In this document: piece by piece, positions 1 to 36,778 of the stretch
Layout: each line of letters opens with the position of its first letter
How positions within the stretch are numbered: position 1 is the stretch's first letter
IMG/VR virus record: IMGVR_UViG_3300033156_001223
Location: 105,842-142,619 of that record
Strand: one strand, 5' to 3'
DNA length: 36,778 nucleotides
From: a virus
The notes under the pieces: model-generated
Told to the model about the DNA's origin: nothing
What the model saw: only the letters and a program-made list of their open reading frames with translations
Databases searched by the model: none
Translations under genes and position numbers: made by a program

Positions 1-566
1 AACGCTTTTACTAATATTGTATGAAAATGCCTAGATGCCTGTTGATCGTGAGTTCTTACCAAGTAAGAAGGATGATATGTTCGAAAACATGCCAAAGTTT
101 TATCTCCAATTTTAATTGGTTTTGGGTTATTACCAAAAGTACTCAATTTCCCCAATCGAAAATAACTAGCAGGTAGTTCCCCTAATATCACAATGCAATT
201 GGCCTTATGTAGCAAGGAAATCTCTTCCAACAAAAAGTCAGCACAAGTCTGGATCTGATTTTTAGTCGGGTCTTTTACTCTCTTCTCAACATTCGGAAAA
301 CACTTAACTAAATTAGTAATATAAATATAAGAAGCTGGGTCTATTCCAAATTTTCCACAAATTGTCTCTAATTTACTTCTTAATTTTCGGCCTGAGGGAC
401 CTACAAAAGGTCTCCCTTGCTCTATCTCTTCTTTACCAGGAGCAATCCCTAAGATTATCAAACCTGCATCCTTACTCCCCTCCCCACATACTTTACCATC
501 ACTAATCCTATGGAGATCACATTTCTCACAAGCTTGAATTTTCTTGCACAACTCTTCCAAACTCAT
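1..566 (-). CDS. Uracil-DNA glycosylase, family 4 (Fe-S type), 3' end outside window
   Basis: Removes uracil from DNA to start base-excision repair. I translated it from the ATG at 566, which has an AAAGGAG site 7 nt upstream; the reading frame is open to the window edge (188 codons). The four cluster cysteines of family 4 are visible: C13-x2-C16 near the N-terminus, then about C89 (in NLVKC) and C108. Motif A reads GIAPGKEEIEQGRPFVG and the C-terminal motif HPSYLVR matches the family's HPA/S loop. It overlaps the end of the upstream helicase gene by 41 bp, so the two are probably translated together. Family 4 is common in thermophiles and many bacteria and is also found in phages. The family call is firm; the exact C-terminus is not visible. 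Confidence 0.9.
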   Translation of the reverse strand, partial: MSLEELCKKIQACEKCDLHRISDGKVCGEGSKDAGLIILGIAPGKEEIEQGRPFVGPSGRKLRSKLETICGKFGIDPASYIYITNLVKCFPNVEKRVKDPTKNQIQTCADFLLEEISLLHKANCIVILGELPASYFRLGKLSTFGNNPKPIKIGDKTLACFRTYHPSYLVRTHDQQASRHFHTILVKA

Positions 567-1920
567 GATACTTTCTCCTTTCCGATTTATATCCAATCTC
601 TCGCAGAACCTTCCTCATCTTCAAGGCCACATAATGTATTGGAAGAGATGTTAGATCATCAAATACAATCACTAAAGGAGATTTTTTGTTAGCAACATCT
701 CTCAAAACTCTTCCAACAGCTTGTTGGACATTAGACTTATCCGCTAGTGGGGTAAGCATTACGAGGGTGTCTAAATCTGGCTGATCCAGACCCCGTTTAG
801 CTAACTTACGGATAGCAAAAATTATTTGGCAGGATTGAAGTTGTCGGATTCTCTCTCCCTGCTCAATCTCCTGAATACACAGCCCAGATCCTTTGAATTC
901 CCTATGCAACCTTTTCAGTTGCTTCTTTCTCTCTCCAAGCACCAGAATCTTCCTTCCCTGCATTAATAGATATTCTAAAATTTGCTTAATATATCCTTCC
1001 CTTGTTTCATCCTCGCTTAAAGCAGTTACTAAGTTAGCATAATTCTCAGAATAATTCAAATTTTGCGAGAATGGCAATTCCAAAAAGATAATCCGCGGAA
1101 TAAGAGGCTGGGTATAGTCCTGATAAATAGGAGTTCCAATATGATATTCATAAATCCGATGCATTCCATCTGCCCTCTCTTTAGTAGCAGAAAGCCCAAA
1201 CCTCTGCCCAAAGAACATATCAGCAGTGCGAGAGTAGACTGGAGTGGACATCTCATCCACTTCATCCCATATTACTATCCCAAAATAAGCTCTAAGTTCT
1301 TCAGATATTTCCCACCGATGCTTACTTAAGGTCTGAAGCATGGCAATAACTATTGGTTTTTTCCAATCCCACACACCACCACGAATAACTCCAATCCATT
1401 CATCGGGAACAACTAGAAATTCTTTAATCCGATCAACCCATTGAGCTAACAAATGAGTAGTATTCACAATAACCAAAGAAGGAGTTTGCCGCTCAGCAAT
1501 AAGCTTCAACGCTACTACAGTCTTGCCAGAACCACACGGCATTATCACTACTCCGTGCTTGCTAGACCTCATTGCCTCGAAAGCAGCCAATTGGTTGTCT
1601 CTTAATTCAATCCTATCCTCAATCCTTCTAGACAGTTTTGGAGGTTCCGGCCTTCTATCCTCCAATTTACTGATTATTTCTTTAGGAAGAGGAAAATACC
1701 TAGGTAAAATATAATGAGTATCAGTAGCTAGAAAATGAGACAGACAGACAGTTTTGTATTTATCAGTATATTGGAAGGTTAGACTAGCCCTCAGGGGGGC
1801 TTCTGCTAACCCACAATTCTTCGGAATATAAAGACTTTCGCGTACTAGAAAATCATTCTTCGTCAGGTTGTTCAGGTAGTATTTCTTCTGTATCTTCTGA
1901 TTCCTCACTTTGTTCTTCAT
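526..1920 (-). CDS. Superfamily 2 DNA helicase, XPB/Rad25-like
   Basis: ATP-dependent DNA helicase or translocase of 464 aa. Motifs in order: Q-like RDNQ (about 107-110), Walker A CGSGKT (119-124), DEVD box (209-212), SAT (234-236), then a C-terminal RecA domain ending in QQAVGRVLRD. The DEVD box and the layout resemble the XPB/UvsW group, so a role in recombination, repair or replication restart is likely. It lies directly before the uracil-DNA glycosylase gene and overlaps it. The start is uncertain: ATG 1920 overlaps the upstream small gene by 68 bp and has only a weak ribosome binding site, so the N-terminal 20 or so residues may be overcalled. Confidence 0.88.
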   Translation of the reverse strand: MKNKVRNQKIQKKYYLNNLTKNDFLVRESLYIPKNCGLAEAPLRASLTFQYTDKYKTVCLSHFLATDTHYILPRYFPLPKEIISKLEDRRPEPPKLSRRIEDRIELRDNQLAAFEAMRSSKHGVVIMPCGSGKTVVALKLIAERQTPSLVIVNTTHLLAQWVDRIKEFLVVPDEWIGVIRGGVWDWKKPIVIAMLQTLSKHRWEISEELRAYFGIVIWDEVDEMSTPVYSRTADMFFGQRFGLSATKERADGMHRIYEYHIGTPIYQDYTQPLIPRIIFLELPFSQNLNYSENYANLVTALSEDETREGYIKQILEYLLMQGRKILVLGERKKQLKRLHREFKGSGLCIQEIEQGERIRQLQSCQIIFAIRKLAKRGLDQPDLDTLVMLTPLADKSNVQQAVGRVLRDVANKKSPLVIVFDDLTSLPIHYVALKMRKVLREIGYKSERRKYHEFGRVVQENSSL

Positions 1921-2065
1921 TTTCCATTTCCACCCATTGTGTGACTCTTTTGGTTATCTCCGCCATTGCAGTTATCAAAACTCCAGTAACCATCATTTTT
2001 CCAGTTTTTTCCATTATCTGCTTGCCAATCTCCTTGGCTTCTCGCTTAATCCCTTCCCAATTCAT
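1853..2065 (-). CDS. Small protein with helical core and acidic tail, unknown function
   Basis: A 70-aa protein not recognised as a known family. A strong AAGGAGGG site 6 nt before the ATG supports it as a real gene. Residues 1-25 are basic (KREAKEIGKQIMEKTGK), a hydrophobic stretch follows (about 25-37, MMVTGVLITAMAE), and the last 25 residues are almost all Glu/Asp/Ser/Pro. It is the first gene of the minus-strand unit running into the helicase and glycosylase. The acidic tail could mimic nucleic acid or bind a basic partner, but that is inference. Confidence 0.6.
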   Translation of the reverse strand: MNWEGIKREAKEIGKQIMEKTGKMMVTGVLITAMAEITKRVTQWVEMENEEQSEESEDTEEILPEQPDEE

Positions 2066-2106
2066 ACTTTCCCTCCTTACAGTTTAATTTAGAAACCGGT
2101 CAAATT

Positions 2107-2115
2107 GTTATAACA
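2107..2115 (-). promoter_or_regulatory. Extended -10 promoter for the minus-strand repair genes
   Basis: The minus strand reads TGTTATAAC, a TGn extended -10 with a 5/6 TATAAT hexamer (2107-2112). No good -35 is visible. Transcription would start near 2100 and leave a leader of about 35 nt with an AAGGAGGG site before the ATG at 2065. The same TGTTATAWN form recurs at 14038, 16666 and 26931. Confidence 0.5.
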
Positions 2116-2129
2116 TATTTTCTGCTAAT

Positions 2130-2157
2130 TTGAAAAAAGAAATTTTTGGTCTATAAT
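2130..2157 (+). promoter_or_regulatory. Promoter of the portal/terminase operon, leaderless
   Basis: TTGAAA (2130-2135), 16-bp spacer, TATAAT (2152-2157). The ATG of the first structural gene is at 2167, only 9 nt after the -10 box, and has no ribosome binding site. Transcription should therefore begin at or within a few bases of the ATG. Confidence 0.7.
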
Positions 2158-2166
2158 AAAGCCGAT

Positions 2167-2745
2167 ATGAAGATTAAATTAGCCTCTAAAGAAGATGTAA
2201 TTGCTGCCAGCAGCCTTTTCAAGACCGAGGAACTGCTGCCTAGCGAAAAACTGGTCCTAGCTAAAGCTATCCAAAAAGCAGCTACTCAGCTAGGAGCAGA
2301 GGTGGATAGTCAGATAACTAAAGTAGCCAGCTATAATCTCCAAAGGCCAATGGAGAACATCCAAAAATCACTGGAAGAGCGAAAAGAATACATAGAAGCC
2401 AAAAAAGTGGATAAATTATTGGAAAAAGTAGCCAACAAGGTAAAAGCCATTGATAAAATTAAGATTATTGAGGAATTCGACGTGGCAAATGGTCTTGACC
2501 GCCTTTGGGGAAAGTTTATTGCAGATCCTATCAGCACGGTATTAGATATCAAAGAGAATGAAGAGAAAAAAGTAAAAATAGCCTCAGCAGAAATACCGGT
2601 ATCAGTTATAGAACAGAAGAAGGATCATCTTGCAAAATATTTTGTTAAATCCTTTGTAGATAAGTTACTAGAAGATCCGAATGAGGCAATAAGTTCTCTC
2701 AAGCCCCAGACTCAGGAGTTACTATATAGTCTAATTAATGGCTAA
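2167..2745 (+). CDS. Unknown protein, first gene of the packaging operon
   Basis: A 192-aa, mostly helical, Lys/Glu-rich protein that I do not recognise. I take the start at ATG 2167; an in-frame TTG at 2146 lies inside the promoter and is rejected. Residues 20-110 alternate charged and hydrophobic residues in a way that suggests long helices. It ends 8 bp inside the next gene and shares an operon with portal and terminase, so a role in DNA packaging or head assembly (for example small terminase or scaffold) is possible but not shown by any motif. Confidence 0.75.
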   Translation: MKIKLASKEDVIAASSLFKTEELLPSEKLVLAKAIQKAATQLGAEVDSQITKVASYNLQRPMENIQKSLEERKEYIEAKKVDKLLEKVANKVKAIDKIKIIEEFDVANGLDRLWGKFIADPISTVLDIKENEEKKVKIASAEIPVSVIEQKKDHLAKYFVKSFVDKLLEDPNEAISSLKPQTQELLYSLING

Positions 2746-3343
2746 CCAAAACAAAATAGCTATCGAATTTGAGGCTCCTACTCTTGCTCAGCTGATTGCA
2801 AAACAGCATCCTAAGTATTTACTACTTACCCCATATGACCGGCTACAAATCATACAAGATATTGTACCTCCTGATATGGTAGAAGTGCTCCATAATAAAC
2901 TAGAAGGATGGGTAACTCTCAATGTTTGTGAAGATCCGTATCAAGACTGGTGGTCATTTGAAAAATGTTGCCAGGCGATAAATGGAGTCATACCTCATTT
3001 TTTTCTAAGTGAGCCAGTTAGCCCCGCTCAGGCAGCCTACTGTATCTATTTGATTAAAAACGCAAAACTTACTGAACCTTCTGAAGAAATCTATTGCTAT
3101 ATTGCTGCCTCAGCAGCCCACCAAGGCTATATAGTATTACCTAAAATACTGGAAAAGGCAGATAAAGTACTCCCAGAAATCCTATCCGATATTGGTCAGA
3201 GTATTAGACAGGAGATATTGAATAATCGTGCTACAAAGGAGATAATAAAGGAACAAAGGAGGAAATTATCAATTATTTCCTCATATTTAAATTTAAAGCT
3301 TTCTAAACTAATGCAAGAAAGGAAATTGGTGGAAAAATGGTAA
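2738..3343 (+). CDS. Unknown protein preceding the portal gene
   Basis: 201 aa, unrecognised. The central part is rich in aromatic residues and cysteines (for example DPYQDWWSFEKCCQ) and the C-terminal 50 residues are a basic helix rich in Lys/Arg. It overlaps the preceding gene by 8 bp and the portal gene by 7 bp, showing tight translational coupling. By position it could be a small terminase or portal-associated factor, but no helix-turn-helix or other diagnostic motif is clear. Confidence 0.75.
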   Translation: MANQNKIAIEFEAPTLAQLIAKQHPKYLLLTPYDRLQIIQDIVPPDMVEVLHNKLEGWVTLNVCEDPYQDWWSFEKCCQAINGVIPHFFLSEPVSPAQAAYCIYLIKNAKLTEPSEEIYCYIAASAAHQGYIVLPKILEKADKVLPEILSDIGQSIRQEILNNRATKEIIKEQRRKLSIISSYLNLKLSKLMQERKLVEKW

Positions 3344-5061
3344 GAAGGTCACCTGATACTTTGTCAAACAAAAGTCGTCAAGATGCAACTCTCTTTAATC
3401 GGCATCCATATCTACAACTTGCTACTCTGGAGCTGCCTAAAACTGTTAAAGAATCTTTTCCACTTATTGAAGCTTTCACCCTCACTTTTCCCTTAATTTC
3501 AGAGGCGTTGCGTAAACTTGCCACATATCCGGTTACTAATATCGTGTATGATACTGAAGATGAAGCAGTAAAAGAGAGTTGGCGAGAAATTATTGAGGAT
3601 GTTCTAAATCTCCCAGAGAAACTCTGTGATATTAATTATAATTATCTTTTGTATGGTAATACCTTCCTTTCATTAACTATTCCAAGAGAGAAAGTAGGTA
3701 AATGCCCTCTTTGTAATAAAAGATTCCCACTAAAGTCTGACATTGTTACCTTCACTGCTGGAAGGATTGATATTAGTCAATGCCCCAAATGCGGAAGAAG
3801 ATCTTTTGAAGTAGAAATTACAGAAAAACCAAAAAAAGATCCTCATCAATTGAATTTGCTACTTTGGAACCCTAAAAACATCATCATTGAGTATAATCCT
3901 TATACTGGTCAAAGCGAGTATTGGTATCAAATACCTCCTCAGGAAAAAAATATTTATTTAGGGAAAAGTTCTACTCCACTTTTCAAACAGCAAATACTTG
4001 AAACTCCTTTGAAATTTTTGGAAGCAATTCTGCAGGGGAAGATGGCACATATTAGAAGAGACAAAATTCTCCATATGCGCTCACCAGTACTTAGCGGATG
4101 GGATCAAGCCTGGGGATGCCCAAGGCTACTTTTTGTATTGAAACATATGTATTATTTGTTACTTATGTTAAGAGCCCAGGAGGCAATTCTTAGAGACCAT
4201 TTGGTTCCCCTGAGAGTATTGCATCTTCCTACAGTAGTCCAAGGTATGCAAGGAATTGTCGATATAACCCTCCAAGATGCTAGAAAAAGATTGATTTCAG
4301 AAATAGAAAAATGGAAACAGGATCCGAACCACATCTCCATAATTCCTTTACCAGTTACTTACTCGAACTTTAGTGGCCAAGGTAAGATGTTAAATATAAC
4401 CGCGGAAATAACTGAGTGGTCTAGACAAATCATTGCTAGCCTAGGAATACCACCGGAATTCATTTATGGTCAGCTAACTTGGAGTGGTAGCAATGTTTCT
4501 TTGAGAATGTTGGAAAATGATCTACTTACTCTTAGGAATTATGACGTGAAGATTTTGAATTTTATAGTAGATCAAGTTCGTAGTTACTTCCCTGAATTTC
4601 CCCCGATCAAACTTCACCTCTCCGAATTCAAGATGGCTGATGATGCTACCCGGAGAGAAATGCTACTACAACTGGCTAGTAAAGAAATGATATCCTATTC
4701 TACTTTACTTCAAGATTTCAACATTGATTTCAAAAAGGAGATTGAAAAGAAGATTCAAGAAAATATTATGCTCGCAGAGCTTGACATGTCAGTTATGCTT
4801 AGACAAATCAAGGCACAATCAGAAGCCCAGCTACAAAAGTTTATAGAGGAAAGAAAACTACAGCAATCAATTAGCCCTGCAATGGCTGCTGGCCAACAAT
4901 CAGTGCAGGCTCCACCAGCCCAATTAGAAGAGGAGGAACCACCCAAGCCTCAGGAAGAAAAGGCACCAAAAGAGAAAGAAAAAGCTATTAAACAAATGGA
5001 GAAAGAACAACTGCCTGAGCAAAAACCTCCTAGAAGAGGCCCCGAATCTAGTCAGATCTGA
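3337..5061 (+). CDS. Phage portal protein with an inserted zinc ribbon
   Basis: 574 aa. The portal forms the dodecameric ring through which DNA enters the head. Support comes from length, position immediately before the terminase, and portal-like segments: a stem/crown region with IPPEFIYG followed by SNVSLRMLENDLL (about 370-395) and a long helical C-terminus. A CPLC...CPKC zinc ribbon (C123, C126, C149, C152) is inserted in the N-terminal half, which is not typical of portals. The last 80 residues are Pro/Glu/Lys/Gln-rich and probably disordered. The stop overlaps the terminase start (TGATG). Confidence 0.8.
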   Translation: MVRRSPDTLSNKSRQDATLFNRHPYLQLATLELPKTVKESFPLIEAFTLTFPLISEALRKLATYPVTNIVYDTEDEAVKESWREIIEDVLNLPEKLCDINYNYLLYGNTFLSLTIPREKVGKCPLCNKRFPLKSDIVTFTAGRIDISQCPKCGRRSFEVEITEKPKKDPHQLNLLLWNPKNIIIEYNPYTGQSEYWYQIPPQEKNIYLGKSSTPLFKQQILETPLKFLEAILQGKMAHIRRDKILHMRSPVLSGWDQAWGCPRLLFVLKHMYYLLLMLRAQEAILRDHLVPLRVLHLPTVVQGMQGIVDITLQDARKRLISEIEKWKQDPNHISIIPLPVTYSNFSGQGKMLNITAEITEWSRQIIASLGIPPEFIYGQLTWSGSNVSLRMLENDLLTLRNYDVKILNFIVDQVRSYFPEFPPIKLHLSEFKMADDATRREMLLQLASKEMISYSTLLQDFNIDFKKEIEKKIQENIMLAELDMSVMLRQIKAQSEAQLQKFIEERKLQQSISPAMAAGQQSVQAPPAQLEEEEPPKPQEEKAPKEKEKAIKQMEKEQLPEQKPPRRGPESSQI

Positions 5062-6653
5062 TGGCTGAAGCTAAATCATATCTTAATATGACTCCCTCGC
5101 AGTTTGTCGAGAACTTTATTCGTATCTCGGGAAGAGAGTTTAAAGGTGAATGTGGGTTTGAATACTGGCCATACCTAAAAAGAGTCTATGACACTCCACA
5201 CCGCATGATTATTCTCCATTCTTCAAGACAGAGTAGTAAGAGTACTACTATTGGAAACTTGCTCCTCACTTATGCAGTGATCGAAGCACCACTAAGTGCT
5301 CTATATGTAGGGAGAAGTGATAAACAAGTAGCACAATTTAGTAGAGATAGACTTAAAGTTACCATGTCTACCTCTCCGTTACTAGCAACACTTACTTCGG
5401 ACAGTAATTTATCTCAAAATGTTTCGGAAAAAGAATTCTCAAATGGTTCAATAGTCAGACTCCGATCAGCTGGGGCACACCCGGATACAGTGCGAGGAAT
5501 TGCTGCTCGATTCTTAGCTGTTGATGAAGCTCAAGAAATTCAAACCAACTTCCTTCCAGTAATCTTCGAATGCACCGCAACATATCCAAAAGATAAGATT
5601 ATTTTTATTGCTGGAACTCCTCTCAGTCAAGATAATACTCTAAGTAGATATTATTATCAGTACTCCACTATGAATGAATGGATGATTAAATGTGAAGGTT
5701 GCAATAGATGGAATATCCTTGGAGTAGAGAATATAGGTGAGTCTGGAATTATATGTGCTAGGTGTGGCAGACCGCTCGATTACCGCAAAGGTATCTGGAT
5801 AGCAGGAAGAACTGATGCGGAGTTTGAAGGATTTCGATTTAGCCAGCTAATTACTCCTTACTCATACTACGACTGGGAGAAATCAGTTCTTCTTAAATAT
5901 AAAACTTATCCAATTAATCAATTTTTTAATGAAGTCCTTGGGCTTCCTTATGAACAGGGAATTAAACCAATTACCTATGACCAAATTGTTGCCTGCTGTC
6001 AGAATTATGACATTATTACTGAGCCAAATAATGCTCTAAAAGTAACCCAGAGCTTCGCCGGCATAGACTGGGGTACTGGTGAAAGTTCTTATACGGTTCT
6101 CTCAATTGGGGCTATGTTGGGTAACAAGGTCAAAGTTTACTTTATTAAAAAATACCGTGGAGTAGAAGCAGTTCCAGATAGATGCTTGGATGATATCTGT
6201 AAGATGATTAAAAAATATCAGGTCAATACTGTAGCAGCTGATTGGGGTGGAGGCATGAAATATAATTTCGACTTATACAGCCGCCTCTCCCCACAACACA
6301 CAGTCGTACAAGTACAGGAAAGTGGTACTCTAAAAGAAAAACTGAAGTTTGACCGAAGGAGTGGATACTATGTAGTCAATCGAACTATGTTTCTTAGTGA
6401 TGTATTTTGGATGATAAAAAAGAAAATGATCATATTTCCAAAAAAAGATTTCTTCATGCCAGATTTTGCTCAAGATATACTATCAGTATATCAGGAAGAA
6501 ACTGCTAGAGGAATTCGTTATGACCATCCACCGGGAGAGACGGACGATACGTTACACTCTCTAGCATTTATGTTAATAGCTGCTCAACTAACTGTCGGAC
6601 TCTCCTATCTATATTCTCCCAGAGAAGCAGCAAAAATTCATTTACCAGAATAA
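5061..6653 (+). CDS. Terminase large subunit (ATPase-nuclease)
   Basis: 530-aa DNA-packaging motor. The ATPase domain has a Walker A-like SSRQSSKST (54-62) and Walker B FLAVDEAQE (D155-E156), with IAGTP as the coupling motif. A CxxC...CxxC ribbon (C211, C214, C232, C235) separates the ATPase from the nuclease. The nuclease carries GIDWGTGE (D336), AADWGGG (about 395) and the terminal GETDDTLHSLAF acidic motif. All catalytic positions look intact. It starts on the last base of the portal stop codon and ends the plus-strand block, convergent with the minus-strand genes. Confidence 0.93.
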   Translation: MAEAKSYLNMTPSQFVENFIRISGREFKGECGFEYWPYLKRVYDTPHRMIILHSSRQSSKSTTIGNLLLTYAVIEAPLSALYVGRSDKQVAQFSRDRLKVTMSTSPLLATLTSDSNLSQNVSEKEFSNGSIVRLRSAGAHPDTVRGIAARFLAVDEAQEIQTNFLPVIFECTATYPKDKIIFIAGTPLSQDNTLSRYYYQYSTMNEWMIKCEGCNRWNILGVENIGESGIICARCGRPLDYRKGIWIAGRTDAEFEGFRFSQLITPYSYYDWEKSVLLKYKTYPINQFFNEVLGLPYEQGIKPITYDQIVACCQNYDIITEPNNALKVTQSFAGIDWGTGESSYTVLSIGAMLGNKVKVYFIKKYRGVEAVPDRCLDDICKMIKKYQVNTVAADWGGGMKYNFDLYSRLSPQHTVVQVQESGTLKEKLKFDRRSGYYVVNRTMFLSDVFWMIKKKMIIFPKKDFFMPDFAQDILSVYQEETARGIRYDHPPGETDDTLHSLAFMLIAAQLTVGLSYLYSPREAAKIHLPE

Positions 6654-6674
6654 CTTACCTTATGGTTCCAAGAA

Positions 6675-6923
6675 TTATCTCAACTCACCATTTAACAATT
6701 TGTTTACAAACTCATTCCCTCTCTGTCTATCCTTCGCAACTTTGATCGCCTCTTTTCTTAAATCATCAGTGACCTTCTCAAGTCTCACTTCTTGATATGA
6801 CCATGAGATCCCATCCGACTCAATTAACAAAATACTGTTATTACCCAAATCTAGGGCAATAGGAGTCTGCTCTGGTGTTAGCCCCTTCCGTATCTTTGCA
6901 AGGAAAAGATCCACTACTTGCAT
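6675..6923 (-). CDS. Small unknown protein
   Basis: 82 aa with an AAAGGAG site 7 nt before the ATG. Residues 20-50 (IALDLGNNSILLIESDG) look like a small beta unit; the C-terminal half is basic and helical. Its stop lies 21 bp from the terminase stop on the opposite strand, and no clear terminator is visible between them. Function unknown. Confidence 0.65.
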   Translation of the reverse strand: MQVVDLFLAKIRKGLTPEQTPIALDLGNNSILLIESDGISWSYQEVRLEKVTDDLRKEAIKVAKDRQRGNEFVNKLLNGELR

Positions 6924-6977
6924 TGTTTATCTCCTTTCTTGTAATTAACTATGGCAAGGAACTTATTTAATTTATTC

Positions 6978-7424
6978 TCATAAAACATGCACCTCTTCAG
7001 CCTTAAAACCAGCTTTCTGTAGATACTCCCGAACATCAACCCAGAACGAGTACATATCCAGAGGACTGGATAAGTAACGATAATGATATAGTAACTTTAT
7101 AAGAGATCCGGTCAGATCTAGCATTTCTTGTAAGTCTTCCAAACTTGCATGCCCATGCAAATAATCACTAGTGCATGCGCAAATGCTGTGAAATAAAATT
7201 TCTAGCCCTTTCTCTACATCATGTGGAGTATCCACTATTCTGAAAACTGGATCTGCTCCACCCCGATATATCCAGTATCCAGGCTTCCCTTCAAAAGCAC
7301 TATCAGTCAAATAATATATAGTTCCTTCTATATGAAAATATCTTTTTATGCTCTCAATATTCTCATATTTACGGATAAAGACTCTTCTTTGAGTTTTCTC
7401 TTGTTCATGAGGAACGACTTGCAT
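6978..7424 (-). CDS. Unknown protein
   Basis: 148 aa from ATG 7424, chosen because GGAGGAG lies 4 nt upstream; an in-frame ATG at 7448 has no such site. The sequence has a beta-rich middle (GTIYYLTDSAFEGKPGYWIYRGG) and a helical second half with several aromatic residues. No family recognised. It follows the small membrane protein gene closely. Confidence 0.65.
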   Translation of the reverse strand: MQVVPHEQEKTQRRVFIRKYENIESIKRYFHIEGTIYYLTDSAFEGKPGYWIYRGGADPVFRIVDTPHDVEKGLEILFHSICACTSDYLHGHASLEDLQEMLDLTGSLIKLLYHYRYLSSPLDMYSFWVDVREYLQKAGFKAEEVHVL

Positions 7425-7444
7425 ATTTCTCCTCCATAACGCTT

Positions 7445-7699
7445 TCATCTTCCAGCTCTTTTATTCACCCTAGCTCTCATATAATCAAACAGCAAAATTG
7501 TAAGCTGACTACATAACATAGATGTTATCAAACTTCCTAATGCCAAAAACACAAAAACACTAGACTCAGTAAGTACCCAAAGAGCGGTGAGCACAAAAAA
7601 CATAATCATTCCAATTATAAAATAGACAGATAAAACCTTAATTCCATAAATTCTGCATTTTGCTAAAATACCCTTCTCATTCATTTTATCATCTCCCAT
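7445..7699 (-). CDS. Small membrane protein with two transmembrane segments
   Basis: 84 aa. Two hydrophobic segments (about 21-41 and 47-70) are separated by a short TESS loop, and the C-terminus is Arg/Lys-rich (RARVNKRAGR), suggesting both ends in the cytoplasm. The ATG at 7684 with GGGAG 8 nt upstream is an equally good start. Holin-like topology is possible, but the sequence alone does not show it. Confidence 0.6.
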   Translation of the reverse strand: MGDDKMNEKGILAKCRIYGIKVLSVYFIIGMIMFFVLTALWVLTESSVFVFLALGSLITSMLCSQLTILLFDYMRARVNKRAGR

Positions 7700-7717
7700 C
7701 TTTATCCCCCATCCTCC

Positions 7718-7915
7718 CTATTTCTCCTTTTCTTCTAAAAAAGGACACCAATCAGGAATAGGAAGATACTCTAATCCCCTTGAATAGAATTCTCCTTTAA
7801 ACATGATAACCCTTCTTTCAGCCTTCCCACATTCCCAACAAACATCTCCTAATTCTCTCAAAAAAGGGCATTGGAAACAGTTGCTAACCTCAATAGTTAC
7901 CTTAAACTTCCTCAC
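7718..7915 (-). CDS. Small cysteine-rich protein, probably zinc-binding
   Basis: 65 aa starting at GTG 7915, with GGAGG 9 nt upstream. It has C13-x2-C16, then CWEC around 26-29 and a final PDWCPF. The CxxC...CxxC...IPDWCP pattern is seen in many small phage and Firmicute proteins of unknown function. It partly overlaps a 23-codon ORF that would supply its ribosome binding site. Confidence 0.65.
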   Translation of the reverse strand: MRKFKVTIEVSNCFQCPFLRELGDVCWECGKAERRVIMFKGEFYSRGLEYLPIPDWCPFLEEKEK

Positions 7916-7973
7916 TATTCTTTTCCTCCGAAAACTTCATCGCAGACTTTTCATCCAGAATTCCTTGATACAT
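7902..7973 (-). CDS. Possible 23-aa peptide
   Basis: ATG 7973 follows an AGGAGG site by 5 nt and opens a 23-codon frame (begins MYQGILDEK, ends EEV) that stops inside the next gene's start region and contains that gene's GGAGG. It may encode a real micropeptide or only couple translation to the downstream gene. Confidence 0.4.
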   Translation of the reverse strand: MYQGILDEKSAMKFSEEKNSEEV

Positions 7974-7999
7974 TTCTTCCTCCTACAAAACAGTTTTTA

Positions 8000-8423
8000 T
8001 CAAATATTTTTGAGTTCTGGTAACTTCGGGCATTTATCTTTATCCTTTTTCAATGCTTTCCCTGGCCAAACTACAAGAACATGTGCCTCTACTGACTCGC
8101 CTAAGTACCCTACGTCTTTGAGTCTTATCTCCCACTTTTTTCTTCCCGCTAGCATATTTCCCTGATAAAGGTAAGGGATGAACCCATGTAACATAAATAA
8201 ATCTATTCCCAGTCGAGCATTAAGAGTAAATTTGTGTAAATCATCAACATCGATATCTTCGAGTTGCCTCTTAGAAGGCTCACCCAGCTCGATTATACCC
8301 TCCAAGCCAGTCCTGTTACTGGCAAACGTCAAATCATATTGTCCCTGCAGATTTACCCTTACTTCATCCTGGTAAAAAAGTAATTCGTCAAATACACAGT
8401 ATTTTCTCTTCCGCTAATCCCAT
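8000..8423 (-). pseudogene. Unknown protein, reading frame apparently broken by one base
   Basis: From ATG 8423, with an AAGGAG site 7 nt upstream, the frame reads MGLAEEK and soon stops. The neighbouring frame is open from about 8405 to 8000, ends ...CPKLPELKNI and has no usable ATG or GTG. Removing one A from the four-base run at 8402-8405 joins the two into one protein of about 140 aa. The residues after the junction (YCVFDELLFYQDEVRV) read as a normal protein, so the gene was intact recently or the base is an assembly error. Function not recognised. Confidence 0.55.
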
Positions 8424-8459
8424 CTTCCTTCTCCTTTCTCCTTTGCTCTTTTCTCCATT

Positions 8460-8483
8460 TAAGATCCTCTTCAAAGGATCTTA
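8460..8483. repeat. Perfect 9-bp stem hairpin
   Basis: TAAGATCCT, a 6-nt loop, then AGGATCTTA, located between two minus-strand genes. There is no T-tract on either side, so a terminator is unlikely. It lies in the leader of the gene starting at 8423 and could affect mRNA stability or translation. Confidence 0.5.
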
Positions 8484-8492
8484 TCCAAAATT

Positions 8493-8684
8493 TCACCTAT
8501 CTCCTTTCTCTTTTATTTCTTTTTTAATCTCTTCGTATATCTTTTTATATCTTTCACAAACATCTTTTCCTTTACAAACAAGAACAAATGTATTTCTACA
8601 GCAATCATAACAATAGAATGTAGGGTAAATCAGAGCTGGGCATTTTATAACATCTTTGTCCGAACCACAATAGCTACATTTCAT
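8493..8684 (-). CDS. Small zinc-ribbon protein
   Basis: 63 aa with C3-x2-C6 and a second CYDCC cluster around 25-29, a typical zinc-ribbon spacing, followed by a Lys/Glu-rich helix (KKIYEEIKKEIKEK). AAAGGAGG lies 7 nt before the ATG, inside the end of the preceding 18-codon ORF. Such proteins often bind nucleic acid or partner proteins; the target is unknown. Confidence 0.6.
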   Translation of the reverse strand: MKCSYCGSDKDVIKCPALIYPTFYCYDCCRNTFVLVCKGKDVCERYKKIYEEIKKEIKEKGDR

Positions 8685-8686
8685 AA

Positions 8687-8743
8687 CTAGCCTCCTTTCC
8701 TTATACTCAAACCCTCAGTATCAATAATTATATTCTCCAGCAT
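8687..8743 (-). CDS. Possible 18-aa peptide
   Basis: ATG 8743 is preceded by AGGAGG at 6 nt. The 18-codon frame (MLENIIIDTEGLSIRKGG) ends next to the ribosome binding site of the zinc-ribbon gene at 8684. A strong site for so short a frame suggests a peptide or a translational coupling device. Confidence 0.4.
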   Translation of the reverse strand: MLENIIIDTEGLSIRKGG

Positions 8744-8784
8744 CTTTGTCCTCCTTTCCTTTTTCTTATCCTCTATAAAACTCT

Positions 8785-8898
8785 TTATCCATCACTCTCA
8801 TCTAAATCAAACAACACTTTAATAAATTCCCCACTTTCCTCATTCTTGGGGTAACAAATAATATCTCCATCGCTGTTTCTTTCCCCCCTTTCAATCAA
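8785..8898 (-). CDS. Possible small acidic protein, non-ATG start
   Basis: A 37-codon frame from TTG 8898 ending in GEFIKVLFDLDESDG. The composition looks protein-like, but no ATG and no well-placed ribosome binding site are visible. The frame is open a little further upstream to a stop just beyond 8930. It may be a small gene or the end of a decayed one. The stretch 8744-8784 holds nothing else I can identify. Confidence 0.3.
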   Translation of the reverse strand: MIERGERNSDGDIICYPKNEESGEFIKVLFDLDESDG

Positions 8899-8903
8899 AA
8901 ATT

Positions 8904-9326
8904 TTATTTGCTCTTCCTTGGAGGCAAAGGTTTAAGTTCCGTTATCTTTGATGAATAAAAAATAGATGGACCGAATAGAAGATACCAAGTATTCTGTCTT
9001 TCCGCCTTTGCGTTAGCACATTCTGTAATATATTCAGAAAGGGTTTTACTTTGTTCCATATTATCCAAAGCCCCACCAACTAAGGACCCAGGCTTCACAG
9101 AATACCGTGCCTCTCGAACCAATTCTACATGCTCCTGCAAAGTTATCGCCTTTTGCCTCATACCCACCAACTCCGGGTAAGCTCTAATTCCAGTAGCAAC
9201 AACTGCAAAAGAAGCCACCCAGAAAATCACACTGAAAATAAAAGCAAAATATGCAGCCCCATTGTCGCGTTTGGCAAAGAATACTGTAAGAAAAGTTGCC
9301 ACCAGTGCCAAAATTAACCAGATCAT
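8904..9326 (-). CDS. Membrane protein with two N-terminal transmembrane segments
   Basis: 140 aa from ATG 9326, chosen because AGGAGG lies 7 nt upstream; a longer frame to 9428 runs into the neighbouring gene. Hydrophobic segments at about 2-17 and 25-48 flank a KRDNG loop. The remainder is a soluble, helical domain ending in a basic tail. The family is not recognised. It overlaps no motif of known holins or spanins. Confidence 0.6.
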   Translation of the reverse strand: MIWLILALVATFLTVFFAKRDNGAAYFAFIFSVIFWVASFAVVATGIRAYPELVGMRQKAITLQEHVELVREARYSVKPGSLVGGALDNMEQSKTLSEYITECANAKAERQNTWYLLFGPSIFYSSKITELKPLPPRKSK

Positions 9327-9342
9327 CCTTCTTCCTCCTTCT

Positions 9343-9876
9343 TTAAATTCTACAAAAACTAGGTAATCCGATTCGCTGGAACCAGGTTCTCTTCTGATGA
9401 GGCTTCCCCAATTCCCAAAAAGCAACAACTCTAGCGTCAGAAAACCCGGGGCTTGCCAAATCTCTAGAGCCCAAGGCTACTCCACTCACTTCTTCTACTT
9501 TATCTACTAACAAAACATCTCCTATCCTCTTAAATACTAACTCTGCCTCTAAACTACAAGTATCTAGCTTTTTTCTCCGAATCAAATCGCAAACTTCTGA
9601 ATCACTAATATGAGCCAGTATTAAGGCATTAAGACGATTATCAAACTCCTCTGCCCAGCTATTAACAACCTCTCCTACTTTCCGACGAGGAGAATTGTGA
9701 AAAAGATATACTGGCAAACCCGATTTAAATCCATTTATTAACTCTTCTATCTGATTACGCCCCCAGAATTTCCCTATCGTATGCCCGTTTATACCATCTA
9801 TAAAAATCTTTCCTCGACTGATCCCCTCATAGGCAACCAAAAGCTTTGCCAAAAAGGGGTAAGAACTTTTTTGCAT
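9343..9876 (-). CDS. Probable phage prohead/capsid-maturation protease
   Basis: 177 aa from ATG 9876, which has a G-rich GGAAGGGGGG site 8 nt upstream. The layout matches HK97-type/XkdF-like prohead serine proteases: a His in LFHN (about 65), a Ser in LDTCSLEAEL (about 110) after a short helix, and VEEVSGVAL near the end, which parallels the family's L-x-E-V-S motif. These proteases process scaffold and capsid proteins during head maturation. It is unusual that the gene lies on the strand opposite portal and terminase and that no major capsid gene is visible beside it. The assignment is by pattern only. Confidence 0.5.
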   Translation of the reverse strand: MQKSSYPFLAKLLVAYEGISRGKIFIDGINGHTIGKFWGRNQIEELINGFKSGLPVYLFHNSPRRKVGEVVNSWAEEFDNRLNALILAHISDSEVCDLIRRKKLDTCSLEAELVFKRIGDVLLVDKVEEVSGVALGSRDLASPGFSDARVVAFWELGKPHQKRTWFQRIGLPSFCRI

Positions 9877-10016
9877 GGCAAACACCCCCCTTCCTTAAAG
9901 AAATTATTTATTTCTCTCCATCAAAGAAAATAACTAGGGAAATTTACACACAAAGGTACAATCTGTTTACACTTTTTAATAAGTGATGACGTTTTTGTCC
10001 ATCTTAAAATGGAGGG

Positions 10017-10108
10017 CACCTAGTGGCGGAATTGGTAGACGCAATGGATTGGAAATCCATTGCGGGAATATCCCGCATGCGGGTTTGATTCCCACACCTA
10101 GGTGCCCA
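10017..10108 (+). tRNA. Class II tRNA, anticodon GGA (Ser), non-canonical acceptor/T-arm
   Basis: The D-arm GCGGAATTGGTAGACGC is typical of bacterial tRNA-Leu. The anticodon arm is ATGGA-TTGGAAA-TCCAT with anticodon GGA (serine). The long variable arm is GCGGG-AATAT-CCCGC. The T-loop reads TTTGATT, with T where C56 is nearly universal, and the T-stem GCGGG/CCCAC has one C-A mismatch. The acceptor CACCTAG/CTAGGTG pairs perfectly, is followed by C73 and an encoded CCA, and is separated from the T-stem by two extra bases; GGG/CCC outside it could extend the stem to 10 bp. It is a functional unusual tRNA or a degenerate one. Confidence 0.7.
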
Positions 10109-10186
10109 ACTCTATCATTATATCTATTCTTTAGTAATATCTTCCAATGAAACGTGTGCATTAAGCAATTGTGCTACCTTCATATT

Positions 10187-10408
10187 TTAGAATCCAACTA
10201 GTGCTAAAAAGTAAGCAAATCCTATTAAAATGCCTAGAATTCCAAGGATCATTCCTGATAAAGAAAGACCTTTCTCTTCCCGAACCTGGGTAGCCAAAGC
10301 TATAGCTATAGCACCACTAGCCCAAGATATTAATGGAACATATAACCCAAAGAGAATTGAAACAATACCACAGACTAATGCTAAAGATGCCTTTCCCTTA
10401 CTACTCAT
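10187..10408 (-). CDS. Small membrane protein, DUF4190-like
   Basis: 73 aa from ATG 10408, with AGGAGG 5 nt upstream; the frame extends to 10486 but only by reading into the upstream gene. Two or three hydrophobic segments (about 7-22, 24-34, 48-70) with ASLALVCGIVS and GLSLSGMILGILGIL follow the DUF4190 pattern of Gly-rich paired helices joined by a charged turn (TQVREEKG). Function of the family is unknown. Confidence 0.6.
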   Translation of the reverse strand: MSSKGKASLALVCGIVSILFGLYVPLISWASGAIAIALATQVREEKGLSLSGMILGILGILIGFAYFLALVGF

Positions 10409-10641
10409 CTTCTCCTCCTTCTGTTTTTTCGAGTCTGGAGAATTCTCTTCCCATCTGACATAAAGTCTTTTACACATCTGAGGCACAGATAAATTTTTTC
10501 ATCTTTCCGAGGCTTATGCCACGCAACTAGAAAAGGTACTGGTTCATCACAAATCCCACGTTTAGGATCATAGTTCCACTGAACCCACTGCTTTTCCAAG
10601 TAAGCCTCTGCTGGCTCACCACAATTCTTACATCGCTTCAT
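10405..10641 (-). CDS. Zinc-ribbon protein with basic C-terminus
   Basis: 78 aa from ATG 10641, with GGAGG 6 nt upstream and overlapping the preceding TGA. CKNCG (about 4-8) and CLRC (about 54-57) form a zinc ribbon. The C-terminus ends in five consecutive arginines, consistent with nucleic-acid binding. Function is otherwise unknown. Confidence 0.62.
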   Translation of the reverse strand: MKRCKNCGEPAEAYLEKQWVQWNYDPKRGICDEPVPFLVAWHKPRKDEKIYLCLRCVKDFMSDGKRILQTRKNRRRRR

Positions 10642-11234
10642 CACAAGCCTCCCCCTCTTCGATATCGCAGATCATTTTCTCTTCTCTTTTCCCAATACTT
10701 GTCTGACCGATGAGTAACTCCAATTACCTTTCTTCTTAACCCAGCAGTACAATCACTAAGTACTATGTTAGTAGAAGCACCAACAATCTTCCTGTATTTA
10801 GCAATAGTAGAAGAAGACCATCCATACTTTTCTTGTAACTGACGATATGTTAGAGTATGAAGATCCATGATTTCTTCCCAACTCAAATTATTGCGGATCG
10901 AAGCATCACAAAAGTCTTGAACATAAGTCGTAGAATTTGGATCTATCCCTAAATACCTTTTCAGTTTTTTCACTACTCGTATAGGGACATCGTATTTCTC
11001 CGCAAATGCTCTTTCTGGTAAGAACAAGTCTGATACCATTTCAGGAGTGAGTGTAAACTGAGAAATATCTCTAACTTTTCGTGATTTCTGTCTTCTATGT
11101 TCTCCCCGCTCTGACTGCCTTTTATAATCTTTCTTCCATTTCCATGCCGTTTGTGGATGTACTCCATATTTAATAGCCAACTCCTCAGCTCCTAACTTTT
11201 CCAAATCCCTTTTTGATACTTTGTGCTTGATCAT
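10641..11234 (-). CDS. DNA-binding protein with three helix-turn-helix-like repeats
   Basis: 197 aa from ATG 11234. Three similar units are visible: ELAIKYGVHPQTAWKWKK (about 19-36), AFAEKYDVPIRVVKKLKR (about 76-93) and QLQEKYGWSSSTIAKYRK (about 133-150). Each has the A/Q-x2-YGV-x-x2-T-x4-K pattern of a homeodomain-like or MerR/resolvase-type HTH. Long basic linkers join them. This suggests binding to an extended or repeated DNA site, as a regulator or a genome-organising protein. It overlaps both neighbours by a few bases. The target is unknown. Confidence 0.65.
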   Translation of the reverse strand: MIKHKVSKRDLEKLGAEELAIKYGVHPQTAWKWKKDYKRQSERGEHRRQKSRKVRDISQFTLTPEMVSDLFLPERAFAEKYDVPIRVVKKLKRYLGIDPNSTTYVQDFCDASIRNNLSWEEIMDLHTLTYRQLQEKYGWSSSTIAKYRKIVGASTNIVLSDCTAGLRRKVIGVTHRSDKYWEKRRENDLRYRRGGGL

Positions 11235-11614
11235 CATTCCCTCCTTTCCGATTTCCCATCTGTTTTGGGAGTAAATTTATCCAAATTATAATGGTACCAC
11301 TGACACATACCAAACATTACTCTTACTTCTTTTGGTACTTCCTCTTCCCCCTCCAAATTAACTAGCTCAACTCCCTGATAGTAATAATGCAATATTAACC
11401 AACTAGGGTAAGTCTTTACAGCATAAACCTCCCATGTATCCCGTTGTATATAGTCTACTTCAATTTTAGAATGCTCATTCAAATAATTGGTAATCTCTTC
11501 AAAAGAAACTGTTGGCTCACTATCATGCCACCAAATACTTACTAACTTAATTTTATCATCCTGAGTTGATAACCCCTCATGGTATCTTGCTAGAGATTCT
11601 TGTAGTGTTGGCAT
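11234..11614 (-). CDS. Unknown protein
   Basis: 126 aa, starting 7 nt after GGAGGAGG. It is aromatic-rich in the middle (SWLILHYYYQGVEL, MCQWYHYNLDKF) with a basic C-terminus. No family recognised. It sits between a possible 24-aa peptide and the triple-HTH protein. Confidence 0.62.
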   Translation of the reverse strand: MPTLQESLARYHEGLSTQDDKIKLVSIWWHDSEPTVSFEEITNYLNEHSKIEVDYIQRDTWEVYAVKTYPSWLILHYYYQGVELVNLEGEEEVPKEVRVMFGMCQWYHYNLDKFTPKTDGKSERRE

Positions 11615-11643
11615 TATATACCTCCTCCAAATCTCCGTTCTAC

Positions 11644-11718
11644 CTACTTGATATTAGAATCTCCTCCCAATAATCCTTCCTGAAACTTTATTAAGGATTG
11701 CTCCAATTCAGTAGTCAT
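11644..11718 (-). CDS. Possible 24-aa peptide
   Basis: ATG 11718 follows the stop of the kinase gene, with GGGGGG 5 nt upstream. The frame reads MTTELEQSLIKFQEG and ends SNIK. A G-rich site and placement in the operon support translation, but length gives little evidence. Confidence 0.4.
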   Translation of the reverse strand: MTTELEQSLIKFQEGLLGGDSNIK

Positions 11719-11719
11719 G

Positions 11720-12277
11720 TTATCCCCCCTTCAACATCATTGAGATTCTCTTAATAACTTCTTCTTCATTTTCAAAACCCTTCTTTAATCTAAGAGTTTC
11801 ATATGCAAAGCCAAGACTGTCTAACAAATCATATAAACTGTCTATCCAACCATCATCATTGACATTCTCACGTCTGAGAACAAAAGTATACATTCTCTCG
11901 TTTAGTGAGAACAATTCTTCGCATTCCTTCTCTATTACACCTTCCCACAAATCGGGTGGCAGATAGGTCCTGCAATAGGCTATAATATCTAAGAAACTTC
12001 TATCACAAAATAGAATCTTTTTCTTATCAAGCCAGTATTTCCAAAAAAGTTTTGATGTCTTTAATAATAGTAATTCAAAAGCTAAGTAAAAATTGCGAAA
12101 GTTACTTTCTTCAAACAAATTTGCCCAATTTAAAAGATGTCCGTCTTCCAACATTCCCCGAGCAAATTCTCCAATAGGAACGATATCTGAGGAATCAAGT
12201 TGAAGACAGACTTTTTTCCAAATGGAAGTTTTCCCGACTCCATGATACCCGGACAAGACAAACACACTCTTCTGCAT
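11720..12277 (-). CDS. P-loop kinase, dNMP/nucleoside kinase-like
   Basis: 185 aa. Walker A GYHGVGKTS (about 10-18) and a central FCDRS (about 90-94), as in deoxynucleoside and nucleotide kinases (DRS/DRY motif). The C-terminal third lacks an obvious lid with conserved arginines that I can place. Likely substrates are nucleosides or nucleotides, but AAA_28/NadR-type kinases are alternatives. Its stop is immediately followed by a possible small peptide and its start adjoins the 266-aa gene stop. Confidence 0.65.
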   Translation of the reverse strand: MQKSVFVLSGYHGVGKTSIWKKVCLQLDSSDIVPIGEFARGMLEDGHLLNWANLFEESNFRNFYLAFELLLLKTSKLFWKYWLDKKKILFCDRSFLDIIAYCRTYLPPDLWEGVIEKECEELFSLNERMYTFVLRRENVNDDGWIDSLYDLLDSLGFAYETLRLKKGFENEEEVIKRISMMLKGG

Positions 12278-13078
12278 TTAATCCCTCCTCATCAATTTTT
12301 TCTTGTATCTTATTTGTATTGATTCCTTGCTAGGAAAAGAATATTCTTTTCCTTCCTTAAGACAACTCAGCCAATCTTCCACATCTTCAAGAATGATTTC
12401 ACAAAGAATAGGAGACCAAACTTCTTCATCTATCCCAAATTGCTCTTTATATTCATACTGCAAGTCCCAGCATTTATGCTTACTGGAAGCTCCAAAAGGA
12501 GGGCTTTCCATCTCGTACTTCCTTTTTAGAAACTCCATATAAAGTTTCTGGATTGGGCATTGATGGCAAGTAAGAAAAAATTTATCAAATCCACACCTTG
12601 GAGTTTCAAAATCATTTTCACTCTTTATTTTTCGCAATAGTTCCAATACCTCATCATAACTCACATATTTTATTTCAAATTCTTCATATGGCTCCTTCCA
12701 TACATAACAACGATCGTAGTATCTTTCACTTGGTTCTTCCTCAAGTATCTCTCCAGTTTCCTCATCTACTTCTTTCAATATAAATTCCTCTTCCAACTCA
12801 TCATCGTGATCTTCTTCAAGCATCCCCTTCCATAATTCTCCGTCGCGATGTAAGGCTCCAGTCAATCCCATGCAATATCCATTTCCCTCATAAGGAGACA
12901 AATAAACTTCTTTATCACACTTGTCGCAGCGTATTACTGTTACATAAACTACTGCTGAACTCTCATAAGTTGTGTTGATACCTGGGTGATCTATATTATT
13001 GATTAGACGTACAGGCTGGATAACATCACCTCCTAAAATTGCCTCCTCACCACAAGTTCGACAGAATATCTTTTTCAT
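12278..13078 (-). CDS. Unknown protein with N-terminal zinc ribbon and acidic middle
   Basis: 266 aa. C6-x2-C9 and C51-x2-C54 make an N-terminal zinc ribbon. A very acidic segment (DDELEEEFILKEVDEETGE) covers about 93-115. The second half has further cysteines (CGFDKFFLTCHQCPIQKLYMEF) that could form another metal site or a small Fe-S cluster. Family not recognised. Confidence 0.6.
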   Translation of the reverse strand: MKKIFCRTCGEEAILGGDVIQPVRLINNIDHPGINTTYESSAVVYVTVIRCDKCDKEVYLSPYEGNGYCMGLTGALHRDGELWKGMLEEDHDDELEEEFILKEVDEETGEILEEEPSERYYDRCYVWKEPYEEFEIKYVSYDEVLELLRKIKSENDFETPRCGFDKFFLTCHQCPIQKLYMEFLKRKYEMESPPFGASSKHKCWDLQYEYKEQFGIDEEVWSPILCEIILEDVEDWLSCLKEGKEYSFPSKESIQIRYKKKLMRRD

Positions 13079-13104
13079 ATTCTTATCCTTCTTTTGCTTA
13101 AACG

Positions 13105-13278
13105 TTAATCCTGTTTCCCAACGAAGTTCTCCTCTACATACTTAAGTGCTTCATCAAAACTCGTAAACGTGTGTAAGTCTGGAGTCTCACCGTCATGAGC
13201 TATTAGCTGCCAATAGTATCCTTCATCAGCAAGTGGCATCCTCTGGATTTCTATTCGAGTAATTTCTTTCCTTCCCAT
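13105..13278 (-). CDS. Small unknown protein (57 aa)
   Basis: ATG 13278 lies 6 nt after a GGGAGG site and opens a 57-codon frame (MGRKEITRIEIQRMPLADEG...). It contains HTFTSFDEALKYVEENF, the pattern of a small alpha-beta domain that ends in an amphipathic helix. It overlaps the HicB-like gene by 53 bp in another frame, so the pair is probably coupled. It lacks the glycine-rich and GSHH motifs of HicA and is not its toxin partner on sequence grounds. Confidence 0.6.
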   Translation of the reverse strand: MGRKEITRIEIQRMPLADEGYYWQLIAHDGETPDLHTFTSFDEALKYVEENFVGKQD

Positions 13279-13561
13279 CTTTTACCTCCCTTAGCCATTT
13301 ACTTAGTCGCACATATCCCTCTATTGGCTCTGGTTCAGGTATTTCTATTCCTCTCTCTAAATATTCAGTGACCAAACGACAAAATCGGTGGGCAAGATCT
13401 ACTAATGCTTCTCTTACGGTATCTCCATCTCCGATACAAGTCCATTCCCCAAGTAGGGGGATTGACGCTTTCCAACCTCCTCCAAGCTCATCTGGTATTT
13501 GTTCGACCTTGATTCTCCAAGGAAGATTAAGATAATAATCAAGGTCTTTTTCCTTTCTCAC
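13226..13561 (-). CDS. HicB-like (UPF0150-type) protein without a visible HicA partner
   Basis: 111 aa. The N-terminal domain follows the HicB fold pattern: YYLNLPWRIKVEQIP, GGGWKASIPLLGEWTCIGDGDTVREALVDLAHRF, with the family's x-A-S-x-P-x-L and G-DT-EAL elements (about 8-60). HicB proteins usually neutralise HicA RNases and repress transcription, but many phages carry solo HicB-like proteins. No HicA-like gene is next to it. The last 18 codons overlap the 57-aa gene. Confidence 0.6.
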   Translation of the reverse strand: MRKEKDLDYYLNLPWRIKVEQIPDELGGGWKASIPLLGEWTCIGDGDTVREALVDLAHRFCRLVTEYLERGIEIPEPEPIEGYVRLSKWLREVKDGKERNYSNRNPEDATC

Positions 13562-14030
13562 CTTTTCCCTCCTTTAATGAGTCTTGTAAGTGCTTAAATT
13601 TTCTTACACAACTCCAGCAAATAACCTTATTTTCTTTACCAATAAATCCTATCTTCACCCTCCTCCCACAAAACGTACATTTATGATCACCAATTACTTG
13701 AGTTATAGGAGTTTGTATTCTGAACAACTCAGTAACTTCAAGATCTTTATTATGGCAGAATGGGCAAACTGATACAGCAGCATGATTCATACTTTTGATC
13801 AAGGTCAAATGACCACATTTCTTACATTCAACCTGATACACTGTGTCGATTGAGGAATGACAATGAAGGACGACATGAAAGAAATCCTGACTCTCTACAT
13901 CTTGCACCCCAAGCAGAGTTAAGATGTCTTTTAGGCTATACAACTCTCCCGGTTGGAGACATTCCCTAATGACCTGCTCTACCTTCCTAATCCCTTCCGC
14001 AATAAACTTCTCAAAATCAATATCAAACAT
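13539..14030 (-). CDS. Double zinc-ribbon protein, first gene of a leaderless unit
   Basis: 163 aa with two CxxC pairs forming one ribbon (CKKC about 70-73, CPFC about 89-92) and two more (CTFC about 117-120, CWSC about 138-141). The ATG lies 7 nt downstream of a TATAAT box with no ribosome binding site, so the mRNA should be leaderless. It starts the long minus-strand accessory run and is divergent from the baseplate-like gene. A role as a transcription or nucleic-acid-binding factor is inference. Confidence 0.65.
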   Translation of the reverse strand: MFDIDFEKFIAEGIRKVEQVIRECLQPGELYSLKDILTLLGVQDVESQDFFHVVLHCHSSIDTVYQVECKKCGHLTLIKSMNHAAVSVCPFCHNKDLEVTELFRIQTPITQVIGDHKCTFCGRRVKIGFIGKENKVICWSCVRKFKHLQDSLKEGKGEKGKRP

Positions 14031-14037
14031 CCATAAT

Positions 14038-14046
14038 ATTATAACA
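14038..14046 (-). promoter_or_regulatory. Extended -10 promoter, leaderless, minus-strand accessory unit
   Basis: The minus strand reads TGTTATAAT: a TGn extension plus a perfect TATAAT (14038-14043). Only 7 nt separate it from the ATG at 14030. No good -35 is visible. Confidence 0.65.
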
Positions 14047-14061
14047 AAAAATTGCTATATG

Positions 14062-14090
14062 TTGACTCTTTAAATGAGAAAAGTTAAAAT
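14062..14090 (+). promoter_or_regulatory. Promoter of the baseplate-like gene, leaderless
   Basis: TTGACT (14062-14067), 17-bp spacer, TAAAAT (14085-14090). The ATG at 14099 follows after 8 nt without a ribosome binding site. It is divergent from, and 15 bp from, the extended -10 promoter at 14038. Confidence 0.68.
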
Positions 14091-14098
14091 TTTATCAG

Positions 14099-14932
14099 AT
14101 GCCAAAAGTTGAACAGGAAGCTGCTGCTCTTACTTATATTGACCCTACCACCTATCGTGCAAAAGCTCAAGGAATGGTGAGCGGAGTAGAGTACAATTGC
14201 ATACTATATCCATTCTTTTATGACCCATTCTCTGGAGCTACTATGGTCTATATGCCTACAGTAGGATCTGTAGGCTATATAACTGATATTCTAGGTGGAA
14301 AATATTTCATTCCCTCCATGATAGGAGGAAGAGACAAACCAACTGAAAATCTTCCTATGTTGCAACCTGGAGAAATAATTATTAAAGGGCCCAGTGGAGC
14401 ACAAATAAAGATTGCTATCGATAAAATTACAATTAGTGCCGGAATGGGGTTAGCTTCCCGTCAGTACATCGGCAATTCAGATTCAATTATGGATGTCTGC
14501 AGAAGGTACCTACTCAATAGTTCCGGAGTACAAATTACTGCTGGGCCTACTATCCCATCCCCTTCACCAGTCTCACCAACCAGGCTGAGTATTGAAGTGA
14601 AAGAAACCGGTGGTACCTCTTTACAACCACCGGATTTAGTAGTTCAAATGGGAACTACTACTTTATCTGGAGTAATTTTATTGATATCACATCTTGCCAG
14701 TATGACTATGATGCTTCTCAGAAAAACTGGAGAGCTTGAAATGAGGCTTTTGAAAATGACTATTGGTAATTCTGCTACTGCAAAAAGATTAGTTACAGAA
14801 AATTTTCTTAATGCATTCCTTAATCATACTCACCAAGATGCAGGAAAAATACAATTCGATCAACAACAATATTCTGACCTATTGGCAGGTATTTTCACTA
14901 ATTACATAACCTCTAAGCTTTGTAGTGAGTAA
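14099..14932 (+). CDS. Probable phage baseplate or tail-tip protein
   Basis: 277 aa. The N-terminal part (about 20-85) resembles the OB-fold region of Gp138/gpV-type tail-tip proteins: SGVEYNCILYPFF, then MVYMPTVGSVGYITD and a glycine-rich GGKYFIPSMIGGRDKP. This is followed by a beta-rich segment of short repeats (GEIIIKGPSGAQIKIAIDKITISAG), as in tail spikes and puncturing devices, and a C-terminal helical region with LNHTHQD. It is the only plus-strand protein gene between 6653 and the right edge, transcribed alone, and convergent with tRNA-Gln two bases after its stop. The assignment is tentative. Confidence 0.45.
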   Translation: MPKVEQEAAALTYIDPTTYRAKAQGMVSGVEYNCILYPFFYDPFSGATMVYMPTVGSVGYITDILGGKYFIPSMIGGRDKPTENLPMLQPGEIIIKGPSGAQIKIAIDKITISAGMGLASRQYIGNSDSIMDVCRRYLLNSSGVQITAGPTIPSPSPVSPTRLSIEVKETGGTSLQPPDLVVQMGTTTLSGVILLISHLASMTMMLLRKTGELEMRLLKMTIGNSATAKRLVTENFLNAFLNHTHQDAGKIQFDQQQYSDLLAGIFTNYITSKLCSE

Positions 14933-14934
14933 AT

Positions 14935-15010
14935 TGGCTCCGGGCCGAGGGTTTGAACCTCAATTTCTGGGGTCAAAGCCCAGCGTCCTACCAAATTAGA
15001 CGAGCCCGGA
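14935..15010 (-). tRNA. tRNA-Gln (anticodon TTG), CCA encoded
   Basis: Complete cloverleaf: acceptor TCCGGGC/GCCCGGA, D-arm GTC...GAC with TTTGGT loop, anticodon stem CTGGG/CCCAG with loop CTTTGAC (anticodon TTG), T-arm TGAGG/CCTCG with loop TTCAAAC, discriminator G73, and an encoded CCA. G73 fits glutamine identity. It lies tail-to-tail with the baseplate-like gene. Confidence 0.93.
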
Positions 15011-15011
15011 A

Positions 15012-15139
15012 TTATTGGTTTCGTTTATCTACCATCTTACCAGTAACATATGTACCTGATGCTACTCCAGTAATGACCCCGAGTAGCGGCAGAAGTAAAG
15101 AATACAGGATGCAAGGGTAAGGATAAGAACTTCAAACAT
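15012..15139 (-). pseudogene. Possible small membrane protein, out of frame by one base
   Basis: From ATG 15139 the frame reads MFEVLILTLASCIL and stops early. The adjacent frame continues ...LLLPLLGVITGVASGTYVTGKMVDKRNQ to 15014. Adding one T in the TTT run near 15096 would yield a 42-aa single-span membrane protein. No good ribosome binding site precedes the ATG. This and the hairpin at 15149 are all I see between the tRNA and the ligase gene. Confidence 0.3.
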
Positions 15140-15148
15140 GGAAATAGT

Positions 15149-15166
15149 AAAAAAGAAGGCTTTTTT
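15149..15166 (-). terminator. Weak terminator-like A/T hairpin after the ligase gene
   Basis: AAAAAAG-AAGG-CTTTTTT: a 7-bp A/T-rich stem that ends in six T on the minus strand, 42 bp beyond the ligase stop. The stem contains only one G-C pair, so it would be a weak terminator at best. Confidence 0.3.
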
Positions 15167-15207
15167 GGAGAGATTTCCTTGATTATCTTGGAGCAAGAAG
15201 ATCCAGT

Positions 15208-16659
15208 TTATTTTCCTATGTTTTTTTCTACGTGCCATCTTACAAATGCTGGTGCTCTTAATTTTCCTGGTTTGGAAGGATCCTCAGGATCAGGAAATAC
15301 TTCCAGACAAGAAATTTCTGCGATTTTTCCTTTATACTTATTCCAATTCTTGTAAATTTCCCTTCTCTGAGCATCAGTAAACCCAGTTCCTACATGAGTA
15401 ACCAATCTACCCCCTTCCGGGATTACTAATAATGCTCCGATAGCCTTTCCCTTTAGCCTACCTTTTCCTTCAGTATACCCAACCACTTTGCAGTCAATCG
15501 TAGGTCTAAACTTCACTTTAATAAATCTAGTAGGTAATCTTTCTGGATCATATAATACTACTCCTTCTTCGGTTAGTGGGTGTTTCTTCTCTTTGATTAA
15601 TTGATATATCTTTTCCTTTTGGGCAGGAGTTCTAGCTATTGGCATTAGTTTGATTTTTGGTATTTTCAGCTTTTTTACAATTTCCTTTAATAATTCATAT
15701 CTTTCCGAATAAGGAAGCTTATCTTCTACATCTTTTCCTTTATATCTTACTACATCAAAGATATAGTACTGGAAGTCGTAGCCTCTCTCTTTTTGAACTC
15801 TGCGGGCCTTCTCGGGAGAAGCATTCAGGATGCCGGAAATTATCCTAGCGGGTAAAAATTTTTTCTTCCCTCCTACTTTACGAAAACCAATTACTTCCCC
15901 TCTCAAGACCGTCCCAGCCAACTCCCTGGGAGGTTTTTTATAGGTAATCTGTGGGAATCTAGGAGTATACTCAATAGCACTTAATACTTCGTGTTCTGGA
16001 CGATGAGAAAACATCCTGAGTATCGGTTGCTTTGGTTCTATATGTAGAGTGGCAAAGGACCCATCTAATTTAGGCAGCAACCATTCTATTCCAGTAAACT
16101 GGATCTTATCTGGATCCCAGTTTACGAAACTAGGTTTTGCTGGTGGGATCTTTTTATCTCCATGCTTAGGAGTAGTGCACATTATAAGCCATTCTTTTCC
16201 TCTTATTTGCCTAAGTAGATATTCTCTTGGGAAGCGACGATGAAGAGTAACGAAACGAACCATATCAGGCCTTGCTTCCAACACTTCTATCCTACCTCTA
16301 TCCGCTTTCCTAACTGTCCCGGCTCCATATCCCGCCTTAATTTTTCCTGAAAAATCAAAGTAGTCTATGTCATGATCAAACGTACGGACAGCCAGTCTTT
16401 TCTGACCAGGATCTGGTAATCCCTTTCTTAATACCCATGAATATCCCTTGTTAGCTCTTAAATCTCCCAGCCTCAAGTCATAATGAGTGCCTCGTTTAGT
16501 AGTATGTTCGTGTAAGACATATTCCCACTCCTCTGGATTTTTAACTCTCCTGATCCTGGAAGTATTATCAGATGTGATTCCAATAGCCCTAGAAGCTATT
16601 TTTATAGGAAATTCCAGGGGACGGACACGGGCAATTCGCACCAAGCTACTGATCTCCAT
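15208..16659 (-). CDS. 3'-phosphoesterase / ATP-dependent DNA ligase fusion (LigD-like parts)
   Basis: 483 aa. The N-terminal domain (about 40-165) is a LigD-type 3'-phosphoesterase: H52, HYDLR (H59, D61, R63) and DH-x3-Y (H96, Y100) match the family's catalytic residues, and GYGAGTV follows. The ligase domain has motif I PKLDG (K197 adenylated), RGEVIGF (E255), EEGVVLY (364-370) and KVKF (K381, K383), then an OB-fold (VVGYTEGKGRLKG...). LigD polymerase is absent. The domain pair would heal 3' ends and then seal nicks. ATG 16659 lies 6 nt after a TATATT box, so the mRNA is likely leaderless. Confidence 0.88.
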   Translation of the reverse strand: MEISSLVRIARVRPLEFPIKIASRAIGITSDNTSRIRRVKNPEEWEYVLHEHTTKRGTHYDLRLGDLRANKGYSWVLRKGLPDPGQKRLAVRTFDHDIDYFDFSGKIKAGYGAGTVRKADRGRIEVLEARPDMVRFVTLHRRFPREYLLRQIRGKEWLIMCTTPKHGDKKIPPAKPSFVNWDPDKIQFTGIEWLLPKLDGSFATLHIEPKQPILRMFSHRPEHEVLSAIEYTPRFPQITYKKPPRELAGTVLRGEVIGFRKVGGKKKFLPARIISGILNASPEKARRVQKERGYDFQYYIFDVVRYKGKDVEDKLPYSERYELLKEIVKKLKIPKIKLMPIARTPAQKEKIYQLIKEKKHPLTEEGVVLYDPERLPTRFIKVKFRPTIDCKVVGYTEGKGRLKGKAIGALLVIPEGGRLVTHVGTGFTDAQRREIYKNWNKYKGKIAEISCLEVFPDPEDPSKPGKLRAPAFVRWHVEKNIGK

Positions 16660-16665
16660 ATAATC

Positions 16666-16674
16666 AATATAACA
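16666..16674 (-). promoter_or_regulatory. Extended -10 promoter of the ligase gene, leaderless
   Basis: The minus strand reads TGTTATATT (TATATT at 16666-16671), then six bases to the ATG at 16659. There is no ribosome binding site and no good -35. Confidence 0.58.
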
Positions 16675-16696
16675 TTAAATTGAGTAGGAAGGGAGA

Positions 16697-16712
16697 TGTT
16701 CCACGTGAAACA
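16697..16712. promoter_or_regulatory. parS: parS site (chromosomal ParB-binding sequence)
   Basis: TGTTCCACGTGAAACA is identical to the canonical Bacillus subtilis parS and fits the broad bacterial consensus TGTTNCACGTGAAACA at all positions. ParB/Spo0J nucleates on such sites and spreads along DNA to drive segregation and condensin loading. It sits in an intergenic stretch between the ligase promoter and an inverted repeat. No parA or parB gene is visible in the window. Confidence 0.85.
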
Positions 16713-16724
16713 TTTATTTATTGG

Positions 16725-16738
16725 TAAAGAGGCCCCGA
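16725..16738. repeat. 14-bp inverted repeat, left copy
   Basis: TAAAGAGGCCCCGA, the exact reverse complement of the sequence at 17295-17308. The two copies bracket the 161-aa gene and the TATC repeat tract, 556 bp apart. The left copy lies 12 bp from parS. Confidence 0.85.
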
Positions 16739-16758
16739 CTTAGTCAAATCAACTTTCC

Positions 16759-17244
16759 TTACTTGTGCTCCACCCAAGGGCTCAAATGATGTATAGTCTT
16801 CCCTTCGTCGTTGCAAATAAACACATCATAAGTAGTTACAACTTTACCAGATTTACCATTGGATCGTTCATATTTCACCATATTTACAAACGCTTCGCCG
16901 GGTGGTAACTCGTCCCAAAAGTAATTAATTTCATCAGGAACTTCGCCGACCTGTTCTTTCAGCTCCTCTTCAACAGCATCCCAAATAGTTTCCCAGTCTG
17001 TCTTTTCATCCAGCTCCTCTTTATATTCCTTCATCACCTCAGACACTATCGCTTTCAGCTCTACTTTGAAAGCCCCTTCATCATCTTTTAACTTCTTGAA
17101 ATCCTTACTCTTTTTCTCAATGAGCTTAGAAAGCTTCCGCATCAGCTCCCTTTGGGTATCATCAGTCATCATTTGTTGGTAAAAGAGAGACGTTATTCCA
17201 TCAACCATAAATGTCCCTTCTGAAGTCTTGCAAAAAATTATCAT
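16759..17244 (-). CDS. Unknown charged protein inside the inverted-repeat cassette
   Basis: 161 aa with AGGAGG 7 nt before the ATG. It is very rich in Lys and Glu: a long helical middle (about 30-95, LMRKLSKLIEKKSKDFKKLKDD and KEYKEELDEKTDWETIWDAVEEELKE) precedes a shorter C-terminal part with GKVVTTYDVFICNDEGKTIHHL. No family recognised. It is the only gene between the two 14-bp inverted repeats, and the TATC tract lies in its 5' leader. A partner for the adjacent parS is possible by position only; it does not look like ParB. Confidence 0.65.
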   Translation of the reverse strand: MIIFCKTSEGTFMVDGITSLFYQQMMTDDTQRELMRKLSKLIEKKSKDFKKLKDDEGAFKVELKAIVSEVMKEYKEELDEKTDWETIWDAVEEELKEQVGEVPDEINYFWDELPPGEAFVNMVKYERSNGKSGKVVTTYDVFICNDEGKTIHHLSPWVEHK

Positions 17245-17264
17245 CTTTCTACCTCCTTTCTTAA

Positions 17265-17305
<41 letters not shown>

Positions 17306-17308
<3 letters not shown>

Positions 17309-17704
17309 ATAAGTAATGGCACAAATATGTTCTCGAGACTTACATCTAACTGCTTCTTCTATCACAGTAGCTAAATACTCCTTGAAAGCAGTCTTTTCAG
17401 TAATCACTTGTGCCAATTTTTCTCCACATTCGTTGCATCTTATTACAATCTTAATGCTGCTTTCTCCTATAAGATTTATGTGTACTCGATATCCTTTTAC
17501 TACCTTCTCAACCAAGTAATATCCAGTACCACTACCAAAAACATTTTTCTTATGGACTTTCTCACCTAGCAATTTTTCTATACTTCTGCGAATCTGCTCT
17601 TTTTCTTGTTCTTCTTTCCTTAAAGCATTTTCAAACAGCTCTTTTAGCATTTGTGCATCCTCCTCCACAAGACCCTTTTGATGTCTACTCCTTTTCTCTT
17701 TCAT
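17306..17704 (-). CDS. Unknown protein with coiled-coil N-terminus and single zinc-type motif
   Basis: 132 aa. Residues 10-50 are a charged helix (DAQMLKELFENALRKEEQEKEQIRRSIEKLL). A glycine turn (GSGTGYY) leads to a beta-rich domain (YRVHINLIGESSIKIVIRC) with one CNEC motif, and two further cysteines near the end (C122, C128) may complete a metal site. It overlaps the upstream gene by 20 bp. Function unknown. Confidence 0.6.
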
Positions 17705-17882
17705 TCTTAATTACTGCTCCACATACACCACAGGTCTGATATTTTCCGTCAGAGCTACTTACAATAACCCAACCATGTTTACCAACTAGACACAGAATTC
17801 TTCCGAGCAGCATGAAGATCGGCTGAAACCTCCAGCCAGCAAGACGCCCATCCCAAATGTACCTTCTAATAAACGTTCTCAT
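17685..17882 (-). CDS. Small protein with C-terminal zinc knuckle
   Basis: 65 aa, AGGAGG 6 nt before the ATG. The N-terminal part is basic and hydrophobic (RRYIWDGRLAGWRFQPIFMLLGRILCLVG). The C-terminal part has YQTCGVCGAVI, one CxxC pair typical of half a zinc ribbon. It may pair with the following gene's product or dimerise. Overlaps both neighbours. Confidence 0.55.
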   Translation of the reverse strand: MRTFIRRYIWDGRLAGWRFQPIFMLLGRILCLVGKHGWVIVSSSDGKYQTCGVCGAVIKNEREKE

Positions 17883-18373
17883 TTTTCACCTCCTCTATTA
17901 AGTAATGTATCTCTCACAACCTCTTCCAAATCCTCTTCAAATAAATCATTTGCATAAGGACAATTTCCCTCTTTCGCAGACCATATAACAGTATTACAGA
18001 ACTTACATCTTATTTCTGTGAGTTCATCATAACGATCCCTTTCCGTGAAATGATCTGGGTATCCGGTCCAGATATGCTTTTCAACAATTTCATACTTCAT
18101 GTCATTAAGGCCCAAATCTTTTCCGCAATTCATACACTTAGTTAAGACTCCTTCCTCCCCTTCATCACCATCTTTTTCTTCATTTTTGGGCATATTATGT
18201 CCAAATTTAGCTATCTCACTCTCAAGCTCTTTGACCTTGTTTTCTAAAAGCGACATCCTTTTTTCTATTGAGCTTGCTTTCTCCTTCAACTCCAGTATAT
18301 ACTCCACAATTTCATCAGTTCTTTCTTTCATTTTAATTATTTCCTTTTCCATTAGCTCAATCTCTTTTTCCAT
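17879..18373 (-). CDS. Coiled-coil protein with zinc ribbon
   Basis: 164 aa. Residues 1-58 form a clear heptad coiled coil (MEKEIELMEKEIIKMKERTDEIV... KRMSLLENKVKELESEI). After a Glu/Asp-rich linker, CMNCG (about 80-84) and CKFC (about 122-125) form a zinc ribbon. AAGGAGG lies 8 nt before the ATG. It likely dimerises and binds nucleic acid or a protein partner. No family name is justified. Confidence 0.65.
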   Translation of the reverse strand: MEKEIELMEKEIIKMKERTDEIVEYILELKEKASSIEKRMSLLENKVKELESEIAKFGHNMPKNEEKDGDEGEEGVLTKCMNCGKDLGLNDMKYEIVEKHIWTGYPDHFTERDRYDELTEIRCKFCNTVIWSAKEGNCPYANDLFEEDLEEVVRDTLLNRGGEK

Positions 18374-18410
18374 ATCTTCTTCCTCCTTTTTCTTTATCTG
18401 AGGACTTTAT

Positions 18411-18947
18411 TCAAATTAACTGTAGATACTTACTCACCGGATCTTCAAGATCTTTCAGATTATGTATCCGATAAATACTCTGGTATTTACCATCTGGAAA
18501 TAACTGAATTACATCAGTAGTATACTGAGAATTGTATGGCCAGGAGTAAATGAAACGAATAAATGGTGCAGGAGCAAAATGTTGGGGTGCATCATCTATC
18601 AATCCTATTGCCTCAAGCTGTGCGGTAAGTAAATATTTCTCTTTCATAGACTCAACATGGTAAATAATTGGACTATCATACCCATGCTTCTCTAACCACT
18701 CCTGAGTAATATCTGGTGGGATCGGCCTAGTGCTAGCGAATACAAAATCTATTAACCCTTTCCATTTAAGCAAGAAAGAAAGAGAAGAAGGAATCGGCTC
18801 AAGTGATAGATAAAATTCTGGATCTCGAAACATATTAAAAATGTATTCAGGAAAATTATTATAACTCCAATCCCACTGTGGGTAGACCTGAAACATCTTT
18901 TTCGGAGTATTAGCCACCACTCCATCTATATCAATTACCAATTTCAT
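18411..18947 (-). CDS. HAD-superfamily 5'(3')-nucleotidase-like protein
   Basis: 178 aa from ATG 18947, where AGGAGG precedes closely; a longer frame to 18968 is unlikely. HAD motif I is VIDIDGVVANTP (DxDG, about 4-15), motif II FASTRP (about 71-76), motif IV GLIDDAPQHF (about 116-125). The layout matches NT5C/deoxyribonucleotidase-like phage proteins, which dephosphorylate dNMPs or RNA/DNA 5' ends. It overlaps thymidylate kinase by 17 bp, which supports a nucleotide role. Confidence 0.7.
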   Translation of the reverse strand: MKLVIDIDGVVANTPKKMFQVYPQWDWSYNNFPEYIFNMFRDPEFYLSLEPIPSSLSFLLKWKGLIDFVFASTRPIPPDITQEWLEKHGYDSPIIYHVESMKEKYLLTAQLEAIGLIDDAPQHFAPAPFIRFIYSWPYNSQYTTDVIQLFPDGKYQSIYRIHNLKDLEDPVSKYLQLI

Positions 18948-19515
18948 TTGCCTCCTCCCTCGATTCACTTATCCAATTCCTAATAATTTCCTCTGCTTCC
19001 TGAGATACATAGGCAAAATGATTGTCGGCATCAATAACTGCTGTTCTCCAATAGAACGGAAACTGATATTCATATAACACTTGATCATACCGTCGCAGAA
19101 GCTTCTTTAGCTTCGACACTCTAACATTCTCTCCTTTTACACGACATCTTGCCGCTGCCATTGGGGCACTAACTCTGAGATAAATTACATAATCTGGATC
19201 CTTAAGAAATCTCTTTAACCACAAACGCTTACCATAAACTCTCCGAGATATAGGTAAATAACGATCACAGACAATCACCCAGTCCGGGTATCTGGAAAGA
19301 AAGTATTTGTAATGAAAGAAATGATCTAGATAGAAAAGTGGAGTAGTTAGAAATGAGAGGTGTAGTCGAAAGAGAAAGCGAATAATCTTCTCTATGACTA
19401 TACAGACTAAAACATGTGGTGATCCAGGTTCTTTAGTAGTGATGTAAAACTGGGACAACCATTTGCACAAAGTAGTTTTGCCTGATCCATCAATTCCCTC
19501 AATCGCGATTATCAT
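18931..19515 (-). CDS. tmk: Thymidylate kinase (dTMP kinase)
   Basis: 194 aa from ATG 19515 (GGAGGAGG 4 nt upstream). Phosphorylates dTMP to dTDP. Walker A IEGIDGSGKTT (about 5-15), TKEPGSP (about 28-34, the DR/TREPGG-type dTMP site) and the DRYLPIS motif (about 88-94) are present. The C-terminal Lid is shorter than in E. coli Tmk. Its product dTDP leads to dTTP, also the substrate of the nearby RmlA, so it may serve both DNA synthesis and dTDP-sugar synthesis. Confidence 0.82.
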   Translation of the reverse strand: MIIAIEGIDGSGKTTLCKWLSQFYITTKEPGSPHVLVCIVIEKIIRFLFRLHLSFLTTPLFYLDHFFHYKYFLSRYPDWVIVCDRYLPISRRVYGKRLWLKRFLKDPDYVIYLRVSAPMAAARCRVKGENVRVSKLKKLLRRYDQVLYEYQFPFYWRTAVIDADNHFAYVSQEAEEIIRNWISESREEANEIGN

Positions 19516-19744
19516 CTTCCTCCTCCATTTCAGTATTTTTAGCTCTTTCATCTATCCATTCAGAAAAATCTGGTAATGACCTAAAGAGAGTATGTTTCGT
19601 CTGTGAGTAGTTACAATAAGGGCATGTAAGAGTCAAAGAGAATAATCCAACAGTAAGCCCAATATCATCAACACATATCAGCCTTTGACAATCCGGGCAT
19701 TTCCAGTTTACGGATGTTTGGTCAGAATGATTAATTACTCTCAT
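19499..19744 (-). CDS. Small zinc-ribbon protein
   Basis: 81 aa, GGAGG 6 nt before the ATG. C16-x2-C19 and C41-x2-C44 form a zinc ribbon. The C-terminus is acidic (MEEEDDNRD) and overlaps the thymidylate kinase start, so the two are coupled. A TGTTATAAC on the minus strand at 19777-19785, inside the end of the preceding gene, could be a weak internal promoter. Confidence 0.62.
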   Translation of the reverse strand: MRVINHSDQTSVNWKCPDCQRLICVDDIGLTVGLFSLTLTCPYCNYSQTKHTLFRSLPDFSEWIDERAKNTEMEEEDDNRD

Positions 19745-19777
19745 CTTACCCTCCTACTAACATACTTTTCTTACTCG

Positions 19778-20500
19778 TTATAACACAATTTCTATCTCCC
19801 CTTTCAAAGTAGCCGCATATTTGCCCACCAACCAAATCGGTGGGTCAATACTAGACTGCTTGATAAGCTTCTTACTAGTAACGACTTTCGAACTGCGGGA
19901 CCAAAGAAAGTTACATGCCTTGTCAACATTGCCATGAGAGAACAATTTTACAATATACCCTGGTTCAGCAATAGTTACATAGAATCCCTCTATTGGAGTA
20001 AGAGAAATAGCTGGAAAGGAAGTAATATCCGTTCTAATCTGTTTTGTGGGCTTACAGTACCAAAATCCTTTAAAATATGCAGCTTTAATGGCATATTCTA
20101 AAACCTTATTTGACAGATGGCGAGCAATATTAAGTGATACCTCCAGTGGATCTATTTTTAATGAATAAAGATTATTAAGAGCTGTGGTCATACCCAAGAT
20201 TATAGGAGCCCAATCCAAAGCACTGTCTAAGTCCAGTAATGTTGGTATCAGAATATTGGTAGGCTCAGCAAGATCTAGAAGCGAAAAGATCATGGAGCAG
20301 ATAGGAAAACTAACTCTATTGTCCCGGAGAAATGTATCTAGTGAGTAGGTAAATTCACCTATTGAAGAGATTAACTTTACATTATGCTCTTCTCCCTTTT
20401 CTACCCCAACATATACCCATTGAGAAATTGGAGCAAGAAGAGCCTTCTGTTCAGAGGTACAGAAACAAATTACTTCCGGATATAGAGCCTCTGTGGTCAT
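19778..20500 (-). CDS. Unknown protein within the dTDP-sugar gene block
   Basis: 240 aa, no family recognised. It is mixed alpha/beta and lacks P-loop, Rossmann, HAD or GT motifs. A hydrophobic, aspartate-rich helix pair lies near 73-110 (SLLDLAEPTNILIPTLLDLDSALDWAPIIL). It starts 4 bp inside the RmlA stop region, so it is probably part of the same function; this is inference from context only. Confidence 0.65.
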   Translation of the reverse strand: MTTEALYPEVICFCTSEQKALLAPISQWVYVGVEKGEEHNVKLISSIGEFTYSLDTFLRDNRVSFPICSMIFSLLDLAEPTNILIPTLLDLDSALDWAPIILGMTTALNNLYSLKIDPLEVSLNIARHLSNKVLEYAIKAAYFKGFWYCKPTKQIRTDITSFPAISLTPIEGFYVTIAEPGYIVKLFSHGNVDKACNFLWSRSSKVVTSKKLIKQSSIDPPIWLVGKYAATLKGEIEIVL

Positions 20501-21213
20501 GTGATCACTTTTTGGATGACTAGTTGATTAGCCCGATGATAACTTTCAAAAGTACCTGCGTCTACCCAGGCTCCTTCAAGAAAATAATGATGAAGCACCC
20601 CTCTTTTAATATATTCATTGAAGACGTCAACGATTTCTGTCTCCAATCTTTTACTAGGTTTAAGACGTGGAATAACACTCCAAATATATGGGTCAAAATA
20701 ATATATCCCAGTTACTGCATATTCGCTAGGTGGCACTACTGGTTTCTCAACGATTTCTATAATTTCATTTGCCTCATCAAATTTTGGTACTCCAAATCGG
20801 GAAGGATCAGAAACTTTAGCAAGGAAGACAACACACCCATCTGGTTCCTCTTCTACTATCTCAATAGGAAGTGGATCATCAAAGATATTGTCGCTGAGTA
20901 ACACAAAAAACTTCTCATCACCAATAATATCCTTAGTTAACCATATTGCACTAGGTATTCCGTTAGGCTCTTCCTGAACTACATAGAAAAACTGGCACCC
21001 AAATTCAGCACCAGAACCTAAGAGATTGATAATATCCCCACTATGCTCTTTCCCCGTAATAACAGCTATTTGAGTAATACCAACATTTACTAATTTTTCT
21101 ACTGAGTAATAAATCATGGGTTTGTTGCCTACCGGTAGGGTGGCTTTATTATGAACTTTAGTTAACGGATAAAGTCTAGATCCTGTCCCCCCCGCGAGAA
21201 TGACTCCCTTCAT
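20497..21213 (-). CDS. rmlA: Glucose-1-phosphate thymidylyltransferase (RmlA-type)
   Basis: 238 aa from ATG 21213 (GGAGGAG site 5 nt upstream); the longer frame to 21276 overlaps the neighbour. Makes dTDP-glucose from dTTP and glucose-1-phosphate. The N-terminal GVILAGGTGSRLYPLT (about 3-18) and NKATLPVGNKPMIYY are the nucleotide-binding signature; LSDNIF (about 106-111) holds the metal Asp; GAWVDAGTFESY (about 213-224) is the C-terminal sugar-site motif. Family length (about 290) is not reached, so the C-terminal regulatory part may be shorter. With RmlD it indicates a dTDP-deoxysugar route. Confidence 0.85.
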   Translation of the reverse strand: MKGVILAGGTGSRLYPLTKVHNKATLPVGNKPMIYYSVEKLVNVGITQIAVITGKEHSGDIINLLGSGAEFGCQFFYVVQEEPNGIPSAIWLTKDIIGDEKFFVLLSDNIFDDPLPIEIVEEEPDGCVVFLAKVSDPSRFGVPKFDEANEIIEIVEKPVVPPSEYAVTGIYYFDPYIWSVIPRLKPSKRLETEIVDVFNEYIKRGVLHHYFLEGAWVDAGTFESYHRANQLVIQKVIT

Positions 21214-21562
21214 AACTCTCCTCCGTAATAAATTGAATTTTGAGAAATACCCCGTCCGACATTGATATGGGAACAACTGTTATTTTGGGGGATTTCTCAG
21301 TGACTTTTAACCATGCCGCATATACTAAACTTTTTTGGCACAATTCTGGAATAGAAGTATCAAGAGCAGATTCGAGGAGTACATCAAGATTATTATCTTT
21401 AGCTAACATAAAGCAGTATTTACACATACATCTCTCCAAATGACCTAAATTGTCAAAAGTAGGATTCTCATGGGCTTTGGCCCACGCATCTACTACCTCA
21501 TCACCAAAGTATATCTTCAGATATTCCTTGGTTTTTCTAAGTATTGCCTCGTAATCCACCAT
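21176..21562 (-). CDS. Unknown protein between RmlA and RmlD genes
   Basis: 128 aa, no family recognised. The middle has a small cysteine cluster (ERCMCKYCFML, about 44-54), which might bind metal. The start at ATG 21562 is inside the end of the RmlD gene and has no ribosome binding site, so it is uncertain. The C-terminus overlaps the RmlA start. Confidence 0.55.
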   Translation of the reverse strand: MVDYEAILRKTKEYLKIYFGDEVVDAWAKAHENPTFDNLGHLERCMCKYCFMLAKDNNLDVLLESALDTSIPELCQKSLVYAAWLKVTEKSPKITVVPISMSDGVFLKIQFITEESYEGSHSRGGDRI

Positions 21563-22442
21563 ATTTATTATACAATGACAACAAATAAGTTTGTAGATCC
21601 TCAGTAAAATGCCTAACCGTGAAGTTCAATTTACCCATGACTATAGAAGTCATTGATGTATTTTTAGGTCTAGGAGCTGGAACTGGGTATTCAGAACTCA
21701 ATATCGGTTTAATTTTGATATCTTGGATATTCAGTACTTGAAAACAATAGCACGCCAATTCATACTTTGATATTGATCCAGAATTAGTAGAGTGCAGAAG
21801 CTTATATTTTGCAGATGGATAATTATAGAAGAAGTCATGATATAGCAAAATTATATGAGCAGCTCGAGTTGCCCAAGTAGGAGTTCCTACTAAGTCATAA
21901 GCAATTCTAAAATTCCTCTCACCCTCCAAATAACGATGTATTAATCTACTAGGGAAATCTCTCCCATCTTTCCCAAACAACCAAGATACTCTACATACCC
22001 AGAATTCAGCATCCAACACTGCCTTTTCTCCTAACCACTTACTCCTCCCATATTGGTTGATAGGATTCGGCTTTTTTTCTTCATGATAAGGAGGGTTGGT
22101 ACCATCAAAGACAAAATCAGTTCCAATATGAATCAGCCCAACATTAAGATCCCTACAAATATTAGCCAATTCCTTAACCGCTCTATAATTAATATCCATT
22201 GCCAAATCCGGTTCTAACTCACATCTGTCAACATCGGTCATGGCCACACAATTTATTACCATTACCTTCTCAGACTTAGTAATATGATCTTTGATAAAAT
22301 ATTGCAACTCTTCAGAATTTCTAATATCAATTTCTCTGGGAACTACATTCAACTTGAGATAATCAGACCAGACCCTAACAATTGCTTGACCAAGCTGTCC
22401 AGTAGCACCGAGTATGATTGCTCGCTTTAATCCTCTAGTCAT
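21537..22442 (-). CDS. rmlD: dTDP-4-dehydrorhamnose reductase-like (RmlD-type SDR)
   Basis: 301 aa from ATG 22442. Extended short-chain dehydrogenase: GATGQLGQ NAD(P) loop (about 12-19), NCVAMTDVDRCE (about 63-74, typical RmlD), GTDFVFDG (about 104-111) and the catalytic YGRSK (about 129-133). Reduces the 4-keto sugar to dTDP-L-rhamnose or a similar sugar. No RmlB or RmlC is visible, so the host or another part of the phage would supply them. Overlaps the HD-protein stop. Confidence 0.83.
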   Translation of the reverse strand: MTRGLKRAIILGATGQLGQAIVRVWSDYLKLNVVPREIDIRNSEELQYFIKDHITKSEKVMVINCVAMTDVDRCELEPDLAMDINYRAVKELANICRDLNVGLIHIGTDFVFDGTNPPYHEEKKPNPINQYGRSKWLGEKAVLDAEFWVCRVSWLFGKDGRDFPSRLIHRYLEGERNFRIAYDLVGTPTWATRAAHIILLYHDFFYNYPSAKYKLLHSTNSGSISKYELACYCFQVLNIQDIKIKPILSSEYPVPAPRPKNTSMTSIVMGKLNFTVRHFTEDLQTYLLSLYNKYGGLRGNT

Positions 22443-23025
22443 TTTCCCACGGCAGCTTGAAGTCGTCGATAAATGTTCCACACTGCTTACGAGAAGCTAA
22501 AAAATCAGCCAAAAAAAGGAGAATTTGGGGTAGACTAAAGTCATTTAGATTGGTATGGCCTGGAGGCCCCCAGCGTCCCATATGAGTGCGTATTAAATCA
22601 GCTACTTTCATAGCATCTTCCTTAGGATGTTTAGTAACAAATAAATCAGTATTTTGCCTTACTAATTCAGAGGCAGTTAATGGGTGATTCTCATATTCTT
22701 TTCCATTTTTATACTTTATTTTTTTGCCGATATCATGTAAAACGGCTGCCATCAACATTGCCGAGTAGTCTTCTTTTGAAAAATCTAAAGCTTCACAAAA
22801 CTGATGGACGAAATAGCAAACTCTCTTAGTATGGATAATTAGACCTCCTTCCCCTCGTGCACACATCGGGTGATGTGTACCACTACTACTTGCAGGAGCA
22901 AAGAAGAACTCATCGGGAATTATTTTTAAAATGAAATTGCGAGTGGTTTCTCGGTAATCCTGGGTCATTTGCAGTAATTCCCACTCAAAGCAAGCCAACT
23001 TTTGTTCATCAGTCAGTTTCTTCAC
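22435..23025 (-). CDS. HD-domain phosphohydrolase
   Basis: 196 aa, GTG start at 23025 with AAGGAGG 6 nt upstream. Contains GTHHPMCARGEGGLIIHTKRV (about 49-69) and LHDIGKK (about 96-102), the HD metal signature. HPLTA (about 113) and RTHMGRWG (about 145-152) supply further His residues. The pattern is like YhaM-type exonuclease HD domains or dNTP/nucleotide hydrolases. The substrate cannot be told. Confidence 0.7.
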   Translation of the reverse strand: MKKLTDEQKLACFEWELLQMTQDYRETTRNFILKIIPDEFFFAPASSSGTHHPMCARGEGGLIIHTKRVCYFVHQFCEALDFSKEDYSAMLMAAVLHDIGKKIKYKNGKEYENHPLTASELVRQNTDLFVTKHPKEDAMKVADLIRTHMGRWGPPGHTNLNDFSLPQILLFLADFLASRKQCGTFIDDFKLPWEND

Positions 23026-24013
23026 CAGTATCCTCCTTGTTAAATTTACTTACCTCCACAAAAGCTCTCTCCCATTCATCAGCTACTTGATCAGAGGTAT
23101 GAGTAGCAAAGACCCAATCCCGCAACTTCATACCCAACTTTCTTCTTGAATCATCTTTAATTAACTTTTCCAAAGCATTATACCAATCCTCGGTAGTATT
23201 CTTAACTTTAATCATTACTTCAGAAGGCACTTTCGAGTATTCCCCAACATCAGAAGCTACTACTGGGAAGCCACATAGACCATACTCCAGAATTTTGATA
23301 TTGCTTTTTGCACGATTGAATTTGTTGTCTACTAAGGGTGCAATAGCTATATCAAGTGGTAAAGTAAGTAAAGTATCAATGTATTTTTCAATAGGAACTG
23401 GTCGAATATAGACTGACTTAAATCCTGACAGAGCCCAGTCAGGAATATAACCAAAGAAAAATATTTGAAAATTATATTTTTTGTTTAGTTTAGTAAGAGC
23501 TTTTCTTACTATTGCCAAATCAGGGCCGTGAGTCATACTACCAGCCCACCCAATAGTAAGCATAGGAGAACGATTAATGGAAGGTTGCATAGTTTTCCAT
23601 TCTTCAGGAATGGTATTTTTAATAACTTTTACCTTTCCATAAGATGAATAAAGGGAGGATAGTTCCTTGGTAGTTACTGTGATAAGTTTGGAATTTTCCA
23701 TGAAAAGCTTGATTCGAGGCATGTGTTTCTTGAGATAGTTACTGGGATTTCCTTCGGGAATATTTACATAGTTATCATCAATATCGTAAATCCAGGGTAT
23801 CCCCCATTTATGTAAAATGTTAAGTACTCTTGGACTATCTACTCTCTGACAATAGACGACATCTGGTTGGAAATCGATGTGAGCGAACATATCCTCAAAA
23901 ATCACATTAGTGGTGCGAAAATCATGCCCACGTTTGTTCATAAGATGAGCAGGTACTAAATGCCTGTAGAAATAACAACCACCAGTTGGTCCAATCAACC
24001 CCAAAATCTTCAT
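23009..24013 (-). CDS. Glycosyltransferase, GT4-like (GT-B fold)
   Basis: 334 aa from ATG 24013; a GTG sits one codon earlier. Typical N-terminal domain with KILGLIGPTGGCYFYR (about 2-17). The C-terminal domain has TIGWAGSMTHGPDL (about 150-163), PLVDNKFNRAKSNIKILEYG (about 233-252) and GFPVVASDVGEY, the nucleotide-sugar-binding E-x7-E-like region of GT4 enzymes. Probably transfers a sugar from an activated donor to a phage or host surface glycan. It is the first gene of a leaderless unit. Confidence 0.78.
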   Translation of the reverse strand: MKILGLIGPTGGCYFYRHLVPAHLMNKRGHDFRTTNVIFEDMFAHIDFQPDVVYCQRVDSPRVLNILHKWGIPWIYDIDDNYVNIPEGNPSNYLKKHMPRIKLFMENSKLITVTTKELSSLYSSYGKVKVIKNTIPEEWKTMQPSINRSPMLTIGWAGSMTHGPDLAIVRKALTKLNKKYNFQIFFFGYIPDWALSGFKSVYIRPVPIEKYIDTLLTLPLDIAIAPLVDNKFNRAKSNIKILEYGLCGFPVVASDVGEYSKVPSEVMIKVKNTTEDWYNALEKLIKDDSRRKLGMKLRDWVFATHTSDQVADEWERAFVEVSKFNKEDTGEETD

Positions 24014-24019
24014 CACGCC

Positions 24020-24048
24020 ACTTTACCAAATTTTGTTTAATAAATCAA
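24020..24048 (-). promoter_or_regulatory. Promoter of the sugar-metabolism unit, leaderless
   Basis: On the minus strand TTGATT (24043-24048), 17-bp spacer, TAAAGT (24020-24025), then 6 nt to the ATG at 24013, with no ribosome binding site. It follows directly after the upstream terminator. Confidence 0.58.
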
Positions 24049-24051
24049 GCT

Positions 24052-24079
24052 AAAAAAGGAGGGCACCCAGCCCTCCTTT
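24052..24079 (-). terminator. Intrinsic terminator
   Basis: On the minus strand AAAGGAGGG-CTGGGTG-CCCTCCTTT, a 9-bp stem running into TTTTTT. It lies about 65 bp beyond the lipoprotein gene stop, so it separates the minus-strand unit upstream of 24145 from the promoter at 24020. A second, shorter GAGGG...CCCTC hairpin (24090-24110) shares the CAGCCCTCC motif and looks like a duplicate. Confidence 0.8.
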
Positions 24080-24144
24080 ACCTTATCTCGAGGGAGAACA
24101 CTCAGCCCTCCCCCAGTTAGTATAAGTATACCCCCATCTCCGGT

Positions 24145-24651
24145 CTATTGTCCAATTAATATTTGGCTATCACCCAAACATTTGACATAGCCAACTTGGC
24201 TAAGTCGATAACTTCGATAATTATTTAAACACCTACGTAAATTACTAGTATAAGCAGAAATTAAGCACTTTTTGGTATTGGCGTTGCAAATATAAACTTT
24301 ATCTGAAGTCCATTTAGTCCTTGAAGACACCATGGCTACTGCCTCGAGAATAAGTAGGATAGCTGCCTGAGCATCAGTTACCTCATCACCAGAACTAAAT
24401 TCTACATTATGGATACTCACAACGTAATCACAGATGCCATTAGAATCATAATCGGCTACAAGGCAAGTAGCATTAACTGCTCCAGCTCGTGCACTACGTA
24501 AATAGCTTTCAACCGACCTTTCTGCGTATCTGATATTACCATAACTATTCCCACACAAATCACGATTCTTTGGGTCTGTGTAATCAGTCGGTCGTTCACA
24601 CGCGACAAAGAAAAGCAGAATGAAGAGTAAGAGTAGAATACTTTGTCTCAT
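24145..24651 (-). CDS. Exported lipoprotein of unknown function
   Basis: 168 aa, start at ATG 24651 (second of two ATGs, AAGGAGG 5 nt upstream). An N-terminal hydrophobic signal (about 4-17) ends in FFVAC, a lipobox-like site, so the protein is probably lipid-anchored outside the membrane. The mature part has about seven further cysteines and DSNGICDY, a calcium- or disulfide-loop-like segment. Phage lipoproteins often alter the host surface or block superinfection, but this role is inferred. Confidence 0.65.
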   Translation of the reverse strand: MRQSILLLLFILLFFVACERPTDYTDPKNRDLCGNSYGNIRYAERSVESYLRSARAGAVNATCLVADYDSNGICDYVVSIHNVEFSSGDEVTDAQAAILLILEAVAMVSSRTKWTSDKVYICNANTKKCLISAYTSNLRRCLNNYRSYRLSQVGYVKCLGDSQILIGQ

Positions 24652-24663
24652 CATGACCTCCTT

Positions 24664-24963
24664 TCAAGAATTGTCTTGCCCCTCAGTTTCTATCCAATCG
24701 ACCTCCACATCCCTCACACTAACTTCACATATGTCATCTATTTCCTCCCAATCTATATCTGTTGCTAAATCTACTGGGTCTTGCTCTAGACACTCACAGA
24801 CATAATCATATAAGGCCTCGTTATCTGTTACTATCGAACTAGGTACTGCTAAAGTAAGAGTCAGCCCCCCACGCAGAGTGGCATTAGCTACAAACTTTAC
24901 ATAAACTTCACATTGCAATATTTTATCATCTGTTTTCCGTCCATTGTGCTCTTCTACTTTCAT
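24664..24963 (-). CDS. Small paralogous family member A, unknown function
   Basis: 99 aa, the best-preserved member of a three-copy family (with 25938 and 26421). Shared pattern: a beta-rich N-terminal half (CEVYVKFVANATLRGGLTLTLAVP), then D-x-EALYDYV (about 55-61), then an acidic tail rich in Asp/Glu/Val. GGAG lies 9 nt before the ATG. The sequence looks small and soluble. Confidence 0.6.
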   Translation of the reverse strand: MKVEEHNGRKTDDKILQCEVYVKFVANATLRGGLTLTLAVPSSIVTDNEALYDYVCECLEQDPVDLATDIDWEEIDDICEVSVRDVEVDWIETEGQDNS

Positions 24964-25005
24964 TCAACAAATCTCCAGTGCATCCAATATTGTCTCCTCT
25001 CTTTT

Positions 25006-25299
25006 TCATTCGATCATAATCACTTCTATCCCTTGAGTATCAAAGCTATATTGTTTCATTTCATCAGCCCTAAAAATCTGAACAGTACCCCTACATCCTG
25101 AAAACTCTTGTAGACTCTGTTCAAGCTCATCTATATTATTATCTTCTTGTAGCCATACATACCCTGAAATTATTGTATGACCTTTCAAAGCAGTGATCCA
25201 TAGATGTGAATTGTCAGCAGAAAACTTATCCAAAACCAGTTTAGCTAGTTTAGGTATACTTTCGTTATCCCCCATCAAATCTATATAGACTAATAACAT
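25006..25299 (-). CDS. Unknown small protein
   Basis: 97 aa with a GGGGGAG site 4 nt before the ATG. It is a mixed alpha/beta protein with a beta start (MLLVYIDLMGD) and a C-terminal strand (GIEVIMIE), as in small ferredoxin-like or ACT-like domains; this fold guess is weak. Confidence 0.55.
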   Translation of the reverse strand: MLLVYIDLMGDNESIPKLAKLVLDKFSADNSHLWITALKGHTIISGYVWLQEDNNIDELEQSLQEFSGCRGTVQIFRADEMKQYSFDTQGIEVIMIE

Positions 25300-25309
25300 T
25301 TTACTCCCC

Positions 25310-25951
25310 CTACTCTACATTATGAGTAGACAAAATCTCGATCACATAAGGATCAGTCCAATCAATATCTACCAAACTATCTATCAACTCCTTTTCATCA
25401 TACTCATAAGTAGGATCGAGCCATAGTCTCCCATCAGATTGATAAAATTCCCAAGCAAATAGATGGCTCTGTACTATCGCCTTGTGGAGTAGCAGTTCTG
25501 GCATCCATTTATATGCTCGGCATACCAATCCATCTACATTCTGCTTCGGGCAGTAATCATATCCATAGACTATATGTCCAATTTCGAAGAGTAGCCCTCT
25601 ATAAACCCCTTCCCAGGTATTATCCAAACATAATGAAATTATTAGTCCATTAGTAGAAGATCTTTCACAATCTGTCAGAAACCTAATCTCTACTCCTCTC
25701 CACTCTAAAAATTCTCCCAAATAATTTCTAGTTATTACTTCATTTTTCAAAGCTTCCCCTTCTCGTAAAGAAAGTCCCTTGCTCCATCTTTTGGCAAAAA
25801 CTAATAATCCTTTACTATATCCACACTCAAAAGCATTTGCTGTTGGGCAATCAAAATCTCGCGGTATTACAAAACTGCCAATAATAAATATGAGGCTTAA
25901 CGCCGTAATTATACTTATTACTACTATAATCTTATAATCAGATGTCTTCAT
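25310..25951 (-). CDS. Membrane-anchored exported protein, unknown function
   Basis: 213 aa. A hydrophobic N-terminal segment (about 8-28) follows a short Lys-rich tail, giving an anchor or uncleaved signal. The outer domain holds about six cysteines and GLLFEIGHIVYGYDYC, which looks like a metallopeptidase helix but lacks the HExxH zinc motif. It overlaps the neighbour by 14 bp. Together with the lipoprotein at 24145 it suggests a surface-directed module. Confidence 0.55.
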   Translation of the reverse strand: MKTSDYKIIVVISIITALSLIFIIGSFVIPRDFDCPTANAFECGYSKGLLVFAKRWSKGLSLREGEALKNEVITRNYLGEFLEWRGVEIRFLTDCERSSTNGLIISLCLDNTWEGVYRGLLFEIGHIVYGYDYCPKQNVDGLVCRAYKWMPELLLHKAIVQSHLFAWEFYQSDGRLWLDPTYEYDEKELIDSLVDIDWTDPYVIEILSTHNVE

Positions 25952-26235
25952 CTTCTCCTCCCACTGGAGTTCCTAAAGCATCTTGATCTTCATCCCCAAT
26001 TTTCTCAATGTCAATTTCCTCCAAATCCCACTCAATCACCTCAGATAGCTGTATATCACACTCACTATCTAGTGCGTTATCAATCGCATAATCGCGTATG
26101 TAGTCATATAAAGCATCTCTATCTTGAACTACTGAACGTGGTACAGGGATATCGGTGGTTGTTTCTCCACACAAACTAGCCAAACCTGCGAAAAATAGAC
26201 GAACTTGGCATCTACCCTCACTAAATACCCCCCAT
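25938..26235 (-). pseudogene. Small paralogous family member B, start apparently out of frame
   Basis: The readable frame up to 26183 begins only at an internal TTG, yet the family pattern (CQVRLFFAGLASLCGE...) continues upstream of it. In that frame no ATG or GTG is found. An ATG at 26235 followed by six G would be in frame if the G run (26228-26233) had five bases, giving MGVFSEGRCQVRLFF. Shared D-x-DALYDYI and an acidic C-terminus match family member A. Either the base count is wrong in this assembly, the gene is broken, or expression uses frameshifting or a rare start. Confidence 0.5.
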
Positions 26236-26246
26236 TTAAAATGATA

Positions 26247-26320
26247 CAGGGGATTAGAAGATCTAATCCCCTGGAGTCAATAATCCTCGCCTTGATCTAA
26301 GCAAAGCGAGGGAGTCAATA
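26247..26320. repeat. Two tandem hairpins, each followed by GGAGTCAATA
   Basis: Hairpin 1 (26247-26273): CAGGGGATTAG-AAGAT-CTAATCCCCTG, a perfect 11-bp stem. Hairpin 2 (26285-26311): CCTCGC...GCGAGG with a 15-nt loop. Both are followed by GGAGTCAATA (26273-26282 and 26311-26320). They fill the gap between two paralogous genes. Neither has a T-tract, so simple terminators are unlikely. They could be protein-binding RNA or DNA sites. Confidence 0.75.
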
Positions 26321-26420
26321 CCTAATAATATTAATAGGCGAAATATACTTTGTAAACACCTTCACTCATCATCCCCTCTCCTTATTTATTTTTATGATTT
26401 TTACCTTTATAATCTCTTCC

Positions 26421-26678
26421 CTATTCAAGAATTTTAAACTCATCCAACTCAACCTCTTCAATACTATCAATTTCGTAAGTAACATCATACAACATATTCT
26501 CCAATTGTCTTTTTACATACTCCATCACAGCCTCATCATCCTCATCAATCGATATAGGAATAGAAACCATAAAAGTCTGTACAGCATATATCTTGGCTAC
26601 ACCACTAAAGTAACCACGAACAACACGAACAACTTCTTCTTCCTGTTCTTCTCTTCTACTTTCATAAATACACCCCAA
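26421..26678 (-). CDS. Small paralogous family member C, start uncertain
   Basis: 85 aa if TTG 26678 is used. Family features: a beta half (VVRVVRGYFSGVAKIYAVQTFMVSIP), D-x-EAVMEYV, and an acidic tail. A better-looking start, ATG 26665 with GGGGTG 5 nt upstream, opens MKVEEKNRKKK, which matches the first 15 bases of member A (MKVEE), but it is one base out of frame with the rest. Either the gene is shifted near the CTTCTTCTT run (26633-26643) or the TTG is used. Confidence 0.5.
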   Translation of the reverse strand: MGCIYESRREEQEEEVVRVVRGYFSGVAKIYAVQTFMVSIPISIDEDDEAVMEYVKRQLENMLYDVTYEIDSIEEVELDEFKILE

Positions 26679-26733
26679 TCTCGAATTCTTTTAAATCCAA
26701 AAAAATAATTTGGCCAGATCAGTAGAACAAGTT

Positions 26734-26761
26734 AAAAAAGGTGCGAAGGGCGCCCCGCACC
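26734..26761 (-). terminator. Terminator of the structured RNA
   Basis: On the minus strand GGTGCG...CGCACC (stem 26740-26745 with 26756-26761) followed by TTTTTT (26734-26739). Confidence 0.85.
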
Positions 26762-26925
26762 TGGGGAGAGCCGCCCAGAGTTACGCTCCTCCACCCCGTG
26801 CTGGGAGCGACCCAGCTCGAAGGGGCTTCGGAGTCTATCCCTGAGTACCGAGGGGATCTCACACAATCTTCCCCTATTTCGTGTAAGATCCGGCCGACCC
26901 TCGGCGGTTAACTTACCACGGCTCC
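26734..26925 (-). ncRNA. Structured non-coding RNA, not recognised
   Basis: A GC-rich island of about 190 nt in AT-rich DNA, read on the minus strand. Closing stem GAGCCG/CGGCUC (26919-26924 with 26768-26773). Hairpin A: CCGAGG, then GAUCUUACAC paired to GUGUGAGAUC, then CCUCGG (26899-26904 and 26881-26890 with 26855-26864 and 26848-26853). Hairpin B: CUCC, CCCC, GCUGGG-UCGCU-CCCAGC, GGGG, GGAG (26788-26833). An intrinsic terminator ends it (26734-26761) and an extended -10 starts it (26931). No ORF covers it. It does not match the motifs I know for tmRNA, RNase P, SRP or 6S RNA. Confidence 0.72.
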
Positions 26926-26930
26926 ATATA

Positions 26931-26939
26931 TTTATAACA
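26931..26939 (-). promoter_or_regulatory. Extended -10 promoter of the structured RNA
   Basis: The minus strand reads TGTTATAAA (TATAAA at 26931-26936), giving a start near 26924-26925, exactly at the first base of the closing stem. Only a weak -35 is visible. Confidence 0.6.
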
Positions 26940-26957
26940 TAATTCTAATAAAGAATT

Positions 26958-27437
26958 TCAGAAAGTATAACCAACTTTCGTAGCACTACGGCATATCATC
27001 TCAAGTAGCTTACGCTGTGGGTTTGGTAAGCCACAAAGGCAGGAAGGCAGGTAATGTTTGTGAGATCGGTTAGTTTTGATAGCAAAATATTTCTGGAAAT
27101 TAGTATCCTCCATCCTTACTCCCACTACTCGACAAAATTCCTCAAACTTCTCCGGGTAGCTACTAATATCTTCAATACGAAACCAAGCCTCACAAGTCTT
27201 AAGAGCTTTGCTTACTAAAAATTCCACCCAATCATAGCCATAGGAGGGTAAGTTTGGATGTAACTGGGAAGTAGTTGCATATAAAGGAGTGCCATAAAGA
27301 GAATTAATTGTTCGATAGGGATGCCGAACAACCAACACCCCAATAGGATTGCTACCAGGTTCCAATATTCGGCATGGTATTTGGGTAAGCACTTTGGTTA
27401 GCCAACTTGCTCCCCCTTTTGGTAAACACCAAAGCAT
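26958..27437 (-). CDS. Sulfotransferase-like protein (short)
   Basis: 159 aa, GAGGAG site 7 nt before ATG. PKGGASWLTKVL (about 6-17) resembles the PAPS 5'-phosphosulfate loop PKSGTTWL, and VVRHPYRTINSLY (about 36-48) resembles the 3'-phosphate site RxPxxxxxSxY. The sulfotransferase family transfers sulfate from PAPS to sugars, proteins or lipids. It is shorter than typical (240-300 aa) and the Gly-Thr of the loop is replaced by Gly-Ala, so activity is not certain. It starts just upstream of the structured RNA. Confidence 0.65.
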   Translation of the reverse strand: MLWCLPKGGASWLTKVLTQIPCRILEPGSNPIGVLVVRHPYRTINSLYGTPLYATTSQLHPNLPSYGYDWVEFLVSKALKTCEAWFRIEDISSYPEKFEEFCRVVGVRMEDTNFQKYFAIKTNRSHKHYLPSCLCGLPNPQRKLLEMICRSATKVGYTF

Positions 27438-27441
27438 TTAG

Positions 27442-27747
27442 TTACTCCTCTTTATGTTTTGACCAATTAAACTCCTGCCTTGGTTTCGTTAAATCGTACA
27501 CTTTACAAGAAATTGAGTCGAGTACATCAGAATAACTCTCTGTTATGTGAGATAAATCCAACTCGAATTTATCTGCATTATACGGCCAGATCGTCTCGCA
27601 GACCCAATGGCTGTTATCATAGCATCTAAAAACTCGGCCGAAAATTTCTGACATCTTTGTCAATACTCGTGCTTGCTTATCTAGATCTTTAGAATCTTCT
27701 GGTGGAGAGAATATAATACTACAGCGTACAAATACTTCTTGTGCCAT
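27442..27747 (-). CDS. Small tandem paralog 1, unknown function
   Basis: 101 aa with AGGAGG 6 nt upstream. It is homologous to the next gene upstream (28077): both read EvFVrC-Ii-F--P-dS-DL--Q...L near the start and YsDVL--i-Ck-YDL--P---W in the last quarter. Both are small, soluble and of unknown function. They lie between two sulfotransferase-like genes. Confidence 0.6.
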   Translation of the reverse strand: MAQEVFVRCSIIFSPPEDSKDLDKQARVLTKMSEIFGRVFRCYDNSHWVCETIWPYNADKFELDLSHITESYSDVLDSISCKVYDLTKPRQEFNWSKHKEE

Positions 27748-27768
27748 AATAACCCTCCTTTTCTATTT

Positions 27769-28077
27769 CTAATCAGCTGACCAGTCATACACCCAATCTG
27801 GGACGACAAGGTCATACATACGACATTTCACAAATCTTAACACATCATTATAATTCTCAACCAAACTTTCAATCGACCTTTTTAATTGGGTTCTATCTCT
27901 TTTCACAAGCGCCTTTAGTTCCCAGCAATACTCAATTTCATGAATTGCAGAATCATTAAACAACTCTTCCAATGCCTTCAAGAACTCTACTTGTGACTCC
28001 AAATCATTAGAATCTTTTGGCAATTGGAATTCTATTATACAATGAACAAAAATTTCCTCACTCTTTCCTTTACTCAT
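27769..28077 (-). CDS. Small tandem paralog 2, unknown function
   Basis: 102 aa, AAAGGAG 6 nt upstream. Partner of the 27442 gene by shared sequence (IFVHCIIEFQLPKDSNDLE at about 9-27, YNDVLRFVKCRMYDLVVP at about 77-94). A recent tandem duplication followed by divergence is the simplest explanation. Overlaps the upstream gene's end by 8 bp. Confidence 0.6.
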   Translation of the reverse strand: MSKGKSEEIFVHCIIEFQLPKDSNDLESQVEFLKALEELFNDSAIHEIEYCWELKALVKRDRTQLKRSIESLVENYNDVLRFVKCRMYDLVVPDWVYDWSAD

Positions 28078-28399
28078 TATTTACTCCTTTGCTCTGACAT
28101 TTCCGCAACTCTTCCAAAGCTCTTTCTATTTCCTCTCTACCTATTAACAGGAACTCCTTTAAATCACCATTGGCATAATACATGGCTAGCATCTTTCCTT
28201 CTTTCATCGTAAGAATATTTAACACTTCCAATAAACCAATTTCACAGTGGCCACTCATTTCCCATAAACTTCTTAAGCAAGGATCAGTAACAACCTCCTC
28301 CTTACATGGTAGGTGGTACTCAATGAGATTTTCGATTGCTTCCTTATCCTTTGCTAGTAGCTCATTCATAGTCATACAAATCAATTCCGATATAGCCAT
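28070..28399 (-). CDS. Unknown small protein
   Basis: 109 aa, GAGGGGGG about 8 nt before the ATG. Mostly helical with a Cys/His-containing middle (HLPCKEEVVTDPCLRSLWEMSGHCEIG) and an acidic-basic C-terminal helix (REEIERALEELRKC). Not recognised. Confidence 0.55.
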   Translation of the reverse strand: MAISELICMTMNELLAKDKEAIENLIEYHLPCKEEVVTDPCLRSLWEMSGHCEIGLLEVLNILTMKEGKMLAMYYANGDLKEFLLIGREEIERALEELRKCQSKGVNNE

Positions 28400-28429
28400 T
28401 GTTCACACCCCCCTCTTTTTAATTACCTA

Positions 28430-29158
28430 CTACATCAATTCCGGATAATATCTAAGTAACAAATCGTTACAAATAGACTGAAACATTTGCTGTTGCTCGG
28501 AGGATAGTTCGGGTAGTTGATATTTAGCCTGGTTAACCTTCCTATGGGCTATGGTAGACCAGAGATGTTTACTTAAATCGATTCCAAGAATATCCTTAAC
28601 AGCTTGATTAGCAATACAATAATCAGAAACTAAGTCCTCTAAGCGATATGTTTCTAAAGCGAGGTTACTAAGCATATCATTTACCATCTTCCACCACCAA
28701 CATAATTTCTCGTATCTTGATAAACTTCTCCAACCTGGTATCTGTAATCCATATAGCTCTGGGGTGGGATGATGTATCAAAGACTCCCCTCTGAATACTT
28801 GTCTAGGTAAACATGATCTAATAACTTTTAGCCCATGTCGAATAAGATGATATACTTTGAATGGAGGATTGTATCCAAATAGAAAATATTGGCCAAAACT
28901 TGACACTTCTATAACAATATCACTAGACGACCATTTCCGCAACAGAGTAAGTTTTTCTTCCCAATAGTCAGTATTTTGAATTTCGTCTAAAATCCTTTTC
29001 TCCAAATAGGAAAAATCTAACTTTGGAAATGACACTGGTCCATAAGCACTTAATTCATGATATACCTCAACATTCGATGGGCAGCACAATTGCAGAAGAG
29101 TGGCTAGCCATTTAGTACCACTCCTACCACAACCAGTTACTAAAATATAATCCTTCAT
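28430..29158 (-). CDS. Sulfotransferase family protein
   Basis: 242 aa from ATG 29158; a GTG at 29167 is an alternative. YILVTGCGRSGTKWLATLL (about 4-22) is the PAPS-binding P-loop and HLIRHGLKVIRSC (about 104-116) matches the 3'-phosphate motif RxGxxxxxS. WW and aromatic residues in the C-terminal half could shape the acceptor pocket. It ends the glycosyltransferase run, so a sulfated glycan acceptor is likely. Overlap with the upstream GT gene is small and no ribosome binding site is visible, so translation is probably coupled. Confidence 0.72.
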   Translation of the reverse strand: MKDYILVTGCGRSGTKWLATLLQLCCPSNVEVYHELSAYGPVSFPKLDFSYLEKRILDEIQNTDYWEEKLTLLRKWSSSDIVIEVSSFGQYFLFGYNPPFKVYHLIRHGLKVIRSCLPRQVFRGESLIHHPTPELYGLQIPGWRSLSRYEKLCWWWKMVNDMLSNLALETYRLEDLVSDYCIANQAVKDILGIDLSKHLWSTIAHRKVNQAKYQLPELSSEQQQMFQSICNDLLLRYYPELM

Positions 29159-29163
29159 AGAGT

Positions 29164-30057
29164 TCACACGTCAATTCTTCGTAATATTCGATCCCATTCT
29201 TGAGAAGTAACAGAATGTCGATGATAATCATAGCAATATCTAAATAATTTAGGCCACAGTTGTTCTACCTTGGGTAGAACTCTCGAAATTACCGAAATCC
29301 ATTCTCCATTTTTTACAACTAATTCTGGAAATTTCCTAGCAAGTTTAGCATATTCCCCAGCTTTAATCTCAGAGAATATAGGTACTACTCCAGAAACGAC
29401 ATACTCCAAGAACTTAAGAACCGTTTTTGCATAATTAAACGGATGATCCTGTAATGGTATCAAACCTACTTTAAATTGCCTGAGGGCTGTTAGATATTGC
29501 GAATACGGTCTACTATTGTGCACGCCAAGCAATCGGGACTTTCCAAGAACTTGCACAGAATAAGCCTTCTGCAGCCTCCCCCAACAGCGCCACAAACCGG
29601 AATCTCTGATGTCATGATCATGAGCATAAAATCCCACGCTCAAAACTACACCATTTTTATTTCCTTTGTTGCTGGATAATACGTCCGGTCGAAACACTCC
29701 ATCTGGTAAAGATACTGTCAGTGCATCTACATCTACTCCCATTGCCAATGATAGCCAAGTAGCGAGATAAGGAGTAGAGGCAACCACTCTAATAGACTGA
29801 TATAACCAGTAGGTCATATCCTGAAGTTGTTGGAGAGAGCAAGGATGATATCCCTGAGGAAGTTTCCAGAGTAGGTCATCTATGAAATATATTATAGGTT
29901 TGGGAAATTTGGTTATGGGGTGCCAACGATTCAACAACAACAAATCAGCACTTCGAGGTGACCTACTCCTTCTACAGCCAGATAAGAACAACTTATACCA
30001 TATCGTCGAGTAGGCTGAATCTCCTTTAACATAGTCTACAATAAAAATCTTTTTCAT
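29164..30057 (-). CDS. Glycosyltransferase, GT4-like
   Basis: 297 aa from ATG 30057, overlapping the preceding TGA. GT-B pattern: IIYFIDDLLWKLPQGYHP (about 58-75) and a C-terminal NYAKTVLKFLEYVVSGVVPIFSE (about 210-232), where the FLEY-SG-P element parallels the GT4 nucleotide-sugar site of the enzyme at 23009. It shares this block with that enzyme but is clearly diverged. Donor and acceptor unknown. Confidence 0.68.
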   Translation of the reverse strand: MKKIFIVDYVKGDSAYSTIWYKLFLSGCRRSRSPRSADLLLLNRWHPITKFPKPIIYFIDDLLWKLPQGYHPCSLQQLQDMTYWLYQSIRVVASTPYLATWLSLAMGVDVDALTVSLPDGVFRPDVLSSNKGNKNGVVLSVGFYAHDHDIRDSGLWRCWGRLQKAYSVQVLGKSRLLGVHNSRPYSQYLTALRQFKVGLIPLQDHPFNYAKTVLKFLEYVVSGVVPIFSEIKAGEYAKLARKFPELVVKNGEWISVISRVLPKVEQLWPKLFRYCYDYHRHSVTSQEWDRILRRIDV

Positions 30058-30770
30058 TTCTTTGGCCATGCTTCTAGAAATCTTTTATGATTGTCCTTTA
30101 TCTGCTCATATCTTCTGGTTGGGCTTTTACTTTGATAATGAATAACATTCGTCCTTACATTATGATTTACTATCCATCCTCCCACTAACCCCGCTTTCTG
30201 GAGTGCAGCCGAAAAGACTGGGTCAGTGCCATAACCACATTTCAAAGGTACTCTTGGAATCCGTTTGCATAGCTCCACATTACTCATCCTAAAGCAGCCT
30301 GGTAGGGACGTACTCTTATATAGTTTGAATTGTGAGTTTTGGAATATGCGCTCTCCATCAAACAAATCTGTGCCTCTTGAGGGAGACCACACATAAGAGC
30401 ACATAGCCCCCTTTTTCCCTGTTAGGATGTGTAAACAAACTAAACCTTTTAATAAATTTTCAACATGGATGGGCTTTGCTAAAATATCAAAATCAATTTC
30501 CAGCAGAAAAGGCGTATGGCATTCATATATTTCTTGCTGCCAATAATACCATTTACCATTATTAGGCCCAGATTCGTAGTGTAACTCCCTAGCAGCAAGC
30601 ATATCACAAATTTGCTTATACTGTTGGCATTCCTGAACTACTATTAACCGCAAATCAAAAAAACCGCACTCTATAAGGGTGGTAAGCAAGCCCTTTTGTA
30701 AATCATCTAATCTAGCTTTAGAGTCAATATGAATAACAGATAGACACGTAATCTGTGGGAAATATTTCAT
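30054..30770 (-). CDS. Glycosyltransferase, GT-A fold
   Basis: 238 aa. LLEIDFDILAKP (about 92-103) is a DxD-type metal and nucleotide-sugar motif, and the conserved late GCFRMS (about 157-162), GYGTDPVF (about 178-185) and VIHYQSKSP near the C-terminus fit small GT-A transferases. AGGAGG lies 7 nt before the ATG. It is part of the glycan run. Confidence 0.7.
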   Translation of the reverse strand: MKYFPQITCLSVIHIDSKARLDDLQKGLLTTLIECGFFDLRLIVVQECQQYKQICDMLAARELHYESGPNNGKWYYWQQEIYECHTPFLLEIDFDILAKPIHVENLLKGLVCLHILTGKKGAMCSYVWSPSRGTDLFDGERIFQNSQFKLYKSTSLPGCFRMSNVELCKRIPRVPLKCGYGTDPVFSAALQKAGLVGGWIVNHNVRTNVIHYQSKSPTRRYEQIKDNHKRFLEAWPKK

Positions 30771-31537
30771 AAATTTCCTCCTGAATAACAGGGAACAGCT
30801 TTTGCAACCCCAAATTGTCTTCCAAGAATACCCCCACGATGCCAGCGTTTATCACCCAAAACCTCAGAAGGAACATATATTTGGGATATCCTACTCAGCT
30901 TCATAACAAAATCGGCATCTGGAGTGGTCCAATTAGCTTCACTCCAATAGGGCCTCTTTCTACTTATCAAAATACTCAGTTGATGTGATATCCCGTTATG
31001 ATCCACATTTCCTAATCGCATCGTGCCCCTCTTCCAAATCCCAGATCTTTGGGGAACAACTGCACCTACCGCACTATGAAATATTCTCCAATCTGGTGCT
31101 TGAACAAATCGCAATTTTGCTACTACTACTTTGTATTTCTGCAAGTGCTTTGCTAACACTTCTAGTTGATTAGGGTATTTATAATCGTCACAAGTACTAT
31201 ATACTACATATTTGCAAAGACTTCTATCCACTAAATCATATAATACCAAATTTATATTCTCAGTCCAGCTTACCCTCCGTCTATGCCCCCAAGTTATATC
31301 TTTTCTGAAGATTGGAACAATGCGAGTATCTTCAATAGCATGTTTCATAATCACTTTTTTAGTAAATGGATTGAGGCGATCACTGTTGTCATCTACAATA
31401 TATAAAGCCCAATTCTGGTAGGTCTGGTTTCTAATTGACCAAATTGCCTCATCTAGTAGAAAATCTCTGGCAAAACTAGTCATAATTATGGCGAATTCAG
31501 CTTTGTGAGCACTCTCTGGTATCATTACTTTACTCAC
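30767..31537 (-). CDS. Glycosyltransferase family 2
   Basis: 256 aa, start at GTG 31537 or ATG 31525 (neither has a clear ribosome binding site). FAIIMTSFARDFLLDEAIWSIRNQTYQNWALYIVDDNSD (about 16-54) is the GT2 entry pattern, with DDNSD as the nucleotide site, and STCDDYKYPNQL (about 114-125) holds the second acidic motif. A late HRGG segment ends the domain. Probably adds a sugar to a growing glycan. Confidence 0.78.
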   Translation of the reverse strand: MSKVMIPESAHKAEFAIIMTSFARDFLLDEAIWSIRNQTYQNWALYIVDDNSDRLNPFTKKVIMKHAIEDTRIVPIFRKDITWGHRRRVSWTENINLVLYDLVDRSLCKYVVYSTCDDYKYPNQLEVLAKHLQKYKVVVAKLRFVQAPDWRIFHSAVGAVVPQRSGIWKRGTMRLGNVDHNGISHQLSILISRKRPYWSEANWTTPDADFVMKLSRISQIYVPSEVLGDKRWHRGGILGRQFGVAKAVPCYSGGNL

Positions 31538-32441
31538 ATATCTTAATTAATTGGTGCTTTCCTAACGACCAACAAGAATTAAAAGAAAATCTGCAATTAT
31601 TTTCTGCCGTTTTTAAGATTAGTGATCTGATTAGCTTGAACACAGACCTAGGATTTATATTCATACACATATTCTCCTTACAAGCCCACCGAGGCGTGTA
31701 TTGGCATGGTTGGCATGGAAGATCTTTGAATAATATTACTGCTCCATTCCATGGTGCATTTTTCCTTATCGAAGTAGGCCCCCAAAGAACAATCGGCACC
31801 AATCCAATAGCTGAAGAAAGATGGGCAAGCCCACAATCGACAGTAATCAACAGAGATGTCCTAAATAATGTATCCAAAATACTAACTAAGTCTTTCCTTC
31901 TCCAATCAATAGTTCCAGGAATATAATTGTCAGAAGTATGACCAACAGTTACTACTTCTCCTATCTTTTTAAGTTGAGAAGCTAGCTCAGACCAACACTC
32001 CAGACGCCAAAACTTGTTTCTCCACATTCTATTTTTTGGTTTTCCAGGAGCTAATCCAAAAATTAGGTGATCTAATTTATGATAATCTATATCAAGACTT
32101 AATCTAATCGGATTATTAACTGGATCACCAGAAACTTCAAATTTAGGTCGTAGTAAGCTAAAATTGGCCTGTACCTCATGCATCTGAAAGGCATCTTTCT
32201 TACTGCGGTCGATAAAATGAGAAATATCTCCTCCAAGCGACTCATAAACATCCAATCCAGAGTAGGATTCTCCAAACTGTATATTCGGATAATTTATACT
32301 AAAAATTATCTTTTGCTTCTCACAACAGACTATATTTATTCCGTCATAATATTGGAAAAGAAAGTCTAATACTGGAAGGCAATTTATTGCATTTCCTATA
32401 CCATCATATAGCACTCGATAAATACATCTTTTCCCCTTCAT
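31530..32441 (-). CDS. Glycosyltransferase family 9 (heptosyltransferase-like)
   Basis: 303 aa from ATG 32441. YDGIGNAINCLP (about 12-23) and TVDCGLAHLSSAIGLVPIVLWGPTS (about 200-224) are the GT9 signatures (the family's D-S/T-G-x-x-H-x-A-x-x-x-G and LFGPT). A C-x2-C-x7-C-x4-C cysteine cluster follows, as in many heptosyltransferases. It overlaps the FkbM gene by 4 bp. Substrate may be a heptose or related sugar. Confidence 0.8.
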   Translation of the reverse strand: MKGKRCIYRVLYDGIGNAINCLPVLDFLFQYYDGINIVCCEKQKIIFSINYPNIQFGESYSGLDVYESLGGDISHFIDRSKKDAFQMHEVQANFSLLRPKFEVSGDPVNNPIRLSLDIDYHKLDHLIFGLAPGKPKNRMWRNKFWRLECWSELASQLKKIGEVVTVGHTSDNYIPGTIDWRRKDLVSILDTLFRTSLLITVDCGLAHLSSAIGLVPIVLWGPTSIRKNAPWNGAVILFKDLPCQPCQYTPRWACKENMCMNINPRSVFKLIRSLILKTAENNCRFSFNSCWSLGKHQLIKICE

Positions 32442-33124
32442 TTCCAATAAAGAATGTTGTCGAATAGAGGTAGGGAGGAAAGCACTAATTTCGAAAATCC
32501 GTGTTCGATTAATATGTCATCGACTCGTTCTTTGTAAGGATTCCAAACCTCTAACATAAACCCCACAATATTGCCAGAAGAAATTGTGTTACTCGCTCCT
32601 TTCAACATATCTAGCTCGTACCCCTCAATATCAGCCCAGATAAACAATTTTTTCGCTTCTAATCTTAATAAATCTACTAAATAATCTACAGTTGTAACAT
32701 AAAAAAAGCCTTCACCTAAATAAGTATCCCCATCAGCCAAATTTTGGTTTTTCCCATGCAATGAATACCCACTATATGTATCTGCTGTATGGACTTTTCC
32801 CTCCTGTGAGCCTAAGCCCCAATTAAAAAGAATGCCTGGGTAGGAAGCAAGTTTTAAAAATAGATGTCGAATTGGATGAGGCTCTAAACCAATGATGGAT
32901 ATATTAGGAATCACACGCTTTAAGACCCAAGCCTCAGAGCCGGGATGACCGGGGCCAGCATCAATAAAAACGTCAAAAGATTCTACAACGTCGAGTATTT
33001 TTCTGATTGGCTTATCAAATCTTCTCCAATAATGAGTAGGGTTATAGAAATTCCACTTGTAGGTTTTGAACCATAAATCATTCAATTTAGGATGGTTATC
33101 CATTCTAACTCTTAAATATTCCAT
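32438..33124 (-). CDS. FkbM-family methyltransferase
   Basis: 228 aa. FIDAGPGHPGSEAW (about 53-66) is the S-adenosylmethionine loop, IIGLEPHP (about 76-83) the acidic end of the second strand, TVDYLVD (about 145-151) and IWADIEGYELDMLKGA (about 161-176) the FkbM signature. Such enzymes often O-methylate sugars. First gene of the glycan run; the start has no clear ribosome binding site, and the 57-bp gap to the zinc-ribbon gene upstream shows no strong promoter. Confidence 0.78.
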   Translation of the reverse strand: MEYLRVRMDNHPKLNDLWFKTYKWNFYNPTHYWRRFDKPIRKILDVVESFDVFIDAGPGHPGSEAWVLKRVIPNISIIGLEPHPIRHLFLKLASYPGILFNWGLGSQEGKVHTADTYSGYSLHGKNQNLADGDTYLGEGFFYVTTVDYLVDLLRLEAKKLFIWADIEGYELDMLKGASNTISSGNIVGFMLEVWNPYKERVDDILIEHGFSKLVLSSLPLFDNILYWK

Positions 33125-33181
33125 TTACAATAACTGACTTACCTACCATCTCCTCACATGATAAATCACTCGGACGCGATA

Positions 33182-33400
33182 TCACTCCTCATCTATATTA
33201 GGAAAAGAAAACACCATATCAGCCAATTTATTATAGCAGTCCCCACACAATATCATCTCTAAAGTATGGGAGACACTCGAGGAGAATTCAGTATCTGTCT
33301 CTTGCCATAATATATTTACTTTAGCATGACCATATCTACTCTTTTCATCAATTGAGCAACCACACCTGGCACACTTTCTAATCTCTTTTCCTTTTGCCAT
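33182..33400 (-). CDS. Small zinc-ribbon protein
   Basis: 72 aa, AAGGAGG 6 nt before the ATG. CARC (about 10-13) and CGDC (about 51-54) form the ribbon. Middle strand-rich segment (HAKVNILWQETDTEFSSS). Unknown role. Confidence 0.6.
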   Translation of the reverse strand: MAKGKEIRKCARCGCSIDEKSRYGHAKVNILWQETDTEFSSSVSHTLEMILCGDCYNKLADMVFSFPNIDEE

Positions 33401-33429
33401 TTCAACCCTCCTTAGTAGTCATAAAGTGT

Positions 33430-33972
33430 CTACTCACATATATATCTAGATAACTCCTCCTCTATAATTCTAATAGCATTTTTCTTTAATCTTAATCTCA
33501 GCTCAATCCCCAAATCATCTATAGGTATTCTCGACCAACATTTTGGGCACATGAGTGAAGACATACATATATAGCCTCCTTTTCTTCCCTTAAAATCTTT
33601 AGATATACCTATCGTCTCAATTACTGATCCTCTTAAGAATATGAGGGAAATCTCATCCAACTTCAAAACTTCTCCGCACTCGTGGCATCTAATATTTCCT
33701 TCCTCATCAACCATTTCTTTCTCCAACTTCTCTCTCAGAACACTAATATCATCTTCAACATAACCTATAACTTCTTCCAAGTTCTCTATATCAATACCAT
33801 CAGACAAATATTTCTCACAATTTGGGCATTGTAAATTAATTGATAGGTGTGGGGGATAGAAGTCTTGCATAAGATTATCTATTTTACCATCTGTGAATTG
33901 ACTGAAACACGTTACTACCGTAACATCATTTATTTCAAATTCTACGTGACATTTTGGGCACCTATATTTCAT
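33430..33972 (-). CDS. Large zinc-ribbon protein with two or three ribbons
   Basis: 180 aa. Begins MKYRCPKCHVEFEINDVTVV, like the 34986 paralog (MKYKCPQCGEDFEIKDVEL). CPKC/CPNC (4-7 and about 48-51), CHEC (about 96-99) and a final CPKC (about 138-141) give several ribbons. It starts after a GGAGG site 11 nt from the ATG. Part of the zinc-ribbon family that runs to 35292. Confidence 0.6.
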   Translation of the reverse strand: MKYRCPKCHVEFEINDVTVVTCFSQFTDGKIDNLMQDFYPPHLSINLQCPNCEKYLSDGIDIENLEEVIGYVEDDISVLREKLEKEMVDEEGNIRCHECGEVLKLDEISLIFLRGSVIETIGISKDFKGRKGGYICMSSLMCPKCWSRIPIDDLGIELRLRLKKNAIRIIEEELSRYICE

Positions 33973-34012
33973 AGCAAATATCCCTCCTCGCGATTTAATG
34001 TGTCTCCAGATG

Positions 34013-34348
34013 CTAGAGTTGTCTCAACGTATCAAAAGTCTTCTGTAAAGCTTTTTCTATCTCCTTAAATATTACCTGCTCGGCTGTCTCAAAATTGTCA
34101 AGCACACACCCTCGATTCGCTGTTATTACGGCAACTTTATTATCCATTATCCCAAAAGATGGACATGTTGCTTTCAACATTTGAGAAAATAAAGATGATA
34201 GAAAAGAATCGCTAGTAATTGCTTCTGGGAAGATTAAATAGAAAGCCATATAGGCTCTTTCTCGATGCCAGTATCCTCGGAAATTAAATGATCGAGTATC
34301 AACAGTAATTGTATAATCAACTATCTTATGGCAATTAGCCCTTGTCAT
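34013..34348 (-). CDS. C-terminal half of a split accessory family
   Basis: 111 aa, ATGA overlap with 34345. Matches the C-terminal third of the 306-aa gene at 35285: FNFRGYWHRERAYMAFYLIFPEAI here against FKFTGSWGTDGRHLILTLEIPEEI there, then VAVITANRG against LTVSIDKRL and a similar helical end. The acidic/helical C-terminus (KEIEKALQKTFDTLRQL) is shared. Unknown function. Confidence 0.6.
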   Translation of the reverse strand: MTRANCHKIVDYTITVDTRSFNFRGYWHRERAYMAFYLIFPEAITSDSFLSSLFSQMLKATCPSFGIMDNKVAVITANRGCVLDNFETAEQVIFKEIEKALQKTFDTLRQL

Positions 34349-34683
34349 GCCAATGAGTAACCATCTACCTGAGCTTTACTACCAACCCCAGTGAGTCTGT
34401 CAATCCAAGAAATCACATTCTCGCACTCTTCAATAACACCTTCCACATCATACTTAGCGAAACCCCCCAAATCAGCAAAATCTTTACACTCTCTAGAATC
34501 AAAAGGATAGAATATTCCTATCTCTGTAATTCTCTTGTCAATACCCTCTCGCTGCCTAGGATAAGGAAGGTGTAGATATCGAAATAGCCATTTTGAGTAG
34601 TTAATAAGCTTCTCATCCAACTTCACACTTACCATAATACCAGTCTGAGACCCTTGCATATGCGGAGTAACTCTTATTTCCAT
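34345..34683 (-). CDS. N-terminal half of a split accessory family
   Basis: 112 aa. Begins MEIRVTPHMQGSQTGIMVSVKLDE, matching MEIKKISPYIDGPSVGVVLQVELDE of the 306-aa gene (35285), so this gene and the next (34013) together represent that fused protein without its middle. The stop overlaps the next start by 4 bp. Confidence 0.6.
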   Translation of the reverse strand: MEIRVTPHMQGSQTGIMVSVKLDEKLINYSKWLFRYLHLPYPRQREGIDKRITEIGIFYPFDSRECKDFADLGGFAKYDVEGVIEECENVISWIDRLTGVGSKAQVDGYSLA

Positions 34684-34701
34684 TTTTCCTCCTCCTCATG
34701 G

Positions 34702-34986
34702 TTAAGAGTTATTATTTGTAGAGAGTTTTTCCAATAGTTTCTGGAGCAACTTATTAATAGCTTCCTGACTGATATTAATGTTCTGTGGTAAATTTCCCAA
34801 ACTTACTTCATCCTCAAGTAGTGGTTCATTACAATTAGGACAAGCCAAAATTGCCAAGCATTCTACTGGATATACTTCCTGGATAGGCTTTTGTAAATTG
34901 CCCCAAAAAGGGAGCAGAAATCCTCCCCGTAACTCAACATCCTTAATTTCAAAATCTTCCCCACATTGTGGACACTTATACTTCAT
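34702..34986 (-). CDS. Zinc-ribbon protein, paralog of 34999 and 33430
   Basis: 94 aa, AGGGGGA site 6 nt upstream. CPQC (about 5-8) and CPNC (about 49-52). The rest resembles the 34999 gene: GGFLLPFWGNLQKPIQEVYPVECLAIL here against GAFVLQFVGGLSKPVEQTQPVWCFITL there, with the same helical end (INKLLQKLLEKL). Confidence 0.62.
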   Translation of the reverse strand: MKYKCPQCGEDFEIKDVELRGGFLLPFWGNLQKPIQEVYPVECLAILACPNCNEPLLEDEVSLGNLPQNINISQEAINKLLQKLLEKLSTNNNS

Positions 34987-34998
34987 TACTGTTCCCCC

Positions 34999-35292
34999 TT
35001 AACCAATAATTCCGCAATTCTTCCCACTGATAAACTTTTCTAGTAGCTTCTGTTGGAGAGCATCTACAGCATCCTGCCCCACACTAAAACTTTCAGAAAC
35101 ATCATCCATATCTATCTCTTCATCTAATACCTTTTCACCACAATTAGGACATATAAGAGTTATGAAGCACCAAACTGGTTGGGTTTGCTCGACAGGTTTT
35201 GACAGTCCACCTACAAACTGAAGTACAAAGGCTCCTTCTAATTTAACCACATCACTTGTTACTCTCTTTTTACATCTTGGACATTCAAGCAT
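34999..35292 (-). CDS. Zinc-ribbon protein, paralog of 34702
   Basis: 97 aa. CPRC (4-7) and CPNC (about 49-52), same domain plan as 34702. Its start lies inside the end of the 306-aa gene (8-bp overlap), so the two are coupled. The pair [306-aa gene + this ribbon] and the pair [ribbon + split gene] suggest a duplicated cassette. Confidence 0.62.
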   Translation of the reverse strand: MLECPRCKKRVTSDVVKLEGAFVLQFVGGLSKPVEQTQPVWCFITLICPNCGEKVLDEEIDMDDVSESFSVGQDAVDALQQKLLEKFISGKNCGIIG

Positions 35293-36205
35293 TACATTCC
35301 TCCCGAGAAAGCTTTTTCAACTGGGACGCCAATTCAAAAGTAGTATTTAAAGCAGTATGTAATGCATCTAGCGCTTCCCGATTTGCTTGTTGCATTGACT
35401 CATAAAGTCTCTTATCGATAGATACTGTCAAACAACCATCTTTAATCTTCACTGTAGGATAACTAGGAGCTATCTTACTAAGTATTCGGTATGCATATGG
35501 ATCTGATTTAATTTCCTCTGGTATCTCCAGAGTAAGGATTAGATGACGCCCATCTGTTCCCCAACTACCGGTAAATTTGAATTTTTGTTCCTCGAAGGTA
35601 TATTCATACTCGACTGCATCCATACATTTTAATTTGCAATTACTGATAAATTCAATCTCCTCCTTTAGCACTTTCGGGAAGAAGGCATTGATTATACGTT
35701 CTAGTTCGCTCCCTCTATAGCTACACACAAGCTTATTATCTCTGAGAACCGATTCGCTGACATCTGCTCGATACATGCCCCTTACTAGACATGTGGCACA
35801 AGGTAGTAGTTCTTCAGGTAACTCAATTTCAGTAACTAATTTACTATCCTCAGGTATATATTTCCATTCCCATTGCAACTTATAATCTCCCACTTCTATC
35901 TCGAATGATTTACTAATGGTAGTTTCAATGAAACTCAGACATCTTTTGCAGTGCACCTCAATGGATTCAGCGGTTTCTTTCATGGACTCTACAAGATCTG
36001 AAACTATCTGATATCTCCACGGATTTACTTCCCCACGCAGCTCAAGTATCTTTCCATCTAACTTCATTAAATATCGCGAGGAGTATCTCCGCAGGTAATA
36101 GTCGAGTATTGCTGGCAACTGGAAAACATCTTCGTCTAATTCTACTTGTAATACTACTCCAACAGATGGCCCATCTATATAAGGGGATATCTTTTTGATC
36201 TCCAT
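35285..36205 (-). CDS. Fused accessory protein, unknown function
   Basis: 306 aa, GGGAGG site 6 nt before the ATG. The N-terminal third matches the 34345 gene and the C-terminal third matches the 34013 gene. Between them lies a separate middle part with cysteines (HCKRCLSF; CATCLVRG; NCKLKCMDA) that could bind zinc. No known domain is recognised. Confidence 0.62.
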   Translation of the reverse strand: MEIKKISPYIDGPSVGVVLQVELDEDVFQLPAILDYYLRRYSSRYLMKLDGKILELRGEVNPWRYQIVSDLVESMKETAESIEVHCKRCLSFIETTISKSFEIEVGDYKLQWEWKYIPEDSKLVTEIELPEELLPCATCLVRGMYRADVSESVLRDNKLVCSYRGSELERIINAFFPKVLKEEIEFISNCKLKCMDAVEYEYTFEEQKFKFTGSWGTDGRHLILTLEIPEEIKSDPYAYRILSKIAPSYPTVKIKDGCLTVSIDKRLYESMQQANREALDALHTALNTTFELASQLKKLSREECNA

Positions 36206-36228
36206 GAGTTACCTCCCTGCTTTAATTT
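36203..36228. repeat. 26-bp boundary repeat, copy 1
   Basis: CATGAGTTACCTCCCTGCTTTAATTTC-type sequence covering the start codon and ribosome binding site of the 306-aa gene. It recurs at 36657-36682 with one mismatch (25/26). Confidence 0.8.
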
Positions 36229-36260
36229 CATTGACTCTTTGTTTGCATTGTGTATCTCCT

Positions 36261-36659
36261 TTATTCTGGTATTTCATGTATTTCCGCACTCACAGTAGCA
36301 TTAAAGTACTTACCCTGAATTAATGTATCTACCTCATCGGCTTGTAAATAATATTCTCGATCCAAAGCATCGAGAATATGCCGTACTAGAGTACGCATTT
36401 CCTTACCACCAATATCTTCAAAATTATCCCGATCATCCAAATAATCTATATCATCGCGTATTCCAAGCTTAATCTTGATTCTGTAGCTTTTGCGACCAAC
36501 ATCAATCTGTATTTCAGTATATACACACGGATACTCACCATCATACATCCGCAATCTATAATTGTCCCATTGCAACTTTTTCATTAAATCATCAAGCAGA
36601 GCAGAAAGTATATCCTTCACACATTCCTGCTCATACTTTCTCTGCAACTCTTTGCTCAT
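36261..36659 (-). CDS. Unknown protein
   Basis: 132 aa with AGGGAGG 6 nt before the ATG. Charged, alpha/beta: a long helix (about 1-32), a strand pair (RLRMYDGEYPCVYTEIQIDVGRKSYRIKIKLG) and an Asp-rich segment (RDDIDYLDDRDNFEDIGG). Not recognised. A 6-codon frame with an AGGAG site follows its stop (start 36248) but is too short to call. Confidence 0.6.
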   Translation of the reverse strand: MSKELQRKYEQECVKDILSALLDDLMKKLQWDNYRLRMYDGEYPCVYTEIQIDVGRKSYRIKIKLGIRDDIDYLDDRDNFEDIGGKEMRTLVRHILDALDREYYLQADEVDTLIQGKYFNATVSAEIHEIPE

Positions 36660-36682
36660 GAGTCACCTCCCTGCTTTAATTT
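36657..36682. repeat. 26-bp boundary repeat, copy 2
   Basis: Covers the start codon and ribosome binding site of the 132-aa gene and the last codons (EIKAGR) of the partial gene upstream. Matches 36203-36228 at 25 of 26 positions. Confidence 0.8.
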
Positions 36683-36778
36683 CGTCGAGATCCAGTTCTC
36701 TGAATAGACTTTCAAGTTTTTCCCTTACTCTATCAAAGAATCCCTCAGAATTTACTTCTTGAGTAGTAGCTCTGAGAA
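36663..36778 (-). CDS. Unknown protein, 3' part only
   Basis: The last 37 codons of a gene that enters from the right edge, ending FRELDLDEIKAGR. The visible tail is a charged amphipathic helix. The same EIKAGR ending occurs as a remnant before the 306-aa gene, part of the boundary repeat. Confidence 0.55.
   Translation of the reverse strand, partial: LRATTQEVNSEGFFDRVREKLESLFRELDLDEIKAGR

Follow-up and report, generated by a model that had tools for sequence, protein, structure and literature searches.

A candidate structured non-coding RNA gene with a predicted four-way junction in a 142.6-kb phage contig

The 6S RNA is about 190 nt long and acts by binding a protein; its fold is a single extended rod interrupted by a central bubble, and a closing stem seals its ends. 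Among phages, characterised non-coding RNAs are few. Phage-encoded non-coding RNAs of 100-180 nt were detected during PhiKZ infection (PMC8545117). The candidates are an RNA of about 100 nt in the 3′-UTR of PHIKZ298 and an RNA of about 180 nt in the 5′-UTR of p40, and the latter is structured, with a terminating second stem (PMC8545117). The leader type is thus represented by one of these two RNAs. The wcaG and manA leader RNAs are found in cyanophages near polysaccharide genes (PMC2864571). ROOL carries predicted pseudoknots, and GOLLD and ROOL often lie near tRNA islands (PMC12286853).

Here, we describe a locus in a 142.6-kb phage contig of 38% G+C, the final 36.8 kb of which form the window, that is, the whole stretch of DNA analysed (36,778 nt). 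A candidate RNA gene of 192 nt and 62% G+C was read directly from the minus strand at window positions 26734-26925. The locus is characterised below by its sequence, its composition, the stability of its fold, and the promoter-like and terminator signals at its ends. Judged from the sequence, the feature appears to be real and makes a promising candidate for a novel viral RNA with a regulatory or structural role. The predicted RNA would be discrete and very stable; it has sharp predicted ends and lies in a deeply unexplored phage lineage, and it is a cheap and directly testable target.

Composition, boundaries and neighbours of the locus

A scan of the whole contig (mean G+C 0.383, sd 0.041) placed the 150-nt maximum, 0.64, at the RNA locus. 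The peak is more than 6 sd above the mean and is the strongest G+C deviation in the contig, which agrees with the original prediction that the DNA here is richer in G+C than its surroundings. The tRNA-Gln of the phage is likewise G+C-rich (58%), and, judged from these two genes, the structured RNAs of this phage may be G+C-rich in general.

A stand-alone sRNA gene should have its own promoter and its own intrinsic terminator, and it should not be translated. On the minus strand, the order of the signals is as follows: the stop codon of the upstream gene (26958), the extended -10 element TGTTATAAA (26931-26939), the predicted start (26924-26925), the RNA down to 26734, and an ATG (26663-26665). 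The RNA begins 32 nt past the upstream stop codon, and its terminator ends 68 nt ahead of the downstream ATG. The closest plausible start coincides, give or take one base, with the first nucleotide of the closing stem (GGAGCCG); both this coincidence and the extended -10 element had been predicted, and both were found. As regards an own promoter, the extended -10 is correctly placed, but no -35 box is recognisable and no 9-of-12 sigma-70 site occurs at the locus, so that the extended -10 is the single element from which the putative promoter is called. The pattern TGNTATAAA/T (TGNTATAAW) occurs 9 times in the intergenic DNA, as compared with about 2.7 times in shuffles; genome-wide, it shows no excess over the reversed pattern (26 vs. 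28). At the other end, a terminator search and the fold both yielded an intrinsic terminator on the minus strand at 26734-26762, composed of a 10-bp stem, a 4-nt loop and a T run (AGGTGCGGGG-CGCC-CTTCGCACCT followed by the T run). It is the sole terminator-like site within 26300-27100, where shuffles average 0.7, and it is the strong terminator that had been anticipated. The transcript ends predicted independently by the promoter and the terminator coincide with the closing stem.

The gene adjacent on the upstream side (26958-27437, minus strand) had been described as sulfotransferase-like, a label that found no backing: neither Pfam nor PHROG gave a match for it. The downstream gene (26421-26678, minus strand) does belong to a set of three small paralogs, as predicted; its likely start is the ATG at 26663-26665, which lies in another frame (MKVEEKNRKKK...) and is accompanied by a GGGGTG ribosome-binding-like site. 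The flanking genes on either side share the direction of the RNA, and a glycosyltransferase gene and sugar genes are found nearby.

The small genes around the RNA show two features of their own. One is that the minus-strand genes 26421-26678 and 25938-26183 look frame-shifted relative to the intact paralog 24664-24963: in the former, MKVEEKNRKKK is in one frame and the remainder in another, and a comparable break exists in the latter. These apparent breaks represent programmed frameshifting, decay or assembly error. Another is that small paralogs form several families here (24664-24963, 25938-26183 and 26421-26678; 27442-27747 and 27769-28077; 33430-33972, 34702-34986 and 34999-35292), which suggests repeated local duplication.

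No terminator-like site was found in the interval from the upstream stop codon to the putative promoter. This, together with the common strand and the short distance from the stop codon, would fit a 3′-UTR or terminator region of the upstream operon, i.e., a structured end that protects the mRNA and is possibly processed to a stable fragment, for which the RNA in the 3′-UTR of PHIKZ298 is a precedent (PMC8545117). However, the extended -10 lies exactly where the 5′ end of the closing stem requires it, and a 160-nt domain ahead of the terminator far exceeds what a 3′ end needs. We regard this explanation as improbable.

As for translation, the original prediction stated that no reading frame covers the locus. 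This is not the case: on the sense strand, a single frame runs open through the entire RNA, and the opposite strand has two frames that are open over most or all of its length, among them a GTG ORF of 56 aa. Nevertheless, equally long stop-free runs arise in 61% of the shuffles of this G+C-rich sequence. The terminator falls inside the open frames, no convincing start signals accompany the frames over the RNA, and the two frame products tested against Pfam gave no match. With open frames at the chance level for the G+C content, weak starts and no Pfam match, a coding gene was ruled out, and the RNA is, as judged from sequence, not translated.

Predicted fold and its stability

The predicted structure of the RNA is a well-defined four-way junction with an MFE of -93.9 kcal/mol, a mean pair probability of 0.96 and an ensemble diversity of 7.8. 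The junction is closed by P1, a 7-bp stem formed by GGAGCCG (RNA 1-7, window 26919-26925) and CGGCTCT (RNA 153-159, window 26767-26773) with pair probabilities of 0.69-1.0, and it is completed by three further elements on the same minus strand. P2 is a small 3-bp hairpin (RNA 9-20, window 26906-26917; pair probabilities 0.93-0.99). P3 is a long hairpin of 8 + 12 bp with a 7-nt asymmetric bulge (RNA 21-79, window 26847-26905), whose distal 12-bp helix has pair probabilities of 0.88-1.0 and whose 12-nt loop, AAUAGGGGAAGA, is purine-rich. P4 is a long hairpin interrupted by several internal loops (RNA 81-152, window 26774-26845). The two long hairpins that had been claimed thus exist as P3 and P4, but neither is branched, and the RNA as a whole is a four-way junction. 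A single-stranded CCCC linker (RNA 160-163, window 26763-26766) follows P1; as read directly from its complementarity, it could form a pseudoknot with the GGGG of the P3 loop or pair with the 5′ arm of the terminator. Unpaired bases are few, being located mainly in the P3 loop, the internal loops of P4 and the linker. In silico, the fold was kept at 55 °C, and at 70 °C it was kept except for P2, which was gone from the MFE structure.

Compared with 1000 dinucleotide shuffles, the full RNA gave a z-score of -3.57 (2 of the 1000 were equally stable), and the body without the terminator gave -3.61 (none of the 1000). The complement of the body, i.e., the opposite strand, gave -1.9. A second test with 200 shuffles agreed that the stability is beyond chance. 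The locus also has the lowest energy per base (-0.44 kcal/mol/nt) among the 104 intergenic segments of the contig. The z-score itself is good, not extraordinary, and lower values occur elsewhere in the contig: -6.3 for a class II tRNA-like gene and -9.7 for one coding sequence. The RNA stands out because three properties come together in it: its G+C content, one structure that dominates the ensemble, and start and stop signals located at its two ends.

The coding sequence with the lower z-score is a 118-aa ORF on the minus strand at contig positions 79560-79916 (L059:19560-19916). The predicted fold of its mRNA (451 nt, -187 kcal/mol, z -9.7) strings long hairpins together and makes this one of the most highly structured parts of the phage. 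The ORF nevertheless looks coding and has a good ribosome-binding site; it has no Pfam match.

These values also bear on the view that the G+C-rich locus is a foreign island, or a chance structure, devoid of RNA function. No conservation has been shown, and G+C by itself favours stable folds. Nevertheless, the fold beats composition-matched shuffles on one strand only, and the start and stop signals flank the RNA precisely, so that we consider this view very improbable.

The main rival explanation takes the RNA to be a structured 5′ leader that controls the small gene 26421-26665 by transcription attenuation, in the manner of a riboswitch or in response to a protein; the terminated RNA would then be the product of the off state. 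Its position speaks for it, since a structured domain and a terminator are followed, after 68 nt, by an ATG with its GGGGTG site; the structured 180-nt 5′-UTR RNA of PhiKZ with its terminating second stem is a precedent (PMC8545117), as are the cyanophage wcaG and manA leaders (PMC2864571), given the glycosyltransferase and sugar genes nearby. Its energetics speak against it. An attenuator or riboswitch has a mutually exclusive terminator and antiterminator, whereas here P1 does not overlap the terminator, and the terminator and the body coexist; blocking the terminator leaves only the CCCC/GGGG pairing and, in the energy model, costs 8.3 kcal/mol. In addition, the Rfam models of wcaG, manA and all riboswitches were unmatched, and the gene downstream is small and accessory and is apparently frame-shifted relative to its paralog. 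On balance, we judge the leader explanation to be rather unlikely, although less so than the 3′-UTR explanation. Both have a precedent, since the PhiKZ study detected an RNA of either UTR type (PMC8545117).

Known RNA classes and the search for relatives

No match at the gathering score was obtained with the covariance models of Rfam 15 (6S, SRP, RNase P, tmRNA, GOLLD, ROOL, HEARO, riboswitches and others), in line with the original prediction, which had recognised no common RNA class. At E ≤ 10, the only match was the mir-1249 microRNA model, which is irrelevant (17.3 bits against a cut-off of 83). The RNA therefore appears to be a new, unplaced, phage-encoded structured non-coding RNA outside all Rfam families at curated thresholds.

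Several specific candidates were also rejected. ARAGORN reported no tRNA or tmRNA at the locus. A retron or DGR RNA was rejected, since the PF00078 reverse transcriptase is absent from the 142.6-kb contig, which is possibly incomplete, while the controls were positive. A TnpB omega RNA is expected at the 3′ end of tnpB, overlapping or following it, with a guide as its last part; here, about 79 kb separate the RNA from the TnpB gene, the RNA ends in a terminator, and nothing similar to it occurs elsewhere in the contig.

Other genes of these kinds were noted in the phage. A class II tRNA-like gene, not reported by ARAGORN, is found on the plus strand at window 10019-10103 (Rfam tRNA, 31.5 bits) and has, as seen by eye, a long anticodon stem and the loop TTGGAAA. 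The TnpB gene, of the IS605 type, is on the minus strand at contig positions 52480-53682 (L058:12480-13682); it has the Pfam OrfB_IS605 and TNB domains and, by eye, a typical TnpB end sequence at its 3′ end. Among the proteins scanned, the PADLOC Cas12f models gave matches with E-values as low as 9e-61. One phage protein matched PADLOC PDLC01039 'Csx1 (found elsewhere)' (E 9e-51), a match that was absent among ten re-scanned proteins. The minus-strand gene at window 15208-16659 encodes an ATP-dependent DNA ligase fused to a LigD 3′-phosphoesterase domain, to our knowledge an unusual arrangement in a phage.

No homolog of the RNA was found in the IMG/VR k-mer, phage and plasmid, terminase-relative and bacterial-genome searches, and no copy exists elsewhere in the contig. 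Blastn against phages and plasmids gave chance matches only, and no exact 20-mer of the RNA occurs in the IMG/VR and GTDB contigs. Three 14-15-mers had 46, 98 and 68 matches in IMG/VR; those tested with a covariance model built from the single sequence (R1), which reaches only fairly close relatives, were unconvincing, and 18 of the k-mer loci (L168-L185) were compared by blastn/nhmmer only. Two R1 matches were judged to be chance: L223 (13.5 bits) and L256 (27.8 bits, E 0.002 per genome, 399 genomes), where the G+C-rich terminator carries most of the match. The 103 Thermotogota genomes and the 399 genomes of the Caloramator phylum yielded no homolog, and scans with the neighbouring proteins yielded no relatives. 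The only near-identical contig (L048; terminase identity 100%) covers the window to about 23.4 kb, short of the RNA. The next relatives have terminase identities of 37-40%, and just four window proteins have counterparts in them, all in the first 7 kb; the RNA thus sits in a region that is not common to the terminase relatives, and it is absent from their whole records. Because the searches were limited and R1 derives from one sequence, these results are weak evidence of absence.

Weak hints point to a possibly warm habitat of the phage. The best genome matches of its TnpB (about 50%) are from Caloramator and Thermotogaceae, and the first-ranked match of its ribonucleotide reductase among phages is from a Moorella phage (44% over 70% of the query).

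Proposed mode of action and comparison with known RNAs

The explanation that we favour, with somewhat more confidence than doubt, is a stand-alone phage non-coding RNA gene acting through the folded shape of its product; sequence, composition and folding give good support to its structured, phage-encoded nature, as originally predicted, whereas the trans-acting or structural role also proposed there is conjectural. In its favour are the G+C peak, unique in the contig and paralleled by tRNA-Gln, a stable fold with one state that is confined to a single strand (z -3.6 vs. -1.9), predicted transcript ends that coincide with the closing stem, the absence of a coding signal, the lack of a good antiterminator, unlike a typical riboswitch, and the precedent of the PhiKZ RNAs. 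Against it are the lack of a homolog, and hence of covariation, the lack of a clear -35, and the 68 nt from the terminator to the start codon, a distance equally compatible with a leader.

For such a gene, we infer discrete transcription, an action in trans and a partner, as follows. The RNA polymerase of the host, possibly modified by the phage, would initiate at the extended -10, and transcription would yield the 192-nt RNA and halt at the hairpin terminator. P1 would seal the ends of the RNA, and P2, P3 and P4 would pack into a compact four-way junction shielded against exonucleases. During infection, the RNA would most likely act in trans, with a protein or RNP of the host or the phage as its binding partner. 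Since its ends are sealed, its fold is single-state and single-stranded bases are scarce, a shape-based action, probably protein binding, is favoured over long (antisense) base pairing. A tentative extension, which we hold to be possible and no more probable than that, is that the RNA founds a new class of phage structural RNAs whose compact four-way junction captures a host or phage protein as a decoy or scaffold. Class-founding status depends on homologs, and the value of the RNA hinges on relatives or a transcript; a single orphan would be one strong candidate more on a growing list.

Among the known systems, the PhiKZ candidates resemble the RNA described here in being structured, intergenic RNAs of similar length in a large phage, with a terminator-like stem at the end (PMC8545117). 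They differ in that they were seen experimentally, derive from mRNA UTRs and have simple two-stem folds as described (PMC8545117), whereas the present RNA is predicted from sequence, with a four-way junction and its own promoter-like element. GOLLD and ROOL are, like it, phage-encoded, with elaborate folds and unknown function, but they are much larger, many GOLLD RNAs exceeding 800 nt (PMC12286853). The wcaG and manA RNAs are likewise phage structured RNAs in exopolysaccharide-gene regions (PMC2864571); here, however, there is no Rfam match, and the downstream gene is not a sugar gene. Finally, the 6S RNA is alike in length and in its closing stem, while the RNA of this phage forms a four-way junction and leaves the Rfam 6S model unmatched.
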